Below are positions 1 to 64,000 of a stretch of DNA of 64,000 nucleotides, piece by piece. Location: positions 76,341 to 140,340 of the forward strand of contig JAKVBQ010000004.1 of assembly GCA_022447205.1 (NCBI GenBank), in the 5' to 3' direction. The translations under genes were made by a program, and so were the position numbers. The stretch is from Phycisphaerales bacterium. GTDB lineage: Bacteria; Planctomycetota; Phycisphaerae; Phycisphaerales; SM1A02. How positions within the stretch are numbered: the stretch's first letter is position 1; the number at the start of each line of letters is the position of its first letter. The notes under the pieces were generated by a model. It was given only the letters and a program-made list of their open reading frames with translations, had not been told where the DNA came from and did not search any database.

Positions 1-60
1 TTTGGGTTTTCCCTCCCCCCGCCTCTCCCGGCGGGGGGGGGGGGGGCGGGGGCCCCACGG
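1..60. other. G/C homopolymer-rich edge sequence
   Basis: A 14-nt G run lies at 33-46, flanked by C-rich (11-20) and G-rich (48-52) tracts. Nothing coding is visible. Such low-complexity ends are typical of assembly edges, although a real G-quadruplex-forming tract cannot be excluded. The rest of the stretch up to 287 holds only a candidate -10 element. Confidence 0.6.
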
Positions 61-273
61 GGGGTCGATCGAACCGGAAGCACGATCGTCCCGGTTCCTT
101 GTCGCGGTCATTGGTGCACCCCACCAGCCGCGAGGAACCGCCCGTGTTCGACCCCGTCTCTCCTGACAATGACGGGTCCGTCGGCTGTGCATGCACGGGC
201 CGACCGTTGAAGCAACGACCCTCGGGGATCGCTGGAGGTTGCCGAACACCTTCGCTCCAACGGCTCATTTCTG

Positions 274-279
274 TACGAT
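274..279 (+). promoter_or_regulatory. Candidate -10 element (TACGAT) for the dihydrouridine synthase gene
   Basis: TACGAT lies 8 nt before the ATG at 288, matching the spacing seen at other unit heads in this window. There is no convincing -35 (TTCGCT at 251-256, 17-nt spacer). A start site 6-8 nt downstream would give a leaderless or near-leaderless mRNA. Confidence 0.4.
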
Positions 280-287
280 CGGACCCC

Positions 288-1433
288 ATGTCGGTTCGAA
301 TGAACCCTGAAAATGTCCCTGAGCGGTCCCTGAGCCGCTCCGTCGAGGCGATCGCAGCCTCCTGGGAGACGGACCCTCGTCTGGCTCAGGTGGTCCCTGG
401 TTTCGATCGTCCCTTCTTCCAGGCCGGTCTGGCGGGTTATTCCGATGGCGCGATGCGGTTGGTGGCGCGTGCCCATGGCTGCCCCTATTGCATCACTGAA
501 GCCCTTCTGGACCAGACCCTGATCAATGGGGGGAAGGGGCGTCGCAAGGAGGATCCCGACCTCATCGCGACCGAATGCGGGATGGGCGACCTCGAAGAGA
601 ACCGGGTGGCGGGCTTCGATGACCATCCGATCGCTGGCCAGGTGATGGGGACTCGTCCCGCCGAGATGGCTCGGGGCGCGGAGCTGCTCGTCGGCATGGG
701 GTACGACGTGATCGACGTGAACATCGCTTGCCCCGTCAAGAAGATCCGAAAACACAACCGGGGTGGACACTTCCTCGCCCATCCCGACCAGGCCCTGCCC
801 CTGCTCCAGGCGGTCCGTGATGCGGTCCCCGCCGAAGTCCCGTGCACCGTCAAGATGCGACGGGCCTTCGACGACACCTCGGAGATGGCGGACAACTTCG
901 ATCAGGTGTTCGATGCGGTCTATGAGATGGGGTACGCGTGGGCGACCGTCCACTGTCGAACCGTCCAGCAGAAGTACAAGGGGCCCGGTCGTTGGGAGTT
1001 TCTGCGCGAACTCGTCAAGCGCCATCCCGATCGCGTGATTCTCGGGTCCGGCGACATCTGGGAGGTCGGTGACATCTTCGCGATGCTCGACTACTGCGGG
1101 GTCCACGCGGTCTCCGTCGCCCGGGGCTGCATCGGGAACCCCTGGATCTTCAGGCAGGCATGCCAGCTCATGGACGGGGAGTCACCGACCGAACCGACCC
1201 TCGAGGAGCAGCGTGACGTCCTGCTCCGCCACCATGAACTCTCGACCGTCATCCATGGCGAGAAGCGTTCCGGTCGCATGATGCGCAAGTTCGGCATCAA
1301 GTTCGCAGCGCACCATCCGCGTCCCGACGAGGTGAAGGCTGATTTCATCCAGTGCTCGACCGTTGGTGACTGGCGATCAGTGATCGAGCGCCATTACGGC
1401 GAATCGGTGGACTCGTCTATACTCCGCTCATGA
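288..1433 (+). CDS. tRNA-dihydrouridine synthase (Dus family)
   Basis: FMN-dependent reductase that converts uridines of tRNA to dihydrouridine. The TIM-barrel family signature is visible: an AGYSDGAMR N-terminal loop, DVNIACPVKK with the catalytic Cys at about residue 148, a KMRR strand, GSGDIW and the FMN-phosphate loop VARGCIGNPWIF. The frame is open back to 99, but the first 63 residues of that longer form are low-complexity and unlike the family, so I chose the ATG at 288 (381 aa); 300 is also possible. The Cys motif differs from the usual NxGCP (here NIACP), and the following RGGHFL replaces the common GAGxxLL, so the subfamily is uncertain. It overlaps the next gene by ATGA. Confidence 0.9.
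   Translation: MSVRMNPENVPERSLSRSVEAIAASWETDPRLAQVVPGFDRPFFQAGLAGYSDGAMRLVARAHGCPYCITEALLDQTLINGGKGRRKEDPDLIATECGMGDLEENRVAGFDDHPIAGQVMGTRPAEMARGAELLVGMGYDVIDVNIACPVKKIRKHNRGGHFLAHPDQALPLLQAVRDAVPAEVPCTVKMRRAFDDTSEMADNFDQVFDAVYEMGYAWATVHCRTVQQKYKGPGRWEFLRELVKRHPDRVILGSGDIWEVGDIFAMLDYCGVHAVSVARGCIGNPWIFRQACQLMDGESPTEPTLEEQRDVLLRHHELSTVIHGEKRSGRMMRKFGIKFAAHHPRPDEVKADFIQCSTVGDWRSVIERHYGESVDSSILRS
1418..1423 (+). promoter_or_regulatory. Candidate -10 element (TATACT) inside the 3' end of the dus gene
   Basis: TATACT sits 6 nt before the ATG at 1430. It could give the lipoprotein gene its own near-leaderless transcript in addition to read-through from the dus gene. The -35 region (TTACGG, 1394-1399) is weak. 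Confidence 0.4.
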
Positions 1434-2116
1434 ACATGAAGCACATCGTCGTCGTCTCCTCCCTGCTCCTCTGCCTGGCCGGTTGTTCCTCCTCCCAGAG
1501 CAAGGAACCCATGCACACCATCACGCGCCACAACGGCTGCGAAATGGAGCAGCTTTCGAACATCGGTGCGATCTGGATCTCGGAGCAACCGACGGAAAGT
1601 GACTTCATCTGGATGCGTGACAACGGGGTGTCCCTGGTCCTTGATGTGCGGTCCCGGGATGTCGATCCCTCGATGCTGGAGCGTGCGTACGTCGTCACGC
1701 TCGGCATGAAGTATCAGGCGATCCCGATGGAAGACGACCAGGACTACGTGATCAAGTACTTCGACTACGTCCGTGACATCCTCAACACGAGGAAGCATGC
1801 CCCCACGCTCATCCACGGGGTCACGGCGGACCGTGCGGCCGGTGTCTGGATGGTCCATCGCGTCCTCGATGACAAGGTCGGCTACTCGATCGCCCTTGCC
1901 GAGGCGGAACTGGCGGGTCTCGACCAGGCGTCGACCCTGCTGCTCGTGCAGCAGTACCTGATGTCGTTCGGCGTTGATGTCGATCTCGAGGCTGGGCTCT
2001 CGGCTGCCGCACCGATGACTTCGGAGCAGGGTGCTGACGAGGTCATCCACGTGCCTGATCCGTCGCCCGAGGAGACCGCTTCCGCACCGCAGGACGAGGA
2101 TTCCCGTCGCGACTGA
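1430..2116 (+). CDS. Lipoprotein with a degenerate dual-specificity-phosphatase-like domain
   Basis: 228 aa. Residues 1-19 form a lipoprotein signal with lipobox LAGC (Cys19), so the protein is probably membrane-anchored outside the cytoplasm. Residues 45-160 follow the DSP/DUF442-like plan: IWISEQPTESDF, then LVLDVRSRD, LGMKYQAIPM, and the loop HGVTADRAAG where active members carry an HCxxGxxR-type signature. The catalytic Cys is absent (Gly130 or a one-residue gap after His129). This suggests a non-catalytic or ligand-binding role. The C-terminal 35 residues are acidic and Pro/Ser-rich. Its start overlaps the dus stop (ATGA). It is convergent with the kinase gene, whose 3' end is 7 bp away. 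The fold call is by motif resemblance only. Confidence 0.6.
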   Translation: MNMKHIVVVSSLLLCLAGCSSSQSKEPMHTITRHNGCEMEQLSNIGAIWISEQPTESDFIWMRDNGVSLVLDVRSRDVDPSMLERAYVVTLGMKYQAIPMEDDQDYVIKYFDYVRDILNTRKHAPTLIHGVTADRAAGVWMVHRVLDDKVGYSIALAEAELAGLDQASTLLLVQQYLMSFGVDVDLEAGLSAAAPMTSEQGADEVIHVPDPSPEETASAPQDEDSRRD

Positions 2117-2123
2117 TCCCGCC

Positions 2124-2690
2124 TCAGCGGCCGTATCGACCTTCCGGATCGACCCGATCCAGGATCCTCGACACGCGTTCGGCCCGGGTGCCATTCACTT
2201 CCATGACTCTTGGGAACTCTGAAGCCAGGCTCCTGATGCGTTGATCCACCGCCTTCTGGTAGGTCAGGTCGGTCGAGCGAACCCCGTCATCCTCCAGAGG
2301 CAGGTCATCGCTGACCGGGACCACCACGAGGAGGGTCAGGGGCTTCATGGCGGTGTTTGTCGCCTCTTCAAGGGTCCTCAGCCACTCGCTTGTGAACGCG
2401 GGGTTGCCCATATCCGCTGCGACGAGGGCGTGTGCCAGGGCATCCAGCCCACATCGGTCATAGACGACCGTTTCGCCGGCTCTCAGGGCCTGCATTCGAC
2501 GTCCAGAGTGCTCGATGAGGGCAATTTCCTGCTCAGGAGTCATGGAATCAGCCCCTGAGACCAGTCCAAGCTGGTTTCTCAGGACTCGAAACGGCTCGGG
2601 CTCGACCCGGGTATTGGGAATCGCCTCTGCCAGATCCCTGGCCAGGGTGGTTTTTCCCGTTGATTGAGCTCCTGAAATTGCGATCCGCAT
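2124..2690 (-). CDS. P-loop ATPase/kinase, NadR/AAA_28-like
   Basis: 188 aa. The Walker A motif GAQSTGKTT is at residues 7-15, and VVYDRCGLDAL resembles the Walker B/lid region of NadR-type nucleoside kinases (AAA_28). EPEPFRVLRNQLG and RMQALRAGE match the helical part of that family. The substrate cannot be read from sequence; candidates are a nucleoside or pyridine-nucleotide precursor. ATG at 2690; minus-strand GATACC/TACCAT just upstream (plus-strand 2699-2706) could be its -10. Divergent from the metalloprotease gene. Confidence 0.7.
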   Translation of the reverse strand: MRIAISGAQSTGKTTLARDLAEAIPNTRVEPEPFRVLRNQLGLVSGADSMTPEQEIALIEHSGRRMQALRAGETVVYDRCGLDALAHALVAADMGNPAFTSEWLRTLEEATNTAMKPLTLLVVVPVSDDLPLEDDGVRSTDLTYQKAVDQRIRSLASEFPRVMEVNGTRAERVSRILDRVDPEGRYGR

Positions 2691-2723
2691 GATGTTGGAT
2701 GGTATCGGAGCCGATCATCCGAC

Positions 2724-2729
2724 TAGACT
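2724..2729 (+). promoter_or_regulatory. Candidate -10 element (TAGACT) for the metalloprotease gene
   Basis: The same hexamer occurs before the efflux operon at 27368. A start point about 7 nt downstream would lie just after an in-frame ATG at 2732, which supports the ATG at 2771 as the true start. Confidence 0.35.
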
Positions 2730-2770
2730 CAATGGTCCTCTTACATCCGCCAAATTGGAGACTGCCTCAG

Positions 2771-5500
2771 ATGTCCAGCCGACTCGCGAACTGGCTTTCC
2801 CCCTTCTTCGTTCTCTCGATCGCCGTGCTCTGGGGGGCAGATACCGCCCAAGCTGCGCCGGAACGGGACTTTGCCGAGGTCAGCAAGGGCTTCCAGAAGG
2901 TGCAGAGCGCACCAGGTGAAGGCAGTCTGTACGGCCTCTGGGTCGACCGCAAGAACAACCAGTTGCTCGCCGAGTTCCCGCGTGGCTGGGAGAAGAAGAA
3001 GTTCCTGGTGGCAATCACCCCGTCCCAGGGCCAGATCTTCGCCGGGCTCCAGGGTCCAGAGCGATACGTCTTCTGGAAGCGCTTCGGGGATCGAATCGCA
3101 CTCATCGAGCCGGAACTCGACGTCCGGTCGACCGGCGGCAAGGCCTCCAGGGAGTCCGTTGAGCGGATCTTCACCGACCGGGTCCTGATCGATGTCCCCG
3201 TTCTCTCCACCGGTCCGTCCGGCCAGCCGGTCATCGACCTGGATTCACTCCTGATCTCGAATGGCTCGAAGCTTGGTGGCTCCTCGCTGAATGCCAGGCT
3301 TGCCACCATCGCCAAGGCCAAGGCCTTCCCGAACAACATCGAGATCGAGATCGAGGCACCCGACAACTCCGGCACCTTCCGCGCCGTCCACTACTCGATC
3401 AGCGAAGTTCCCCAGCGATCCGACTACAAGCCCCGTGCCGCCGACGACCGGGTCGGGTACTTCACGACGACCTGGCGCGATCTCGGCATCTACGGAACCG
3501 AGACCAACTGGCAGCGCTACATCAACCGCTGGAACCTGAAGAAGCGTGATCCGTCGCTGAAGCTCAGCCCCCCGGTCCGTCCGATCGTCTACTACATCGA
3601 GCACACCGTTCCCGTCCGCTACCGGCGCTACGTGCGTGAAGGCATCGAGATGTGGAACGACGCGTTTGAACGGATCGGCATCGACAAGGCGATTGTGGTG
3701 ATCCAGCAGGATGAAGCCGACGCAGCCTCGATGAAGCTCGATCCCGAGGATGTCCGCTACAACTTCGTTCGCTGGCTCAACAACGACGTCGCGACCGCGA
3801 TCGGCCCGAGCCGTGCGCACCCTGAAACCGGCGAGATCCTCGATGCGGACATCATCCTCACCGACGGCTGGATCCGCGCCTTTTTCCGATGGTTCGAGGA
3901 GCGTCCGGGCGAGCTGGCGATGAGCCTCGACACCGATGCCCGGGTCTGGCTCGAAGACCATCCGGACTGGGATCCGAGGATCATGATGCTCCCCCTCGAA
4001 GCGCGTGAACAGGCCCTTGCCGAGCGCGCCGCTCGCGCCGCTGCCGGTGATCCCGACCCCGCCGACAGCCGAAAGGCCTACGGCTGCTTCCTCGAACCGT
4101 CCCTTGCCGAGGCGGCCGGTTCCTCGGAATTCGATCATGATCACCGCCTTTGCCTTGCGGCACGCGGCCTTGCCATGGACATGTCCTTCGCCAGCGTCTG
4201 CCTCCAGACCGACATGCTGCTCTCGCTCTCCGAAGAGGACAGCAGCAACGTGCAGATGCTCGACGGCGTGCCCGAGTGGTTCGTTGGCCCCCATCTGCGT
4301 GAACTGGTCGCCCATGAGGTCGGTCACACCCTCGGTCTCAGGCACAATTTCAAGGCTTCCAGCATCTACACGCTCTCCGAGATCAACTCCGACGAGATCA
4401 AGGGCAAGCGCCCTCTGGCGTCCTCCGTCATGGACTACCTGCCGACCAACTTCAACGTCGACCCCGAAGCAATCCAGGGCGACTACTCGATGATCGCCGT
4501 CGGACCCTACGACCTCTGGGCGATCGAGTACGGCTACGGTTTCGGGGATCCCAAGAAGGTCCTTGAACGTGTCGGTGAACCGGAAAACGCGTACCTCACC
4601 GATGAGGACACCAGTGGTCCCGACCCCCTGGCCCGGCGCTACGACTTCTCGAAGGACCCCATCGACTACGCGCGCTCCCAGATCGCGCTCGTCGAGGACC
4701 TCCGGTCCCGCCTGCTCGACGAATACGTCAAGGACGGCGACAGCTGGGAGCGTGCCCGAAAGGGATACCTGATCACCCTGCGGAAGCAGCGACAGATGAT
4801 CGACATGATGGCCGGCTGGGTCGGTGGTACGCATGTCGCGCGAGTCAAGAAGGGTGATCCGAACACCTCCGATCCACTGGTACCCGTCGATCCCGCCCAG
4901 CAGCGCACCGCGCTTCGGTTCATCCTCGACTCGTCCTTCAACGACGAGGCGTATGCCCTCACCCCCGAACTGCTCTCGAAGATGACCATCGAGAAGTGGT
5001 CCGGTGGCGGCATGTCCGGCTCGAGCACCTGGCCGATTCACGACCAGGTCGCGCGGGTCCAGAGGACCACGCTCACGATGCTCTTCAATCCGAGTCGTCT
5101 CGATGACGTGCGTGACAACGAGTTCCGTACGCCGGAGGATCAGGACGCACTGACCCTGCCTGAACTCTTCCAGGCGGTCGATGATGCGGTCTTCACCGAG
5201 CTCGAGGCGGATGCCCTGAGCACGGATCATTCGAACAGAGTCCCGATGATCTCGAGCCTTCGTCGGATGCTCCAGGCCGACATGGCTGATCGCCTCATCA
5301 AGATGGCCAATTCGAACATGGGCTTCTCAGAGCCGGTTCGTCAGCTCGCGCTCATGCATCTCCGGAGCCTTGACGAACGCCTCGACACGGTGCTCTCGGC
5401 CGCGGATGACGACAACCTGGACACGTATTCTCGTGCCCACGTCGGTGACCTGAAGATGCGGACCGGGCGTGCCCTGGACGCGATCTTCGTCGTCCAGTGA
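2771..5500 (+). CDS. Secreted zinc-dependent metalloprotease (DUF5117/DUF4953 type)
   Basis: 909 aa. The signal peptide MSSRLANWLSPFFVLSIAVL...AQA is followed by a domain resembling DUF5117 (LYGLWVDRKNNQLLAEFP, then ERYVFWKRFGDRIALIEP). The active site is a metzincin-type zinc motif HEVGHTLGLRH with ligands His515, His519 and His525, and a plausible Met-turn SVMDY follows about 35 residues later. The C-terminal half is helical and typical of the family. The frame extends upstream to 2699, but only the ATG at 2771 gives a clean signal peptide. It probably acts outside the cytoplasm; substrate unknown. A strong intrinsic terminator follows. Confidence 0.88.
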   Translation: MSSRLANWLSPFFVLSIAVLWGADTAQAAPERDFAEVSKGFQKVQSAPGEGSLYGLWVDRKNNQLLAEFPRGWEKKKFLVAITPSQGQIFAGLQGPERYVFWKRFGDRIALIEPELDVRSTGGKASRESVERIFTDRVLIDVPVLSTGPSGQPVIDLDSLLISNGSKLGGSSLNARLATIAKAKAFPNNIEIEIEAPDNSGTFRAVHYSISEVPQRSDYKPRAADDRVGYFTTTWRDLGIYGTETNWQRYINRWNLKKRDPSLKLSPPVRPIVYYIEHTVPVRYRRYVREGIEMWNDAFERIGIDKAIVVIQQDEADAASMKLDPEDVRYNFVRWLNNDVATAIGPSRAHPETGEILDADIILTDGWIRAFFRWFEERPGELAMSLDTDARVWLEDHPDWDPRIMMLPLEAREQALAERAARAAAGDPDPADSRKAYGCFLEPSLAEAAGSSEFDHDHRLCLAARGLAMDMSFASVCLQTDMLLSLSEEDSSNVQMLDGVPEWFVGPHLRELVAHEVGHTLGLRHNFKASSIYTLSEINSDEIKGKRPLASSVMDYLPTNFNVDPEAIQGDYSMIAVGPYDLWAIEYGYGFGDPKKVLERVGEPENAYLTDEDTSGPDPLARRYDFSKDPIDYARSQIALVEDLRSRLLDEYVKDGDSWERARKGYLITLRKQRQMIDMMAGWVGGTHVARVKKGDPNTSDPLVPVDPAQQRTALRFILDSSFNDEAYALTPELLSKMTIEKWSGGGMSGSSTWPIHDQVARVQRTTLTMLFNPSRLDDVRDNEFRTPEDQDALTLPELFQAVDDAVFTELEADALSTDHSNRVPMISSLRRMLQADMADRLIKMANSNMGFSEPVRQLALMHLRSLDERLDTVLSAADDDNLDTYSRAHVGDLKMRTGRALDAIFVVQ

Positions 5501-5550
5501 CCCATCGGTGGGGGCCCTGACCAGGCTCCCTGAATGCCATGAACACCCTT

Positions 5551-5577
5551 CCACCCGCTTCGGCGGGTGGTTTTTTT
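5551..5577 (+). terminator. Intrinsic terminator after the metalloprotease gene
   Basis: A perfect 8-bp stem (5551-5558 with 5563-5570) is capped by a TTCG tetraloop and followed by seven T residues (5571-5577). It is 50 nt past the stop codon and is the cleanest terminator in the window. Confidence 0.95.
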
Positions 5578-5653
5578 GACATACCCTGTCAGAACCCGAA
5601 CATCACCCCGTCCTTGAGTCGTAGAGACGATTGAATCTTGTTCGGAGGCACCC

Positions 5654-6013
5654 ATGCGACTCATCAACACACCAGCAGCGAACCCGACCGCCAATCCCTC
5701 GGCATCCACGAGCACGGGGCTTCGGCAGCCTGCGCTGAGGGCTGACTTCAAACATCCGACCCTGCATCGAGCCCTCAATGCCCATCTGGGCGATCAGCCG
5801 GGTGTTTCCGCCTCATTCAGTCCGTCTCCTGCCTTCATGCGCGCGGTCCGACGCGTTGGCGTGGATCGGACGGAGGTCGCCATGACCATCGGGCAGGGTG
5901 CACGTTCCCGTCGCTGGGATGGCTGTGTGCTGGTTCGTGATCGATTTCTGGGGATCGAAGTCGAACTTGATCCCTCAGGGACGATTGGAATCGACGTGCG
6001 ACGGGTCGGCTGA
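5654..6013 (+). CDS. Small hypothetical protein
   Basis: 119 aa, no recognised family. A good ribosome site (GGAGG at 5644-5648, 5-nt spacing) fixes the ATG at 5654. The first 25 residues are Asn/Pro/Ala/Ser-rich and probably disordered. The C-terminal half (RRVGVDRTEVAMTIG, then WDGCVLVRD and LGIEVELDPSGTIGIDV) looks like a small beta domain. It stands alone between a terminator and a 322-bp gap. Confidence 0.6.
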   Translation: MRLINTPAANPTANPSASTSTGLRQPALRADFKHPTLHRALNAHLGDQPGVSASFSPSPAFMRAVRRVGVDRTEVAMTIGQGARSRRWDGCVLVRDRFLGIEVELDPSGTIGIDVRRVG

Positions 6014-6238
6014 GCCTCTTTCTCGGCCTGGCAGGGCATTCAGCTCGATCAGTCTCCCTTCGCATAAAGACCGCCAGAAGACACCTCCAGGCGGCTTCAA
6101 GCTTCCCTGAGGCCCATTCGAGGCGATCGAATCAGGGGGCATGACACTCAGTTCAGCCATCTTGCCACGCTTCCCAGCGTGCCTTGTTCACACTGGGCAA
6201 TCTGTGCGGAAAGTTGTGTTATTCGCAGGCTTTTTCGT

Positions 6239-6266
6239 TGGCAGAGGGTGGGGGTAGGGGTACTCT
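6239..6266 (+). promoter_or_regulatory. Candidate promoter for the PEP-CTERM-like gene
   Basis: TTGCAG (6239-6244), a 16-nt spacer and TACTCT (6261-6266). The implied leader of about 60 nt would contain the 6284-6312 hairpin, in contrast to the very short leaders elsewhere in the window. Confidence 0.35.
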
Positions 6267-6283
6267 GCATGTGGGAAGAGGTT

Positions 6284-6312
6284 CGAAGCCCTCCTTGTTT
6301 TTCAGGGCTTCG
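6284..6312 (+). promoter_or_regulatory. Leader stem-loop before the PEP-CTERM-like gene
   Basis: A perfect 9-bp inverted repeat (6284-6292 with 6304-6312) with an 11-nt T-rich loop ends 23 nt before the GTG start at 6336. No T tract follows, so it is not an ordinary terminator. Position suggests mRNA stability or translational control. Confidence 0.5.
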
Positions 6313-6335
6313 GCATTGTTTGAGGGAAAAGGGTT

Positions 6336-7076
6336 GTGAAAAATCGAGCTATAGCTGTTGCGCTGCCCGCGCTCTACTGTGCTGTTACTGCCCATGCAGA
6401 GCTCTCTGTTACCGTCAACTACGACGGTGCTGGACGAGGTTCCTATCAGAGCGTTCAGGTCAAGGGTTCCTTGAACTGGGACGATGCGACCCAGGCGAAT
6501 TACTACAACCTGAATTCCCGGGAACATCTCTGGTCCGGCAACGACGGCTCCGCATACATCACCTACTGCGTTCAGATCTATGCCGGGATTCCCGAAGGCG
6601 AGACCACGTTCGACATCGTTGATATCGAGGAAGCACCCGAAAACTCCTGGCCTGGTGCCATGGGACCGATTCGGTCGACCCTCCTCGAATCGATGTTCTC
6701 CGCCTGGGTCGATCCCATGACCGGCGGCGTCTACGACCAGGGCTCCTCCTCAGCCAGCAATGACCTTGCAACTGCCTTCCAGCTTCTGACCTGGGAGGTC
6801 ACCCACGAGAGCTTCGAGGCATCCTCTGCCGAGGAGATGGTCGATCAGATCGATTTCGATCGTGGTGCGATCAAGTGGGCGTCGGATGGTGCTGGTGTCC
6901 AGTTATACATGACCGAAATGATCGACCTGCTCCAGACCGATGTCTTCGAGTCCGCTCCGATCGTGGGGCTCGTGAGCGACACCGCACAGGACCAGGCCCT
7001 CTATGTACCCGCCCCGGGTGTCCTTGCCATACTCGGCATGGGACTCTTCGGGACCGCCCGTCGACGGCGCAGCTGA
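6336..7076 (+). CDS. Exported protein with PEP-CTERM-like sorting tail
   Basis: 246 aa from a GTG start with GAGGG upstream. Residues 1-21 are a signal peptide ending AHA. The body has no recognised domain; it is acidic, rich in Ser/Thr/Tyr/Trp and short strands, with YCVQIYAGIPEG, a TFDIVDIEEAP segment and AFQLLTWEVTHE. That order resembles the thioester/Cys-containing surface adhesin-like regions of other PEP-CTERM proteins, but I would not name it. The tail VPAPGVLAILGMGLFGTARRRR has the PEP-CTERM plan of turn, membrane stretch and Arg cluster. Expected to be processed by an exosortase-type system, none of which is in the window. Confidence 0.75.
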   Translation: MKNRAIAVALPALYCAVTAHAELSVTVNYDGAGRGSYQSVQVKGSLNWDDATQANYYNLNSREHLWSGNDGSAYITYCVQIYAGIPEGETTFDIVDIEEAPENSWPGAMGPIRSTLLESMFSAWVDPMTGGVYDQGSSSASNDLATAFQLLTWEVTHESFEASSAEEMVDQIDFDRGAIKWASDGAGVQLYMTEMIDLLQTDVFESAPIVGLVSDTAQDQALYVPAPGVLAILGMGLFGTARRRRS

Positions 7077-7107
7077 CGCCTGCCGACCATCAACCGAGAC
7101 CCCGAGA

Positions 7108-7147
7108 CGAGACGGTGCGTTCCTAGTGACCACCGTCTCGTTGTTTT
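7108..7147 (+). terminator. Intrinsic terminator after the PEP-CTERM-like gene
   Basis: A perfect 10-bp stem (7108-7117 with 7131-7140) and 13-nt loop, followed by a T-rich tract (TTGTTTTTT from 7141). Confidence 0.9.
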
Positions 7148-7309
7148 TTGCCTCGCCCGATGGCAGCTCCGTTCGACACCTGCGCCGCCATTGCCGACCC
7201 AGTCCGACCGATCTTCGTTTTCTTGACTTCGGCAGTGCCTTCCAGGGAATGTACAAGGCCCACCTCGAAGGCGGGCCTTGTGCGTTCATCCTTGGATCGG
7301 GCTGGTCGA

Positions 7310-8737
7310 TCAGTTCAGCTGCTGGATCTGGAACTGAAGGGTCTTGCGCCATTCCTCCAGCTGTTCGAGACTCAGTCCGTTCGCTGCGCCGGTGTGATTG
7401 CCGAGCGTGTTCGCCCAGGAGATCAGGCCTTCGACAGCCCTCAACTGGGTGTTGAGGTTCCTGCGCTGGTCGTTGGTCGCTCCCAGCTGGCCTTGCGCTC
7501 TCATGAAGAGCTTCGGGATCTCGACTTCAGCCTGCTTGAGCGTCTTCTGCCACCTCTCATGGATGACCCGTCCGTCATCGGTGGTTTCGTACCAGAAGGG
7601 CAGGCGGAGCAGTTCCGCAAGCTCGGCCTCGTTGTCGGCGATCCCGTCCGCGAACCCGCAAGCCAGTGCGTCCGCTGCGTTGATGGTGAGGTTCTCCTCG
7701 TTCGTCGAAAGTTGAAGCAGGCCTTCGAGCGTGTCGTAGACGACAGGGTCGTTGTCACCATCCGCCGGGTCATAGGAGACGACTTCGCTGTTGGTGACCA
7801 TCGCCTCCGCCATGGCCCGCGGGTGGCCGCTTTCCTCGGCGACGTCCCCGAACTTCTTGACCCACTGTCGGAGCTGCTCCCCGTCGATCGCCGTTCCTCC
7901 TGCGAACATCGTCGCGGATCCGAGCGTTCCGGTCTTCATGAAGTACACCTCGTTGCAGTGAAGGGAGGTGTATGCCGCCGCGGAAATCGCTTCCTCGACC
8001 CAGGCGATCAGTCGATGACGGCGCTTGATGTCCTTCAGGGTCTCATGAATGAGGTCCGCCTCGACGACCATGCCGCCAGGGCTGTCGACCTTCAGGACGA
8101 TGATCTGTCCGTTGCCGTACTGATCTGCGATCTCGCCGATCTTCTTCATTTCGTCATGTCGCGTGCCTTCGCCGACACCACCCTGGATCGGGAGCAGGAA
8201 GATGCGTGGCAGGAATTCGAAGTCCGGGCCCGGGTTGGTGGGGAAACCCCACTTGTGCTCCCCATCCGCGGGTTCCGATGCCCGAGTCGTGGTCTCCGAG
8301 TTGTTTGCCTCGGCTTCGTTGGAAGGCTCGGTGGTCTCCGTCGACTGGCCGGGAGTGCTTTCGGATCCTCCGGCGGATTCGATCCCGAGAATGTCCGCGA
8401 CGATGAAGGTCCTTGCTTCGCCGTTGGCTCCGGCCACCTTGATCGTGGCCAGGTTGCGGCTGACCTCTCGGTAGGCTTCGAGTGCTCCGGTGAAGGACTC
8501 TCTTGAGCCTCGATCAAGGTAGCTGACGGTGATCATGTCGCCGATCGCGCCGCGCCATGTCCTGCCGCCGGCCTTGCTGGTCAGCCTGATCGCGACATCT
8601 TCTGCAGCAGCATGCATGTTCGTCGTCATGGTGTGGGCGATGACGGGCTGCGTGAAGGCCGCCTCGCCCGTCACCGTCGCGCCGGCGATCGGTGTGGCAG
8701 TGATGAATGCAGTCGTCAGGATCTTGGTGGTGTGCAT
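7310..8737 (-). CDS. Exported ClpP/S49-like serine protease-fold protein, catalytic Ser retained
   Basis: 475 aa. The N-terminal signal sequence is followed by a small domain (45-120), a Ser/Thr/Glu-rich linker (121-165), and a ClpP/crotonase-fold domain like those of SppA and NfeD peptidases (175-300). Hallmarks are VLKVDSPGG (oxyanion-loop region, 218-222) and EEAISAAAYTSLHC, where Ser252 aligns with the nucleophile, then GTLGSATMF. The C-terminal 150 residues are helical. It lies 78 bp downstream of a paralogue that has lost these residues, in the same direction, so the two are probably co-transcribed. Periplasmic or surface location is inferred from the signal sequence; substrate unknown. 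Confidence 0.7.
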   Translation of the reverse strand: MHTTKILTTAFITATPIAGATVTGEAAFTQPVIAHTMTTNMHAAAEDVAIRLTSKAGGRTWRGAIGDMITVSYLDRGSRESFTGALEAYREVSRNLATIKVAGANGEARTFIVADILGIESAGGSESTPGQSTETTEPSNEAEANNSETTTRASEPADGEHKWGFPTNPGPDFEFLPRIFLLPIQGGVGEGTRHDEMKKIGEIADQYGNGQIIVLKVDSPGGMVVEADLIHETLKDIKRRHRLIAWVEEAISAAAYTSLHCNEVYFMKTGTLGSATMFAGGTAIDGEQLRQWVKKFGDVAEESGHPRAMAEAMVTNSEVVSYDPADGDNDPVVYDTLEGLLQLSTNEENLTINAADALACGFADGIADNEAELAELLRLPFWYETTDDGRVIHERWQKTLKQAEVEIPKLFMRAQGQLGATNDQRRNLNTQLRAVEGLISWANTLGNHTGAANGLSLEQLEEWRKTLQFQIQQLN

Positions 8738-8815
8738 GGGAATGATTCCGTGCTCGAAGTGTCTTGTTCGTTGAGGTGGTCGTTGTCGGGGAAAGGGGGT
8801 CGTCTCAGGGCTTGT

Positions 8816-10021
8816 TCACGGTCGGCCCTTGCCACCGCCTCCGGAGATGCCGCCGCCGCCTCCGCCACCAACCCTGCCGCCACCACGATCGGAATCGCGG
8901 ATCTGGCGGATCTGGTCCTTCAGTTGCTCGATGCGGAGCTCGATCGACACGATGTTGAGCCCGATTTCGCGCTCCAGGCGACGCTCGACGGCTCCGTAGC
9001 GGAGCATGTTGGAGAGGATGCCTCCCCAGACATTCAACTGGGCGTTCAGCAGTTCAAGCTGCGTATCGCCGCGGAGCCGGCCTGCCTCCATGTCGGCAAG
9101 GAGCTCGTAGCAGTTCTTGTAGGCCTTCCGCCAGCGTTCCATGTACGTCTCGACCAGCTCTTCGCCGCTCGTATTCAACTCGTACTCCCGATGTCCCATC
9201 AGGAACAGGAGGTCGTCGATCGATTCCGCGAGTCCGTTGCACAGGAGGGTGTCTTCCGAATCGGTCGCCTCGAAGTTCGCAACACCTTCTGGATCGCTGT
9301 CGATCACCCATTCGCCGTCGGTGTCCGGGCGCCAGACCACCTCGCGTCCCTTGAAGTCCGCACTCAGCATCTTGGAGGGGTCCATCATCGCGCCGCCGAG
9401 CGCTCGAGCGTACTGGCCGAGACACCCCATATTGAGGAAGCCACGGCCGATCCCTTCCCAGGCTTCTTCCATCTTCTCGCGAACGTCGGCATCGCCCCAG
9501 CCCTGAGACACATCGAAGATGTTGTTGAGCCCGTAGAGTCTGGCATCCGGTGCCATGTACATGTCGCACCAGGAGAGCGCCAGCAGTGTAGCGAGCCCCA
9601 CGCTGTCCTCGACCCAGACGACCTGCTGTATGTCGCTCGGGAGGTTGTTGTGCAGGTTGCGTACGAGTGCGCGGTATGCCTCGAGCGCGAACATTCCGAA
9701 TTCACTCGGATCGATCTGGGGGAGGTGGAAGTTCCTGCCGAAATCCGAGGAGTTGATCTTGAGGACCACGATGTCCGGGCGCCTGGGCTGTGCCTTGATG
9801 TCCTCGATCACCTCATCGATGGTGTCCTCGTGGATGTCCGTGCCCATCTGACCCTTGAGCGGGACGACGTAGACGCTCGGAAGCTGGTCTCCGTCTGGAA
9901 CATCGTTCGCTGTGGTCTTGTCCCCTGCAGCAGATCCGGCCTGTGACGGAATCGCAGGCATCAGCGCAAGGCAGGACCCGGTCAGGAGGATGGTGACGGT
10001 GTTCTTGAGGGGCATCATCAT
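8816..10021 (-). CDS. Exported ClpP/S49-like paralogue lacking the catalytic Ser
   Basis: 401 aa. The ATG at 10021 was chosen because GGAG lies upstream and the residues MMMPLKNTVTILLTGSCLAL form a signal peptide. The fold matches the downstream gene: VVLKINSSDFG replaces VLKVDSPGG, and VWVEDSVGLATLLAL replaces AWVEEAISAAAYTSL, so Gly142 sits where the nucleophilic Ser would be. This predicts a pseudo-enzyme. Its C-terminus has a coiled-coil-like helix (EREIGLNIVSIELRIEQLKDQI) and a Gly-rich tail of about 25 residues. A TATCAT -10-like hexamer at 10072-10077 (minus) implies a leader of about 45 nt. It is probably a partner or regulator of the active paralogue. Confidence 0.68.
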   Translation of the reverse strand: MMMPLKNTVTILLTGSCLALMPAIPSQAGSAAGDKTTANDVPDGDQLPSVYVVPLKGQMGTDIHEDTIDEVIEDIKAQPRRPDIVVLKINSSDFGRNFHLPQIDPSEFGMFALEAYRALVRNLHNNLPSDIQQVVWVEDSVGLATLLALSWCDMYMAPDARLYGLNNIFDVSQGWGDADVREKMEEAWEGIGRGFLNMGCLGQYARALGGAMMDPSKMLSADFKGREVVWRPDTDGEWVIDSDPEGVANFEATDSEDTLLCNGLAESIDDLLFLMGHREYELNTSGEELVETYMERWRKAYKNCYELLADMEAGRLRGDTQLELLNAQLNVWGGILSNMLRYGAVERRLEREIGLNIVSIELRIEQLKDQIRQIRDSDRGGGRVGGGGGGGISGGGGKGRP

Positions 10022-10235
10022 GAGGAAGCTCCAGATCTTGTCGGGATTTCCGGCCTCTTGCCGGTTCAGGGATGATACTGGCGGTCGGAAGCCGAGTGGC
10101 ATTCAATCGCCCTATTTGTAGCCCTCCCGCCGCCTTGAGGCGCGTTTCCTCCACTTGTCGGCTCGTTTTCCGGCTTGGGGACGCAGCTTTGTCGGGCAGG
10201 CGGGCACTCGCACCGCTCCAAGCTCATCCTGGGGC

Positions 10236-12023
10236 TCAGGGGCTCGTGCTCCAGCAGTCGAGCAGGGTGGCGAGATCCTGTTCCGTGATCTGCCCGTCCT
10301 CGTTCAGGTCACCGGTGCAGGGCTGATCTGCATCGCCACATGAGCCCCATTGACCGAGCAGCGTGGTCAGGTCACTTCCGTCGACCGTGCCGTTCTGGTC
10401 GAGGTCACCAGTCATGACCTTCCCTGGCGGAACGATGGTGATCCTTCGATTCACGGCGACGGATTCGAGGACCGTGACCTCCCCGTTGATCCAGCGCACC
10501 GTCAGTTCATCGATCACCGTCGCATCCCCGAATCCGAAATGAAGGCTCTGCGGGCCCGAGGCTCCGTAGGAGGGGCGTCCGTCCATGTACCGGGTCTGGA
10601 CGTTCGTCCCGATCCTGGCTTCGACCCGGGAATTGAATCCATTGCTGGGTATCCGGTTCTCCGGATCCCCACCGAGCTCGACCTGGAGCCAGCTGCCCGC
10701 ATCCGGGGTGTCGTTGCGATAGATGTGGGCGAGGCCCTTGTTGCAGATGAAGACCAGGTCGAGGTCACCGTCGCCTTCGAGGTCCAGTGAGCCTGCCGAA
10801 GTCGCTTCGCATGCAAGGTCGAGTCCGCTTCCCGACGTGACGTTGTAGAACAGGCCGTTCAGATGCTTCTGGCTGAAGATGTACTCGGGTTCGTCGATGA
10901 AGTCGGGGTAGCGTGCGCCATTCCCGATCACGATCTCCTCGAGACCGTCCTGATCGAGATCCGCGGCGATCGTCGACCAGGACCATCCACTGTCCAACAG
11001 CCCGAATGGGGCGGCCATGTTGATGTATTCATGGTCCGCGATCTGCATGTAGAGTCCGTTGCCGTTGTAGTCGTCCTTCTCCTGGTGGTACCAGATCGCA
11101 CTGACAAGCCAGTCCAGCCTGCCGTCCTGGTTCAGGTCCAGGATCGCGCTCCCCATCGCGGTCGTGTCGTCACAGGTTCCGTTCGTGGGACAGATGTTGG
11201 TGAACGTGCCGTCCCCGTTGTTCCTGAAGTAGCGGCTTTCGTTGAAGTCCGCGACCCACAGGATGTCCGGATGCAGGTCTCCGTCCATGTCGGTGACACT
11301 CGCCGAGAAGCTCCTTGCCGGCTGAAGCGTGTCGTGGAAACCCATGGATCTGGTCACGTCGGTGAAGGTGCCGTTGCCGTTGTTGATGAAGAGGCGGTTG
11401 CCTTCCGCCTCCACCTGCCATGCTCCGTAGAGCAGGTCGAGGTGTCCGTCCGCATTGAAGTCGCCCGGGGTCGCGAAGGTGGGGTGCTGCACGGGGCCCG
11501 TCGCGACCGTGTTGACACCGGCCATCTGGGCGATGTTCTCGAACCGGGTGCCGTTGATGTTGCGATAGAGGCGGTAGTTCCCGACGCTCCCACCCTGTGT
11601 CGCCACGTCGCCTGCACTGGCAACGACGATGTCGATCCACCCGTCGTTGTCCAGGTCGCCCGCACCGACCCCGCACGAGAGGTCGATGATCTCCAGTCCC
11701 CACGCTTCCGAGGCATCCGTGAAGTGACCCGTGCCGTCGTTCAGGAAGAGGGTGTCATGGTCCCCGCCGCCGCCGGTGAAGTAGATGTCCGTCGCGCCGT
11801 TGCCATCGAAGTCGGCCAGCCCGATTCCACCGAAGAAATGGGCGTTGGGGAACCAGGCGTCATCAGGTACCTCAAGGGCGAACTCCACGCCGGCGAGCTC
11901 CGTGATCTCCGTGAAGCGGATCTCGTCGGCCCCGGCGCTGTTTGTCACACATGCCGATAACAGGAGGATCGTGGAGGGCACGCCCCATGCATCCTTCGCC
12001 CGAAGCGTGCCCGTCATCATCAC
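10236..12023 (-). CDS. Secreted CRTAC1-like FG-GAP/VCBS protein with ASPIC/UnbV domain and dockerin-like tail
   Basis: 595 aa with an N-terminal signal sequence and a strong ribosome site (GAGGAGCAAGG) before the ATG at 12023. Residues 40-430 hold repeated FG-GAP/VCBS blades with Ca-binding loops such as DFDGNGATD, DLDNDGWID and DMDGDLHPD. An ASPIC/UnbV-like segment follows (RVEARIGTNVQTRYMDG, then LTVRWINGEVT). The last 60 residues are two dockerin-like EF-hand loops, GDLDQNGTVDGSDLTTLLG and GDLNEDGQITEQDLATLLD. Probably an extracellular beta-propeller binding protein. No cohesin partner is visible here. Confidence 0.85.
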   Translation of the reverse strand: MMMTGTLRAKDAWGVPSTILLLSACVTNSAGADEIRFTEITELAGVEFALEVPDDAWFPNAHFFGGIGLADFDGNGATDIYFTGGGGDHDTLFLNDGTGHFTDASEAWGLEIIDLSCGVGAGDLDNDGWIDIVVASAGDVATQGGSVGNYRLYRNINGTRFENIAQMAGVNTVATGPVQHPTFATPGDFNADGHLDLLYGAWQVEAEGNRLFINNGNGTFTDVTRSMGFHDTLQPARSFSASVTDMDGDLHPDILWVADFNESRYFRNNGDGTFTNICPTNGTCDDTTAMGSAILDLNQDGRLDWLVSAIWYHQEKDDYNGNGLYMQIADHEYINMAAPFGLLDSGWSWSTIAADLDQDGLEEIVIGNGARYPDFIDEPEYIFSQKHLNGLFYNVTSGSGLDLACEATSAGSLDLEGDGDLDLVFICNKGLAHIYRNDTPDAGSWLQVELGGDPENRIPSNGFNSRVEARIGTNVQTRYMDGRPSYGASGPQSLHFGFGDATVIDELTVRWINGEVTVLESVAVNRRITIVPPGKVMTGDLDQNGTVDGSDLTTLLGQWGSCGDADQPCTGDLNEDGQITEQDLATLLDCWSTSP

Positions 12024-12185
12024 CTTGCTCCTCAGGATGGCCGTTTCTCTGGAAGAAACATACGCATGAATGCAACAGCTATTCTAATCCAACGTGTGTA
12101 TAAGGGCATGCGAAGTTCTTGATTCCTCCGCCATCCATCCGCATCTGGGTGGTTCTGCACCTCCGGGTCCGATCACCGAGCCCTG

Positions 12186-13895
12186 ATGTCAGGGCCTGCT
12201 CCGAACCGATCAACAAGCAATGAACGCTCCTCACCGCCCTTCAGCACCCTCCGGCACCCCATGGAGTCGATCTGGATGAATCCTTCGCGGTCGGACCGCA
12301 CCGCCTACTCCGGCTTCCTTCGCAACGTCGAGGAACGGCCCGGCCACGAGGCGCTCCGAGTCGGGGGGCGCTCCTGTACCTATCTGGAACTGTTCGAGGA
12401 AGCCGCTTCGATCGCCGCGACCCTCCTCAAGCACGATCGGAGCGAATCCGAGCTCACCGGAGTGCTCGCCCGGCGAAGCATGACCACCTACGCGGGGATT
12501 CTCGGCGTGCTGCTCCGCGGGCATGGCTACGTGTCGCTCAATCCGAAGCATCCATCGGAACGTGTCCGTTCCATGATGGTCCGCTCCGAACTCTCTGCGG
12601 TCGTGGTCGACGAGTCTGGAGAGAAGCTGCTGGAGAATCTCGTCTCGGACGGTCGGAGAAGATGGGTGCTTCCTCACCGGGAGGATGTCACCGATCTCGA
12701 GGAGCGCTGGCCGGACCAGGTCTGGGTCGGCAGGAGGGGCATGCTCCCAGCCTCCGACTGGGAACGGCAGGACACCGTGCCCGAGGACATCGCCTACGTC
12801 CTCTTCACCTCGGGGAGCACGGGTGATCCGAAGGGCGTGGTCGTCGAACAACGAAACGTGACCGCCTTCGTCGATGCGATCCTGTCTCGATGGACGCCCT
12901 CCTGGCAGGATCGTTTCTCGCAGCTGCCCGAGGTCTCATTCGACGGTTCGGTGTTCGACCTCTTCGTGTCCTGGGAAGTGGGGGCCACGTTGTGCGTGCC
13001 CGGCGACTTGGATCTTCTCAAGCCACATGAATTCATCCTGCGCGAGCAGTTGACGGTCTGGACGTTCGTCCCCTCGATCGCCGGGCTGATGCTCCGCCTG
13101 AACCTGCTCCAGCCCGGGTCGTTTCCTCTCCTCCGTGCCTCGGTGTTCGGCGGGGAGGTGCTGCCACAGGCAGTCGCGGAGGCATGGTGCAAGGCAGCTC
13201 CGAACAGCTTCCTTGAGAATCACTACGGTCCGACCGAGGCCACCGTCTCCAGTTCCATCTACCGCTGGGAGGAGGGTTCCGAGACCGACTGCATGGATGG
13301 CACCGTTCCGATCGGACGAATCATGCCCGGCATGGACTACCTGGTCCTCGATGTCGAAGGCAATGAAGTGCCTCCCGGCTCATCGGGGGAGCTTTGGCTC
13401 GCCGGGCCGCAGGTGAGTCGAGGGTACTGGCGGGATCCCGAGCGGACGGCCCGGGCATTCCCCGTCCCGCCCGGTTCCGATGTCCGCCACTACCGAACGG
13501 GTGATCGGGTCATTCGTCCCGTTGATGGAGGGCCGATCCATTTCCTCGGGCGGCTCGATGACCAGATCCAGATTCGCGGACATCGAGTCGAGCTCGCTGA
13601 GATCGAGGGTGTCCTCCGAGAGGCGACCGGTGACGCCATGGTGGTCGCACTCGGCTGGCCTGAACCCGTGGTCGGGACCGCTGACGGCATCGTGGGGTAC
13701 GTCCAGGCCCGCGAGGAGGACTGCGATCTTCCCGCCATCCGCTCCTCGGTCGAGGGCCGACTGCCGGAGTACATGTGCCCCAGACGCTACATCTTCATGG
13801 AACGACTTCCGATCAATCAGAACGGGAAGGTCGACCGCCTGCGCTTGAAGGCACTCCTTGAAGAGGAGGAGTCATCCTCCGGCAACGGAACGTGA
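12186..13895 (+). CDS. Stand-alone amino-acid adenylation (AMP-binding) enzyme
   Basis: Up to 569 aa. It activates a carboxylic or amino acid as an acyl-AMP. Adenylation core motifs are present: YVLFTSGSTGDPKG (A3, about 204-217), NHYGPTEATV (A5), YRTGDRV (A7), RLDDQIQIRGHRVELAEIE (A8) and NQNGKVDR with the catalytic Lys (A10). There is no carrier, condensation or thioesterase domain. The block from SFDGSVFDLF to YGPTEA resembles free-standing DltA-like adenylases rather than modular NRPSs. Aligning by eye with GrsA gives a tentative pocket code D-G-F-T-V-G-H-V-S-K, not matched to a known substrate. Start uncertain: ATGs at 12261 and 12276 fit the usual family N-terminus better. The 3' end overlaps glgP by 24 bp tail-to-tail. 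Confidence 0.82.
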   Translation: MSGPAPNRSTSNERSSPPFSTLRHPMESIWMNPSRSDRTAYSGFLRNVEERPGHEALRVGGRSCTYLELFEEAASIAATLLKHDRSESELTGVLARRSMTTYAGILGVLLRGHGYVSLNPKHPSERVRSMMVRSELSAVVVDESGEKLLENLVSDGRRRWVLPHREDVTDLEERWPDQVWVGRRGMLPASDWERQDTVPEDIAYVLFTSGSTGDPKGVVVEQRNVTAFVDAILSRWTPSWQDRFSQLPEVSFDGSVFDLFVSWEVGATLCVPGDLDLLKPHEFILREQLTVWTFVPSIAGLMLRLNLLQPGSFPLLRASVFGGEVLPQAVAEAWCKAAPNSFLENHYGPTEATVSSSIYRWEEGSETDCMDGTVPIGRIMPGMDYLVLDVEGNEVPPGSSGELWLAGPQVSRGYWRDPERTARAFPVPPGSDVRHYRTGDRVIRPVDGGPIHFLGRLDDQIQIRGHRVELAEIEGVLREATGDAMVVALGWPEPVVGTADGIVGYVQAREEDCDLPAIRSSVEGRLPEYMCPRRYIFMERLPINQNGKVDRLRLKALLEEEESSSGNGT

Positions 13896-16004
13896 CGACA
13901 CACCTGCTCGATGCGCGGGCAGGTACGCGAGGTCCACGTACTCCCCGACCATTCGATTGGTGTTGAAGTAGTCCGGAACCGTCGCGACCGAACGAAGTGC
14001 TCGGCGAATCCATCGTCTCGGGACGTCACGTGCATTCCGTTCGTAGAACAACGGGACGATGTCCTCCTCGAGAAGCTCGTAGAGGGCATCGGAGTCGTGA
14101 TCGTCCTGGGTGTCCTGCGATTCGAACTCGGAGTCGTCGCCGATCGCCCAGCCGTTCCGCCCGTCGAAGCCTTCCGGCCACCAGCCGTCCAGGATCGAGC
14201 AGTTCAGGCCCCCGTGCAGCGGTGATTTCATGCCGCTCGTTCCACTCGCCTCATGAGGCCTGATCGGGTTGTTGAGCCAGATGTCGCACCCGGATGTCAG
14301 CATCCTGCCGACCTCCATGTCGTATTCCTCGAGGATGGCCACCCTGCCTCGAAGCCGCTCGCGTCGGGACATGCGATGGATCTTCTGCGCGAACGCCTGT
14401 CCACCCTTGTCCCTCGGGTGGGCCTTGCCGGCGAAGATGACCTGCACCGGTTGATCGATGTCGTCGATGATGTTCTCGAGGCGTTCGAGGTCCCTGAAGA
14501 TCAGCGGCGCCCGCTTGTAGGTCGCGAAACGACGGGCGAACCCGATCAACAGCGCGTCCGGGTCGAAGAAGGTCGAGATCTCCCGGAGTTCGTCGGGATC
14601 CGCCCCGTTCTTGGTCGCCTGCACCGCGAGTCGATGCCTCAGGAAGCGCACGAGGTTGCCGCGCAGGTCGTTCCGCAGTTCCCAGAACGCGTTCGGATCC
14701 GCATCAAGCGCTCGAGCCCATTGCTTCGAATGCGGTGTCGCTCGACCGGGACGCAGTCCGATCTCCCGCCTCCAGAAGGCATCGGCTTCCGGTGCCAGCC
14801 ATGTCCTCACGTGGATGCCGTTGGTGATCGCATCGATCGGCACCTCTTCCGGATCCTCGAGGCCATAGGCACCCTTCCACATGTCCCGGGACACCTCGCC
14901 GTGCAGTTGCGCGACGCCGTTCACGAATCCCGCGAACCGGAGGGCGAGCACCGTCATGCAGAGCAGTTCCTCGTGGTTTCCCGGATCCTCCCGGCCCAGT
15001 TCGCAGAATGCATCGCGTGACATGCACGCGGCTTCGAGGACTCGTTGCAGTGCATCCGCCGCACGTCCGGCGTCATAGCGGTCATGTCCTGCGGGAACCG
15101 GGGTGTGGGTCGTGAAGACAGTGCTCTCCTTGACCATCCTCATCGAGTCCTCGTGCGAGACACCTTTCTTGATCAGGCTTGCGACCCGTGCGATCGGTGC
15201 GAACGCGGCGTGTCCTTCATTGAGATGGAAGACGGTCGGTTCGTGGCCGAGTGCCTCGAGCGCGAGCGTGCCTCCGACACCGAGCAGAATCTGCTGTCGC
15301 ATTCGAGGGTCGGATTCGCCCTTGTAGAGGCCTTCCGTCAGGAGGCGGTCCTCCTCGCTGTTCTCCGGCCGGTCGGCGTCAAGGAGCAGGAGCGTCGACC
15401 GGCCGACCTTCATGCGCCAGACGCGGGCGATGACCGAGCGGTCCCAGAGCGGACAGGCGATGTCGACACCGGTGTCCTCCAGCGGCATGCTCTTGAAGTC
15501 GTATTCCGGGTAGATCACCCTGGTCTGGCCGTCGCTGCCGAGTTCCTGGATGTAGTAGCCGTGGCGGTAGAGCAGTCCGACTCCGATGAACGGGACGCCG
15601 AGATCCGAGGCGCTCTTCACATGGTCGCCGGCGAGGACCCCGAGGCCTCCCGAGTACTGCTGCATGCTTTCATGGATCGCATACTCACTGCAGAAGTAGG
15701 CGACGAGCATCTCACCGTCGTCGTTGTTGCTGCTCACTCTGGAGAACCACGTGTTCGTCGCGTGGTAGCGTTCTCGCGCGGCATTCGCCTTCTGCACGAC
15801 CTGTCGAAAATCATGGTCGTCGAGACGGGCGTTCATCCTCGCGGGATCCGATTCCTGGAGCATGCGGATCGGTGCATGCCGGGTCGCCTCCCACAGACGG
15901 GGGTCGATCATCGCGAACGGTCTTCGACCGATCTCGTTCCAGCTCCACCAGAGGTCGTTGGCAAGTTCTCGAAGCGACTCGAGCGTCCGTTCTGAGTCGG
16001 TCAT
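13872..16004 (-). CDS. glgP: Alpha-glucan (glycogen/maltodextrin) phosphorylase, short DUF3417 type
   Basis: 710 aa from the ATG at 16004; the longer frame adds a Pro/Asp-rich stretch unlike the family. Phosphorolyses alpha-1,4-glucans to glucose-1-phosphate using PLP. The N-terminus (LANDLWWSWN) is the DUF3417-type start of short bacterial GT35 enzymes. Further family blocks are FCSEYAIHESMQQYSGGLGVLAGDH in two parts, HLNEGHAAF, TTHTPVPAGHDRY, and the PLP loop EASGTSGMKSPLHG with the Schiff-base Lys at residue 593. Last gene of the leftward alpha-glucan operon, 34 bp after malQ. It supplies sugar phosphate from the oligosaccharides MalQ lengthens. Confidence 0.93.
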   Translation of the reverse strand: MTDSERTLESLRELANDLWWSWNEIGRRPFAMIDPRLWEATRHAPIRMLQESDPARMNARLDDHDFRQVVQKANAARERYHATNTWFSRVSSNNDDGEMLVAYFCSEYAIHESMQQYSGGLGVLAGDHVKSASDLGVPFIGVGLLYRHGYYIQELGSDGQTRVIYPEYDFKSMPLEDTGVDIACPLWDRSVIARVWRMKVGRSTLLLLDADRPENSEEDRLLTEGLYKGESDPRMRQQILLGVGGTLALEALGHEPTVFHLNEGHAAFAPIARVASLIKKGVSHEDSMRMVKESTVFTTHTPVPAGHDRYDAGRAADALQRVLEAACMSRDAFCELGREDPGNHEELLCMTVLALRFAGFVNGVAQLHGEVSRDMWKGAYGLEDPEEVPIDAITNGIHVRTWLAPEADAFWRREIGLRPGRATPHSKQWARALDADPNAFWELRNDLRGNLVRFLRHRLAVQATKNGADPDELREISTFFDPDALLIGFARRFATYKRAPLIFRDLERLENIIDDIDQPVQVIFAGKAHPRDKGGQAFAQKIHRMSRRERLRGRVAILEEYDMEVGRMLTSGCDIWLNNPIRPHEASGTSGMKSPLHGGLNCSILDGWWPEGFDGRNGWAIGDDSEFESQDTQDDHDSDALYELLEEDIVPLFYERNARDVPRRWIRRALRSVATVPDYFNTNRMVGEYVDLAYLPAHRAGVSSRSVAGG

Positions 16005-16038
16005 GGCGTGGGGTCTGCTGTCCGGGTCAGGGGTTCTG

Positions 16039-17475
16039 TCATCCGGTCGCACCTCGACGGTCGAGGCGCCCGGTTCTCGCGGCCAGACGATAGAGCCTGG
16101 AGGCGTCGCGTGCGCGCAGCATCCCCTTTTCCAGTCGCCAACGCCAGTTCCCGGTGGGCGTTCCCGGGGTGTTCATCCTGGTGTTTCGTCCCAGCTCGAG
16201 GAGGTCCTGCATCGGGATGATCGCGGTCCTGGCTCTCGAGGCAAGTGCGAGTCGGGTCAGGGTCCGGGCCGGCGTGGGGTCGACCGGACCCGCATAGTCC
16301 CGGACGCGTTGTCGGGCCTCCGCATCCAGTGACCGCCACCATCCGTTGGTGGTGTCGTTGTCATGGGTGCCGGTGTAGACCACGGCATGCTCCGGCAGGT
16401 GATGTGGGAGGCTTTCCGAGTCGTCCCGGCCGAACGCATTCTGGAGCAGGAACATCCCCGGAAGCGCGAAATCATCCCTCAGTCTTCGGACTGCCGGCGT
16501 CACCGCCCCCAGGTCCTCCGCGACCAGGGCGGGGTTGCCGAGTCGCTGGAATGCCTTGGTGAGCAGCTGCCTGCCCGGAGCCCTGCGCCAGGTGCCTCTT
16601 CTCGCGGTTCGTGCGGTCGCCGGGACGTGCCAGGCATGGTGGAGCCCGATGAAATGGTCGATTCGCACGATGTCGAAGCGCTCGAACTGCGTGGCCAGGC
16701 GCTGGATCCACCATTCGAATCCGGTGCGTTCATGCCGGGACCATCGGTAGTGGGGATGTTCCCAGAGCTGACCGTTCGAGCTGAACATGTCGGGAGGAAC
16801 GCCGGTGACCATCTTCGGACGCCCGTTTCGATCCAGCTGGAAGAGCTCCCGGTTCGAGCTGACATCGGCTGATTCCAGCGGGACGAAGATCGGCAGGTCC
16901 CCGAAGATGCGAATGCCTCGTGACGCTGCGGCCTTTCGGAGTGCCATCCATTGCCGGTCGAGGATGAACTGGATGAAGGCGTGGTACTCGGCGCTTCCCG
17001 CACGGTGTTCCTCCGCCCAGGTGCACCAGTCCTCGAGCCAGGGAGCCGATCGTTCCAGGAAGCGTCGATAGGGAACGCGCTTGTTCCTGCGGAGGGTTCG
17101 GAACCGCTCGAAGGCAGCGGTCAGCCTCGGTTCCTTGAACCGCCGGCATCCCCTGATGTCGACCCTTGGTCCATCCATCCTGCGATCCGGTCGTGCCGCG
17201 GATCGAGGCAGGAGGTCGTCTTCGACAAGTGCGTCGATCGAGGCAAGCAGGGGTTCGATCGCGAAGCTCGAGGGGCTGCTGTACGGAGAGTCCCCCTTGC
17301 CGAGTGGTCCGATCGGCAGCACCTGCCAGGTCGACCATCCGCAGGCATGCAGCCAGTCGAGGAAGCGATGCGCCGACGGTCCGAAGTCCCCGATGCCATG
17401 GGGCCCGGGCAGTGAGCTCACGTGGAGCAGCACCCCTGCGGTTCGCTCCCTGAAGAAGGCGTGCGGGGTCCTCAT
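16039..17475 (-). CDS. malQ: 4-alpha-glucanotransferase (amylomaltase)
   Basis: 478 aa from the ATG at 17475, which overlaps the stop of the upstream amylase gene (ATGA), so the two are translationally coupled. The longer frame is rejected because it runs into that gene. GH77 marks: AGVLLHVSSLPGPHGIGDFG at the start, WQVLPIGPLG, SPYSSPSSFA, RIDHF (nucleophile Asp), VAEDLGAVTP (acid/base Glu), YTGTHDNDTTNGWW (third Asp). It transfers glucan segments between maltodextrins in the cytoplasm, producing longer chains for GlgP and free glucose. Confidence 0.95.
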   Translation of the reverse strand: MRTPHAFFRERTAGVLLHVSSLPGPHGIGDFGPSAHRFLDWLHACGWSTWQVLPIGPLGKGDSPYSSPSSFAIEPLLASIDALVEDDLLPRSAARPDRRMDGPRVDIRGCRRFKEPRLTAAFERFRTLRRNKRVPYRRFLERSAPWLEDWCTWAEEHRAGSAEYHAFIQFILDRQWMALRKAAASRGIRIFGDLPIFVPLESADVSSNRELFQLDRNGRPKMVTGVPPDMFSSNGQLWEHPHYRWSRHERTGFEWWIQRLATQFERFDIVRIDHFIGLHHAWHVPATARTARRGTWRRAPGRQLLTKAFQRLGNPALVAEDLGAVTPAVRRLRDDFALPGMFLLQNAFGRDDSESLPHHLPEHAVVYTGTHDNDTTNGWWRSLDAEARQRVRDYAGPVDPTPARTLTRLALASRARTAIIPMQDLLELGRNTRMNTPGTPTGNWRWRLEKGMLRARDASRLYRLAARTGRLDRRGATG

Positions 17476-19889
17476 CGGTCTTCGAGCCACACCCGTCCCG
17501 AGAGTCGATCGATCGTGGTCCCGCCCGATTCCGCCTCGCCGACAGCGGTCGGGAAGAGGGGGGTCCATGCGCCATCAGGCAGGTCGATGCTCGCTTCCGA
17601 GTCACCGGCGTTCAGTGCGACGAGGATCCGCTCCTGGTCATCGGATCTGGCGAACATCCAGACGTCCTGTTCGTCATCCGTCCCCACGGAGGTGAAATCC
17701 CCCGTCCTGAGTGAGGGGTGCTCCCTGCGCAGCGCGATCACCTGCTTGTAGAACTCGAGAAGATCGGTGTCGACGAAGTTCTCGTCGGATTCCTCGTAGG
17801 GTTCGAGATCCTGCCAGAGCATCGGCTTGCGGTTGTTCGGATCATCCGACCCCCACATGCCCACCTCGTCGCCGTAGTAGATCATCGGCGCTCCGACGTA
17901 GGTCATCTGGAGGAGTGCCAGCAGTCGGAGTCTCCGGTACGCATCCGCATCCGGCTTGCTGCCGTCGTACGTGGGATCCTCCTGTTCCCGGTTCCCGCTG
18001 TCGTAGGTCCGGTCGGGGTTGACGAGCTTCGAGACCGCACGGTCGGTGTCGTGGCTGTCGATGAGGTTCTGCAGGACATACGTCACTTCCGCCGGATAGG
18101 CGATGCGAAGTTCGGCGAGTCGACGGTCCGCCTCGCTCGGGGTGATCTTGTCCTTCCGGTGTCCGATCCATTCGAACGCGACCTTCGCGAACTCGTAGTT
18201 CATCACGGCATCGAACGACCTGCCGTCGAGCCACTGGTCCGCACGATCCCAGATCTCACCGGAGATGTAGGCATCCGGGTTGATCGATCGGACATGCTCG
18301 CACCAGTCGATCCAGAAGGGCAGGGCGATCTCGTTGGGTACGTCGAGACGCCAGCCATCGATCCCGTCGGAAGGGTCGCCGTCACCATCGGGGTCCATCC
18401 ACCGCCGGGTCACGTCGAAGATGTGCTGCTTGACCGCTTCGCTTGCGAGGCCGTCCTCGCTCTTCCTGAAGACCGGCAGGGAGCCGAAGCCCGCCCACCC
18501 GCGATACTCGAACGGATCCCATCCGACCACGTCGAACCAGTCCGCGTGCGGCGATTCCTCACCTCGCTCCAGGACATCCCGAAAGGCCGGGTGCTGGGTG
18601 CCGACGTGGTTGAACACGCCGTCGATGATCACCCTGAACCCCCGGGCCTTCGCGGCCTTGATGAAGTCGAGGAAGATTCGATCGCTCTCGGTCCATGTCC
18701 AGGTCGAGGGATCGAGGAGATCCTCCGCATCTTCTGCTGCGGTGTAGTCGTCACCCGCGCCGTAGCGCTCGTCCACGTGGATGTAGTTCGTCGTGTTGTA
18801 CTTGTGGTGGCTTTCCGCCTGGAACACCGGATTGAGATACAGGGCGTTCACGCCGAGATCGGCGAGGTAGTCGAGTCTCTCGTGGAGTCCCTGGAGATCG
18901 CCTCCGTACAGTCGGTCGAAGACGTACCACTCATAGAAGGTCTGGCCGTCCCTGCCCTCCCATGGACTGCTCGAGTACCACTCGCTTCGCCAGTCGCGCA
19001 CCGGTTTCGGGTCATGCTCCGGGGAACCGTTGCGGAATCGGTCCACCATCACCTGGTACCAGATGGCGTCCTTCGCCCATTGCGGTGTGATGGGACCGGG
19101 GGTGTCTCCATCGGCGAGGTCATGGATCTCCGAGTCACGCAATCGAGTGTCTCCGTCAGTGAGGATGAAGGTGTATCGGCTTTCCGAAAGCCCCGAGGGC
19201 AGGAGTGCTTCCCAGAAATCGAATTGTTCATTGTCCGCGACCAGGGCGAGCCTGACGGATTGTCCGTTCTCGAGGACCAGCTCGACGTCCTCCACGTCAT
19301 CGTGCAGGGTTCTGTACCTCAGGAGCCGCCCCCCGTCACCGAACCGCTGGCTGTAGAAGACCCTGCCCGGCTCGTGCATGAGCCCCGCAGGTTCGATCCT
19401 GCCGTCGCCCCTGCGTCGATCGACCGAATCCAGGTTGGCTTCCGTTCCGAGCTTCAGGACGGAGTTGGCACCACCATGCCCGTCATGCACCCGATCCGGA
19501 TTCCGCGGGTCGTCAAGCCAGTTCGCGGCGTCGGTGACGAACTTGTAGTAACGCACGCCTTCCGGAATGTCGACGGTGACCAGCCACATGCCGTCTCCAC
19601 GTCTTTCCATCGGGGTTGCATGCATGTCCCATCCGTTGAAGTCACCGGCGAGTGACACGCTGTCCGCACCGCCGTCGGGTCGGAAGGAGAACGTGCATCG
19701 CCACGTTCCATCCTGCCGACTTCGGCCGCGGACGCTTTCCGGCAGGCTGGTGTCCGCCCGTGCACCCTCTGCCACGTCCGCAACCGGCAGGTCCGGTGGG
19801 AACTCATCGAGCTGACCGGCCATGGACGAGGCCGAGGAAGTCATGGTCGTCAGGACGAGTATCGACAGGATGGAACATCTGTTGCTCAT
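17472..19889 (-). CDS. Exported GH13 alpha-amylase-family enzyme, neopullulanase/cyclomaltodextrinase-like
   Basis: 805 aa with a signal peptide (to SMAG, about residue 25), so it acts outside the cytoplasm. Residues 60-130 look like a CBM48-type glycogen-binding module (SVSLAGDFNGWDMHATPM, then GVRYYKFVTDA). The next 120 residues resemble the N-domain typical of GH13_20 enzymes. The catalytic barrel shows NALYLNPVFQAESHHKYNT, GWRLDVPNE (nucleophile Asp), ISGEIWD (acid/base Glu) and NLIDSHDTDR (third Asp). It should cut maltodextrins, pullulan or cyclodextrins into short oligosaccharides for the divergently encoded importer. First gene of the leftward unit; TATAAC lies 8 nt upstream of its ATG. 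Confidence 0.9.
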   Translation of the reverse strand: MSNRCSILSILVLTTMTSSASSMAGQLDEFPPDLPVADVAEGARADTSLPESVRGRSRQDGTWRCTFSFRPDGGADSVSLAGDFNGWDMHATPMERRGDGMWLVTVDIPEGVRYYKFVTDAANWLDDPRNPDRVHDGHGGANSVLKLGTEANLDSVDRRRGDGRIEPAGLMHEPGRVFYSQRFGDGGRLLRYRTLHDDVEDVELVLENGQSVRLALVADNEQFDFWEALLPSGLSESRYTFILTDGDTRLRDSEIHDLADGDTPGPITPQWAKDAIWYQVMVDRFRNGSPEHDPKPVRDWRSEWYSSSPWEGRDGQTFYEWYVFDRLYGGDLQGLHERLDYLADLGVNALYLNPVFQAESHHKYNTTNYIHVDERYGAGDDYTAAEDAEDLLDPSTWTWTESDRIFLDFIKAAKARGFRVIIDGVFNHVGTQHPAFRDVLERGEESPHADWFDVVGWDPFEYRGWAGFGSLPVFRKSEDGLASEAVKQHIFDVTRRWMDPDGDGDPSDGIDGWRLDVPNEIALPFWIDWCEHVRSINPDAYISGEIWDRADQWLDGRSFDAVMNYEFAKVAFEWIGHRKDKITPSEADRRLAELRIAYPAEVTYVLQNLIDSHDTDRAVSKLVNPDRTYDSGNREQEDPTYDGSKPDADAYRRLRLLALLQMTYVGAPMIYYGDEVGMWGSDDPNNRKPMLWQDLEPYEESDENFVDTDLLEFYKQVIALRREHPSLRTGDFTSVGTDDEQDVWMFARSDDQERILVALNAGDSEASIDLPDGAWTPLFPTAVGEAESGGTTIDRLSGRVWLEDR

Positions 19890-19897
19890 GGATCGTC

Positions 19898-19907
19898 GTT
19901 ATACACT
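19898..19907. promoter_or_regulatory. Overlapping divergent -10 elements in a 25-bp gap
   Basis: On the minus strand TATAAC (19903-19898) lies 8 nt before the amylase ATG. On the plus strand TACACT (19902-19907) lies 7 nt before the importer ATG at 19915. They overlap by two positions, so both -35 regions must lie in the opposite gene's coding sequence. Transcription in the two directions would compete for the same DNA. Confidence 0.45.
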
Positions 19908-19914
19908 AGGCCTG

Positions 19915-22263
19915 ATGCATGCTCTTGCCACAATCACCCGATGGTGCCTCCTGACGTGCGCCATCCTGCTCACCGTCTGGGCCTTCTCCCGGGTCGGCAT
20001 GCGGGAGTTGCAGCGCGCCTTCGGCGGGTCCGAGGAGGGTGTCGTCGAGCTCGTGGTCATGCATTGGTCGGGTGGTGGAGGCCAGCAGGAGGACCAGATC
20101 GTCGAGGACACCCTGCGTGCCTTCGAGGAGCGGAATCCGGGGATACGCGTCAAGCGGATCAATCCGGGGGACAGTGGCCAGTACTTCACGAAGCTCCAGA
20201 CGATGGTCGCCGCGGGGGAGCCACCGGACGTCTTCTACATGGATTTCGAGCGGATCCCGATCTTCGCCGCAGCGGGGCAGCTCGCACCCCTCGATGAGAC
20301 GCTGCCCATCGAGCGGTTCTTCACGCCAGCCGTCGATGCCTTTCGTTTCGATGGTGAAGGGCAGGGAAGCGGCCCGCTCTACGGCATCCCGAAGGATTTC
20401 ACCACCGTCGGGTTCTACTACAACCGATCGCTGCTCGATCGGGCCGGTGTCCAGCCTCCCTCCGATGACTGGACCTGGGACGACTTCATCGCCACGGCGC
20501 GAGCGGTCGCCGCGCTCGATGAGCAGACGCGCGGGGCCGAGATCGTGACCTGGCCCTGGATCGTGCGTGCCCTGCTCTGGACCGAGGGCGTGGACATCCT
20601 TGATGCGGATGGTGAGCTGGATCTTTCCGACCCGAAACTCGTCTCGACCCTGGAACGTCTGCGCAGCTGGCGATTCGACGAGGAGCAGACCCTGCTCGGT
20701 GCGGAAGCCGAGGGACTCGACGCCTCCTCCCTCTTCCTCACCGGCCGACTCGGCATGGTGGGTCCCTATGGTCGCTGGGTCGTCCCGAGTTTTCGCAGCA
20801 TCCCGCCGCCCGAGGAGGGTGGTTTCGAGTGGGATTTCGCGCCACTTCCACGTGGTGACGTCCGGGCGAACGTCATCGCCACGGTGGCCTGGGCGATGTC
20901 GCCCCGCAGCGAGCATCCCGATGAGGCGGCTCGACTGCTCGCCTGGCTGGTCGGACCGGAGACCCAGGATGCGCAGTCGAGGCTCGGCCTTGCCGTGCCC
21001 ACGCTTCGTTCGGTCGCGGAGAGTGACGCGTTCATCGATCCCGATGTCGCTCCCCGAAACGACCGGGCCTATCTCGATGCCGTCGAGCACGCACGAGTCG
21101 CGAACTGGCCGCGCGACCCGGAATTCAGCGCACAGTTCGGACAGTGGATGGATCTCTCCCTCCGGACCGGTCGGGATCTCGACGCGAGCCTCACGGGTTT
21201 CGAGGACTGGTGGCGTACCAAGCAGGCTTCACCGCTGTCGAACACCGCCTTTCCCGCGATGCCCTGGATCGGCATCCTGCTGGTGGTGGGGGCCATTGTC
21301 GCTGCCGGCTTCCTGTGGCTTCTCCTCCGCGCGAGGAGGGAGGTCCTCTCCCACGCCGAGCGTTCCGAGGAACGTGCCGGCTATGCACTCGCCATGCCCT
21401 GGCTGATCGGTTTCGTCTTCCTTCTTGCCGGACCGATCACGATCTCCCTGCTGCTCTCCTTCACCCGGTGGAACGGGCTCGGCACCCTCGACACCGCGGA
21501 GTACGTCGGACTCGCCAACTACCAACGGATCTTCACGGAGGACCGGACCTTCATGGAGAGTCTTCGGGTCACGGGGTACTACGTGCTGCTTGCCGTGCCG
21601 CTCGGCCAGGTTTTCGCGCTCGCCGCCGCCGTGCTCCTGAACGCAAGGCTCAAGGGGATCGAGTTCTTCCGAGCCGCCTGGTACCTCCCCAGCGTCCTGG
21701 CAGGGGTCGGCATGAGCGTGCTCTTCCTCTGGGTCTTCAAGAGTGAAGGTGGCCTGATCAACAGCGCGATCGCCCCGGTCCTCTCGATCTTCGGACTCGA
21801 ACCCCCGGAATGGTTCAATCGTGATGCACGACTGTTCGGCGTTCCCGCCTTCGCGCTCATGAACCTCTGGCTGATCGGCGGGAGCATGATGATCTACCTT
21901 GCCGGCCTACGGAACATTCCCGTCGAACTGTACGAGGCGGCTTCGATCGACGGCGCACGTCCCTGGCGACGCTTCACGTCGGTGACGCTCCCCATGCTCG
22001 GGCCGGTGATCCTCTTCAACGGGATCATGGCGCTGATCGGTTCGTTCCAGGTCTTCACCCAGGCGTTCGTGATGACGTCGGGCGGGCCCGGTGACGACAC
22101 CCGTTTCTACGTGCTCTACCTCTACAACAAGGCCTTCGACTTCTACGACATGGGCTATGCATCGGCACTCGCCTGGATCCTCCTCGTCGTCGTGCTGCTC
22201 CTGACCGGGTTCGTCCTGAGGACCAGCGGACGCCATGTCCATTACGAGGGGCTGAGACAGTGA
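19915..22263 (+). CDS. Fused ABC sugar importer: solute-binding protein joined to MalF-type permease
   Basis: 782 aa. A signal-anchor helix (WCLLTCAILLTVWAF) is followed by a full solute-binding domain (about 40-430: VMHWSGGGGQQEDQIVED, PPDVFYMDFERIPIFAAAGQL, VGFYYNRSLLDRAGV, WAMSPRSEHPDEAARLLAWL). A second helix (GILLVVGAIVAAGFLWLLL) then leads into a six-helix MalF-like permease with the EAA loop EAASIDGARPWRRFTSVTLP. The topology is consistent: the binding domain would lie outside, tethered by a helix at each end. Start chosen at 19915 because the longer frame runs into the divergent amylase gene. GTGA overlap with the next permease. Probable substrate: maltodextrins, inferred from neighbours. 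Confidence 0.9.
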   Translation: MHALATITRWCLLTCAILLTVWAFSRVGMRELQRAFGGSEEGVVELVVMHWSGGGGQQEDQIVEDTLRAFEERNPGIRVKRINPGDSGQYFTKLQTMVAAGEPPDVFYMDFERIPIFAAAGQLAPLDETLPIERFFTPAVDAFRFDGEGQGSGPLYGIPKDFTTVGFYYNRSLLDRAGVQPPSDDWTWDDFIATARAVAALDEQTRGAEIVTWPWIVRALLWTEGVDILDADGELDLSDPKLVSTLERLRSWRFDEEQTLLGAEAEGLDASSLFLTGRLGMVGPYGRWVVPSFRSIPPPEEGGFEWDFAPLPRGDVRANVIATVAWAMSPRSEHPDEAARLLAWLVGPETQDAQSRLGLAVPTLRSVAESDAFIDPDVAPRNDRAYLDAVEHARVANWPRDPEFSAQFGQWMDLSLRTGRDLDASLTGFEDWWRTKQASPLSNTAFPAMPWIGILLVVGAIVAAGFLWLLLRARREVLSHAERSEERAGYALAMPWLIGFVFLLAGPITISLLLSFTRWNGLGTLDTAEYVGLANYQRIFTEDRTFMESLRVTGYYVLLAVPLGQVFALAAAVLLNARLKGIEFFRAAWYLPSVLAGVGMSVLFLWVFKSEGGLINSAIAPVLSIFGLEPPEWFNRDARLFGVPAFALMNLWLIGGSMMIYLAGLRNIPVELYEAASIDGARPWRRFTSVTLPMLGPVILFNGIMALIGSFQVFTQAFVMTSGGPGDDTRFYVLYLYNKAFDFYDMGYASALAWILLVVVLLLTGFVLRTSGRHVHYEGLRQ

Positions 22264-23123
22264 CCACCAAGCGATCCAATCCGGCCCTCTACGTGCTCGT
22301 GTCCCTCGGCGCGCTGGTGATGCTGTTCCCGATCTGGTGGATGTTCGTCGTCAGCCTGAAGACCGAGTCGGAGGCCAAGGAGGCGATGGCCGGAGGTGAG
22401 ATGCTCCAGGTTCTCCCCGGCAATCCCCAGTGGAACAACTACACCCAGGCGATCAGCGAGGTCGGGACTGTTCCCGTCACCGGCTTCCTCGACGCCCTCG
22501 CGAACTCGATCGTGGTCACGGTGCTCGTCGTGGCCGCGACGATCCTCTCCTCGAGTCTTGTCGGCACCGCCTTCGCACGGATCCGGTTTCGTGGTCGCAA
22601 CGGGCTGTTCATCCTCATGCTCGGGACCATGATGTTGCCCGCCCAGGTCACGATGATCCCGTTGTTCCTGCTCTTCCGGTGGCTTGGTTGGGTCGACACC
22701 CTGCTTCCCCTGGTCGTCCCCGCTCTCTTCGGCAGCGCATTCTTCATCTTCATGTACCGCCAGTTCATCGCGCAGATCCCCGAATCGCTCTTCGAGGCGG
22801 CACGCATCGATCGCTGTGGCTGGCTGGAGATCTGGTGGCGGATCGTGCTTCCGCTGGCCAGGCCGGTCACCGCGATCACCGCGGTGTTCACCTTCATCTT
22901 CGTCTGGAACGATTTCATGACGCCGCTGATCTACCTGCATTCGGAGGATCAGGCGACGCTGGCAGTCGCCTTGAACTCCTTCCGGACGCAGTTCAGCGGC
23001 ATCGAGGACGTCCACCTGCTCATGGCGTTGAGCGTGGTCACGATGATTCCCTGCGTCGTGCTCTTCTTCGCCGCACAGAAACAATTCATCGAGGGACTGG
23101 GCTCCGGCGCGGTCAAGGGTTGA
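22260..23123 (+). CDS. ABC sugar importer permease, MalG type
   Basis: 287 aa from a GTG that overlaps the preceding stop (GTGA). Six membrane segments are predicted. The N-terminus (YVLVSLGALVMLFPIWWMFVVSLK) and the EAA loop FEAARIDRCGWLEIWWRIVLPLARP are typical of MalG-family permeases of carbohydrate-uptake class 1 importers. It pairs with the permease half of the fused upstream protein to form the channel and contacts the downstream ATPase through the EAA loop. Confidence 0.93.
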   Translation: MTTKRSNPALYVLVSLGALVMLFPIWWMFVVSLKTESEAKEAMAGGEMLQVLPGNPQWNNYTQAISEVGTVPVTGFLDALANSIVVTVLVVAATILSSSLVGTAFARIRFRGRNGLFILMLGTMMLPAQVTMIPLFLLFRWLGWVDTLLPLVVPALFGSAFFIFMYRQFIAQIPESLFEAARIDRCGWLEIWWRIVLPLARPVTAITAVFTFIFVWNDFMTPLIYLHSEDQATLAVALNSFRTQFSGIEDVHLLMALSVVTMIPCVVLFFAAQKQFIEGLGSGAVKG

Positions 23124-23126
23124 AAC

Positions 23127-24278
23127 ATGGCTGAAGTACTCCTCGAAAAGGTCGGCAAGACCTATGGCAACGACGTCCGGGCGGTCGAATCCGTCGATCT
23201 CTCCATCCGTGACGGGGAGTTCGTCGTCCTCGTCGGCCCTTCCGGATGCGGCAAGAGCACCACCCTGCGCATGGTCGCCGGGCTTGAGGAGATCACCGAC
23301 GGCCGGATCCTGATCGACGATCGTGTCGTCAACGATGTCCACGCCAGCGAACGGGACATCGCGATGGTGTTCCAGAACTACGCGCTCTACCCCCACATGA
23401 CCGTCGAGCGGAACCTGTCCTTCGGGCTCGAACGCCGACGTCGCCATGGCAGTCGCCTGCGTGCACTCCTTGGAGGTGCGTACGGCAGGGCTCGTCGTGA
23501 GGAGACCGATGCGATTCGTTCACGAGTCCGCGATGCGGCACGGATGCTCGGCATCGAGAACCTGCTCGAGCGCCAACCCCGTGCACTGTCGGGTGGTCAG
23601 CGTCAGCGGGTCGCCCTCGGGCGCGCTCTGGTGCGTGAGCCCAAGGCCTTCCTGCTCGACGAGCCGCTCTCGAACCTGGATGCGAAGCTGCGGGTCGAGA
23701 TGCGCACCGAACTCCGGATGCTGCACGGCCAGCTCGGCGCGACGATGATCTACGTGACGCATGACCAGGAAGAGGCGATGACCCTCGGTGACCGACTGGT
23801 CGTGATGAACGAGGGTGTCGTCCAGCAGGTCGATGCACCGGATCGTGTCTACGAGCGACCCGCCAACAGGTTCGTGGCGGGTTTCGTGGGGACGCCGTCC
23901 ATGAACTTCATCGAAGGCGCGATCGATGCCTCCGGCCGATTCGTCGCCGAGGGGATCTCGCTCCCGGTTCCTGATCACTTCATCCCGCCAGCGACGGGGG
24001 GGTGCACCCTCGGCATCCGTCCGGATGCCTTCAGGATCGTCGACGCTTCGCCGGATGCCCTGGCATGCACGGTGCGCACCATCGAGTACCTCGGAGACCG
24101 CGTGGACTTCATCGTTGAGTCGGCTGCGGGTCAGCTCGTCTGCCGGACCGAGCCGGTCCGGGACGTGTCCGAGGGTGACCAGCTGCACCTCGCCGCCATC
24201 GGTGGGGGTGTGCATCTCTTCGAAGCCGGTGCGTCGGGTGTCCGTTGTGCGGTTCGAAGCGACACCGGACAGGAATGA
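23127..24278 (+). CDS. ABC sugar importer ATPase, MalK/UgpC type
   Basis: 383 aa. Walker A GPSGCGKST (37-45), Q-loop FQNYALYPHMTV, signature LSGGQRQRVALGRAL, Walker B KAFLLDEPLSNLD, switch His in THDQEEAMTL, and a C-terminal TOBE-like regulatory region (about 240-370). Between NLSFGLE and RVRDAARMLGI there is an Arg-rich insertion of roughly 20 residues (RRRRHGSRLRALLGGAYGR) not usual in the family. Third gene of the importer operon, 3 bp after the permease. Powers uptake of the oligosaccharides made by the divergently encoded amylase. Confidence 0.93.
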   Translation: MAEVLLEKVGKTYGNDVRAVESVDLSIRDGEFVVLVGPSGCGKSTTLRMVAGLEEITDGRILIDDRVVNDVHASERDIAMVFQNYALYPHMTVERNLSFGLERRRRHGSRLRALLGGAYGRARREETDAIRSRVRDAARMLGIENLLERQPRALSGGQRQRVALGRALVREPKAFLLDEPLSNLDAKLRVEMRTELRMLHGQLGATMIYVTHDQEEAMTLGDRLVVMNEGVVQQVDAPDRVYERPANRFVAGFVGTPSMNFIEGAIDASGRFVAEGISLPVPDHFIPPATGGCTLGIRPDAFRIVDASPDALACTVRTIEYLGDRVDFIVESAAGQLVCRTEPVRDVSEGDQLHLAAIGGGVHLFEAGASGVRCAVRSDTGQE

Positions 24279-24282
24279 AGAA

Positions 24283-24334
24283 CAGGCGCCGGACCCTGAT
24301 TCGCTCCCTCCGCGAATCCCGAATCCGGCGCCTG
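24283..24334. terminator. Two-tier hairpin between convergent genes, candidate bidirectional terminator
   Basis: An outer perfect 11-bp inverted repeat (24283-24293 with 24324-24334) encloses an inner 7-bp repeat (GATTCGC/GCGAATC, from 24298 and ending near 24319). It begins 4 nt after the ABC ATPase stop and lies 26 bp from the stop of the convergent 43-aa ORF. On the minus strand it is followed by TTCTTCATT; on the plus strand no T tract follows. Confidence 0.6.
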
Positions 24335-24360
24335 CAAGCAAGAGTCGATTGGTATGTCGT

Positions 24361-24492
24361 TCAGCCGTTGAGTCCCACGGTGGTCGCCGCGGCGGTGACT
24401 GCGCCGATCAGGCCGAGCAGTCGGAGGTCGAAACGGGACAGGGACTGCGTGACGGCGAAGGTGGCTGCGGTGGTGACTGACTTGATGCTCAT
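24361..24492 (-). CDS. Small hydrophobic protein, 43 aa
   Basis: An ATG at 24492 is preceded by a strong ribosome site (GAGGAGACCACC then ATG). The 43 residues have a polar first half (MSIKSVTTAATFAVTQSLSR) and a hydrophobic C-terminal half (LRLLGLIGAVTAAATTVGL) long enough for one membrane or interface helix. It is downstream of, and in the same direction as, the CstA gene after a 155-bp gap. Function unknown. The longer reading of this frame to 24591 lacks support. Confidence 0.5.
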   Translation of the reverse strand: MSIKSVTTAATFAVTQSLSRFDLRLLGLIGAVTAAATTVGLNG

Positions 24493-24647
24493 GGTGGTCT
24501 CCTCGGGTTCCTGCTGTGGAAGTTTGCTTCCGACATTCACTCCTATGGAGGACTCCGCGGAATCGGACACCATCTCGCACGATGTGGGCACAAAAAAGCA
24601 GGGAATCCTCCCTTGAGCGCTGATTCTGGGGGTTCAAGCCAGGGAAA

Positions 24648-26522
24648 TCAGTTATCGGACGATGCAGTCGCCGTTGGCTGGTGCCTGCCGAACGGTGGTG
24701 CCGCCGGTGGTTCGAGGAGGCCCGCGACCTTCGGGAACAGCCGCGCTCCCTCAACGATCATCCAGGCTTCGAGGAGCAGCGTGGCGATCGCGAAGCCCAG
24801 CAGGATCCAGTTGCCCTCCTCGATGAAGCTCGAGCCCCGCGAGCCGATGAAGGCATCATCGATCATCGCCCAGGCGGGGATCAGGAGCATGAAGGCGAGC
24901 GGGAGCGTCATGAAGAAGACCGGCTTGCCTCGTCGCCAGAGGTAGAAGGTGATCACCATGAAGGCGAGCCCGGCGAGGAGCTGGTTCGTCGCGCCGAACA
25001 TCGGCCAGAGGATCAGACCGCCGGTTCCCGCGTTCGCGAGCGACCAGTCGTCGAGGTTGCCGCTTGCCGGCATCGATGCCAGCCCCAGTCCGAGGATCAC
25101 CGCGAGGAGGCTGGCGGGATGTTTCCACGTGAACACGTGGAGTGGTCGGAACCCGGGTCGACCGTCCCGTCTTCGGCCGCCGAGTGCGGCGGCCAGTTCC
25201 TGGATCACGTATCGCTGCAGTCGACATGAGGTGTCGAGTGTCGTCGCCGCGAACGAGGCGACCATGACACCCATCAACGCGATGGCGACCGAGGTCGGCA
25301 CGCCCGTCGCCGCGACGAAGTTGCCGGCGCCCATCACGAAGGCGTTCACCTTGGCTCCCAGTCCGTTGGCCGCATTCCAGCTGGTGTAGAGCGCGCTCCA
25401 TTCCTGGCCGGTCAACGTCGCTCCCGCACAGCAGGCCAGGATCACGAGCGTCGCCAGGAAGCCTTCGATGACCATCGAGCCGTACCCGATCGGCAGGGCA
25501 TCCGGTTCGTGGCCGAGTTGCTTGCTCGAGGTGCCGCTCGCCACGAGGCAGTGGAATCCACTGACCGCTCCGCAGGCGATCGTGATGAAGAGGAAGGGAA
25601 GCAGCGGGGGGGCACCGTTGCTGACCGCGGCATCGTTGATCGCGGGTGCGCCCAGTTCGAGCGGGAGGCGGGTCATCTCACCATCGATCTCGACCGGAGG
25701 TCCGCCCAGGATCGCCGCAGTGACCAGGCCGATCACCACCAGACCCAGCGCCGAGACCAGTTGCAGGGCGTTGATGTAGTCGCGTGGCTGGAGCAGGACC
25801 CAGACCGGGAGCACCGATGCCACGTAGCAGTAGGCGAGAAGCACCGCGCACCACGTGATCGTCGACCAGGATGCCGCCCAGCCGTTGAACGACCCGAGGA
25901 ATCCGACATCGCCGTAGATCACGCTGATGTACATCAGCATGAGCGCGATGATCGACGGCACGAGGAGTCCGATGCCGGTCTTCCGGAGGACGATGCCGAT
26001 CAGCACGGCGATCGGCACCTGGACGAGGCACGGGAAGATCGCCTCCGGGAACATCCTGAACACCGCGGCGATCACCAGCCCGAAGATCGCGAGGACGATG
26101 ATCAGTGCCATGAAGAGGATCGCCAGGAAGAGGATTCGAACCCGCCTCGTGATCATCCGTCCGGCGATGTCGCCGATCGTCTGGCCGTTGCTGCGCATGC
26201 TGACCACCAGGCTGCCGAGGTCGTGCACCGCACCGATGAGGACCGAACCGAGCAGGACCCAGATCAACGCGGGGAGCCAGCCCCAGAAGACCGCGATCGC
26301 AGGGCCGACGATCGGGCCGACGCCGGCGATCGAGGTGAAGTGATGCCCGAAGACGACGCCGCGCCTGGTCGGGATGAAATCCGTGTCGTCGCGCCATTGT
26401 TCGGCAGGACATGTGGCGCCGATGCTGAGCTCGAAGATCCGCCGACCGAGCCACCGCCCGTAGGTGTTGTAGGCGATCACGAAGAAGACGACTGAGAGGG
26501 CGGCGATCAGCAGGACCGACAT
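24648..26522 (-). CDS. cstA: CstA-family carbon-starvation transporter
   Basis: 624 aa, strongly hydrophobic with many membrane helices. The ATG at 26522 has GGGAG upstream and opens with MSVLLIAALSVVFFVIAYNT, the usual CstA N-terminus. Further family blocks: RRGVVFGHHFTSIAGVGPIVGPAIAVFWGW (in parts), RSNGQTIGDIAGRMI, FKDTG-region equivalent KTGIGLLVPSIIAL, FHCLVASGTSSKQLGHEPDA, and TLDTSCRLQRYVIQEL. Members take up pyruvate or peptides during carbon limitation. Its 5' end lies 31 bp after the stop of the nucleosidase gene, in the same direction, so they may form one unit. Confidence 0.92.
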   Translation of the reverse strand: MSVLLIAALSVVFFVIAYNTYGRWLGRRIFELSIGATCPAEQWRDDTDFIPTRRGVVFGHHFTSIAGVGPIVGPAIAVFWGWLPALIWVLLGSVLIGAVHDLGSLVVSMRSNGQTIGDIAGRMITRRVRILFLAILFMALIIVLAIFGLVIAAVFRMFPEAIFPCLVQVPIAVLIGIVLRKTGIGLLVPSIIALMLMYISVIYGDVGFLGSFNGWAASWSTITWCAVLLAYCYVASVLPVWVLLQPRDYINALQLVSALGLVVIGLVTAAILGGPPVEIDGEMTRLPLELGAPAINDAAVSNGAPPLLPFLFITIACGAVSGFHCLVASGTSSKQLGHEPDALPIGYGSMVIEGFLATLVILACCAGATLTGQEWSALYTSWNAANGLGAKVNAFVMGAGNFVAATGVPTSVAIALMGVMVASFAATTLDTSCRLQRYVIQELAAALGGRRRDGRPGFRPLHVFTWKHPASLLAVILGLGLASMPASGNLDDWSLANAGTGGLILWPMFGATNQLLAGLAFMVITFYLWRRGKPVFFMTLPLAFMLLIPAWAMIDDAFIGSRGSSFIEEGNWILLGFAIATLLLEAWMIVEGARLFPKVAGLLEPPAAPPFGRHQPTATASSDN

Positions 26523-26553
26523 CGGATGCTCCCTGGGGTTGACCTGCCCTGTT

Positions 26554-27312
26554 TCAGCCGGCGAGGTCCTGAATGCTCCTGCCCTCTTCGATGAACCGAA
26601 GCAGTGCTTCAAGATGATCGGTCAGACGTGCGGTGGTGCTCGCAAGGTTCCTGAGGAACGCCTCGTGCGAAGGTTCCGGATGATCGACGAGATCGGTGAC
26701 AGCCTTGAGTGCGAGGAACGGGAGTCCGAGATCCCGCGCCACCACGCCGATCGCGGTCGCTTCCATGTCCTTGGCGATCACCGCCTCCCGATCGAAGAAC
26801 TCGAGTTCGTCCGGTCGGGCGGTGAGCGAGGCTCCGCTCGAGACGACACCGGTCCTGATCCCCAGCGTGTTCGCGAGTTTCCCGGTGTCGAGGGTCGCGA
26901 TGCGGCCTTCGCCCTGTTCCCTGAACCCGGGGATGGGCACCTTGTGGTCGTGGAACAGCAGGTCACCCGAGGCGAGGTACGTCCGTCCGATCGATCCGCC
27001 TCGGGATTCGAACCCGCCGCAGGTTCCTGCATTCACCAGGAGATCGGGTCGGCATGTCTCCGCGAGGAGCCATGCCGTCAGGGTCGCGGATTCCGTTCCG
27101 ATCCGGTCGACGCCATGGATCGGATCGACCCCGTTGACGCAGTGGATGATCTCCAGCGAGCCGAGTCTTCCCCTCCGGATCCGTGCCGGAAGCTGCTCGT
27201 GCAGTTGCTCGGCTTCACCCAGGGACAACCGCTCCGCGATCGGGCGTCCCTCCTCCTCCATGGCGAAGAGAAGGGCGACACATCCGATCGGTCTGTCCAC
27301 CTGAGCGTTCAT
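26554..27312 (-). CDS. MTA/SAH nucleosidase, plant-like type
   Basis: 252 aa. Hydrolyses 5'-methylthioadenosine (and perhaps S-adenosylhomocysteine) to adenine and the thioribose sugar. PNP/UDP-phosphorylase fold marks: LLFAMEEEGRP, NAGTCGG (94-100), DMEATAIG (Glu184, ribose binding) and KAVTDLVD (catalytic Asp207). Several blocks, such as SGDLLFHDHKVPIPGF and the C-terminal helix ending FIEEGRSIQDL, resemble plant MTN enzymes more than E. coli MtnN. TAAGCT 9 nt upstream of the ATG is the likely -10. Divergent from the efflux operon. Confidence 0.85.
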   Translation of the reverse strand: MNAQVDRPIGCVALLFAMEEEGRPIAERLSLGEAEQLHEQLPARIRRGRLGSLEIIHCVNGVDPIHGVDRIGTESATLTAWLLAETCRPDLLVNAGTCGGFESRGGSIGRTYLASGDLLFHDHKVPIPGFREQGEGRIATLDTGKLANTLGIRTGVVSSGASLTARPDELEFFDREAVIAKDMEATAIGVVARDLGLPFLALKAVTDLVDHPEPSHEAFLRNLASTTARLTDHLEALLRFIEEGRSIQDLAG

Positions 27313-27321
27313 CTGGACGAC

Positions 27322-27327
27322 AGCTTA
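27322..27327 (-). promoter_or_regulatory. Candidate -10 element (TAAGCT) for the nucleosidase gene
   Basis: Minus-strand TAAGCT, 9 nt before the ATG at 27312. It shares the 67-bp divergent gap with the efflux-operon -10 at 27368. Confidence 0.35.
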
Positions 27328-27367
27328 CCGACCGTTCCTTCGGGGCGACGAATCGTCCTCCCTGCAC

Positions 27368-27373
27368 TAGACT
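27368..27373 (+). promoter_or_regulatory. Candidate -10 element (TAGACT) of the RND efflux operon
   Basis: TAGACT lies 6 nt before the ATG at 27380, with no ribosome site between. No clear -35. Confidence 0.4.
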
Positions 27374-27379
27374 CTCTCC

Positions 27380-28888
27380 ATGCGACTCAATCGGCAGAAC
27401 CTGACATTCCTCCTGCTTGCCGGCTCAATCCTCGTCTCGACCGAAGGATGCATGGTCGGGCCCGACTACCAGAGGCCCGATGTCATCGAGCCCGATGCAT
27501 GGCATGCAAAGCTGGTCGATTCGATGTCGACCGACGAGGATGGTCCCGGTGCCTGGTGGAACGACTTCGATGATGCGGTGCTCGTCGAGCTGCTTCGTCG
27601 TGCAGGCGAGAACAATCTCGACCTTCGGACGATGGTGTCACGCATCGACGCCGCACGTGCCGCCTACGGCATCGCCGCCGCGGATCTCTTCCCGACGGTC
27701 GACGGAACCGGCCGTGCGCTCTGGTATCGAGCCGATGGCGCCGGTGCACCCGTCGCCGGCATTCCCGGTTCTTCGGGCGAGAGTTACTCACTGGGTCTCG
27801 AGATGACCTGGGAGCTCGATCTCTGGGGTCGGGTCCGGCGGACGATGCAGGCTCGCGAGTCGGACGTCATCGCCGCGGTGGAGAACTGGCGTGACATGCT
27901 CGTCACTGTTCGTGCCGAGGTCGCCGCCAGCTACATCAACTACCGAACCTATCGAGCTCGGGCTGAACTCAACGGTCTGGCGATCGCCGCAGCGGGCATT
28001 GCGCTCAAGATCGCGGAGCAGGAATACGAGGCCGGTACCGCGCCGTATTCCACCGTGCTTTCCGCACGTTCCCAGCTCGAGAACTTCAAGTCGACCCTGC
28101 CTTCCGAGGAGGCGGCCTCGACCCAGGCCCTCAACCAGATCTCCATCCTTCTTGGAGAGGCACCCGGCGCCCTCGAGGAACTCGTCGGTGATGCCGGTGA
28201 GATCCCCGTTCCGCCTGCGGAAATCGGAATCGGCATGCCTGCCGACGTGATCCGTCAGCGTCCGGACATTCGCTCCGCCGAACGCAGCCTCGCTTCGGCA
28301 TCCGAGCTGATCGGCGCCACCGAGGCCCTGCTCCTGCCCCAGTTCACCCTGACCGGTGGCCTCGGGTACCAGGCCAACAGTGGCAGCGAGCTCCTCGACT
28401 GGAGCAACCGCAACTGGTCGATCGGCCCCTCCATGAACTGGAGTCTCCTCAACTGGGGTTCCATCGAGAGCCAGATCGATCGACAGAAGGCCTTCGCCGA
28501 GGAGGCGCTCATCTCCTATCAGTCGACGATCCTCGGTGCCTACCAGGAAGTCGAGAACGCCCTGGTCGGTTTCGCCAGCTCCGAGGTCTCTCGTCGCAGT
28601 TCGGCCGACGCACGAAACGACATCCTCGAGACACTTGTGCTCATGCTCCAGTCCTACGAGGCGGGGACGGTGGATCTTGCTTCCGTCGTCCAGATCGAAC
28701 TTCAGTACCTCGATGCCGAGTACACCCTTCTGAACCTCGAAGGCCAGGTCGCCCAGGCGGCGGTCTCGCTCTTCAAGGCGATGGGGGGTGACTGGACTCC
28801 GATGATTCCCGGGCCCGATGGTCCGGTTCCGGTCTCCCAGTCCGATGCCAGTTCCGTCACCACTCGTGACGGAGGAGATTCCCAATGA
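27380..28888 (+). CDS. RND efflux outer-membrane lipoprotein, NodT/OprM type
   Basis: 502 aa. A lipoprotein signal ends at Cys24 (STEGC) and is followed by the family opening MVGPDYQRPDV. Two OEP repeats are visible, each with long helices (AYGIAAADLFPTVDGTGRA; ATEALLLPQFTLTGGLGYQ) and the DVIRQRPDIRSAERSLASAS segment. It should form the trimeric TolC-like exit duct of the tripartite pump. First gene of a three-gene operon; its stop overlaps the next start (ATGA). Confidence 0.95.
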   Translation: MRLNRQNLTFLLLAGSILVSTEGCMVGPDYQRPDVIEPDAWHAKLVDSMSTDEDGPGAWWNDFDDAVLVELLRRAGENNLDLRTMVSRIDAARAAYGIAAADLFPTVDGTGRALWYRADGAGAPVAGIPGSSGESYSLGLEMTWELDLWGRVRRTMQARESDVIAAVENWRDMLVTVRAEVAASYINYRTYRARAELNGLAIAAAGIALKIAEQEYEAGTAPYSTVLSARSQLENFKSTLPSEEAASTQALNQISILLGEAPGALEELVGDAGEIPVPPAEIGIGMPADVIRQRPDIRSAERSLASASELIGATEALLLPQFTLTGGLGYQANSGSELLDWSNRNWSIGPSMNWSLLNWGSIESQIDRQKAFAEEALISYQSTILGAYQEVENALVGFASSEVSRRSSADARNDILETLVLMLQSYEAGTVDLASVVQIELQYLDAEYTLLNLEGQVAQAAVSLFKAMGGDWTPMIPGPDGPVPVSQSDASSVTTRDGGDSQ

Positions 28889-30129
28889 GAAGAGTCGTTC
28901 TTCCCTGTCTTCTGTTGTTCCCGCCCGCACTCCTGATCGGATGTGGAGGGTCCGGGTCCTCCGCCAAGGAACAGGTGGCCGTGATGGAGTCGCGAGACAC
29001 CACCGTCACCTCCGAGACGATCGCTTCCAGCGTCTACGAGATCAAGCTCGACCAGCCGGGGACGACCTACGCGATCCGGGACATCCAGCTGGGTTCCCGG
29101 GTCACCGGCTACATCGATTCCGTCGAATTCAAGGATGGGTCGATCGTGCAGAAGGGGGATCGGCTCTTCGAGATCGATCCTCGCCCCTTCGAGGCGGCAC
29201 TGCTCCAGGCAAAGGGTGCGCTCGAGACCGCCGTCGCCGCGCGGAATCTCGCTTCCCACAACCTCGAGCGCAATCGACCACTCGTCGAGACCGGAGCGAT
29301 CTCGAAGGAACAGTTCGACACCTACGTCTCCAACCTCGAGCAGGCCGAGGGCCAGGTCGAGTCCGCTGCAGGCCAGCTGGTGGAGGCTGAGTTGAATCTC
29401 GGGTACGCGACGATCCGTGCACCATTCACCGGTCGCGTCGGACAACGCGAGGTCGAGGTCGGTGACCTGGTCCAGGGGTCCGGTTCACCGACGCTCGTCT
29501 CCCTCATCCAGTACGACCCGATGCGTGCGCTGGTCTCGATTCCCGCGAAGGAACTGCCGCGGCTCACCGAACTGGAGAGCAAGGGCGACATCAAGGCCTC
29601 GGTGCGCGTGAACGGAACCCGTGGCGGAGGCGGACGCGTCTTCGACGGCGTGGTCGACTTCATCGACAACCAGGTCGACCAGAACACCTCCACCGTCATG
29701 GTCAGGGTCCGCTTCGACAATCCCGATGCCTGGGCCTTTCCGGGGCAGTATTCCGAGGTCCAGCTCTGGGTCCAGAGCATTCCCGATGCCATCGTCATCC
29801 CCCAGGCGGCGCTTCGTGCGCAACAGGGGGGGAAGCAGTTCGTGTGGTTGATCGACGACAAGGACAAGATCACGCGACAGGATGTCACCGTCGGCGACAT
29901 CAGCGACGGCCAGGCAATGATCACCAAGGGCCTTCGTGACGGACAGAAGATCGTCGTGCTCGGAAGCAACGATCTCCAGTCCGGTGACAAGGTCACCATC
30001 GTCACCGATCCGGGGAAGACCGGTTCGAATGCCTCTTCGTCCTCCGATTCGAAGGACGAGTCCGCGAAGGCCTCGAAGCCCGCCCCCAAGACATCCTCGA
30101 CCGGTTCAGCAACCGGAAACGGCAAGTGA
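28885..30129 (+). CDS. RND efflux periplasmic adaptor (membrane fusion protein, AcrA type)
   Basis: 414 aa. Lipoprotein signal with Cys20 (LLIGC). The order is the adaptor standard: lipoyl half (GSRVTGYIDSVEFKDGSIVQ), alpha-hairpin (about 110-170), second lipoyl half (LNLGYATIRAPFTGRVGQRE), beta-barrel, and a membrane-proximal domain. The last 40 residues are a low-complexity Ser/Lys/Pro/Ala tail, longer than usual. Links the inner-membrane pump to the outer-membrane duct. Confidence 0.95.
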   Translation: MRRVVLPCLLLFPPALLIGCGGSGSSAKEQVAVMESRDTTVTSETIASSVYEIKLDQPGTTYAIRDIQLGSRVTGYIDSVEFKDGSIVQKGDRLFEIDPRPFEAALLQAKGALETAVAARNLASHNLERNRPLVETGAISKEQFDTYVSNLEQAEGQVESAAGQLVEAELNLGYATIRAPFTGRVGQREVEVGDLVQGSGSPTLVSLIQYDPMRALVSIPAKELPRLTELESKGDIKASVRVNGTRGGGGRVFDGVVDFIDNQVDQNTSTVMVRVRFDNPDAWAFPGQYSEVQLWVQSIPDAIVIPQAALRAQQGGKQFVWLIDDKDKITRQDVTVGDISDGQAMITKGLRDGQKIVVLGSNDLQSGDKVTIVTDPGKTGSNASSSSDSKDESAKASKPAPKTSSTGSATGNGK

Positions 30130-30160
30130 CGATTCGCTGACTCCCTGAGGTGGAACACCC

Positions 30161-33100
30161 GTGCTTGACTTCTTCATCAACAGACCGATCTTCGCCGCGA
30201 CCATCGCACTGCTGATGATCATCTGTGGCGGCCTCTCGATCTTCGTGCTGCCGATCGCCCAGTTCCCCGAGATCGTCCCACCGACCGTCACGGTCGCTGC
30301 GAACTATCCCGGTGCGAGTGCGGAGGTCACCGCTGATTCGGTCACCTCCCTTCTCGAGGAGCAGATCAACGGCATCCAGGGGATGACCTACATCAACTCC
30401 GTCAGTGCCAACAACGGTGCGGCACTGATCACCGTCACCTTCGATGTCGGGTATGACCTCGACATCGGTGCGGTCGACGTCCAGAACAGGATCAGTCGGG
30501 CGACCGGACAGTTGCCCACGATCGTCAACCAGGCCGGCGTCATCATCGACAAGACCTCGACCGACATGGTGCTCGTCGTGAGCCTGGTCTCCCCGAACGG
30601 GACCTACGATGACGTCTACCTCGGCAACTATGCCGACATCTACCTGACCGATCCCCTGTCACGCGTCACGGGTGTCGGCTCCATCAACAACTTCGGGCTT
30701 CGCGAATATGCGATGCGCATCTGGCTCGACCCCGACAAGATGTCCGCGATGGCGATCACCGTCGACGACGTCAAGAACGCCGTGCAGGAGCAGAACCAGC
30801 AGGTCGCGGCGGGTCTCATCGGTGCGCCTCCCACCACCGAAGGACCGGCCTACCAGCTGCAGATCAGCACCCTCGGTCGCCTGACGACCGCGGAGGAGTT
30901 CTCGAAGATCGTCGTCCGGACCGGTGAGGACGGCCGGATGGTCACCCTCGCGGACATCGGTCGCGTCGAACTCGGTGCGCAGTCGTACCAGACTGCCTCG
31001 GCGTTGAATGCGATCGGCTGCGCGAACATCGGCGTCTACCAGCTTCCCGGCGCGAACGCGCTCGACATCAAGAAGAACGTCCTGTCCGTGCTGGAGAAGC
31101 TCTCCGAGAAGTTCCCCGCGGATGTCGAGTTCGAGGTGACCTACGACACCACGAAGTTCGTGGAGCTCTCGATCGAGGATCTCGTGGTCACACTCCTGGA
31201 GGCCCTGGCCCTGGTGGTCTTCGTGGTCTTCGTCTTCCTCCAGAACTGGCGCACCACCCTGATTCCGGTGATCGCGATCCCGGTCTCCCTGATCGGCGCG
31301 TTCGGGTTCATGCTCCTCTTCGGGTTCTCGATCAACACCCTGACCCTCCTCGGGCTGGTGCTTGCCGTCGGCCTCGTGGTCGACGATGCGATCGTCGTCG
31401 TGGAGAACGTCGAGCGGCAGCTCGAGGAACACCCGGAATGGGGCCTGCGTCGTGCGACGTCCGTCGCGATGCACGAGGTCGTCGGGCCGGTGCTCGCGAC
31501 CTCGCTGGTGCTGTTCGCGGTGTTCATCCCGACCGCATTCATGCCGGGGATCACCGGTCAGCTCTACAACCAGTTCGCACTGACGATCGCATTCTCCGTC
31601 GCGCTCTCCACGATCAACTCCCTCACGCTCAGCCCCGCACTCTGCGGCATCTTCCTCAAGCCGACCAAGCCCGAGGAACGCTTCATCCTCTTCCGCTGGT
31701 TCAACAACGTCTTCGATCACCTGATCCACGTCTACGGCGGACTGATCCACTGGCTGATCCGGCTGCGCTTTCTCGTCCTCATCTGCTTCGGGGCTCTTGC
31801 CGCAATCACCGCGATGCTGGCGATGCATTATCCGAAGTCCTTCGTTCCCAACGAAGACCAGGGGTACTGCTTCGGCATCGTGCAGCTGCCGCCGGCCAGC
31901 ACCGTCGAGCGTACGAACGAAGTCCTCGATGACGTGGCTGCCGAGCTGAAGAAGAACGAGTGGGTCGAGGACGTCATCTCCGTCTCCGGGTACAACTTCC
32001 TCACCCGAACCGGCCAGACCTACACCGGTTTCGTGATTCCCATCTTCAAGAGTTGGGACGTCCGCGGTGCCAAGCACGGGGCGAACAGCCTCATCCTCGA
32101 TTTCAACAAGATCTTCAAGCACGACCCACGTGCGGAGATCCAGTTCCTCAACCCGCCGCCCATCCAGGGGCTCAGCGCGGTCGGAGGGTTCACCCTCCAG
32201 GTCGAGAACCTGCCTTCGGCCGACTACGAGAAGTTCTTCAAGGACGTCCAGAAACTCATCGAGGCCGCGAACCAGGACGAGCGGCTGATGATGGTGAGCA
32301 CGCCCGGTCAGATCGACGTGCCCCAGCTCTGGCTGGACGTCGACCGGGAGAAGGCGAAGCTGCTGGGCGTGAACCTCAGCGTTCTCTTCGAGGCGCTCCA
32401 GGTCCAGCTGGGTTCCCTCTACATCAACAACTTCAACCTCTACAACCAGGTCTACCAGGTTCAGGCCCAGGCCGAGGGCTGGGCCCGTTCCGACGCCGGT
32501 GACATCGGTCGCCTCTACGTGCGCAGTGCGAATCAGGAGATGATTCCCGTCTCCACCCTCGCTTCGGTCAGACCGATCACCGGTCCCGACTACATCCCGC
32601 ACTACAACCTCTACGAGACCGTGCAGGTGCTCGGCAATCCGAACGTCTTCAAGGGCTACAGCTCGAGCGAGGGCATCGCCGCGATGGAGGAGCTCTGTCG
32701 AACCGTGCTGCCTTCCGAGTATGGATACGAGTGGACGGGCACCACCTATCAGCAGCTGAAGGCCGGCAACCTCGCTCCGTTCATCTTCGGTCTTGCACTG
32801 ATCGTGGTCTTCCTGCTGCTCGCCGCGCAGTATGAAAGCTGGATCCTGCCGATCATGATCATGCTGACGGTGCCGCTTGCGATTCTCGGGGCGCTCCTCG
32901 CGCTCATGCTCGCGGGTCGTGCCCTCGACATCTACGGTCAGATCGGTCTGGTCATGCTCATCGGCCTCGCGGCCAAGAACGCGATCCTCATCGTCGAATT
33001 CGCACGCGAGCTGCGCGTGCAGGGCAAGGATCCCGTCGAAGCGGCGGTCGGTGCCGCGAAGCTTCGCCTGCGTCCGATCCTCATGACGGCGTTCAGCTTC

Positions 33101-33322
33101 ATCCTCGGAGTGATCCCGCTGGTTCTCGCCAGCGGTGCGGGCGCGGAGAGCCGGATCTCGATCGGCACCGTGGTCCTCGGCGGCATGCTGATGGCGACGG
33201 TCCTGAGTCTCGGACTCGTGCCCGTCTTCTACGTGATCTTCGAACGGCTTCGAGAGCGCGCGGGCGTTGATGCGACCGCCACGATCCAGCCGATCCCGCA
33301 CGATGATTCCACCGAACTCTGA
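30161..33322 (+). CDS. RND multidrug efflux transporter, HAE1/AcrB type
   Basis: 1053 aa from a GTG preceded by GAGGTGG. Twelve membrane segments in two halves; starts LDFFINRPIFAATIALLMII as in AcrB. Proton-relay residues are present: the Asp-Asp pair in AVGLVVDDAIVVVENVE (TM4) and the Lys in GLAAKNAILIVEF (TM10). Length matches AcrB (1049). Third gene of the operon, 31 bp after the adaptor. Substrates cannot be predicted from sequence. No regulator gene adjoins the operon. Confidence 0.96.
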   Translation: MLDFFINRPIFAATIALLMIICGGLSIFVLPIAQFPEIVPPTVTVAANYPGASAEVTADSVTSLLEEQINGIQGMTYINSVSANNGAALITVTFDVGYDLDIGAVDVQNRISRATGQLPTIVNQAGVIIDKTSTDMVLVVSLVSPNGTYDDVYLGNYADIYLTDPLSRVTGVGSINNFGLREYAMRIWLDPDKMSAMAITVDDVKNAVQEQNQQVAAGLIGAPPTTEGPAYQLQISTLGRLTTAEEFSKIVVRTGEDGRMVTLADIGRVELGAQSYQTASALNAIGCANIGVYQLPGANALDIKKNVLSVLEKLSEKFPADVEFEVTYDTTKFVELSIEDLVVTLLEALALVVFVVFVFLQNWRTTLIPVIAIPVSLIGAFGFMLLFGFSINTLTLLGLVLAVGLVVDDAIVVVENVERQLEEHPEWGLRRATSVAMHEVVGPVLATSLVLFAVFIPTAFMPGITGQLYNQFALTIAFSVALSTINSLTLSPALCGIFLKPTKPEERFILFRWFNNVFDHLIHVYGGLIHWLIRLRFLVLICFGALAAITAMLAMHYPKSFVPNEDQGYCFGIVQLPPASTVERTNEVLDDVAAELKKNEWVEDVISVSGYNFLTRTGQTYTGFVIPIFKSWDVRGAKHGANSLILDFNKIFKHDPRAEIQFLNPPPIQGLSAVGGFTLQVENLPSADYEKFFKDVQKLIEAANQDERLMMVSTPGQIDVPQLWLDVDREKAKLLGVNLSVLFEALQVQLGSLYINNFNLYNQVYQVQAQAEGWARSDAGDIGRLYVRSANQEMIPVSTLASVRPITGPDYIPHYNLYETVQVLGNPNVFKGYSSSEGIAAMEELCRTVLPSEYGYEWTGTTYQQLKAGNLAPFIFGLALIVVFLLLAAQYESWILPIMIMLTVPLAILGALLALMLAGRALDIYGQIGLVMLIGLAAKNAILIVEFARELRVQGKDPVEAAVGAAKLRLRPILMTAFSFILGVIPLVLASGAGAESRISIGTVVLGGMLMATVLSLGLVPVFYVIFERLRERAGVDATATIQPIPHDDSTEL

Positions 33323-33344
33323 TCGCTGACGGAGCCTGCCAGGC

Positions 33345-33905
33345 ATGGGTATCACCGTCGATGAAGCTCGCGAACTGATGCATGACTGGGTCGACAGTCC
33401 GTCCCTTCGTGGTCACATGGAGGCGGTCGCGACGTGCATGGGTGGGTATGCGGCGAAGGTCGCGCCCGATCAGGTGAACGACTGGGTCGTCGCCGGGCTG
33501 CTTCACGACATGGACTACGAACGCCATCCCACCGAGGAGGAGCATCCCTTCGTGGGGGTCGAGCATCTCGGGACGCGTGACGATGTCAGTCCGGAGATCA
33601 TCAGGGCGATCCTCTCGCATGCCGACTACAGCGGCGTGCCTCGAGAGGACGACATGAGCCTTTACCTGTATGCGGTCGACGAGCTCGCCGGATTCATCGT
33701 CGCCTGTGCCAGGGTCCGTCCCGACGGCATTGCCGAACTGCAATCGAAATCCGTCCTCAAGAAGCTGAAGAACCTGAAGTTCGCCGCGGCGGTCAATCGT
33801 GACGACGTTCGCAACGGGGCCGAGGCGATCGGCATCGAACTGTCCGAGCATATCGACAACTGCATCGGGTTTCTTCGGGCGGACCGGGAGCGTCTCGGCA
33901 TCTAG
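33345..33905 (+). CDS. HD-domain phosphohydrolase
   Basis: 186 aa. HD-fold metal ligands are His24 (RGHMEAVATCMGGYA), then His54-Asp55 (GLLHDMDYE), with HPFVGVEHL and ILSHADYSG as the later histidine positions and an Asp in YAVDELAGF. This is the pattern of the short HDIG-like predicted hydrolases. Substrate unknown. It starts 22 bp after the efflux transporter and could be co-transcribed, though no functional link is evident. Confidence 0.82.
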   Translation: MGITVDEARELMHDWVDSPSLRGHMEAVATCMGGYAAKVAPDQVNDWVVAGLLHDMDYERHPTEEEHPFVGVEHLGTRDDVSPEIIRAILSHADYSGVPREDDMSLYLYAVDELAGFIVACARVRPDGIAELQSKSVLKKLKNLKFAAAVNRDDVRNGAEAIGIELSEHIDNCIGFLRADRERLGI

Positions 33906-34056
33906 CCGGACTTCCTGCTCCTGCAGTTCAAATTGCTTTCTTGGTCCGATTCCTTGTCATGGCATCCCGTCTGACCCCGTTCTGCGTAGGGCGGGGGCGT
34001 TTTCGCATCAATTGCATTGCCCCCTCTCATTTCGTTCGTAACATCGATCTCGCACA

Positions 34057-35451
34057 ATGGCGCACGGCATGATCAATCGAAACCACACCCTGACTTGTTT
34101 CCTGCTTGTCGCTTTGGCTGCATCCATTGCCCTTGGCGAAGGCACGGATGCAGCGCCGCGCTACCAGGCGGTGCGTGTCCCGGTCCTGCCGGTGAGCGAC
34201 TCTCCCTATTGCTGCACCGCCGAGGCCACGGGCTTCGGACCCGGCGAGACCGTTCTGGGAGCTGTCGGTTCGAGTCTGATCTCGATCGGAAAGCATGGTT
34301 TCAGCTGGCGTGACGGCGAGTCTCCCCGGGATCTCACCGGTGACGCATTCACCACCGCCTACCCACAGCTCATGAACGAGGCAGGCTGGATTGCAGGGAC
34401 CGCCTACAGCTGTCCTCCTTCAGACGGAGCGTGCGACACGGTCCTCTTCTTCGTGTCCCCGAACGGTGAGCTGATCGATCTCGGCACGTCGGAGCGGATA
34501 CCCCGCACCGTGGCACTGGCCGAGGACAACACGCTCCTCTACTACGACTACGGGGGGTCGACCTGGCTCCTCACTCCGGGTGGGAATCCGGAGCAGCTTT
34601 CCGGGCCTCCCGGCACGACCTGGAGCAGGGCCTACGGGATGACGCCCGATGGTCGGACCATCGCCGGGGTCGTCCGTCTCGAGAATCGTCACTACCCGAC
34701 GCGATGGGTCGATGGCGTGTACGAGCTGCTCTCGATGCCCGCCGGAGCCACCTTCAGTCCCTGGCAAGCCTGTGTCCTCGATGAGGCGGGGGGGGTGACC
34801 TCGAGCCTGCTTCTCGAAGGCGACAGTGAGCGGACCCTCGTCCGCTGGAACGGTGACGGCATGTTCCACCTCCTGCCCCGACCCGCGGAGGCATGCTGCG
34901 ACATATCCGTCCTGCACGCCGACAACGAACTGGTCGTGGGAGCAATGACCATCGCCTCGGATGACGTGCTGGTCATCTGGCCGCTTGACGGAGATCAGCC
35001 TGGTGAACCCGTCGTGCGGTCTCTGGGTGGGGACTGGGCGTTGCACGGGCGAGTGCTCCCTGCGGGCGACCAACTCGTCATCCATGTCTTCGACACCCAG
35101 ACCTATTTCCAGGATCTGCTGGTCATGTCACGAAACGGTGGCGAGATCCGGCACTGCGCGGATCTCATCGTGATCGGTTCCATCGACCCGGCCACCGACG
35201 GGCGCCCGAACGAGGCCTTTGTCGCGAGAGACACCGATGCGATCCTCATCAACGTCGGAAGCCCAACCTCGAGCAGTTTCATCCTGAAGCGCCTCAGGAC
35301 CGGTGATCTCGATGGTGATGGCGTCGTCGATGGCGCGGATCTCACCATCCTCCTCGGTGCATGGGGTACTCTGGATGTGACGGCCGACATCGACGCGAAT
35401 GGCGTGGTTGATGGATCGGACCTCGCCCTGCTCCTTGGTGACTGGGGCTGA
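34057..35451 (+). CDS. Secreted protein with HAF-like repeats and dockerin-like tail
   Basis: 464 aa. A signal peptide starts at the first ATG or at 34069 (MINRNHTLTCFLLVALAASI). Residues 50-400 are a beta-rich repeat region (GFSWRDGESPRDLTGDA, AYGMTPDGRTIAGVV, LVRWNGDGMFHLLP) resembling extracellular HAF/propeller repeats. The last 50 residues carry two dockerin-like loops, GDLDGDGVVDGADLTILLG and ADIDANGVVDGSDLALLLG, like the CRTAC1-type protein at 10236-12023. TAACAT at 34039-34044 is a possible -10. Role unknown, extracellular. Confidence 0.75.
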   Translation: MAHGMINRNHTLTCFLLVALAASIALGEGTDAAPRYQAVRVPVLPVSDSPYCCTAEATGFGPGETVLGAVGSSLISIGKHGFSWRDGESPRDLTGDAFTTAYPQLMNEAGWIAGTAYSCPPSDGACDTVLFFVSPNGELIDLGTSERIPRTVALAEDNTLLYYDYGGSTWLLTPGGNPEQLSGPPGTTWSRAYGMTPDGRTIAGVVRLENRHYPTRWVDGVYELLSMPAGATFSPWQACVLDEAGGVTSSLLLEGDSERTLVRWNGDGMFHLLPRPAEACCDISVLHADNELVVGAMTIASDDVLVIWPLDGDQPGEPVVRSLGGDWALHGRVLPAGDQLVIHVFDTQTYFQDLLVMSRNGGEIRHCADLIVIGSIDPATDGRPNEAFVARDTDAILINVGSPTSSSFILKRLRTGDLDGDGVVDGADLTILLGAWGTLDVTADIDANGVVDGSDLALLLGDWG

Positions 35452-35481
35452 CCAAGCGACCCCTTTTCTGGTTGATGCACA

Positions 35482-37410
35482 CTGGACTTCCTCACGCACC
35501 AGGCCAAGGCACATGCACGATCCAGGCTGCTGCTCTGGCTCTTTCCCGTGGCAGCGCTTCTGGTCTCGTTCGGCGTCTGGTTCTCAGTCGTCGGGCTCGC
35601 CTGGCTGGTCCTCGAGGGTGTGGATGCCGTGATCGGGGACATGTCGTATGCCCAAGGTCTCGATTCCGACGGATGGCAGGGGTTTCTCTTCGACTGGCGT
35701 CTCGCCCTGGTCATGATCGTCGGGACGATGCTCGTGATCATCATCAGCTCGATCCGGATGATGATCTCGCTTCGGGGCGGGGGACTGGCCATCGCGCTTC
35801 TGATGAAGGGCATCCCCATCAATCCTGCGACGACCGGACACGAGAGACGGCAGTTGCTCAACATCGTCGAGGAGATGGCGATCGCATCCGGCATGCCGGT
35901 CCCACCGGTGTTCGTCATCGACAGCCGGTCGATCAACGCCTTCGCCGCCGGCTGGTCGCCCGAGAACGCCGTCATCTCCGTGACCCAGGGGTTGATCGAT
36001 CGACTGAATCGGGACGAGATGCAGGGGGTGATCGCTCATGAATTCAGCCACATCGTCCATGGGGACACCCGCATCAACGGCAGGCTCGTGGGCGTCATTC
36101 ACGGCATCATGGCCGTTGGCACGTTGGGCAAGTTCCTCTCCTCGCCCGAGGATGATCGGCTCGATTCCAAGTACCTCGCTCATCCCGGTGCGATCATCAT
36201 CGCCATGATCATCGGGGTCATCATGCAGCTCGTGGGTGCCGTGGGGACGCTGGTCGGTCGCATGATCCAGTCCGCGGTCTCACGGCAACGTGAATTCCTC
36301 GCTGACGCAGCCGCTGTCGACTACACCCGGAACCCCGAAGGCATCGCAGGCGCTTTGCGTGAGATCGCCTCGCGGGGGGGGCGGAACCGATTCCGAAACC
36401 CCAACTCCTCCGAGTTCGCCCACTTCTTCTTCTCCCGGCCGACGTCCTCGATTTTCGCGACGCATCCGCCGCTTGAATCCCGGATCTCCCGGATCGAACA
36501 GGTTCCCGTGGCCGAGCTGGGACGCGTTGCGGCCCCGGGATCAGACGCCACTTCAGACGCCGTTCAGCTCGGTGCCGCGTTCGCCGCCCTTCAGGACCTC
36601 GGTGACATGAAGCCGGCGGCGCTCGAACACGCTCGCAGCCTGATGGATCGTCTTCCGGTCCGGCTCCTCGATTCGATTCATGACCCGGTGGGTGCGCAGG
36701 CGGCGATCCTCGGGTTCCTGGTCGATGACGATCCCGTGGTGCAGTTCCGCCAGCGCTCGAACATCACGAGTCAGCTGGGTGGTCCCATCGTCGCCGAGCT
36801 CAAGGCCCTGCATCCCTTCCTCATCGCAATGGATCGCGTGCAGCAGCTGGTGATTCTCGATCTGGCGGTCCCGGCGCTCTCCCGACTGGATCGTTTTCAC
36901 ACCGATCGCCTGATCATGGTCATCGAATCCTGCATCAAGGCCGACGACAGGATGGACCTCTTCGAGTGGCTGGTCGGGCGGATCATCCTGCGTCGACTCA
37001 AGGCACGAGTGAGCCTGGTCGTGCCGAGGCCCGGCAAGCGACCTCTCGCCGCGGTGCTCGAGGAAGCGCGTGCGGCGGTCTGCATGGTCGCCCGTCGTGG
37101 CTCTCGAACCGAGGAGGAAGCAAGCGCTGCCTATGCCGCAGGTGCGACCGTGCTCGGCGCCAACACCACGCCGCCCGATCAGTCGGCGATGACCCTGGCA
37201 GCACTCGACCGTGCGCTTGATGCACTCGTCGAGGCGAGGTCCGATGTCCAGGTTCGGGTCCTGAGAGCCTGCCTTCAGACAGCGTCGCATGACGGCATGA
37301 TTCGGACCGGTGAGTACCAGATGGTTCGTGCCGTCGCGGATTCCCTCGGACTTCCGATGCCGCCCATCCTGCCCGGGCGGTTGGACGGGACCTCGAACGG
37401 ATCTTCCTGA
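35482..37410 (+). CDS. M48-family membrane zinc metalloprotease, apparent CTG start
   Basis: 642 aa if read from CTG at 35482. The zinc site is HEFSH with His186 and His190; ADAAAVDYTRNPEGIA supplies the third-ligand region. Membrane helices lie near 20-50, 75-95 and 240-265. The first ATG/GTG in frame is GTG at 35548, but the codons upstream encode LDFLTHQAKAHARSRLLLWL, which matches the MDFxxHQxxARxxT-type N-terminus of planctomycete M48 proteins. An in-frame TGA at 35473 bounds it, so CTG is the best-placed start unless one base is in error (an ATG lies 7 nt upstream out of frame). The C-terminal 300 residues are helical and of unknown function. Confidence 0.85.
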   Translation: MDFLTHQAKAHARSRLLLWLFPVAALLVSFGVWFSVVGLAWLVLEGVDAVIGDMSYAQGLDSDGWQGFLFDWRLALVMIVGTMLVIIISSIRMMISLRGGGLAIALLMKGIPINPATTGHERRQLLNIVEEMAIASGMPVPPVFVIDSRSINAFAAGWSPENAVISVTQGLIDRLNRDEMQGVIAHEFSHIVHGDTRINGRLVGVIHGIMAVGTLGKFLSSPEDDRLDSKYLAHPGAIIIAMIIGVIMQLVGAVGTLVGRMIQSAVSRQREFLADAAAVDYTRNPEGIAGALREIASRGGRNRFRNPNSSEFAHFFFSRPTSSIFATHPPLESRISRIEQVPVAELGRVAAPGSDATSDAVQLGAAFAALQDLGDMKPAALEHARSLMDRLPVRLLDSIHDPVGAQAAILGFLVDDDPVVQFRQRSNITSQLGGPIVAELKALHPFLIAMDRVQQLVILDLAVPALSRLDRFHTDRLIMVIESCIKADDRMDLFEWLVGRIILRRLKARVSLVVPRPGKRPLAAVLEEARAAVCMVARRGSRTEEEASAAYAAGATVLGANTTPPDQSAMTLAALDRALDALVEARSDVQVRVLRACLQTASHDGMIRTGEYQMVRAVADSLGLPMPPILPGRLDGTSNGSS

Positions 37411-37417
37411 TCCCTGC

Positions 37418-38140
37418 TCAGTCCTTCGAAGGCACCGGCGGGTAGCAGATCGGTCCGAGCGTTCCCTCGACGTCTTCCGCTCGTTCGATCAGGATCCGGA
37501 TCGCGATGTCGAGCACCTGATGCAGCAGTCGCCCGCAGTCCGCCACCGAGGCCCGGTTCAGCTGGCCCCCGTGTGTCGAGCCGCCATGGACCAGCTGGCA
37601 ACGCAGGGTGTAGACCCGGTAGAGCATCAGCCGGTCCAGGGCGAGTTCCGCCCGGCCGTCATTCAGGTACTTGCGTCCCTTGGTCGGCATGTTGTGCCAG
37701 CTGTCGTCCTCGGTGTCCCCGGCATCGAGCCCGCGCCAGAAGTAGTGGTCGAGGTAGACGTTGTCGAAGAGGCGCTCGCAGAGTCCCCGTTCCCGCTGGA
37801 GGAGCTTCCCGAACTCATCGTCGCGGTCGAGTTCGAGGACGCGTCTCAGGAAGTCCCGGACGCTGCCGATGTCCCGGGCGGGGTGGTTGGTCTCCTCGTC
37901 CCACAGTCCGTAGAGCGCGTTGAAGCTGATCCAGAGGAGGACCAGCTGGTCATCGATCGAGTCGGTGCCGTCGGTGCGGGCGACGTGTTGCGCACGCCGC
38001 AGCCACGAGCACGCCCGGTGCAGGCGGATCGAGAGGGCCATGCCCCGGGCTTTTTCGCGACCGATCAGGCCGTACCACCGCTCCTTGTACTCGTCGGCGG
38101 CGGGGAGGTCGGGGTTGATGCAGGTTTGGAGGTCGGTCAT
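37418..38140 (-). CDS. Uncharacterised HEPN-like protein
   Basis: 240 aa, helical. Two features recall HEPN proteins: an ISFNALYG segment (71-78) and an RCQLVHG stretch with Arg180 and His185, matching the Rx4-6H ribonuclease motif on a late helix. The second position is Cys, not the frequent Asn, so activity is unproven. It is convergent with the M48 gene (7 bp between stops) and divergent from the 318-aa unknown gene. HEPN proteins often act as RNases in toxin-antitoxin or phage defence; no antitoxin-like partner is obvious here. Low-to-moderate certainty. Confidence 0.5.
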   Translation of the reverse strand: MTDLQTCINPDLPAADEYKERWYGLIGREKARGMALSIRLHRACSWLRRAQHVARTDGTDSIDDQLVLLWISFNALYGLWDEETNHPARDIGSVRDFLRRVLELDRDDEFGKLLQRERGLCERLFDNVYLDHYFWRGLDAGDTEDDSWHNMPTKGRKYLNDGRAELALDRLMLYRVYTLRCQLVHGGSTHGGQLNRASVADCGRLLHQVLDIAIRILIERAEDVEGTLGPICYPPVPSKD

Positions 38141-38167
38141 CGACTCATGATGCTACCAGCCAGCGAG

Positions 38168-38173
38168 TATGCT
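38168..38173 (+). promoter_or_regulatory. Candidate -10 element (TATGCT) for the unknown-gene run at 38210
   Basis: TATGCT lies 36 nt before the ATG at 38210, giving a leader of about 30 nt that contains a ribosome-site-like AAGGGCGG. Confidence 0.3.
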
Positions 38174-38209
38174 GCGTGTTCCGGAACGAAAGGGCGGCTA
38201 TTGGGCGGA

Positions 38210-39166
38210 ATGTCTTTCACGGCAGAAGAACTTGAATGCCTGGAGACCCATGCTGTCGGGTGGGAGGCGGTTCTTGATCGCCTTTGGGTCGCACTCGATG
38301 AGCGACTTCATGGCATGATCCTGAATGGTTCGCCCGGTGATTGGGAGCAATGGTCCCTCCGTTCTCGATTCCTGTTTCTCGGTGATGTTGACCGAGCCCA
38401 GGATTTCATCGGGGTCTTCATCGATGGCCTGATGCGGAAGGGGCGAGCTCAGACCCTGTTGCATGGTTTCGAACGGGAAGCGGACAAGGTTCTCGCCTAT
38501 CTTGCAGCGCCCGATCTCGTGCAGAAGCGTGCACTCAGCTACCACGCGAAGGCTGGACGATGCGGGGTCACGGGGATGTCCAGTGATCCAGAGCGAGTTG
38601 GCAGGGCGAGGAACATCGATGCCGATGGCGGGGTCGGGGAGACCCTTGAAGCCAGGTCTCCAAACCGCCCGGGTGGCGGCATTGATCTGACTTCGCTGCC
38701 GATCCAGATCTGCTGGGAACCTGAAGCCGGTATCGATGCCAAGGTCCGCATGGCATCCCTGCAGTGCTGGCCCCGGCTCGACCGCGGACAGCCGGGGATG
38801 ACCGTCCTTGAAGAGGATCTCAAGCAGGTCATCCAATCAAGCAGCGATCTTTCCGCCTTCGAAGCCCTGGTCGAGCAGCATGACCTGGCGCGCAGGCGTC
38901 TGGCCGATGAGATCGCGGAGATCGACCGACAGATCGAAGCGTCGCCCGGCATGCATCGAGAGACTCGTGAACAACACGAGTCCCGTCGGACTGGATTCGA
39001 GGCGGATCGCCTGCTCTGTCCCCTGAATCGAGAACAGGCACAGAGCCTCCTGGGTCTGGCCACGCCTGACGCCGCCTATCAGCAGATTTCACGCTATCGA
39101 AGGGCATACGCGGACCTCTTTCCTGACCTCCTGCAGCACTTCGAGGATCGGATGGCGAACTCATGA
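38210..39166 (+). CDS. Hypothetical protein, 318 aa, coiled-coil region
   Basis: No recognised family. The frame stays open far upstream, but the ATG at 38210 follows a leader with AAGGGCGG and the upstream part overlaps the divergent gene. The first 110 residues are mixed alpha/beta (SLRSRFLFLGDVDRAQDFIG, then FEREADKVLAYLAAPD). The middle (115-180) is Gly/Arg/Pro-rich. Residues 215-270 form a charged heptad-like helix (LARRRLADEIAEIDRQIEAS). The C-terminus is helical with many aromatics. Third-codon G+C looks lower than in neighbours by eye. It overlaps the next small ORF (ATGA) and probably heads a coupled operon. Confidence 0.6.
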   Translation: MSFTAEELECLETHAVGWEAVLDRLWVALDERLHGMILNGSPGDWEQWSLRSRFLFLGDVDRAQDFIGVFIDGLMRKGRAQTLLHGFEREADKVLAYLAAPDLVQKRALSYHAKAGRCGVTGMSSDPERVGRARNIDADGGVGETLEARSPNRPGGGIDLTSLPIQICWEPEAGIDAKVRMASLQCWPRLDRGQPGMTVLEEDLKQVIQSSSDLSAFEALVEQHDLARRRLADEIAEIDRQIEASPGMHRETREQHESRRTGFEADRLLCPLNREQAQSLLGLATPDAAYQQISRYRRAYADLFPDLLQHFEDRMANS

Positions 39167-39324
39167 TGTCCGAGGCCCTTGTTTTCCGGCTCGAATTCCC
39201 GACTTCGCCGGTCAGGATCGACGGGGGCGATGTGTCCAATCTCAGGCAGGAGCTGGTTCCTGTCATGACCCGTGTTCGTGATGCGAATTCGACGGGTGAA
39301 TCCGAGGCCTTGCTCCATGTCTGA
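39163..39324 (+). CDS. Small overlapping ORF, 53 aa
   Basis: Starts ATGATG, overlapping the stop of the 318-aa gene by 4 nt, and ends 8 nt inside the next gene. The product (MMSEALVFRLEFPTSPVRID, then a polar helix VSNLRQELVPVMTRVRDA) has no recognised family. Overlap on both sides suggests translational coupling through the ORF; it could also be only a ribosome relay. It is too short to judge by composition. Confidence 0.4.
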   Translation: MMSEALVFRLEFPTSPVRIDGGDVSNLRQELVPVMTRVRDANSTGESEALLHV

Positions 39325-40243
39325 ACACCACTCCGACTCCGAACGGTCCCTTGATGAACTCCGACTCTCGATCGAGGACGAGCTCCAGGGTGCCGACACC
39401 GCACTGGACCACGTTCTTTGTGCCGCCCGGCTCGCCGCCATCGGCGAGCCGGATGCCTACCTGGCCTGGCCCGGCGCTCTTGGTGATCGTGCCGCAGATC
39501 TTTCCGATGAGCTCAGCACCGCCTGCCTCGACCTCGTCGTGCGCCTGCGTCGTGCCGAAGGTGAGGAACTGGTGCGTGCTCTCCTCGAGGCCCAGGCGTT
39601 CCATACCCTGCGCATCGTCGACCGAGACATGGGCGGGCTCCTCGAACCGGCCCATTCGGTCATCGAGTCGATGCTTCTCGAGTGTGATGGCCTCCCTCTC
39701 GATGATGAAGCGGCCGGTGCACTGCACGGACTTCTGGAACTCGAGCTGACGCCCGATGCGTTCCTGCTGCCGATCCTGGTGGCGCCGGTCGGTTTGACCG
39801 CCTGCCTGGCGATCTCGGAAGCACGTATTGCTGCCGGACTCCGTCCGGTCGAACACATCGGCCGGGCTGCGCACTTTGATCCTGCCGAGCAGCTTGAACC
39901 GGAGCTGGCTTTTGATGGCGGGCGACCCAGTGCACGCATGATCGATCGATTTGCCCGGCGACGCGGCGAGATGCGATTCGACGACGGCACCACCGCGGAG
40001 GTTCGTGCGGTTCTCGAGGAGGACTGGCAGGTGACCGTCAAGTTCAGGATCGCCGATGCCGACGAGGCCTGGTGCCGAAGGATCGACCTGGTCCGGATCG
40101 GTGCCCGGTTGGCACGACCGATCGACGACCTCCAGGATTTCTGGACCACCTCGCTTGCCAATCTCGGGGTTGATGCCCAGACTCGTCTCATGAACCAGCC
40201 GATTCTCATCAAGATGTCCAACGGACAGCGCTTTTCGATCTGA
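39317..40243 (+). CDS. Hypothetical protein, 308 aa
   Basis: No recognised family. The ATG at 39317 overlaps the small upstream ORF by 8 nt. The N-terminal 200 residues are acidic and helical, rich in Leu/Ala/Glu (LDLVVRLRRAEGEELVRALL, LLECDGLPLDDEAAGALHGL). The C-terminal third alternates short strands and charged turns (WQVTVKFRI, CRRIDLVRIGARLARPI). No signal peptide or membrane helix, so probably cytoplasmic. The same reading frame continues open after its stop into the Lon-like gene, whose start is uncertain. Confidence 0.65.
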   Translation: MSEHHSDSERSLDELRLSIEDELQGADTALDHVLCAARLAAIGEPDAYLAWPGALGDRAADLSDELSTACLDLVVRLRRAEGEELVRALLEAQAFHTLRIVDRDMGGLLEPAHSVIESMLLECDGLPLDDEAAGALHGLLELELTPDAFLLPILVAPVGLTACLAISEARIAAGLRPVEHIGRAAHFDPAEQLEPELAFDGGRPSARMIDRFARRRGEMRFDDGTTAEVRAVLEEDWQVTVKFRIADADEAWCRRIDLVRIGARLARPIDDLQDFWTTSLANLGVDAQTRLMNQPILIKMSNGQRFSI

Positions 40244-40348
40244 TTCGCTCGTCGACCGACATCCGGCTGCAGACAGCGAAGGAAGGGTCGCGCCACGTCT
40301 TCCCGAACCGATCATTTCGATGAACCGCATGCCCTGGACTGGGGATGG

Positions 40349-42253
40349 TTGTTGTCACGTGATCCACAGACCCTCGTCGAGCGGGTTCGAAGAGGTCGAG
40401 CCGCGCTCTGGGTGGAGCGGATCGTGCGAGGCCTCGATGAACGGATCGAAGGCGGACTGGACCTGCCCCGACCGACTCGCGACCAGGCCACGTCCGACTG
40501 GTTGCCTGCCGACATGGTGCCGATCGTCGGTGCCTTGCCCGGTGATGATGGTGCGCTTGGTGCATTGCGTTTCGTCGCGTCGGACGAGCGCATCGGTGCG
40601 GCAGGCGCCATCGACGCCCTGTCGGAATCGGTCGGCTCCGATCCGGATGCTGCCGCGCATGCCGGCGTCTCACTGGTCTGCACCATGATGGCGGAACTGC
40701 TGCCGAATGCGCCTCGGCCGAGACCCGAATTCCTCGTCGGTCGACGTGGAGCGGGGGACAGCGTCGCCCTTGCCGCGGGCGTCGGCACCCTGCTTCGTTT
40801 CTTCGGCGTGCCCTGGCCTGCGGATCTCGTCGTCACCGGAGGGATCGACACGAAGACCGGTCGGTTCACGCCGGTTCCGCGTGACACCCTGCCAGGCAAG
40901 GTCTCGGCGCTCCGAGCCTGGGGCTTCAAACGACTCGGAGTCGTTGCGCACGATGACGATGCGGACCTGCCCGACGCCATCGATGGCGTCGAACTCGTCC
41001 GATTTCCCGCCGATCCGAACGAACTCCCCGCCTTCCTGGCGACGCTTGCTGGTGTTGCACTCGATGATGCGGACGTCGCACGTGCGCTTGCCCTCTTCGA
41101 CCTTCGCGTCGGTCGGGCCGGTCCGCACATGCTCGAACATGTCTTCGAGGTGTCCGCGCCCTTCCTCGAGCACGGGTCGCCGCTGGTCCGGCACCTCGTG
41201 CTCGACATGCGTTCTCGTGCGCTGCTCCACGCGGGGCGGAGCGAAGAGTCCCGGGCCACGCTCGAGGCGGCTGATGCGCTTCGGGGCGAGGGCTACCTCC
41301 CCGACGGTCGTTTGCGTGACGTGCTGCGCTACCAGCAGTCGGCGCACCGTTCCGTCGTGCAACTCGACGTGGGGATCTGGTCCGACGAGGATCCCGTGCA
41401 CGAGCGTGTGGATCGGCTCATCGAGGAACTCGATGATCGTTGGAACACCCGGCATGAGTCCCTGATGCGGATCTTCCTCGCCAACACCCGCGCTCGCCGA
41501 CATGAATACCTTGGTCGCCTGCATGGTGACGAGACACGTCTCCAGATGGCGTGGGACGATCTCTCCAGGGATCACGATCGCTGGGAGGACCTCATCGTGC
41601 GGTACGCGGGCAACGTCCTGCGACTCCGGGACACAACGCGAGAGCGGATCGAGAACCAGCTGGTCGACGTCGCCGCGAGTCGCGTGGCCGTGATCGGAAC
41701 ATTGCCCGGAGCGTGGCGTTCGGTGTTGCTTGCGATTCCCGACCGATCAGCCGCCTGCGTCGGCGTTTCGAGCGAGGCGTCGGTGCTCGAGTTTCGTGAC
41801 GATGCCGGGAGCTCCACGTTCGTGGGCGGCAGCGGCTTCAACGCGCTGGCCGGACTTCGCAGGCATCTTGCCCTCGAGGAGGATGGCGTGCCCGCTCATC
41901 TCGAGCCATTGCTCGCATGCACCTCATGCGAGCTCACGAATGGAGCAGAACAACTCCGCTATCCCTGGTTCGTCTGGTTCGAGCAGCTCGCCCTGCTCGC
42001 GCAACGCCTTGGACGTGTGCTGCCCATGCCCGCGCCCCGCCCCGGAACCGTCGCACCCGCAGGCTGGGAGCATCTCGACCAACCCGAGCAAGGGATCGAA
42101 TCGATCCTCGCCCTGCGTTCGCGCTGGGTCCTCAGGGAACTTGGCGTGGCCCTTCCCGAGCTTCAGGAGCCGCCGTCCGGTACGTCACTTCGGGTGCTCC
42201 ATGATCTCCTGCTCGAACGCCCTGACGCGCTGCATGTCCGCACCCCGTACTGA
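40349..42253 (+). CDS. Lon-like (S16) Ser/Lys protease domain protein without AAA+ module
   Basis: 634 aa from TTG at 40349. Residues 125-230 match the Lon proteolytic domain: RRGAGDSVALAAG with nucleophile Ser138, VVTGGIDTKTGRFTPVP, and LPGKVSALRAWGF with Lys184. The Ser-Lys spacing of 46 is close to E. coli Lon (43). There is no ATPase domain. The C-terminal 380 residues are helical (RVDRLIEELDDRW, HEYLGRLHGDETRLQMAWDD) and unrecognised. Start uncertain: coding-like sequence continues upstream (DEPHALDWGW), and ACG at 40295 has GGAAGGG 7 nt before it, but no ATG or GTG is available. Probably in one unit with the upstream unknown genes. Confidence 0.65.
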   Translation: MLSRDPQTLVERVRRGRAALWVERIVRGLDERIEGGLDLPRPTRDQATSDWLPADMVPIVGALPGDDGALGALRFVASDERIGAAGAIDALSESVGSDPDAAAHAGVSLVCTMMAELLPNAPRPRPEFLVGRRGAGDSVALAAGVGTLLRFFGVPWPADLVVTGGIDTKTGRFTPVPRDTLPGKVSALRAWGFKRLGVVAHDDDADLPDAIDGVELVRFPADPNELPAFLATLAGVALDDADVARALALFDLRVGRAGPHMLEHVFEVSAPFLEHGSPLVRHLVLDMRSRALLHAGRSEESRATLEAADALRGEGYLPDGRLRDVLRYQQSAHRSVVQLDVGIWSDEDPVHERVDRLIEELDDRWNTRHESLMRIFLANTRARRHEYLGRLHGDETRLQMAWDDLSRDHDRWEDLIVRYAGNVLRLRDTTRERIENQLVDVAASRVAVIGTLPGAWRSVLLAIPDRSAACVGVSSEASVLEFRDDAGSSTFVGGSGFNALAGLRRHLALEEDGVPAHLEPLLACTSCELTNGAEQLRYPWFVWFEQLALLAQRLGRVLPMPAPRPGTVAPAGWEHLDQPEQGIESILALRSRWVLRELGVALPELQEPPSGTSLRVLHDLLLERPDALHVRTPY

Positions 42254-42270
42254 TTGCCTTGCCCTTCGGC

Positions 42271-42298
42271 TTGCGTTCGTCACGTGAGTTCGTACGCT
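42271..42298 (+). promoter_or_regulatory. Candidate sigma-70-like promoter of the sulfatase gene
   Basis: TTGCGT (42271-42276), 16-nt spacer, TACGCT (42293-42298), then 6 nt to the ATG at 42305. A transcript from here would be leaderless. Confidence 0.45.
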
Positions 42299-42304
42299 CG
42301 ATTC

Positions 42305-43735
42305 ATGCGACACGTTCGACCTGCACTTCTCGCCTGCCTGTCCATCCTCGCGGCTTCGGCCGGCGCGGACCATGCCGATGATCCACCCTCGGCGGTCTCG
42401 CCCCCGATCCCCCCCGACGTCCTCGTCATTCTTGCCGACGACCTCGGGTGCCATGATGTCGACTTCACTGGAGGAACTCGGGGACTGGCCCCGGAGATAG
42501 ACAGGCTGGCCGCGGACTCCACGATCTTCACCAACGCCTATTCCGACGGCCCGAACTGCGCACCGACGCGTGCAAGCCTGCTCACCGGCCTGGCGACTCC
42601 GCAACACCGCGTCATCACCGTCATGTCGTCACGTCGTGGCAAGGCGGAGAACCGCAGGCTCGAACCGGTTCCGAATCAGAAGCTCCTGGACAAGTCGGTG
42701 CCGACCCTGCCGGGCATGCTTCGTGATGCCGGCTGGCGAACGGTGCACCTGGGCAAGTTCCACGTCGGCGATGATCCTGCCGACCACGGTTTCACCGATG
42801 CGATCGGCGGGACCTCTCGTGGTCATCCCAAGTCCTACTTCAGTCCCTACCTCAATGCCGCACTCGAGGATGGTCCGGAGGGCGAGTACCTCACCGATCG
42901 ACTTGCCGACGAAGCCGTCGAGATCCTCCGAGACGTCGATGATTCCCGCCGCCTGTTCATGTATCTCTCCTTCTACGCGGTGCACACGCCACTCCAGGCT
43001 CGGCCCGACCTGCTCGAGAAGGTGAAGGTCGCACATCCGGGACAGTCCGCTCCGGTCCAGAAGTACATGGCGATGGTGATGGCGATGGACGAGGCGGTCG
43101 GTCGCGTGCTCGCAGCGGTCGAGGACCGTGGACGACCTTGTCTGGTCGTCTTCGCTTCCGACAATGGTGGTCTGGCACGTATCTCGGACAACGGGCCGTA
43201 TCGTGGTTCGAAGGGCATGTTGTACGAGGGTGGCATTCGGGTGCCGCTTGCCGTTCGCTGGCCCGGAGGAAGCGCTCCTTCGACGACGGATCATCCGGTT
43301 CTCCTGAGGGATGTCGCACCGACCATTCTCGAGCTTGCGGAAGTCGATGCGGGCGACATCGAGATGGACGGGCGTTCATTCGCCGGCATCGCACGTGATG
43401 ACGCACCACCGGCAAGGCCCCTGCACTGGCACTTCCCCGCCTACCTCGAGGGTGGTGGGGCGGCGGGGCCCTGGCGGACCACGCCGGTCGCGGCGATTCG
43501 CGATGGTTCCTGGAAGCTGCTGCAGTTCTTCGAGGGTGATCGTTTCGAGCTGTACGACCTCGCCAACGACCCGGGTGAGACCAATGATCTCGCCACGGCC
43601 AATGAGGAGGTCGTGTCTCGGCTACGATCGAAGATGGAAGCATGGCGTTCGGACGTCGGCGCACGACTCCCTACCCCCGTTCCGGTGGTCGAGGACGTGT
43701 CTTCCGGAGCCGATGACGAGAAGGGAACCCAGTGA
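42305..43735 (+). CDS. Exported sulfatase (formylglycine-dependent, CxPxR type)
   Basis: 476 aa from the ATG at 42305, which directly opens a signal peptide (MRHVRPALLACLSILAASAG); the frame extends to 42254 without one. Type I sulfatase fold: VLVILADDLGCHDVDF (metal Asp pair), NCAPTRASLLTG with Cys85 as the formylglycine precursor, GWRTVHLGKFHVGD, and VFASDNGGL near the C-terminal metal site. Removes sulfate esters, in marine planctomycetes often from algal polysaccharides; the true substrate is unknown. No formylglycine-generating enzyme is in the window. GTGA overlap with the next gene. Confidence 0.92.
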   Translation: MRHVRPALLACLSILAASAGADHADDPPSAVSPPIPPDVLVILADDLGCHDVDFTGGTRGLAPEIDRLAADSTIFTNAYSDGPNCAPTRASLLTGLATPQHRVITVMSSRRGKAENRRLEPVPNQKLLDKSVPTLPGMLRDAGWRTVHLGKFHVGDDPADHGFTDAIGGTSRGHPKSYFSPYLNAALEDGPEGEYLTDRLADEAVEILRDVDDSRRLFMYLSFYAVHTPLQARPDLLEKVKVAHPGQSAPVQKYMAMVMAMDEAVGRVLAAVEDRGRPCLVVFASDNGGLARISDNGPYRGSKGMLYEGGIRVPLAVRWPGGSAPSTTDHPVLLRDVAPTILELAEVDAGDIEMDGRSFAGIARDDAPPARPLHWHFPAYLEGGGAAGPWRTTPVAAIRDGSWKLLQFFEGDRFELYDLANDPGETNDLATANEEVVSRLRSKMEAWRSDVGARLPTPVPVVEDVSSGADDEKGTQ

Positions 43736-44280
43736 ACGCAGAAGACACTCCAAGCCCTGAAGACAAGTTTCTTCACGAGTTCACCACGGATCCGGAAGCC
43801 CTTCAGCGGGTCCGACGGGTCGGCTTCCTCGGACCGGAGACGGTCGGCGCCCAGGCGACGATCGATCAACTTGCAGAAGCCTTCAGTTCCGAGGGCGTGG
43901 AGGCGGAAAGCGTCTCGGCGGTTTCCGTGGGTGAACGGACCTTCCTGATCATCGATGTCGGTGAGGGTTCCGTCCGGAAGATCGTGAAGTTCGTTGCCGG
44001 GCTGCTCGCCGGGGAACTGAAGGAGCCGGTGCTTGGGCTGATCGGGAATCGGGCGTTCACCCACCGGCTCAACGTCGCCCTGGACGCCGCAGGGCATGGC
44101 ACCGGACTGCTCCTTCCAGACGAGATCGTCTGGGTCGTGCCCGAGTCCCTCGAGGACACGATGCGTGAGCTTGACGAGGCCTTCCCTTCGGCCTTGAAGG
44201 CCCATCAGGAGCAGACAGAGTCCGAAGAGGGCGTGGACGACTCGGACCTCGCTGATGGCGACGAATCCGTCGAATCATGA
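43732..44280 (+). CDS. Hypothetical protein, 182 aa
   Basis: Starts at GTG overlapping the sulfatase stop. No recognised family and no signal peptide. The central alpha/beta part (RVRRVGFLGPETVGAQATID, TFLIIDVGEGSVRKIVKFVA, GLLLPDEIVWVVPESLE) suggests a compact cytoplasmic domain; the last 30 residues are very acidic (DDSDLADGDESVES). The coupling to an exported sulfatase is positional only. Confidence 0.65.
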   Translation: MNAEDTPSPEDKFLHEFTTDPEALQRVRRVGFLGPETVGAQATIDQLAEAFSSEGVEAESVSAVSVGERTFLIIDVGEGSVRKIVKFVAGLLAGELKEPVLGLIGNRAFTHRLNVALDAAGHGTGLLLPDEIVWVVPESLEDTMRELDEAFPSALKAHQEQTESEEGVDDSDLADGDESVES

Positions 44281-44353
44281 GGGAATCCCTCGATTTCCGG
44301 GCTTTCATGGAAATACGCAAGCTGATTCCATAGAAAGGCTTAGAAGCTGTCAT

Positions 44354-44382
44354 TTGGATTGTGGACGTCGTTTGGATACAAT
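44354..44382 (+). promoter_or_regulatory. Sigma-70-like promoter of folC
   Basis: TTGGAT (44354-44359), 17-nt spacer, TACAAT (44377-44382, five of six consensus bases), then 9 nt to the ATG at 44392. The best housekeeping promoter in the window. Confidence 0.55.
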
Positions 44383-44391
44383 ACCTCGACT

Positions 44392-45855
44392 ATGGCCAAA
44401 CAAACCGCATCAAGGACGAAGACCCGAGCCCGAACCAGTGGGACGGGGGGCGCTCGCAGAGCAGCTCCGGTTTCCAAGCCCCGCTCCAGCGGGACCGGGA
44501 AGAAGATCGGGTCCGAGGAGATCACGACCTACACGACCGCGGTCCGTTACCTGATGAACAGGACGGATGTCGAGCGCATGCGGGTGATCCGTCGTGACGA
44601 CACGTTCAAGCTGGATCGCATGCGTGCCCTGCTTCAGGAACTGGGGAATCCCCAGGACCAGATCAAGACCGTTCACGTCGCTGGCACCGTCGGCAAGGGC
44701 TCCACGGTCGCCATGATCTCGGCGATGCTCCGTGAATGCGGGTATGCGGTCGGGGAGTACACCTCGCCGCATCTCATCGACCTTCGCGAACGGATCCGCA
44801 TCGGTGGTCAGCTCATCGATCGACCGGGCTTCACCGAGCTGATGAAGGCCGTCGCCCAGGCTGCCGAGGCGATCAACGAGGAGCCGACGTACTTCGAGGT
44901 CCTCACCGCGCTCGCATTCAGGCATTTCGCCGAGGAGGCGGTCGACATCGCGATCATCGAGACCGGTCTCGGCGGTCGACTTGATTCCACCAACGTCATC
45001 ACCCCCGAAGTCTCGGTCATCACCCGCATCGCCCTCGACCATGAGCGTCTTCTCGGCGACACCGTCGAGGCCATCGCCCGGGAGAAGGCGGGGATCATGA
45101 AGCCCGACGTGCCCGCCCTGATCTTCGATCAGGGACCGGAGGTCGAGGAAGTCTTCCGATCCGTCGCCGAGGAGGTCGGTGCTCGACTCCAGGTCGTCAA
45201 CAAGGACATCGAGTTCAGCAACCGCTTCTGTTCGACGTCCGAGCTCGGACCGCACACTCGCGTCTGTCTCTACAGCGATAGCAGTCGCTTCGAACACCTG
45301 CCGGTTCCGCTTGCCGGAACCCATCAGGCCACCAACTGCGGTCTTGCACTCGCGGTCGTCGACATGTTGAAGAACTGCGGATTCGATTGCCCCGAGAACC
45401 TCGTGACCATCGGGCTCGACAAGACCAAGATCAACGGGCGCATGGAGCTGGTCTGGGATCAGCCCAGGATCCTCGTCGATGGTGCTCACAACCCGGAAGC
45501 GCTCGGTGCACTCATGAAGTGCGTCGGTGCCCATGTCCCCTACGATTCGATGGTCTGTGTCTTCGGCTGCTGCCAGGACAAGGAAATCGATGCGATGCTC
45601 GACATGATGAACTTCGGTGCCGACAAGGTGATCTTCACCAAGGCCTCGACGAATCCTCGTGCCGCCGATCCCCTGGACCTGCAGAAGGCCTTCAGCGAGC
45701 GGAGCGGCAAGATGAGCCAGACCGCAGCCTCCCTGCCCGAGGCCCTCGAGCTTGCCGCTCGAGCCGTCGGCCGAGAGGACCTGCTGTGCGTGACCGGAAG
45801 CTTCTACCTCGTCGGTGAGACGATGAAGCATCTCGAGAAGAGCAGGCAGGGCTGA
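44392..45855 (+). CDS. folC: Folylpolyglutamate synthase / dihydrofolate synthase
   Basis: 487 aa from the ATG at 44392. Adds glutamate to (dihydro)folates. Mur-ligase-type blocks: P-loop VHVAGTVGKGSTVAMIS, YTSPHLIDLRERIRIGG, ETGLGGRLDSTNVI, REKAGIMKPDVPAL, and ILVDGAHNPEALGALM near the C-terminus. The N-terminus carries about 45 extra residues rich in Lys, Arg, Thr and Ser (MAKQTASRTKTRARTSGTG and on) before the enzyme fold begins near YLMNRTDVERM. A strong promoter sits 9 nt upstream. LeuS follows after 106 bp. Confidence 0.93.
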   Translation: MAKQTASRTKTRARTSGTGGARRAAPVSKPRSSGTGKKIGSEEITTYTTAVRYLMNRTDVERMRVIRRDDTFKLDRMRALLQELGNPQDQIKTVHVAGTVGKGSTVAMISAMLRECGYAVGEYTSPHLIDLRERIRIGGQLIDRPGFTELMKAVAQAAEAINEEPTYFEVLTALAFRHFAEEAVDIAIIETGLGGRLDSTNVITPEVSVITRIALDHERLLGDTVEAIAREKAGIMKPDVPALIFDQGPEVEEVFRSVAEEVGARLQVVNKDIEFSNRFCSTSELGPHTRVCLYSDSSRFEHLPVPLAGTHQATNCGLALAVVDMLKNCGFDCPENLVTIGLDKTKINGRMELVWDQPRILVDGAHNPEALGALMKCVGAHVPYDSMVCVFGCCQDKEIDAMLDMMNFGADKVIFTKASTNPRAADPLDLQKAFSERSGKMSQTAASLPEALELAARAVGREDLLCVTGSFYLVGETMKHLEKSRQG

Positions 45856-45961
45856 GGCGGCATTCTTCCTCGCCGCATCGCGGGTGTTCAGGACATCCTG
45901 ATAGAGTTCATGCTGGTGCCCCCGTGCGGGTCGCCGCTATCAGCTCCTGACGTGGAAAAGC

Positions 45962-48844
45962 ATGATGACGGAACAGACGAACGCCTCCCGAGACGATGGA
46001 CGCCCCGCCCACAGGTACGACGCCTCCCTGGCCAATGCCATGGAGGAGCGGTGGCAGGCCTGGTGGGAATCCAACGACACCTATCGGTGTCCCGGGCCGG
46101 GTGATGCCGACTTCGATCCGTCGAAGCCCAAGTTCTACTGCCTCGACATGTTTCCCTATCCCTCCGGGGCAGGCCTCCATGTCGGGCACCCCGAGGGGTA
46201 CATCGCCACGGACATCCTCTCCAGGTTCAGGCGCATGTCCGGGTACAACGTCCTTCACCCGATGGGATTCGATGCGTTCGGTCTTCCTGCCGAACAATAT
46301 GCGGTGCAGACCGGCGTTCATCCCCGGGAGACCACCTCGAAGGCGATCGACAATTTCCGTCGCCAGCTCAAGCGTTTCGGCTTCAGCTACGACTGGTCGC
46401 GTGAGTTCTCGACGATCGACGAGTCCTACTATCGCTGGACGCAGTGGATCTGGTTGAAGGCGTATGAAGCGTACTTCGATCGGAAACTGTGCAAGGCCCG
46501 TCCAATCGGAGAACTGGTCGACGGGCTCGAGAACGGCACGATCACCGCCGAGACCCAGGACGGGGAACCACTGGACTACGCCGGGATGGATGCCGTCGAA
46601 CGCCGTGCGTACGTCGACTCCAGGCGACTGGCCTTCCTGGGCGAGCAGGTCGTCAACTGGTGTTCGCAGCTGGGCACCGTCCTCGCGAACGAGGAGGTCA
46701 TCGACGGGCGCAGCGAACGTGGGGGGCATCCCGTTCTTCGAAAGCCGCTTCGCCAGTGGATGTTCCGGATCACCGAGTATGCGGATCGCCTGCTCGAGGA
46801 TCTCGACTTCATCGACTGGCCGGAGTCGACCAGGATCATGCAACGCGAGTGGATCGGACGATCCGAGGGCGCACGTGTTCGGTTTGCGGTCGGTGATGAC
46901 CAGCTGGAGGTCTTCACGACACGTCCGGACACGATCTTCGGTGCCACGTACATGGTCGTCGCCCCCGAGCATCCGCTGGTCCGGAAGGCGATCGATGCCG
47001 GTGCGCCCGATGAGGTGGCGGCCTACGTGGAGGTCGCTCGAAACAGATCCGACGTCGATCGCATGGCGGAGGTGAAGGAGAAGACCGGTGTCTTCATCGG
47101 AATGCATGCCGTGAATCCGGCGACCGGCGCCTCGATGCCGGTCTGGACCGCGGACTACGTCCTCATGGGCTACGGCACCGGCGCCATCATGGCGGTGCCC
47201 GGGCATGACGAGCGCGACTTCGAGTTCGCTCGTGCCTTCGATCTCCCCGTCGTCCAGGTGGTCGCACCCGAGGACGGTTCGGAACCCGGTCCGGTGGCGG
47301 ACTGGGACCAGGCCTTGACCGGCAATGGCCTTGCGGTCAACTCCTCGAACGAGGCGATCGATCTGGATGGTCTCGACACGACTGCGGCGAAGACCCGTTC
47401 GATCGAGTGGCTTGAATCGAGCGGCCACGGGCGGGGGTTCGTGAACTACAAGCTTCGAGACTGGCTCTTCAGTCGCCAGCGGTACTGGGGCGAGCCGTTC
47501 CCGATCGTCTTCGACGAGGAGGGGAACCACTACCCGGTCTCCGAGTCCGCCCTCCCGGTGGTGCTGCCCGAGCTCGACGACTACGAGCCGGTCATCAGCG
47601 ACGAGCCGACCCCTCCGCTCGGGAAGGCGACCGAGTGGGTGAACACCACGGCAGGTGAGGCGGGTGTCGATCCGTCGCTTCTGCCGCCTGACACCCCGGT
47701 CCGCCGGGAGACCAACACCATGCCCGGGTGGGCCGGCTCCTGCTGGTACTACCTCCGGTACTGCGACCCCGGGAACACCGAACGATTCATCTCCAGGGAG
47801 GCCGAGGCCTACTGGCTCCTCTCGAAGCGATCGGGTGACTCCGACCGTGTCCTGCCTCGGGGCGAGGAGTCCTTCGACGCGAAGTCCTACCACCTCGGTG
47901 GTGTCGATCTCTACATGGGTGGTGCGGAACATGCCGTGCTCCACCTGCTTTACGCCCGCTTCTGGCACAAGATCCTGTTCGACCTCGGCGAAATCTCCAC
48001 GCCCGAACCCATGGGCAGGTTGTTCCACCAGGGGATGATCACGTCCTTCGCCTTCAAGCGCGGTGACGGCTCCCTGGTCCCGGTCGACGAGGTGGACGAG
48101 GACGGTGCCGGCAACCACGTCGAACGTGCGACGGGCGAGACCGTCGAGCAGATCGTCGCGAAGATGTCGAAGTCGCTTCGCAACGTCGTCAATCCGGACG
48201 ACATCATCGCCGAATACGGTGCGGACACCATGCGTCTCTACGAGATGTACATGGGTCCTCTCGAGGCATCCGCGCCCTGGAACACTCGTGACATCGTGGG
48301 AGTGCACCGTTTCCTCCAGCGATCATGGCGGCTGGCCGTCGACGAGGAGACCGGTGAGCTCGCGGTGCGCGACGAGCCCGACGAATCGGTCGAGCGACTG
48401 CTGCATCGCACCATCGCCAAGGTGGGTGACGACATCGAACGACTCGCCTTCAACACCGCGATCGCCGCGATGATCGAATGGGTGAACGAGGCGACGGGCA
48501 CCGGCGTCACCAGGGATCAGCTCGGTCGCTTCGCTCGACTGCTCGCTCCGTTCGTTCCCCATGTCGCGGAGGAGTTCTGGAGTCGGCTCGGGAACGAGAC
48601 CTCCGTCGCATTCGCAAGCTGGCCCGAGCATGACGAGTCGATGCTCGTCGACGATCTCGTCGAGATCCCGGTGCAGATCCTCGGCAAGCTGCGCAGCAAG
48701 ATCCAGGTCTCACCTGATGCGGATGCCGGCACGATGGAGCAGGCTGCCCTTGCCGATGAGCGGATCGCCGAACTGATCGAGGGCAAGACGGTGCGCAAGG
48801 TGGTCGTGGTGCCCGGTCGACTCGTCAACATCGTCGCGAACTGA
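45962..48844 (+). CDS. leuS: Leucyl-tRNA synthetase
   Basis: 960 aa, longer than the roughly 860 of E. coli. Class I marks: the HIGH variant in YPSGAGLHVGHPEGY near residue 65, and KMSKSLRNVVNPDD. The CP1 editing domain shows TTRPDTIFGATYMVVAPEH and MGYGTGAIMAVPGHDERD, so mis-charged tRNA editing should be intact. LYMGGAEHAVLHLLYARFWHK is in two family blocks before KMSKS. The start could be either of the tandem ATGs at 45962 and 45965. Confidence 0.96.
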   Translation: MMTEQTNASRDDGRPAHRYDASLANAMEERWQAWWESNDTYRCPGPGDADFDPSKPKFYCLDMFPYPSGAGLHVGHPEGYIATDILSRFRRMSGYNVLHPMGFDAFGLPAEQYAVQTGVHPRETTSKAIDNFRRQLKRFGFSYDWSREFSTIDESYYRWTQWIWLKAYEAYFDRKLCKARPIGELVDGLENGTITAETQDGEPLDYAGMDAVERRAYVDSRRLAFLGEQVVNWCSQLGTVLANEEVIDGRSERGGHPVLRKPLRQWMFRITEYADRLLEDLDFIDWPESTRIMQREWIGRSEGARVRFAVGDDQLEVFTTRPDTIFGATYMVVAPEHPLVRKAIDAGAPDEVAAYVEVARNRSDVDRMAEVKEKTGVFIGMHAVNPATGASMPVWTADYVLMGYGTGAIMAVPGHDERDFEFARAFDLPVVQVVAPEDGSEPGPVADWDQALTGNGLAVNSSNEAIDLDGLDTTAAKTRSIEWLESSGHGRGFVNYKLRDWLFSRQRYWGEPFPIVFDEEGNHYPVSESALPVVLPELDDYEPVISDEPTPPLGKATEWVNTTAGEAGVDPSLLPPDTPVRRETNTMPGWAGSCWYYLRYCDPGNTERFISREAEAYWLLSKRSGDSDRVLPRGEESFDAKSYHLGGVDLYMGGAEHAVLHLLYARFWHKILFDLGEISTPEPMGRLFHQGMITSFAFKRGDGSLVPVDEVDEDGAGNHVERATGETVEQIVAKMSKSLRNVVNPDDIIAEYGADTMRLYEMYMGPLEASAPWNTRDIVGVHRFLQRSWRLAVDEETGELAVRDEPDESVERLLHRTIAKVGDDIERLAFNTAIAAMIEWVNEATGTGVTRDQLGRFARLLAPFVPHVAEEFWSRLGNETSVAFASWPEHDESMLVDDLVEIPVQILGKLRSKIQVSPDADAGTMEQAALADERIAELIEGKTVRKVVVVPGRLVNIVAN

Positions 48845-48857
48845 GGGAATCGCATCC

Positions 48858-49397
48858 ATGGATCAGGAATCGGTCGGCGATGACTGGGTGGAACTGCGGA
48901 GGTTCGAGGATGGTCGACTCGCCCACGATGTCACCACCGCCGTCCTTGCCATGGAGTTCGAGGCGATGCTCGTCGATCTCTCGACCGACAGCATCCTCCT
49001 GGGAGTCGGGAGCCATGCGGATGAAGGGTCGCCCCAGGCATCGGGTCCGTTCGTCCTCAATCCCTCCGGCCGCCTGCCCCTGAACCCGGGGGCGCTCATC
49101 GGCCATGGCGGGATCGAACCGAATCAGGACTACGTATCGACCGAGTCCCGGGACGACACGGAGCGGAGACGAACCCAGGGTGGTCCCTGGAGCCTCCTCG
49201 TCCGATCCGGTTCGTGTGATGACCTCGAGCTCGTCATCGAGGAACTCGTCGAGGAGCAGCTCGCCTTCGAGGCGAAGGTCGTTCGGAAGGCGGAGGACCG
49301 CAGGCGTTTCAACCTCACCATCGGTTCGGTCGTGGTGGTGCTCCTTCTCGGGTACCTTGCCTTCCTCCTGCTTCGTTTCATGGGGATTCTCAACTGA
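48858..49397 (+). CDS. Hypothetical C-terminally membrane-anchored protein
   Basis: 179 aa. GAGGGAA 7 nt before the ATG. No recognised family. The first 140 residues are soluble and acidic, with a DLELVIEELVEEQ helix. Residues 152-173 (TIGSVVVVLLLGYLAFLLL) form a single C-terminal membrane helix, so the bulk of the protein would be cytoplasmic in a tail-anchored arrangement. It opens a tightly packed run: its stop TGA shares a base with the next ATG. Confidence 0.65.
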   Translation: MDQESVGDDWVELRRFEDGRLAHDVTTAVLAMEFEAMLVDLSTDSILLGVGSHADEGSPQASGPFVLNPSGRLPLNPGALIGHGGIEPNQDYVSTESRDDTERRRTQGGPWSLLVRSGSCDDLELVIEELVEEQLAFEAKVVRKAEDRRRFNLTIGSVVVVLLLGYLAFLLLRFMGILN

Positions 49398-50668
49398 TGA
49401 CCAGCCAAGAGGCACAACCCGGCGAACACGATCATCAGCTGCCGATCCTCGGTCAGGATGACACCGATCCCTGGGGACTTCCTGAACTCTCCCCGTCAAC
49501 GCTGATCGGGTTCTTCGACGGGGACCAGCCCTCCGTGGATCAGGTCCTCGAGCGGCTTTCCGGCGCATTCGGTGCCGGGGTCGAGTTCCATGGCGAACCA
49601 CCCGAACGACCTGAACAGGCCTTCTGGGCGGTGGTGCTCGAGCTTGAAGGACATGGACTCCCGTTGGTGCTCTGGTCCGAACCCGTCGAGCAGGAGGCCA
49701 TGCAGGTTCCCCCGTTCGCGAAGTCTGCGCGTGTGATGATCGGCGTGCAGTCGATGCTCGATCCGGATGATCCACTCGAGTCCTGGAGGCTGATGGTCCG
49801 GTTGCTCGGAGTCACCGCCGACGACCTGTCCGCGATGCTCGACATCGAGACAGAGCAGTGGTTCTCCGGCGAGGAGGTCGCGGTGCGGCTTCTCGGTGGC
49901 GAGGCCGCACCCGAGGAGACGATGTTGTTCCGGATCCATGCCGCCTCGACCGTCGAGGAACCTCGTGAAGGCGACAAGGTCTGGCTGCGCACCCTCGGCC
50001 TGCATCGTTGTGGTCGACCCGAACTCGAGATGCTCGAGGTGGAAGGCCCCGCCTTGCCCCTTGCGCACGACCTGCTCGAAGCGGTTGCCGCTCTCTGCAT
50101 CCAGCGCGGGGTTCCCGAACCCGGATTCCCCTTCGAAGCAGGTGTCAACGTCGCCCTCAGTCTGCAGCCCTTGTCGGAACAACTTGAACTGCTGTCCGAC
50201 AACGCGGTGGGAACCCTGGCGCAACGAATCCAGATGGGGGGCACCGAAGGTTCCGGCAACCCCATGCTGGCGGGACGTGCGATCGTCTGTGGTGCCGAGC
50301 CACGCGGCAGTTTCCGAGCGATCCACACCTGGCCGATCGAGGCGGTGGGGCATCTCGAACGTGGCGAGGGTGGACTCGAACGCACCGAGAACTGGACGCG
50401 TTCGATGTCCGCGGAGGCACGAAGGCTCTGGCCTCGACTGCTCGAGGGCGTTCGCGGCGGGCTTGCCGCGCAGGCATGCATCGCGCTGGCCGCGGGGGAG
50501 TCTGGCCGTGAACAGGTCTGGATCCAGGTTGACTCCGCCACCGAGTCGGAGGTCACCGGCAGCCTGCTGTCCAGGCCGGCCCAGCTTGAACTCGCACCTG
50601 GTGACGTCCTGACCGCGTCCCTGGATGATCTCGTCGACTGGCGATTGATGGAGCAGCAGAATGCATGA
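49397..50668 (+). CDS. Uncharacterised protein with DUF2314-like C-terminus
   Basis: 423 aa, no signal peptide. The last 75 residues resemble DUF2314 (EQVWIQVDSATESEVTGSLL, then LELAPGDVLTASLDDLVDW), a small beta domain of unknown function. The N-terminal and central parts (GLPLVLWSEPVEQEAMQVPP, FWAVVLELEGHG) are similar in plan to DUF4026-containing proteins. It overlaps the upstream stop by one base and the next gene by 8 nt. Confidence 0.6.
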   Translation: MTSQEAQPGEHDHQLPILGQDDTDPWGLPELSPSTLIGFFDGDQPSVDQVLERLSGAFGAGVEFHGEPPERPEQAFWAVVLELEGHGLPLVLWSEPVEQEAMQVPPFAKSARVMIGVQSMLDPDDPLESWRLMVRLLGVTADDLSAMLDIETEQWFSGEEVAVRLLGGEAAPEETMLFRIHAASTVEEPREGDKVWLRTLGLHRCGRPELEMLEVEGPALPLAHDLLEAVAALCIQRGVPEPGFPFEAGVNVALSLQPLSEQLELLSDNAVGTLAQRIQMGGTEGSGNPMLAGRAIVCGAEPRGSFRAIHTWPIEAVGHLERGEGGLERTENWTRSMSAEARRLWPRLLEGVRGGLAAQACIALAAGESGREQVWIQVDSATESEVTGSLLSRPAQLELAPGDVLTASLDDLVDWRLMEQQNA

Positions 50669-51098
50669 ACAGCACGATGGACGGGAAGCGCATCCCGAAG
50701 GCCTTGCTGAATTGACGACCTGCAGCAATGAACTCGAGGCCCAGGAGATTCGAATGATCCTCGAGGGGGCGGGGGTGCCTGCATTCGTCTTCGACAAGGG
50801 GGGGCTCGGTCTGAACATGGCCGATGGTGAGGCGCGAGTCGGTGCCACGCAGGTTCACGTGCCGTCCGGTTCCATCGAGAAGGCGCGTTCGATCCTCGAT
50901 TCGGTCGTTTCGGATTCAGCCGGCATCGATTGGGAACAGGTCGACGTGGGCGAAATGCCCCCGGAAGTCGCGGACGTCCTCGGTTCACGGAACGCAATGC
51001 ATGCCGTCCGTCGTTTCGTCGCGACAGTCGGTCCCATACTCGGCATCCTGATCCTGCTCGGGGTCGGAGCGGGTATCGTGATCATTCTCGCCACCTGA
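50661..51098 (+). CDS. DUF2007-like small protein with C-terminal membrane helix
   Basis: 145 aa. Residues 15-75 match the DUF2007 'putative signal transducing' plan: LTTCSNELEAQEIRMILEGAGVPAF in two parts, then ATQVHVPSGSIEKARSIL. The last 28 residues are a hydrophobic helix (VGPILGILILLGVGAGIVIIL). Related in layout to the 179-aa protein two genes upstream: a soluble domain on a C-terminal anchor. It overlaps the upstream gene by 8 nt. Confidence 0.72.
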   Translation: MHEQHDGREAHPEGLAELTTCSNELEAQEIRMILEGAGVPAFVFDKGGLGLNMADGEARVGATQVHVPSGSIEKARSILDSVVSDSAGIDWEQVDVGEMPPEVADVLGSRNAMHAVRRFVATVGPILGILILLGVGAGIVIILAT

Positions 51099-51110
51099 TC
51101 GGAGGTTCCC

Positions 51111-51599
51111 ATGTTCCCGTCGAAGCCGGTCCGTGCATTGCTGCTTGCATCCATGCTTCTGGTCGTCGGGTGCTCGACTCATCCAGCGTTGAAGGGTCGT
51201 GTCGTCGAGGCCGGCAATGGCAGCATGGAATTCGTCTCCATCCAGGACGGTGATCCCGGGATGATCGTCGGTCGCGGTGTCACCGGTGCCCGCATCGAGA
51301 TCGTCCGGGATCCCAAGGGACTCAATCGGAAGGTCGTCGCGAGAGGCAGCAGTCGGCAGGATGGCACCTTCGAGATTCCCATCGAGGCGTTTGGTGCAGG
51401 CTGGATGGAGGAGGAGTGGCTCTTTCGCTGCACCCACCCCAACTATCAGATGGTCGAGTTCGTGGACGCCCTGCCGGGGGGCGGTTCCTCCCGGGTCCTC
51501 CGGATCGACATCGGACAGCCGGGTCCAGCCGGGTCAGGAGGGGGTCGGATCGATGAAGCCGAGCGCATTCGCAGGGAACTTGAACGGTACGGCGGTTGA
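51111..51599 (+). CDS. Small lipoprotein
   Basis: 162 aa. GGAGG 5 nt before the ATG; lipoprotein signal with lipobox VVGC (Cys21). The mature part looks like a single carboxypeptidase-regulatory or transthyretin-like beta sandwich (LKGRVVEAGNGSMEFVSI, GVTGARIEIVRDPKGL, SSRQDGTFEIPIEAFG), which would fit a periplasmic structural role. The fold is a guess from the strand pattern. Twelve bp after the DUF2007-like gene. Confidence 0.65.
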   Translation: MFPSKPVRALLLASMLLVVGCSTHPALKGRVVEAGNGSMEFVSIQDGDPGMIVGRGVTGARIEIVRDPKGLNRKVVARGSSRQDGTFEIPIEAFGAGWMEEEWLFRCTHPNYQMVEFVDALPGGGSSRVLRIDIGQPGPAGSGGGRIDEAERIRRELERYGG

Positions 51600-51623
51600 T
51601 CCGCGTATTCTCATGACAGAGAC

Positions 51624-52820
51624 ATGAGGCGACGATTCCACCTGAACCTGCCCGGGCTCCTCTTCGTGGCCCTGACCCTGTTCGTCGGGTTCGCTGCGGC
51701 GAATCGGCCGAACAATCTCGTCGTGTGGTCGTTCGGCGCGCTGCTGTCCCTGATCCTCGTTTCGGGGATCATCAGCGGGTCGATGATGGTGAGACTTCGC
51801 TTGTCCCGTCTCGAGACCGGACGCGCGGCAGTGGGGGATCCCTTCGAGATCCGCTACCAGCTCACCAACACCTCTGGACTCCGCTCCGCCTTCGCGGTCA
51901 GGGTCGACGAGATCCTGCGACCTTCCGACACCGACAGGCATGAGGTTCTCCCCGTTTCAGGTCATGCCTGGACGATCCGGGTGGCGCCAGGTGAGGAGCA
52001 GGTCTGTGATGCGGTGCTCTGGCCGAGACGTCGAGGCGTGTTGAACTTGCACCGGGTCCGTCTGACCAGCTTCTTCCCCTTCGGCCTCATGGGACGTTCC
52101 GTGGAGCTTGAACTTCCCCAGAGGGTCCTCGTTCATCCTCGCGTCCATGCGGTGCGTCCGGATCTGCTTCGCACCGCCGTGACGGGAGAACTCGGCGGCA
52201 TCCGACTGTCCCGACTGCCGGGACCCGGCGAGGACTTCTACTCGGTCCGCGAGTTCAAGCCCGGAGACAGCATCCGGCAGATCGCCTGGAAGCGCCTGGG
52301 TTGCACCGAAGACCTGCTCGTGATCCAGAGGTCATCCTCCGCGCCACCCCGGGTCCGCATCGTGCTCGACCTCTCCACGCCGCCCGCGGACCTTCGCTTC
52401 GAAGCTGAAAACGACCTGACCTCGGGAGACCTCGAGGAACGTGCGATCACCATGGCCGCCTCACTGATCGCCGAGGCCGACAAGGCCGATCATGAGTATG
52501 GACTCACGGTTCTTGGATTCGAGGACAAGCCGATTCCGATGCGGCGAGGACACTGGCATCGCGAAAGACTGATGGCAAGCCTCGCCGAGATCGATCTTGG
52601 CGCCGAGAGGAAACCGCCGCTTTCGACATCGATGCTCGACGAGGAACGCTCCGCCTGCATCGTCATCCATCCCGGTCGCATCGATACCCGGAAGGCTCCT
52701 GATCGCGCACTGCACTGGACCGCGACCCGCGTCGAGGACGTGCTGGACTTCAAGACCACGGAAGAGGGGACTGCTGAAGAGGCCCCGTCTTCGCGTTCGC
52801 CTCTGGGGGTTCCCGCATGA
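51624..52820 (+). CDS. DUF58-domain protein
   Basis: 398 aa with two N-terminal membrane helices (LLFVALTLFVGFAAANRP; LVVWSFGALLSLILVSGII). DUF58 core: DFYSVREFKPGDSIRQIAWK with the diagnostic R-x-I-x-W segment, then a vWA-like region (RVRIVLDLSTPP). DUF58 proteins usually sit with a MoxR ATPase and TgpA transglutaminase; here TgpA follows with an ATGA overlap, but no MoxR gene is adjacent. TATTCT at 51606-51611 could give this gene its own promoter. Confidence 0.88.
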   Translation: MRRRFHLNLPGLLFVALTLFVGFAAANRPNNLVVWSFGALLSLILVSGIISGSMMVRLRLSRLETGRAAVGDPFEIRYQLTNTSGLRSAFAVRVDEILRPSDTDRHEVLPVSGHAWTIRVAPGEEQVCDAVLWPRRRGVLNLHRVRLTSFFPFGLMGRSVELELPQRVLVHPRVHAVRPDLLRTAVTGELGGIRLSRLPGPGEDFYSVREFKPGDSIRQIAWKRLGCTEDLLVIQRSSSAPPRVRIVLDLSTPPADLRFEAENDLTSGDLEERAITMAASLIAEADKADHEYGLTVLGFEDKPIPMRRGHWHRERLMASLAEIDLGAERKPPLSTSMLDEERSACIVIHPGRIDTRKAPDRALHWTATRVEDVLDFKTTEEGTAEEAPSSRSPLGVPA

Positions 52821-55084
52821 ACCTCCGACGTCGTTTCAGGTTGTGGCTCCTCGTACTGATCGAACTCTCGCTCGCGGCGGTCGCTGTCGCGACCGAGGGT
52901 TTCTGGCTCCTGATCGTCGCCGGACCCGTGGTGGCGCTCAGCTGGTACATGGTCGAGGGTCCTCGGGGCAAGTCCCTGCCCAGATGGGCCGTCAACCTCG
53001 GTGCGATCATCGTGGTCGCACTGGTCGGCCTGAGTGCGATTGCCGATCCCGACCCGGGACGTTCGATGGAACTGCTTTCATGGTTCGTCCTCGGACTCAT
53101 CGTGCTGAGGCAGTTGCAGCAACGCACGACCCGGGAGGATGCGCAGCAGATCGTGCTGTCACTGGTTCTGGTGCTTGCATCCACGGTTCAGTCGGAGAAG
53201 CTCCTCTTCGGGTTGATCCTCCTGGTCTGGTGCGGTCTTGCCCTGTACGTGGTCATCCTCTACCAGCTCTACAAGGGAACCGACCTTGCACGTCGTCGGC
53301 GTGCCGAGTGCCCCCCGGATTCCGCACATCTTGTTCCGCCCCTGTCCGTGCGTTTCGGTCCGCTCGAACTGGCGAGTGTCCGTCGGACGGTGCTTGTCGC
53401 GCTCTTCGGCCTGAGCATCTTCAGCGTCATCATCTTCGTGATCTTTCCTCGGGACATCCTCTTCAAGGCCCAGGTGCCCGGGCAGGGACCGGGGAGGCGT
53501 TCCGGTTTCTCCCAGAACGTGGACCTGGTCTCCAGTGAACGGATCAGTGAATCACGCCGGGAGGTCTTCACCCTGCAGTGGAAGGATCTCGATGGTGTTC
53601 CGATGCGTTGGAACGGTCCGATCCTCCTCAGGGGGTCAGTGCTGAACCACTACGATCCGGCGATCGACAAGTGGGCACCGACCATCGCGAGTCGAAGGCG
53701 ATTCACCCGATCGATCGCGCCCTCGCCGAACGGGGGATTTACCGCCCTCGGGGTGCGGCCCATCGAAGATCGTGGGCAGCAGTACACCGTCGAGGTCACG
53801 ATGCGTTCCCTGACCAGCAAGGTGTTGTTCGCTCCGTGGGTGCCGCTTGAGCTGGCGACGACCGAGGGGAGGACTTTCCAGGTCGATCCGGCCAACCTCA
53901 TCATTCGCGATTCCAGCGTGGACACCCTCGGCAGTTACTGGAGCTATCGGTTGAGGGTCCAGCCCTTCCCGACCACCAACGTCCTCGAGGACCTGTTCGG
54001 CACGCCGTCGAGGGAAAGCAGGACGCTCGGTTTTCCCGTTCCCGAAGTCAAGGTCACGACCCTCGCCATCCTCGAGGAGATCGGTGTGGACCATGAGGTG
54101 GGGGCAGACGAGACGGTCTGGGCCAGGAACCAGAGGGTCGCCGATGCGCTCACCGCATGGCTGGAGGACAACTGCATCTACAAGACGGATCTCGGTGACT
54201 TCATCCAGCTTGTGGGCGAGGACCCCATCATCAGTTTCCTCGAGCGTTATCGATTCGGTCACTGCGAGTACTTCGCCTCTGCTCTGACCGCGATGTGCCG
54301 GAGCATCGGTGTCCAGGCACGTCTGGTCACCGGATACATCGCCCTCGAGTACAACGAGGCATCGGAGAGTTACACGGTTCGGGAATCCAACGCACATGCC
54401 TGGACCGAGGTGCGCGTCGGTGAGTACCAGTGGAGGACATGGGATCCCTCTCCGAGGTCGGAGCTCGAGGCGATCCAGGTTCGGAACAGTTCGTGGGCCG
54501 ACGGCTGGAGGTGGGTCTACGATCGACTCGACTTCCTCTGGAATTCGTCGGTGGTCGGATTCGACACTCGTTCTCAGGCGGTCCTCGCAAAGCGTGCTTC
54601 GGCGACCTGGTCGGAGCGAGTGGAGAATCTGCTCGGATCCGTGCTCGAGGGCATCCGTTCCGTGAACCGGTACTTCAGGCTCGGACCTGCAGGCTACATC
54701 TGGATGACCGTGATCCTGCTTCTCGCGATGTCGTTCCTTGTCGCGGGCTTCGCAGTGATGCGCCGGCGACGCAGGGTGATCGAACTCGCGCGGATCGGCG
54801 GTGCCGAACGAGAGCGGGCGCGGGAGCTGGCGGTCCAGCTTGGATTCTGGGCGGATGCACTTCGGATCATGGAACGGCGCGGCCTGCCGAAGAGCTTGAG
54901 CGAGACTCCGTTGGCGTTCTCGAGGCGCGCATCCGACATCGATCCCGAGCTCGGCACTCGACTCGGTGTGCTTGCCGATCTCCTGTACCGGATTCGTTTC
55001 GGCGCCCATTCGCCTGGAGCGAGCGAACTCGCCGAAGCCGATGCGATCGTGAAGTCGATCCGGGGGGGAGCAATCGGGACATGA
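52817..55084 (+). CDS. TgpA-family membrane transglutaminase-like protein
   Basis: 755 aa. Several N-terminal membrane helices (about 10-60, 85-150, 190-215), an extracytoplasmic transglutaminase-like domain, and a last helix near 640-660 with a cytoplasmic tail resembling DUF4129. Catalytic triad: Cys483 in RFGHCEYFASALTAMCRS, His in ESNAHAWTEV, Asp in WRTWDPSPRS. ATGA overlap on both sides (DUF58 before, methyltransferase after). The extracellular substrate is unknown. Confidence 0.92.
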   Translation: MNLRRRFRLWLLVLIELSLAAVAVATEGFWLLIVAGPVVALSWYMVEGPRGKSLPRWAVNLGAIIVVALVGLSAIADPDPGRSMELLSWFVLGLIVLRQLQQRTTREDAQQIVLSLVLVLASTVQSEKLLFGLILLVWCGLALYVVILYQLYKGTDLARRRRAECPPDSAHLVPPLSVRFGPLELASVRRTVLVALFGLSIFSVIIFVIFPRDILFKAQVPGQGPGRRSGFSQNVDLVSSERISESRREVFTLQWKDLDGVPMRWNGPILLRGSVLNHYDPAIDKWAPTIASRRRFTRSIAPSPNGGFTALGVRPIEDRGQQYTVEVTMRSLTSKVLFAPWVPLELATTEGRTFQVDPANLIIRDSSVDTLGSYWSYRLRVQPFPTTNVLEDLFGTPSRESRTLGFPVPEVKVTTLAILEEIGVDHEVGADETVWARNQRVADALTAWLEDNCIYKTDLGDFIQLVGEDPIISFLERYRFGHCEYFASALTAMCRSIGVQARLVTGYIALEYNEASESYTVRESNAHAWTEVRVGEYQWRTWDPSPRSELEAIQVRNSSWADGWRWVYDRLDFLWNSSVVGFDTRSQAVLAKRASATWSERVENLLGSVLEGIRSVNRYFRLGPAGYIWMTVILLLAMSFLVAGFAVMRRRRRVIELARIGGAERERARELAVQLGFWADALRIMERRGLPKSLSETPLAFSRRASDIDPELGTRLGVLADLLYRIRFGAHSPGASELAEADAIVKSIRGGAIGT

Positions 55085-55761
55085 GCGAGGTTCATGACGA
55101 CCAGCATCCACTCGATCCCACCGATCATGTCGCGCAGCTCGAGGGCGTCCTGCAGCGGGTCTCGACCTCGGATCGGGTCGTCGATCTTGGTGCAGGCCTC
55201 GGTCGCATCGGACGGCCCCTCGCCGAACGCGGCTGCGAGGTGGTCGCGGTCGATCACGACGCAGCGGTCCTGGCTGGCGGTGGCTGGGTGGACCACCCTT
55301 CGGTCAGGCCGATCGTCGAGGACATGCTCGCACCCGAAGCGACCTGGCATCGAGAGGGCCCTTATGACGTTGCGCTCTGCCTCGGGAACACCCTCGCCCT
55401 GCTCCTGGCCCATCATGATCTGGACCGTCTCTTCGAACGGATCGCTTCCTGCCTGACCGATTCGGGTGTCCTGCTCGTTGATGACTTCCCCTTGTGGGCA
55501 TGGGAATCGGTCCATGCAGGGGACTGGCCGACCGGTGTGTCCGAGGATGGACAGGCCCAGATCCTGTGGTTGCCGGGCGAACCCGCTTTCGCCTTTCGCA
55601 CCGGTGATGCCGTTGATCCTGCCGCAGAAGTCCCTGACGAGGACGAGCGCCTCCTCCGCCTCTGGTCGATGTCCGAACTGGGGCATCTGTCCCGTAACCA
55701 CGGGCTGAGCGCGCCGACCCACCATCCCGAACCGAATTTGCTTCAATTCGACCGTCTTTGA
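55081..55761 (+). CDS. Class I SAM-dependent methyltransferase
   Basis: 226 aa from ATG overlapping the transglutaminase stop. SAM-binding motif I is VVDLGAGLGRIGRPLAERG, followed by the acidic residue ending strand 2 (VVAVDHD) and the motif VALCLGNTLALL in place of the post-II region. DSGVLLVDDFPLW fits motif III. The long upstream continuation of this frame is a shadow of the transglutaminase gene. Substrate unknown. Confidence 0.85.
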   Translation: MSEVHDDQHPLDPTDHVAQLEGVLQRVSTSDRVVDLGAGLGRIGRPLAERGCEVVAVDHDAAVLAGGGWVDHPSVRPIVEDMLAPEATWHREGPYDVALCLGNTLALLLAHHDLDRLFERIASCLTDSGVLLVDDFPLWAWESVHAGDWPTGVSEDGQAQILWLPGEPAFAFRTGDAVDPAAEVPDEDERLLRLWSMSELGHLSRNHGLSAPTHHPEPNLLQFDRL

Positions 55762-55765
55762 GGAA

Positions 55766-55806
55766 TTCCAGTACGACAGCCTCGCTGCTTCGTATTTCTA
55801 CTGGAA
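55766..55806 (+). terminator. Inverted repeat just after the methyltransferase gene
   Basis: A perfect 8-bp repeat (55766-55773 with 55799-55806) encloses a smaller alternative pairing (TACGA at 55772 with TCGTA at 55790). It begins 5 nt after the stop. No T tract follows, so termination would need Rho or the structure may only protect the 3' end. Confidence 0.4.
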
Positions 55807-55984
55807 CCGATCTTCCTGCAAACCTGTAGAGAAGATCCGATTGGTTGGGTACTTGTCTTCCGGGAGCCCGGCCGGGGCCCCATCGGCGATTCGAGGGTCT
55901 GGATCCCTCTCAAGCCAGCCAAGGTACCCACGAGGGCCCATGAGCGGTACGCTTTCAGTCCGCACCAACCAGAGGAGATGTCCA

Positions 55985-56881
55985 GTGCCTGCATCACGAT
56001 CACGAACCAACGAGTGGCGTCGCTCGCTCCAGCAGGTCTTCGAGCGTGGTGGAGCGATCGAGTTCGCGGTCGCGCGCCCCGGATCCGGTGGCGAGTCCGA
56101 CGACCTGCACGAACATGCTGCCGGAGCCGACCTCGTCTGGAGGGTCAAGGTCCTCCAGCTCACCGAGGAGGAGATGACGGTCGAGGCTCCGATGGCGCTC
56201 GGGCGCAACATCGAGATCGAGCCCGGCATCGAGCTGGTCGGAGCGATCTCGATCGGGCAGAACCGCTGGATGTTCAGGACGCGCAATCTCGGTGATGCCT
56301 CCGGGGAATCGAGTCGAAGTCGATCCCAGCGCGCATTGCGTCTCTCGCTCCCCGAGAACGTGCGCCGGTGCCAGCGCCGCGCTCGTCGTTTCGATACCCG
56401 CGAGCTGAAGCTTCCCGAGGTCGAGGTCTGGCCGCTGCTGGACCCCAAGTCCGTTCTCCCCGCCGAACGATCCGTGAAGATCGCGTGGGAGGCGAGCCAG
56501 AAAGGTGAGCCCGTCGACCTGGATTCCATCTGTTCGGATGCCGTCATGCCGACCGTCGGCCCTCCCTTTGCCGCCACGCTGATGAACCTCGGCGGGGGCG
56601 GTATCGGTTTGCGCGTGGACCAGGATGCGGCACAGGCCCTCGGCAGGCATCGGGTCTTCTGGATTCGCATGCCCCTGCCTCCGGAACTCGACATCCCGGT
56701 GCTCGCGACGGGCAAGGTCGTCCACACCCACATCGACAGCATGCACCGCACGTATGCCGGTGTCGCGTTCGACTTCACGTTCAACAACGAGCATCAGGAC
56801 CTCGTGGCCGAGCAGATCTCGACGTACATCGAACGCCTTCAGGAATCCCAGCTCAAGTCGAAGTCGGACGCGGAAGGCTGA
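55985..56881 (+). CDS. PilZ-like domain protein
   Basis: 298 aa from GTG, fixed by AGGAG 7 nt upstream; the frame continues upstream to 55841 without a ribosome site. An N-terminal YcgR-like beta domain (VWRVKVLQLTEEEMTVEAPM, GISIGQNRWMFRTR-type strand) is followed by a basic linker (RRCQRRARRFDTRE) and a PilZ-like C-terminal barrel (MNLGGGGIGLRVDQ, VLATGKVVHTHIDSMHR). PilZ proteins bind cyclic di-GMP via RxxxR and D/NxSxxG; here the second motif is degenerate (NLGGGG), so nucleotide binding is doubtful. Its stop abuts that of convergent pabB. Confidence 0.65.
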   Translation: MPASRSRTNEWRRSLQQVFERGGAIEFAVARPGSGGESDDLHEHAAGADLVWRVKVLQLTEEEMTVEAPMALGRNIEIEPGIELVGAISIGQNRWMFRTRNLGDASGESSRSRSQRALRLSLPENVRRCQRRARRFDTRELKLPEVEVWPLLDPKSVLPAERSVKIAWEASQKGEPVDLDSICSDAVMPTVGPPFAATLMNLGGGGIGLRVDQDAAQALGRHRVFWIRMPLPPELDIPVLATGKVVHTHIDSMHRTYAGVAFDFTFNNEHQDLVAEQISTYIERLQESQLKSKSDAEG

Positions 56882-58342
56882 TCAGCCGGGGATCGCTTCG
56901 TGCGCGTTGCGCTCCGCCCCGCTCGTCTGCTCCCGTGACGCCGGACGGCGATGGCTGTCCAGGAATCCGTTGAGAAGGCTCGCCTTCACGCGGCTTTCAG
57001 CGACTTCACCTTCCGGTGTGCTCTCCGCGACGATTCCACCGCCTGCACCATAGGTCAGTTCGTGGGTGAATCCCGACCCGGGATCCTCCGAGGGCCTGAT
57101 GTCGAGCGTGCGGATCGATACATCAAGCTGCATCCTCCCGCAGTTCGATGCGAATCCGAGTGCTCCGCAGTAGATGCCGCGACTGGTGGATTCCAGTTCC
57201 TCGATCACCTGCATCGCGCGGATCTTCGGCGCGCCGCTGACCGATCCGGGTGGGAAGGTCGACTCAAGCAGGTTCCCGAAGCTCGTGTCCTTCATGAGCC
57301 GGCCGGTCACCTCCGCCACGCCGTGCAGGACGCTCGGGTGATGTTCGATCGTTCGCTGTTCACTCACTCGCACCGACCCCGGCACGCAGATGCGGCCGAG
57401 ATCATTGCGCATGAGGTCGACGATCATGGCGAGTTCCGCAGCATCCTTCTCGCTCCCCCTCAGGTCCTCCGGCTTCGAGCCGTCGGGAAGGGTTCCCTTG
57501 ATCGGTCTGGTCCGGACGGTCTCCTGCACCGGATCGACCTCGAGAAAGAGTTCGGGACTCAGTGAGATGATCGTTCTCCTGTCGCCACCTTCCTCGAATC
57601 CGGTCTCGATGATCGCTCCGAACCATGCGCCGGACCGTTCGAGCAGCGACGTGGCGAATCGCCTTCGGTCCCGTGGTGATGGGAGGGAGATGCCCGCCTT
57701 GAACCGACGGGTGATGTTCGCCTGGAAGATGTCCCCCGCATGCACGTATTCGATGGTGCGTTCGATCATCGACCCGTACGCATCGTCATCCGGCGTCGCC
57801 CGGAGCGACTCGCACTCGATCGGTTCGGGGTTCGGTGGGGTGGCGGATGCCAGGCATGTGAGGAGCTCGCTCGCGCCCGTCTCCTGTCCCACCAGCCACC
57901 ACTGATCCCGCACTCGATCATGGACCAGGGCCGAGGGGCATGAGAGGACGGTGGCCAGTGGTTCGGTTTCCTGCCCCAGGCGGGTGGGATGCCCTGCCTT
58001 CGGTTCCAGGGCTCGACCCAGCTCGTAGGGGAGGATCAGGATCTTGCCGCCGAGAAAGGGAGGGGAGTCGGGATCCGACGATTTCGAGACGGACGGGGTG
58101 GTCGGCACGAGCTCGTCCAGGGTCTCGAGCAGGCCCTGCCTCGTCGCGGCTTCCCCGTCCAGAAGGCACCGGGAGGCTTCCGGCGTCGACAGGATGCTCC
58201 ATCTTGCCAGTGGGGAATCGCCTCTGGCACTGATCAAGGCCGCGAGAGGGCGTTCGGGCGGCCACCCTGCCGCAACGGCCAGCGGATCAGGGCCCGGACC
58301 AAGACATTTGGCGAGAGATGGGGAGGTCATCGCGTACATCAT
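56882..58342 (-). CDS. pabB: Aminodeoxychorismate synthase component I (PabB), anthranilate-synthase-I family
   Basis: 486 aa. Chorismate-binding enzyme that makes 4-amino-4-deoxychorismate for folate. Family blocks: AGDIFQANITRRF, SPELFLEVD, RTRPIKGTLPDG with the PIKGT Lys typical of PabB rather than TrpE, ELAMIVDLMRNDLGRIC, FPPGSVSGAPKIRAMQ, and TYGAGGGIVAES. No glutaminase (PabA) or lyase (PabC) gene adjoins it. TGTAAT lies 9 nt before the ATG at 58342; ATG 58330 is an alternative start. Divergent from ppdK. Convergent and abutting with the PilZ-like gene. Confidence 0.93.
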   Translation of the reverse strand: MMYAMTSPSLAKCLGPGPDPLAVAAGWPPERPLAALISARGDSPLARWSILSTPEASRCLLDGEAATRQGLLETLDELVPTTPSVSKSSDPDSPPFLGGKILILPYELGRALEPKAGHPTRLGQETEPLATVLSCPSALVHDRVRDQWWLVGQETGASELLTCLASATPPNPEPIECESLRATPDDDAYGSMIERTIEYVHAGDIFQANITRRFKAGISLPSPRDRRRFATSLLERSGAWFGAIIETGFEEGGDRRTIISLSPELFLEVDPVQETVRTRPIKGTLPDGSKPEDLRGSEKDAAELAMIVDLMRNDLGRICVPGSVRVSEQRTIEHHPSVLHGVAEVTGRLMKDTSFGNLLESTFPPGSVSGAPKIRAMQVIEELESTSRGIYCGALGFASNCGRMQLDVSIRTLDIRPSEDPGSGFTHELTYGAGGGIVAESTPEGEVAESRVKASLLNGFLDSHRRPASREQTSGAERNAHEAIPG

Positions 58343-58351
58343 ACGCTGGCG

Positions 58352-58357
58352 ATTACA
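58352..58357 (-). promoter_or_regulatory. Candidate -10 element (TGTAAT) for pabB
   Basis: Minus-strand TGTAAT, 9 nt before the ATG at 58342, in the divergent gap shared with ppdK. Confidence 0.4.
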
Positions 58358-58454
58358 CTGCCTCCTTTCAGGAACGGGGATCTCCCGATCCTGTCCACAG
58401 GTCTGTACCTCGGATCAACACACCATGGCACCCAGATCCAGTCGAAGGAAGCCA

Positions 58455-61151
58455 ATGCCCACCACCGCGTCTCGCAAGAAGAAGTCCTCGTCCAGTTCGC
58501 GTCGCGTCAAGCGCTGCTATTCCTTCGGGTCCTCCCGGACCGACGGCAACGGCACCATGAAGGAGCTGCTCGGTGGCAAGGGAGCCAACCTCGCCGAGAT
58601 GACCTCGATCGGTCTGCCGGTGCCTCCCGGATTCACCATCACCACCGAGACCTGTGGTGAGTATTCGGATCGGAACAAGCTTCCCGCAGGGCTCATGGAT
58701 GAAGTGACCAGGAGCGTTCGCATCCTGGAGAAGGAACTCGGCAAGACGTTCGGTTCCAAGTCCGACCCGCTTCTGGTCTCCGTGCGCTCCGGTGCCGCGG
58801 TCTCGATGCCCGGCATGATGGACACCGTCCTCAACCTCGGCCTGACCGACGAGGCGGTCGCCGGACTTGCTGCCGAGACGAACAACCCGAGGTTCGCCTG
58901 GGACGCGTACCGACGCCTCATCAACATGTTCGGCAACGTCGTCATGGGCGTGGAGCACGACCACTTCGAGGCTGCCTTCGATCGAATCAAGAAGCGGTAC
59001 AAGGTCGACCTGGACACCGAGGTTCCGGCCGAGGGTCTGGAGGAACTCTGCGCGGCCTACAAGAAGGTCTACCGCAAGCATGTCGGCAGCAACTTCCCGC
59101 AGGATCCGATCAAGCAGCTCCAGCATTCGATCGAGGCGGTCTTCAGAAGCTGGAACAAGCCGACCGCGATCTCCTACCGACGCATCAACGAGATCACGGG
59201 CCTGGTGGGCACCGCGGTCAACGTCCAGTCGATGGTCTACGGCAACATGGGTGAGGATTCCGGTACCGGTGTCGCGTTCACGCGTGACCCGTCCACCGGC
59301 AAGAACGAGTTCTACGGCGAGTTCCTCATCAACGCCCAGGGCGAGGATGTCGTAGCTGGCATCAGGACTCCGCAGCCGATCAAGGGCATGACCCGTTGGA
59401 ACGACAAGGTGTTCAAGCAGCTCATGAAGGTTCGCAAGACCCTTGAGAAGCACTACCGTGACATGCAGGACATCGAATTCACGATCGAGCGCGGCAAGCT
59501 CTACATGTTGCAGACCAGAAGCGGCAAGCGAACCGGTGCCGCCGCGGTCAAGATCGCCGTGGACATGGCCAAGGAACGGCTGATCGACCGGAAGACGGCC
59601 CTGATGCGCATTCCCGCGCAGGACATGACCCAGCTTCTCCTGCCGAGTTTCGACGCTTCGGACAAGAAGAAGGCCACCACCCTCTGCAAGGGCCTTCCGG
59701 CATCTCCGGGTGCGGCCTTCGGTGCACTGGCATTCACTGCCGAAGAGGCCGTGCTGCGTGCGGGCAAGGGTGAGAACGTGCTTCTGGTTCGGAAGGAGAC
59801 CTCTCCCGAGGATGTCGACGGCATGCACTCCGCTGCGGGCATCCTCACTTCGACCGGCGGCATGACGTCCCATGCAGCCGTGGTGGCCCGTGGCTGGGGC
59901 AAGTGCTGCGTGGTCGGTGCCGGTGCACTGCACATCGACGCCGCCAAGGGCACCCTGACCGTGAACGGCAAGCGCTACACACGCAAGGACGTCTTCTCGA
60001 TCGACGGCTCGACCGGTGAGGTGATGCTCGGAGAGATCAAGCGCAACGTGCCCAAGAAGATCTCCGGTGACTTCGCTCAGGTCCTCAAGTGGTCCGATTC
60101 GATCGCCCGCATGAAGGTCCGGACCAATGCGGACGCTCCTGCCGATGCGAAGCGCGCTCGTGACTTCGGCGCCGTCGGCATCGGACTCTGCCGTACCGAG
60201 CACATGTTCTTCCAGGAGGATCGCATCGGTGCCATGCGCGAGATGATCCTTGCCGAGAACGTCAAGGATCGGGAGAAGGCGCTTCGCAAGCTGCTTCCCT
60301 TCCAGCGGCGCGACTTCGTCGGGATCTTCACCGCGATGAAGGGCTGCCCGGTCACCGTTCGCCTGCTCGACCCGCCGTTGCACGAGTTCCTGCCGCACGA
60401 GGCGGATGCGCAGCGCGCCATGGCGAAGCAGCTCGGCATCAAGCCCGCGGACGTCAAGCGCCGTGTCAGCCAGCTCCACGAGATGAATCCGATGCTCGGA
60501 CATCGTGGTTGCCGACTCGCCGTCACCTATCCCGAGATCCTCGTGATGCAGGTCCGCGCGATCGTCGAGGCGATGATCGCCTGCAAGAAGAAGCGCGTCG
60601 ATGCGCGCCCCGAGATCATGATTCCCCTCGTCGGGACACGTGTCGAACTCGCGATGCTGCGAGAACTCACCGAGGAGACCATTGCTCAGGTCCGCAAGGC
60701 GAAGAAGTACACCGGCAAGCTCGACATCCCGATCGGGACGATGATCGAGATTCCCCGCGCCGCGGTCACCGCGGACGAGGTGGCCGAGGTCGCGGACTTC
60801 TTCTCCTTCGGGACCAACGACCTCACCCAGATGGCCTTCGGGTACAGCCGGGACGATGCAAGCGTCTTCCTGCCCGAATACATCGAGCGAGGAGTGCTCG
60901 AGCGTGATCCATTCGATGCGATCGACCAGGGTGGTGTCGGACAGCTCGTCGACATCGCCGTTCGCAAGGGGCGCACCTGCCGACCGAAGCTCAAGCTCGG
61001 TGTCTGCGGTGAACATGGCGGTGACCCGTCGTCGATCGAGTTCTTCGAGACGGTCGGTGGCTGTGGACTCGACTACGTGTCCTGTTCACCGTTCCGCGTG
61101 CCCATCGCGCGACTCGTCGCCGCCCAGGCCGTCATCGGAAAGGGTGGCTGA
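58455..61151 (+). CDS. ppdK: Pyruvate, phosphate dikinase
   Basis: 898 aa from the ATG at 58455, with GAAGGAAG just upstream; ATG 58425 adds ten residues. Interconverts pyruvate + ATP + Pi with PEP + AMP + PPi. Nucleotide-binding start LLGGKGANLAEMTSIGLPVP, phospho-His loop GGMTSHAAVVARGWGKCCV with His473, and the PEP domain with GIGLCRTEHMF, RLLDPPLHEFLP and the acid Cys in GVCGEHGGDPSS. The first 25 residues are Lys/Ser/Arg-rich (PTTASRKKKSSSSSRRVK) and precede the fold. Its stop shares a base with the next ATG. Confidence 0.96.
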   Translation: MPTTASRKKKSSSSSRRVKRCYSFGSSRTDGNGTMKELLGGKGANLAEMTSIGLPVPPGFTITTETCGEYSDRNKLPAGLMDEVTRSVRILEKELGKTFGSKSDPLLVSVRSGAAVSMPGMMDTVLNLGLTDEAVAGLAAETNNPRFAWDAYRRLINMFGNVVMGVEHDHFEAAFDRIKKRYKVDLDTEVPAEGLEELCAAYKKVYRKHVGSNFPQDPIKQLQHSIEAVFRSWNKPTAISYRRINEITGLVGTAVNVQSMVYGNMGEDSGTGVAFTRDPSTGKNEFYGEFLINAQGEDVVAGIRTPQPIKGMTRWNDKVFKQLMKVRKTLEKHYRDMQDIEFTIERGKLYMLQTRSGKRTGAAAVKIAVDMAKERLIDRKTALMRIPAQDMTQLLLPSFDASDKKKATTLCKGLPASPGAAFGALAFTAEEAVLRAGKGENVLLVRKETSPEDVDGMHSAAGILTSTGGMTSHAAVVARGWGKCCVVGAGALHIDAAKGTLTVNGKRYTRKDVFSIDGSTGEVMLGEIKRNVPKKISGDFAQVLKWSDSIARMKVRTNADAPADAKRARDFGAVGIGLCRTEHMFFQEDRIGAMREMILAENVKDREKALRKLLPFQRRDFVGIFTAMKGCPVTVRLLDPPLHEFLPHEADAQRAMAKQLGIKPADVKRRVSQLHEMNPMLGHRGCRLAVTYPEILVMQVRAIVEAMIACKKKRVDARPEIMIPLVGTRVELAMLRELTEETIAQVRKAKKYTGKLDIPIGTMIEIPRAAVTADEVAEVADFFSFGTNDLTQMAFGYSRDDASVFLPEYIERGVLERDPFDAIDQGGVGQLVDIAVRKGRTCRPKLKLGVCGEHGGDPSSIEFFETVGGCGLDYVSCSPFRVPIARLVAAQAVIGKGG

Positions 61152-62026
61152 TGCCGACGAGGTGCCTCGGTCTCCTGCTCTTCGGCGCGCTGTTCGTGCA
61201 GGTCCTGCCAGGCTGCAAGAACGGTCAGGCCTCCCGGATGTCGTCGAATGCCGTCGAGAACGCACATCCGGTGGCTTCCGCTCCGGAGCGGTACGAGGTG
61301 CCGTTCGCAACCATCGCTCCGGTCCTCGACGGGCGGCTCGACGACGGTGCCTGGGCAACCGCTGCCTGGTCGATCGATTTTCGTGACATCCAGGGTCCCT
61401 CGATGCCGGATCCCAGGTTCCGCACCAGGATGAAGATGCTCTGGGACGAGACCTACCTCTACGTCGCCGCGGAGATGGAGGAGCCGGAACTCTGGGCGAC
61501 CTACGACACCAGGGACATGATCGTCTTCCACGAGCATGACTTCGAGATCTTCATCGATCCCGACGGCGATGCTCGTGAGTACTACGAACTCGAGGTGAAC
61601 ATCCTCGGCACCATCTTCGACCTCTACCTGCACACCGCCTATCGCGACGGTGGTCCGGCCGACCACGACTGGGATTGCGCGGGGCTGAAGACGGCGATCG
61701 ACATGGACGGCACGCCGAACCAGCCGGGTGACGTCGACGGCGGCTGGACCCTCGAATGGGCGATTCCCTTCGCCGCACTCGTGCCGCCCCGTGGCGATGC
61801 GGTGGTGGAGTCATGGCGTGGCGGCCTCGCTCCGCACCCGTGGGAGGTCTGGCGCATCAACTTCTCCAGGGTGCAGTGGCAGCTCGACGTCGTCGATGGA
61901 CGGTACGTGAAGCGGCCCGACACGCCCGAGGACAACTGGACGTGGACCCCGCAGTGGGAGATCAACATGCACGTGCCGCAGCACTGGGGCTACGTGCGCT
62001 TCCTGCCTCCGGCAGGCAAGGACTGA
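61151..62026 (+). CDS. Lipoprotein with CBM9-like carbohydrate-binding domain
   Basis: 291 aa. Lipoprotein signal with LPGC (Cys22). The rest is one CBM9-like beta sandwich: PVLDGRLDDGAWATAAW opens it, then TRMKMLWDETYLYVAAEMEEP, EIFIDPDGDAREYYELEVN, GGWTLEWAIPFAAL and WRINFSRVQW. Such proteins are usually extracytoplasmic and bind sugars, and they can be lone lipoproteins. Coupled by one-base overlap to ppdK, although the functional link is not obvious. Confidence 0.87.
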   Translation: MPTRCLGLLLFGALFVQVLPGCKNGQASRMSSNAVENAHPVASAPERYEVPFATIAPVLDGRLDDGAWATAAWSIDFRDIQGPSMPDPRFRTRMKMLWDETYLYVAAEMEEPELWATYDTRDMIVFHEHDFEIFIDPDGDAREYYELEVNILGTIFDLYLHTAYRDGGPADHDWDCAGLKTAIDMDGTPNQPGDVDGGWTLEWAIPFAALVPPRGDAVVESWRGGLAPHPWEVWRINFSRVQWQLDVVDGRYVKRPDTPEDNWTWTPQWEINMHVPQHWGYVRFLPPAGKD

Positions 62027-62045
62027 CTCCGCTCTTCAGGTGATC

Positions 62046-62453
62046 CTAGAGGCACTGCCTGATGCGCTCGGCGAGCTCCTCGCCGTCGTCCAGCGTGCCG
62101 GCATTCCAGACCAGGCCGAGGCCCGACCCGTCCTCGAACTTCGGTATCACGTGGAAGTGGACGTGCATGACCGCCTGATTGGCGAGGCTCCCGTTGTTCT
62201 GCAGCACGTTGTAGGCAGTTGCTCCCGTCGCTTCCATGACCGCCCGGCAGAGCATTGGAAGGACCCGACCGATCGCAGCGGAGGCGTCGGCCGAGAGTTC
62301 GTGGAGATGGACCTTCTCCTCCTTCGGAATCACCAGCACGTGACCGGTGCTGAGCGGGCCCACGTCGAGGAATGCCAGGACATGGTCGTCCTCGTGGATT
62401 CGATGGCAGGGGATCTCGCCCTTCAGGATTCTTGCGAAGACGGTTTCGCTCAT
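62046..62453 (-). CDS. HIT-family nucleotide hydrolase
   Basis: 135 aa. HIT motif MHVHFHVIPKF with three His residues; FARILKGEIPCHRIHEDD and LSTGHVLVIPKEEKVHLHEL are the usual N-terminal blocks. Close to the Hint/HinT branch that hydrolyses adenosine phosphoramidates. GAGGTG precedes the ATG at 62453, and TATCCT (minus, 62478-62473) gives a leader of about 15 nt. Divergent from nadC. Confidence 0.93.
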   Translation of the reverse strand: MSETVFARILKGEIPCHRIHEDDHVLAFLDVGPLSTGHVLVIPKEEKVHLHELSADASAAIGRVLPMLCRAVMEATGATAYNVLQNNGSLANQAVMHVHFHVIPKFEDGSGLGLVWNAGTLDDGEELAERIRQCL

Positions 62454-62503
62454 GGGATGTCACCTCGCCTTCAGGATAGCGTGCGAAGGTCATCTCGATC
62501 GGA

Positions 62504-62509
62504 TACCGT
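62504..62509 (+). promoter_or_regulatory. Candidate -10 element (TACCGT) for nadC
   Basis: TACCGT lies 6 nt before the ATG at 62516; no ribosome site is visible between them. Confidence 0.4.
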
Positions 62510-62515
62510 CGGTGC

Positions 62516-63451
62516 ATGGTGATGACGGAACTCGACCGACTCGAACTCCCTGAACTCTTCAGCCGGCTCGTCCGTGGCGATCATCTCGACGACCTGCTTC
62601 GCATCGCCGTCGAGGAGGACCACGGGGCATGCGGTGACGTGACCACCTCCTCGCATCCGGATGCCTCCCGGACCATCGGTGCCGTGATCCGATCACGTGA
62701 GGCCGGCGTGCTTGCCGGGGTTCCCGTGCTCGACCGGCTGCTCCGTCTGCATGCACCGCGTCTCTCCTGGTGGTGGGAGCTCGATGACGGGTCCCGATTC
62801 GATCGCGGTGACGTGGTCTGTCGGCTTTCCGGAGCCCGCATCGACCTGCTGCCCGTCGAGCGGATCCTCCTGAACATGCTCGGACGCCTCAGTGGTGTCG
62901 CCTCGACCACGGCTCGGTTCGTGGATGCGGTCGACGGCCACCCGGCACGGATCTGCGACACGAGGAAGACGACGCCGGGATACCGAACCCTCGAGAAGTA
63001 CGCGGTCCGCTGTGGTGGGGGGTGTCTCCACCGGATCGGGCTCTACGATGCGTTCCTGCTCAAGGACAACCATCTCGGAGGCGATGCGCCCGGCGAATTC
63101 GCCGAGCGTGTCCATCAGGCGGTGAGGACCGCTCGTGCCCGGCACGAGCTCGGCTTCGTGGAGGTCGAGGTCGACACCCTGGAGCAGATGAAGGAACTCC
63201 TGGCCACGGGTGATGACGGATCTTCGAGAGAGCTCATCGACATCATCCTTCTCGACAACATGCAGCCCGACCGATTGCTCGAGGCGGTCGCCTGGCGTGA
63301 CCGGAACGCACCCGGCGTCCTGCTCGAGGCATCCGGTGGCGTGTCCCTGGATTCCGTCACCGACATCGCTTCGACCGGCGTGGATCGGATCGCGGTCGGT
63401 GCGATCACGCATTCGGCCGTACAAGTCGATTTCGGCATGGACCTCGAGTGA
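62516..63451 (+). CDS. nadC: Nicotinate-nucleotide pyrophosphorylase (carboxylating)
   Basis: 311 aa. Makes nicotinate mononucleotide from quinolinate and PRPP in de novo NAD synthesis. Conserved blocks: EDHGACGDVTTSSHPD, ILLNMLGRLSGVASTTARFV, ICDTRKTTPGYRTLEKYAVR, CLHRIGLYDAFLLKDNH, VEVEVDTLEQ, DIILLDNMQPD and LEASGGVSLDSV. No nadA or nadB in the window. GTGA overlap with birA. Confidence 0.95.
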   Translation: MVMTELDRLELPELFSRLVRGDHLDDLLRIAVEEDHGACGDVTTSSHPDASRTIGAVIRSREAGVLAGVPVLDRLLRLHAPRLSWWWELDDGSRFDRGDVVCRLSGARIDLLPVERILLNMLGRLSGVASTTARFVDAVDGHPARICDTRKTTPGYRTLEKYAVRCGGGCLHRIGLYDAFLLKDNHLGGDAPGEFAERVHQAVRTARARHELGFVEVEVDTLEQMKELLATGDDGSSRELIDIILLDNMQPDRLLEAVAWRDRNAPGVLLEASGGVSLDSVTDIASTGVDRIAVGAITHSAVQVDFGMDLE

Positions 63452-64000
63452 ACAGGACTCCTGACCATCTCCGATGGCCCGATCCTCTCGAGGATCTTGT
63501 CGACGGACTCGAACACCTCACCGGGATCGTGGTGGTGGACGAGACCGATTCGACCCAGGATGCGCTTTCTCGGCTGGACCCCGCTCCCGGCACGGTCCTC
63601 GTTGCCGGGCGGCAGACCGGAGGGAGGGGGCGACTCGGCCGGCAGTGGGCTGATGACCAGGGCACCGGCATCGCAGTTTCCCTCGCGGTGGCGGCTGAAG
63701 CGCCGGCCCTGCTCTGTGCTCGTGCGGCAGTCGCCATGGCCCGTGCCTACTTGCCGCTGCTTGCCGGTTCCGGCGTTGAAGCCGGGATCAAGTGGCCGAA
63801 CGATCTCATGGTGCTCGATCCTCGCCCTCGCAAGCTGGCCGGGGTGCTGATCGAGCAGGTCGATGAGCGCGCCATCATCGGCATCGGAGTGAACGTTGGT
63901 GCCAGGGACTGGCCCGCTGAACTTGCCGGGACCGCATGCAGCCTCGAGGACGCCGGTGCATCGATCGAGAGGCTCGAGGCGATCACCTTGTTGCTCCGAG
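63448..64000 (+). CDS. birA: Biotin--[acetyl-CoA-carboxylase] ligase, cut by window end
   Basis: The first 184 codons from GTG at 63448, overlapping the nadC stop (GTGA). Attaches biotin to carrier proteins. VVVDETDSTQDALSRL is the family opening, GRQTGGRGRLGRQW is the biotinyl-AMP loop (GRGRxGRxW), and GIKWPNDLMV and KLAGVLIEQ are the following catalytic blocks, then IIGIGVNVG. There is no N-terminal DNA-binding domain, so it is the non-repressor type. The 3' end lies beyond the window. Confidence 0.93.
   Translation, partial: MNRTPDHLRWPDPLEDLVDGLEHLTGIVVVDETDSTQDALSRLDPAPGTVLVAGRQTGGRGRLGRQWADDQGTGIAVSLAVAAEAPALLCARAAVAMARAYLPLLAGSGVEAGIKWPNDLMVLDPRPRKLAGVLIEQVDERAIIGIGVNVGARDWPAELAGTACSLEDAGASIERLEAITLLLR

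Follow-up and report, generated by a model that had tools for sequence, protein, structure and literature searches.

Sigma factor release by Lon- and CHAT-type proteases has already been described in CRISPR settings, as far as the available excerpts of two reports extend (PMC11417357, PMC10028731). In the CRISPR-associated CalpS/CalpT/CalpL system of Sulfurihydrogenibium, an antiviral relay, the components are an ECF sigma factor, an anti-sigma factor and a Lon protease, and the excerpt states that the Lon protease cuts the anti-sigma factor (PMC11417357). The Craspase/CASP system comprises Csx29 (TPR-CHAT), Csx30 and CASP-sigma; according to the part of the report available, the N-terminal domain of Csx30 binds the sigma factor (PMC10028731).

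The locus described here lies in a 64,000-nt stretch (the window) from a Phycisphaerales bacterium (GCA_022447205.1, contig JAKVBQ010000004.1, positions 76,341–140,340 of the forward strand). Its genes are termed A (318 aa), B (a 53-aa ORF), C (308 aa), D (Lon-like) and H (HEPN-like). The initial annotation found no named system that it matched. This stands in that no protein reached a named family above cut-off, but the layout resembles CalpS-CalpT-CalpL once A is read as an ECF-type sigma factor. No description of the A-C-D-H gene set was found among the literature matches listed, which lie outside subscription papers, and one may exist elsewhere.

Organization and conservation of the locus

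Three plus-strand ORFs overlap in series: A (38210–39166), the 53-aa ORF (39163–39324) and C (39317–40243). The stop codon of A overlaps the start of the 53-aa ORF in ATGA, and the stop of the latter overlaps the start of C in ATGTCTGA. Downstream on that strand is the Lon-like ORF (40349–42253 from a TTG codon, with Ser138 and Lys184 present). Gene H (240 aa, 37418–38140) is divergent on the minus strand, and its R180-x4-H185 motif reads RCQLVH at 37603–37586. This arrangement is as first annotated. The description of the three overlapping ORFs as unrecognized survives only in its coordinates and overlaps; the 53-aa ORF falls away as a gene, and A is no longer unrecognized.

Genome searches found matches to A and C in exactly the same 12 of the 101 genomes of the bacterium's family. 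Under independence the chance of this co-occurrence would be ∼8e-16, a value that, since the genomes share ancestry, is no true probability. D adjoins C in all 12 operon genomes, and H lies within 1 kb of the A-C-D set in 11; the contig of the twelfth ends before H. A, C, D and H are real genes conserved as a unit, the 53-aa ORF excepted. The initial annotation had suggested looking for this gene order in relatives, where the four genes do co-occur, and had named ordinary housekeeping families as the contrary outcome; none of the five proteins matched a named family above cut-off in Pfam, NCBIfam or PADLOC. The operon is found in two largely different genomic settings. A sulfatase-cluster gene is near it in both, so the two sets of flanks are not wholly unrelated.

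Searches of the class and phylum, which scored a maximum of 4 to 7 candidates per genome and may miss distant copies, recovered relatives outside the family. In one genome (G441), genes E (see below), C and D are consecutive and preceded by an ORF that takes the place of A and is matched by the A profile only at E 0.11. Two genomes of a different family, G651 and G628, carry an A-like gene and, after it, the N-terminal domain of C fused to HEAT repeats, as expected if this domain is the sigma partner; no D relative was found in the available stretch of either contig, both of which are short. Near the C relatives of G635 and G538 no match to A, D or H was found, and no C or D was found with the A relative of G183.

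The 53-aa ORF (39163–39324, plus strand) is not conserved as a protein. In the remaining 11 operon loci tblastn found no relative of it, and it was rejected as an independent gene. A gene of ∼200 aa, E, occupies the same slot in one distant genome and in four that belong to a single genus, so the ORF would be at most a shortened relic of E. Inspection by eye located an element, CCGGTCAGG-N16-TGTC, between A and C (39208–39236, plus strand). GGTCAGG is present in six of the eight loci without E, reads AGTCAGA in G099 and is absent from G090; YGTC follows at 16-nt spacing in five of the six GGTCAGG loci. The GGTCAGG-N16-TGTC element may be either an ECF-like promoter or a relic of the P-[VL]-R codons of E. 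The divergent H-A intergenic region (38141–38209), compared by eye in six genomes, contains two opposed −10-like hexamers, TAGCAT for H and TATGCT for A, which may act as promoters. A search for a regulon with the promoter-like element as motif gave 32 places in 7 genomes, at 2–9 matches per genome versus 0–4 for a reversed control. A set recurring in several genomes resembles coding sequence by eye, and no regulon is claimed.

Sigma-like protein, candidate anti-sigma factor and Lon-type peptidase

Structures were predicted for A and C. Predicted fold and profile alignment make a divergent ECF-type sigma factor the best reading of gene A (38210–39166, plus strand). A sigma region 2-like fold is predicted with moderate strength for residues 2–125 (38213–38584). 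When the model was compared using VIA-align, ranks 1–9 were all sigma chains with Z scores of 7.5 to 5.2, although by the tool's own note values below ∼13 may reflect a mere common arrangement in helical folds. The top row had Z 7.5 over 93 residues at 3.1 Å; the best non-sigma row over the region 2-like part had Z 3.0. Of these nine chains, six have sigmaE or SigC in their names, and E. coli sigmaE accounts for five of the six. From their titles, we take 9a4r_A (titled 'RPSH-RPOB'), 9m9e_F and 6tye_F, also within these ranks, to be sigma subunits.

Profile comparison points in the same direction. Both ends of A align weakly but collinearly with ECF sigma factors of the same genome, each at the expected end (hhalign P 0.0099 for residues 2–125; P 0.012 for residues ∼267–303). 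The second segment (39008–39118, plus strand), with predicted helices at 274–281 and 286–298, would form a sigma-4-like helix-turn-helix, and its match reaches the end of the ECF alignment. As controls, six segments of C, D and H all gave P of at least 0.091 against the ECF alignment, and 12 column shuffles of A residues 1–125 all gave at least 0.19. The whole of A gave only P 0.019. Foldseek returned no significant match (best E 3.4; best sigma row 7.0), and sigma region 2 made up 6 of its 20 rows, all non-significant. Among the VIA-align matches listed there was no sigma region 4 match for A, and the structure matches listed include no clear fold match for residues 170–318. The ECF model TIGR02937 gave 18 matches in the bacterium's own genome and missed A, which is why A is termed ECF-type rather than classified as ECF.

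Gene C (39317–40243, plus strand) is a proposed anti-sigma factor, characterized by family search and predicted structure. With moderate strength, three parts are predicted: a helical N-terminal domain (residues 4–172; 39326–39832), a floppy linker (residues 178–200; 39848–39916) that has pLDDT < 50, is gapped in the family alignment and is the proposed cleavage region, and a beta-sandwich-like domain (residues 206–308; 39932–40240). The structure matches listed include no clear fold match (best Z 6.8, for the beta-sandwich-like domain), and no recognized fold or anti-sigma signature was found in the structure searches or in Pfam (12 members). When C was used to scan genome contigs, 47 stretches matched, none of them a relative. 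That C binds and inhibits A is suggested by analogy; its resemblance to CalpT is one of size and position only.

Gene D (plus strand) probably starts upstream of TTG 40349 (634 aa), at ACG 40295, giving a protein of ∼652 aa (40295–42253). Judged from its sequence, it is a Lon-type Ser/Lys peptidase without an ATPase and with Ser and Lys intact. The Lon (S16) proteolytic domain spans 40625–41041 by profile alignment with 1xhk. Ser138 (AGC, 40760–40762), Lys184 (AAG, 40898–40900) and an Asp before the Ser are present in all 12 aligned D rows, including that of the window. Eight of the nine PDB sequences matched by the 12-row profile are Lon, the best being the archaeal Lon proteolytic domain 1xhk (E 2.8e-6), and an ordinary 832-aa LonA was also recovered (E 4.3e-4). 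The profile was needed for this result; as a lone query, the D of the window found no Lon chain in the PDB. Pfam Lon_C matched 1 of the 12 D members (E 0.034), and the AAA+ ATPase module of LonA/LonB is absent by Pfam and NCBIfam. The C-terminal domain of ∼390 aa (41084–42250) occupies the position of the SAVED sensor of CalpL and may itself be a sensor. It gave no SAVED match in Pfam and only sub-threshold TPR-like hints (Pfam, NCBIfam); PADLOC gave no match for the 12 D members, and no sensor domain was recognized in D.

HEPN-like gene and genomic setting

The R-x4-H motif is present in all 12 linked copies of H, namely those of 11 of the 12 operon genomes and the copy in G112, which neighbors a fragment of D at the end of a contig. 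In the G074 copy the Arg codon of the motif contains an N and still reads Arg. H occurs in 39 of the 101 family genomes. It gave no match above cut-off in Pfam, NCBIfam or PADLOC, and the HEPN models in Pfam matched none of 11 members; H is a putative RNase. The 39 genomes yielded 31 H rows from 32 loci. A 31-row tree was also built, and the test of tree topology used 29 of these rows, G017 and G093 having been dropped (fragment; long or partial row). A clade of linked copies from the two settings was neither supported nor rejected (p-AU 0.284).

The initial annotation had inferred a defense locus, an idea that the location does not support. The flanks carry ordinary-looking chromosomal genes in both settings, and PADLOC gave no match for 8 window proteins and 12 D relatives, leaving a defense island unsupported. 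The names of flanking genes (AcrA/AcrB, FolC, LeuS, a phosphorylase and a uracil-DNA glycosylase) were assigned by eye. Cas10, sought with one model (PF22335), was over cut-off in none of the 12 operon genomes (G099 scored below cut-off); of the four related genomes from beyond the family, G441 and G628 exceeded it. The window contains no direct repeats of at least 22 bases within 200. A defense role is possible by analogy only.

A proposed relay and its relation to known systems

We favor, with a probability of roughly 0.6, a CRISPR-independent protease/anti-sigma/sigma stress-signaling relay. C would hold the ECF-type sigma factor A inactive through its helical N-terminal domain. The C-terminal domain of D would sense some cue, upon which the Lon-type Ser/Lys site would cut C, most likely in the linker (residues 178–200). 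Cleavage would free A to switch on a small gene set, and H would be a linked partner, serving either as an RNase effector or as a second regulated output.

A different assignment of roles would have D degrade or trim A itself (or E), limiting the response, with C an adaptor or co-activator and no anti-sigma factor. Lon has been reported, according to an excerpt, to turn over sigmaT, a stress sigma factor of alpha-proteobacteria, and MtaLonC, as described in the text available, degrades unfolded and spares well-folded proteins (PMC3391209); C also carries no anti-sigma signature. The order, sizes and domain layout nevertheless fit the CalpS/T/L relay better, as far as the available part of that report describes it (PMC11417357), and the short contigs of G651 and G628 have the C N-terminal domain after an A-like gene but yielded no D relative. 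We regard this alternative as unlikely. Still less probable is an abortive-infection or toxin-antitoxin locus in which H is an RNase toxin that A, C and D neutralize or regulate. The motif conserved in every linked H copy and the linkage in 11 of the 12 operon genomes, across two settings, would suit it, as would an RRNDLAHG stretch at the end of one C-HEAT protein, but its alignment with H is not significant (P 0.64). Moreover, neither A nor C was matched in 28 of the 39 family genomes that carry H; one of the 28 (G112) has the D fragment beside H, and the H neighborhoods compared in 19 of the others vary among genera. PADLOC does not recognize the set either.

It is highly improbable that the locus belongs to the cyanobacterial sigma–DUF1822–CHAT/CHASE2 modules as a planctomycete branch in which Lon has replaced the CHAT peptidase. 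The order of sigma factor, partner and peptidase/sensor is indeed shared with many such loci, and ECF sigma and DUF1822 genes are described beside EACC2-caspase genes (available excerpt of Kaur et al. 2021, PMC8195603). In the 12 loci read from 22 plasmid records matched, a CHAT or CHASE2 gene follows DUF1822 on the same strand in eight, and a gene annotated as a sigma factor precedes it in four. However, the peptidase here is Lon-type, and membership of C in DUF1822 (PF08852) is unsupported (0 of 12 C members in Pfam; hhalign P 0.2), as is a relationship of A to the cyanobacterial upstream proteins (P 0.75). PF08852 was found in none of 246 phylum genomes, a result of little weight since the 14 control genomes also gave none.

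Other described proteases share parts of the favored relay. MtaLonC is likewise ATP-independent, with a Lon proteolytic domain devoid of ATPase activity, but its large extra part precedes the Lon domain, whereas that of D follows it (PMC3391209, from the text available). In Craspase, as excerpted, the protease cleaves an inhibitor that uses its N-terminal domain to bind an ECF sigma factor; the peptidase is of the CHAT type and is activated by Cas7-11 with target RNA, in contrast to the Lon-type Ser/Lys peptidase here (PMC10028731).

Calp is among the closest known systems. The present locus differs in that D has no SAVED match and the operon genomes no Cas10 match over cut-off, in that the D profile recovered ordinary Lon chains from the PDB, and in its extra gene E or relic and the linked HEPN-like gene. 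The available part of the Calp report describes an ECF sigma factor with a partner of ∼33 kDa (C has 308 aa), the same order and sizes, and a Lon domain followed by a further large domain, as in D, all within one gene set (PMC11417357). A fuller version of the relay, to which we give somewhat under even odds, is CRISPR-independent and Calp-like throughout: an ATPase-less Lon with a new C-terminal sensor would cut a soluble anti-sigma factor, the divergent ECF-type sigma factor would thereby be set free, and a HEPN RNase would act as the linked output. In this version the ACG start codon would keep production of the protease low. The relay, if correct, would offer a new sensor domain for study and testable roles for four families (A, C, D and H) with no match above cut-off in Pfam, NCBIfam or PADLOC. 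A chromosomal set of the same logic, with no CRISPR partner found, would suggest an origin for such relays, and the CRISPR-associated Calp relay would then be one branch of a wider protease/anti-sigma/sigma class whose sensors are exchangeable.

Gene order and distribution of the A-C-D-H set

The window comes from contig 34 of a draft genome of 3.25 Mb; GC content over the region is 0.62–0.65, similar to the surroundings, and an ARAGORN scan of the window detected no tRNA. Four reading frames are consecutive on the + strand: A (38210–39166, 318 aa), B (39163–39324, a 53-aa ORF), C (39317–40243, 308 aa) and D, the Lon-like protease gene, which ends at 42253. The HEPN-like gene H (37418–38140), with its R-x4-H motif, is divergent from them. 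The upstream neighbor encodes an HtpX-like M48 protease (35548–37410), whose C-terminal extension of ~300 aa gives a sub-threshold TerB match (E 0.031); the downstream neighbor of the cluster is a sulfatase. No match above cut-off in Pfam/NCBIfam, and none at all in PADLOC, was obtained for A, B, C, D or H; the best of the weak matches linked D to a model for type III secretion chaperones (E 0.0062; 17 bits, cut-off 70). The 69 bp between H and A (38141–38209) contain opposed −10-like boxes (TAGCAT/TATGCT), picked out by eye, which look conserved in six genomes and hint at co-regulated divergent promoters of H and A.

Comparison of gene order bore out the initial annotation's view of a linked gene run. 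A and C matched the identical 12 of 101 family genomes, spread over 4 of 45 genera. D directly follows C in all 12 neighborhoods, truncated by a contig end in G062. H is found no more than 1 kb from the operon (A-C-D) in 11 of them; in the remaining genome, again G062, the contig is only 6.1 kb long. The A-C-D-H gene set is real and conserved. Its patchy occurrence (12/101 genomes) fits either losses or transfer. A single-protein search found D in 4 of 61 relatives, its own genome included. H matched 39 of the 101 genomes, including 11 of the 12 operon genomes; the other 28 have no A or C match, and in one of these (G112) a D fragment adjoins H at a contig end.

The operon occurs in two settings. 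The window-type upstream flank (AcrA/AcrB-like genes and an HD protein) and the downstream sulfatase are common to six genomes from two genera; five of these loci also have FolC- and LeuS-like genes, and the contig of the sixth (G001) stops within the sulfatase. In two other genera the flanks are largely different (phosphorylase-, IMPDH-, PilT- and uracil-glycosylase-like genes, named by eye), with H downstream of D and convergent. Since a gene from the same sulfatase cluster lies ~4 kb upstream of A in this second setting, the flanks are not wholly unrelated. A gene that by eye resembles a SMUG1-type uracil-DNA glycosylase stands between D and H in two genera (L036:14800-15531, L040:12409-13182). 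Beyond analogy and the R-x4-H motif, no result favors the suggestion of a defense locus: the flanks are ordinary-looking, PADLOC returned no matches, and 28 of the 39 H genomes lack any A or C match.

A as a probable divergent ECF-type sigma factor

That A contains sigma regions 2 and 4 was suspected from the sequences, ahead of any fold search. The AlphaFold2 model of A (pLDDT 80.7, pTM 0.50) was then compared with known structures. For residues 1–131, VIA-align ranks 1–9 were all sigma chains, headed by E. coli sigmaE (6jbq_F; Z 7.5, 93 residues, 3.1 Å), and ranks 2–9 comprised four further sigmaE entries, SigC and three more. Three of the nine we take to be sigma factors, in part from their titles. 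The best non-sigma row across these residues reached Z 3.0. Foldseek gave no significant E-value (lowest 3.4 overall and 7.0 among sigma rows); sigma region 2 accounted for 6 of the 20 rows.

When A was compared by profile with 12 ECF sigma factors of the same genome, residues 1–125 fell at the start of the ECF alignment (P 0.0099) and residues 170–318 at its end (P 0.012); whole A gave P 0.019. P was at least 0.091 for six segments taken from C, D and H, and at least 0.19 for 12 column shuffles, which covered residues 1–125 only. Three option sets were run, and the default figures are given. The ECF model TIGR02937 had 18 matches in this genome, A not among them. We consider it about 80% likely that A is a divergent ECF-type sigma factor. 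The initial description of A, B and C as unrecognized ORFs stands as regards family matches above cut-off, and gives way for A, which is readable as such a factor; B has no relatives in the other 11 loci. In class-wide samples the A profile matched 6 of 298 genomes; around an A relative in G183, neither C nor D was matched. On cyanobacterial plasmids, annotation of the gene preceding DUF1822 reads sigma-70 factor in four loci and hypothetical in six (L151, L152, L153, L156, L159, L161), and some of the latter may be unrecognized sigma-like proteins.

In place of B, the A-C slot holds a ~200-aa gene, E, in all four g33 genomes (g33 being one of the other genera) and in G441, a distant genome (L036:10652-11329; L168:10091-10759). 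E is 71–81% identical within g33, and the G441 copy matches these at E 3e-5 to 2e-3 (tblastn). Genomes of the window's own genus and of its sister genus retain in this slot an ORF that begins at the A stop codon and has a P-V-R-like tripeptide. By eye, GGTCAGG is present in 6 of 8 E-less loci, and five of these six have YGTC 16 nt further; of the exceptions, G099 has AGTCAGA and G090 has neither form. This GGTCAGG-N16-YGTC element could serve C-D as an ECF-type promoter, or may be a relic of the P-[VL]-R-F start of E. G117 retains its DNA core with the Pro altered; in G099 two of the codons are altered, synonymously only.

The Lon-type protein D and its putative partner C

Nine PDB sequences matched the D profile with E no higher than 10; eight are Lon, led by 1xhk (E 2.8e-6), and the GDS serine is aligned; the window D as a single sequence matched no Lon chain in PDB. 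The profile also matched the ordinary 832-aa LonA of G125 (E 4.3e-4), and one of 12 D members reached Pfam Lon_C (E 0.034). The Ser, the Lys and the Asp preceding the Ser are identical in 12/12, and no ATPase module was matched in D. By sequence, then, D is a Lon-type peptidase without an ATPase module, as first proposed. The ~390 residues after the Lon domain gave TPR-like hints only, all sub-threshold, and end in PY in 11/11 complete rows. Among the class-wide samples the D profile matched 7 of 298 genomes, one match being the G125 LonA. Upstream of a D relative in G246 (E 4e-90) lies a piece resembling the C terminus of C; in this D relative, from another family (L146:7923-9860), the serine motif is GAS, not GDS.

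D likely begins at an ACG (40295–40297, + strand). In six genomes of genera g1 and g13, conserved coding sequence continues past the TTG at 40349 as far upstream as an [FVI]D[QE]P motif, with third-base changes synonymous by eye. Upstream of this motif, G000, G074 and G013 have no in-frame ATG, GTG or TTG before a stop; G001 has one ATG, G099 two GTGs, and G117 no in-frame start in the 45 codons examined, with an ATG farther up. The ACG is common to 6/6 genomes, with a Shine-Dalgarno-like match of 4–6 nt lying 5–11 nt upstream. In g33 relatives an ACG at the same place is a plain Thr codon.

C is predicted (AlphaFold2; pLDDT 82.5, pTM 0.59) to comprise helices (4–172), a low-confidence stretch (178–200) and a beta domain (206–308), and structure searches of the model gave no clear fold match. 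Relatives occur in 6 of 343 genomes of a phylum sample, the window's counted. In G441, E and C adjoin D (D profile E 6e-57), and the ORF at A's position reaches only E 0.11. G651 and G628 each have an A-like gene (E 6e-10, 2e-8) and, immediately after it, the C N-terminal domain (E 5e-8, 8e-10), here fused to a long HEAT-repeat protein (L170:7041-9932; L169:1532-4226). The G651 fusion closes with a HEPN-like-looking RRNDLAHG stretch, whose alignment with H is not significant (P 0.64); in G628 the copy breaks off short of that point. Near the C relatives of G635 and G538 no relative of A, D or H was seen, and the G538 match contains an internal TGA.

Comparison with Calp and Csx29/Csx30

The A-C-D cluster is best explained as a sigma-factor relay. 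CRISPR-associated Calp (PMC11417357) has three parts: an ECF sigma factor, an anti-sigma factor of 33 kDa, and a protease whose Lon domain is N-terminal and whose SAVED sensor is C-terminal. Once this protease has cut the anti-sigma factor, a 23 kDa piece stays on the sigma factor. Similarly, Csx30, which is cut by the CHAT protease Csx29, binds its own sigma factor via its N-terminal domain (PMC10028731). A, C and D correspond to the Calp parts in kind, number and size. A cut in the floppy linker of C would leave an N-terminal piece of an estimated ~20 kDa. By analogy, C would be an anti-sigma factor, a role consistent with its N-terminal domain being the part kept next to an A-like gene in a different family. 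Cas10 palm-domain matches over cut-off occur in two of four related non-family genomes, on other contigs (L175, L176): G628, a carrier of the C-HEAT fusion, and G441, a carrier of the E-C-D set. Unlike the Calp protease, D gave no SAVED match in Pfam, and none of the 12 operon genomes had a Cas10 match over cut-off (G099 had one below it). For these reasons we regard the cluster as probably Calp-like in its working, rather than filing it as Calp.
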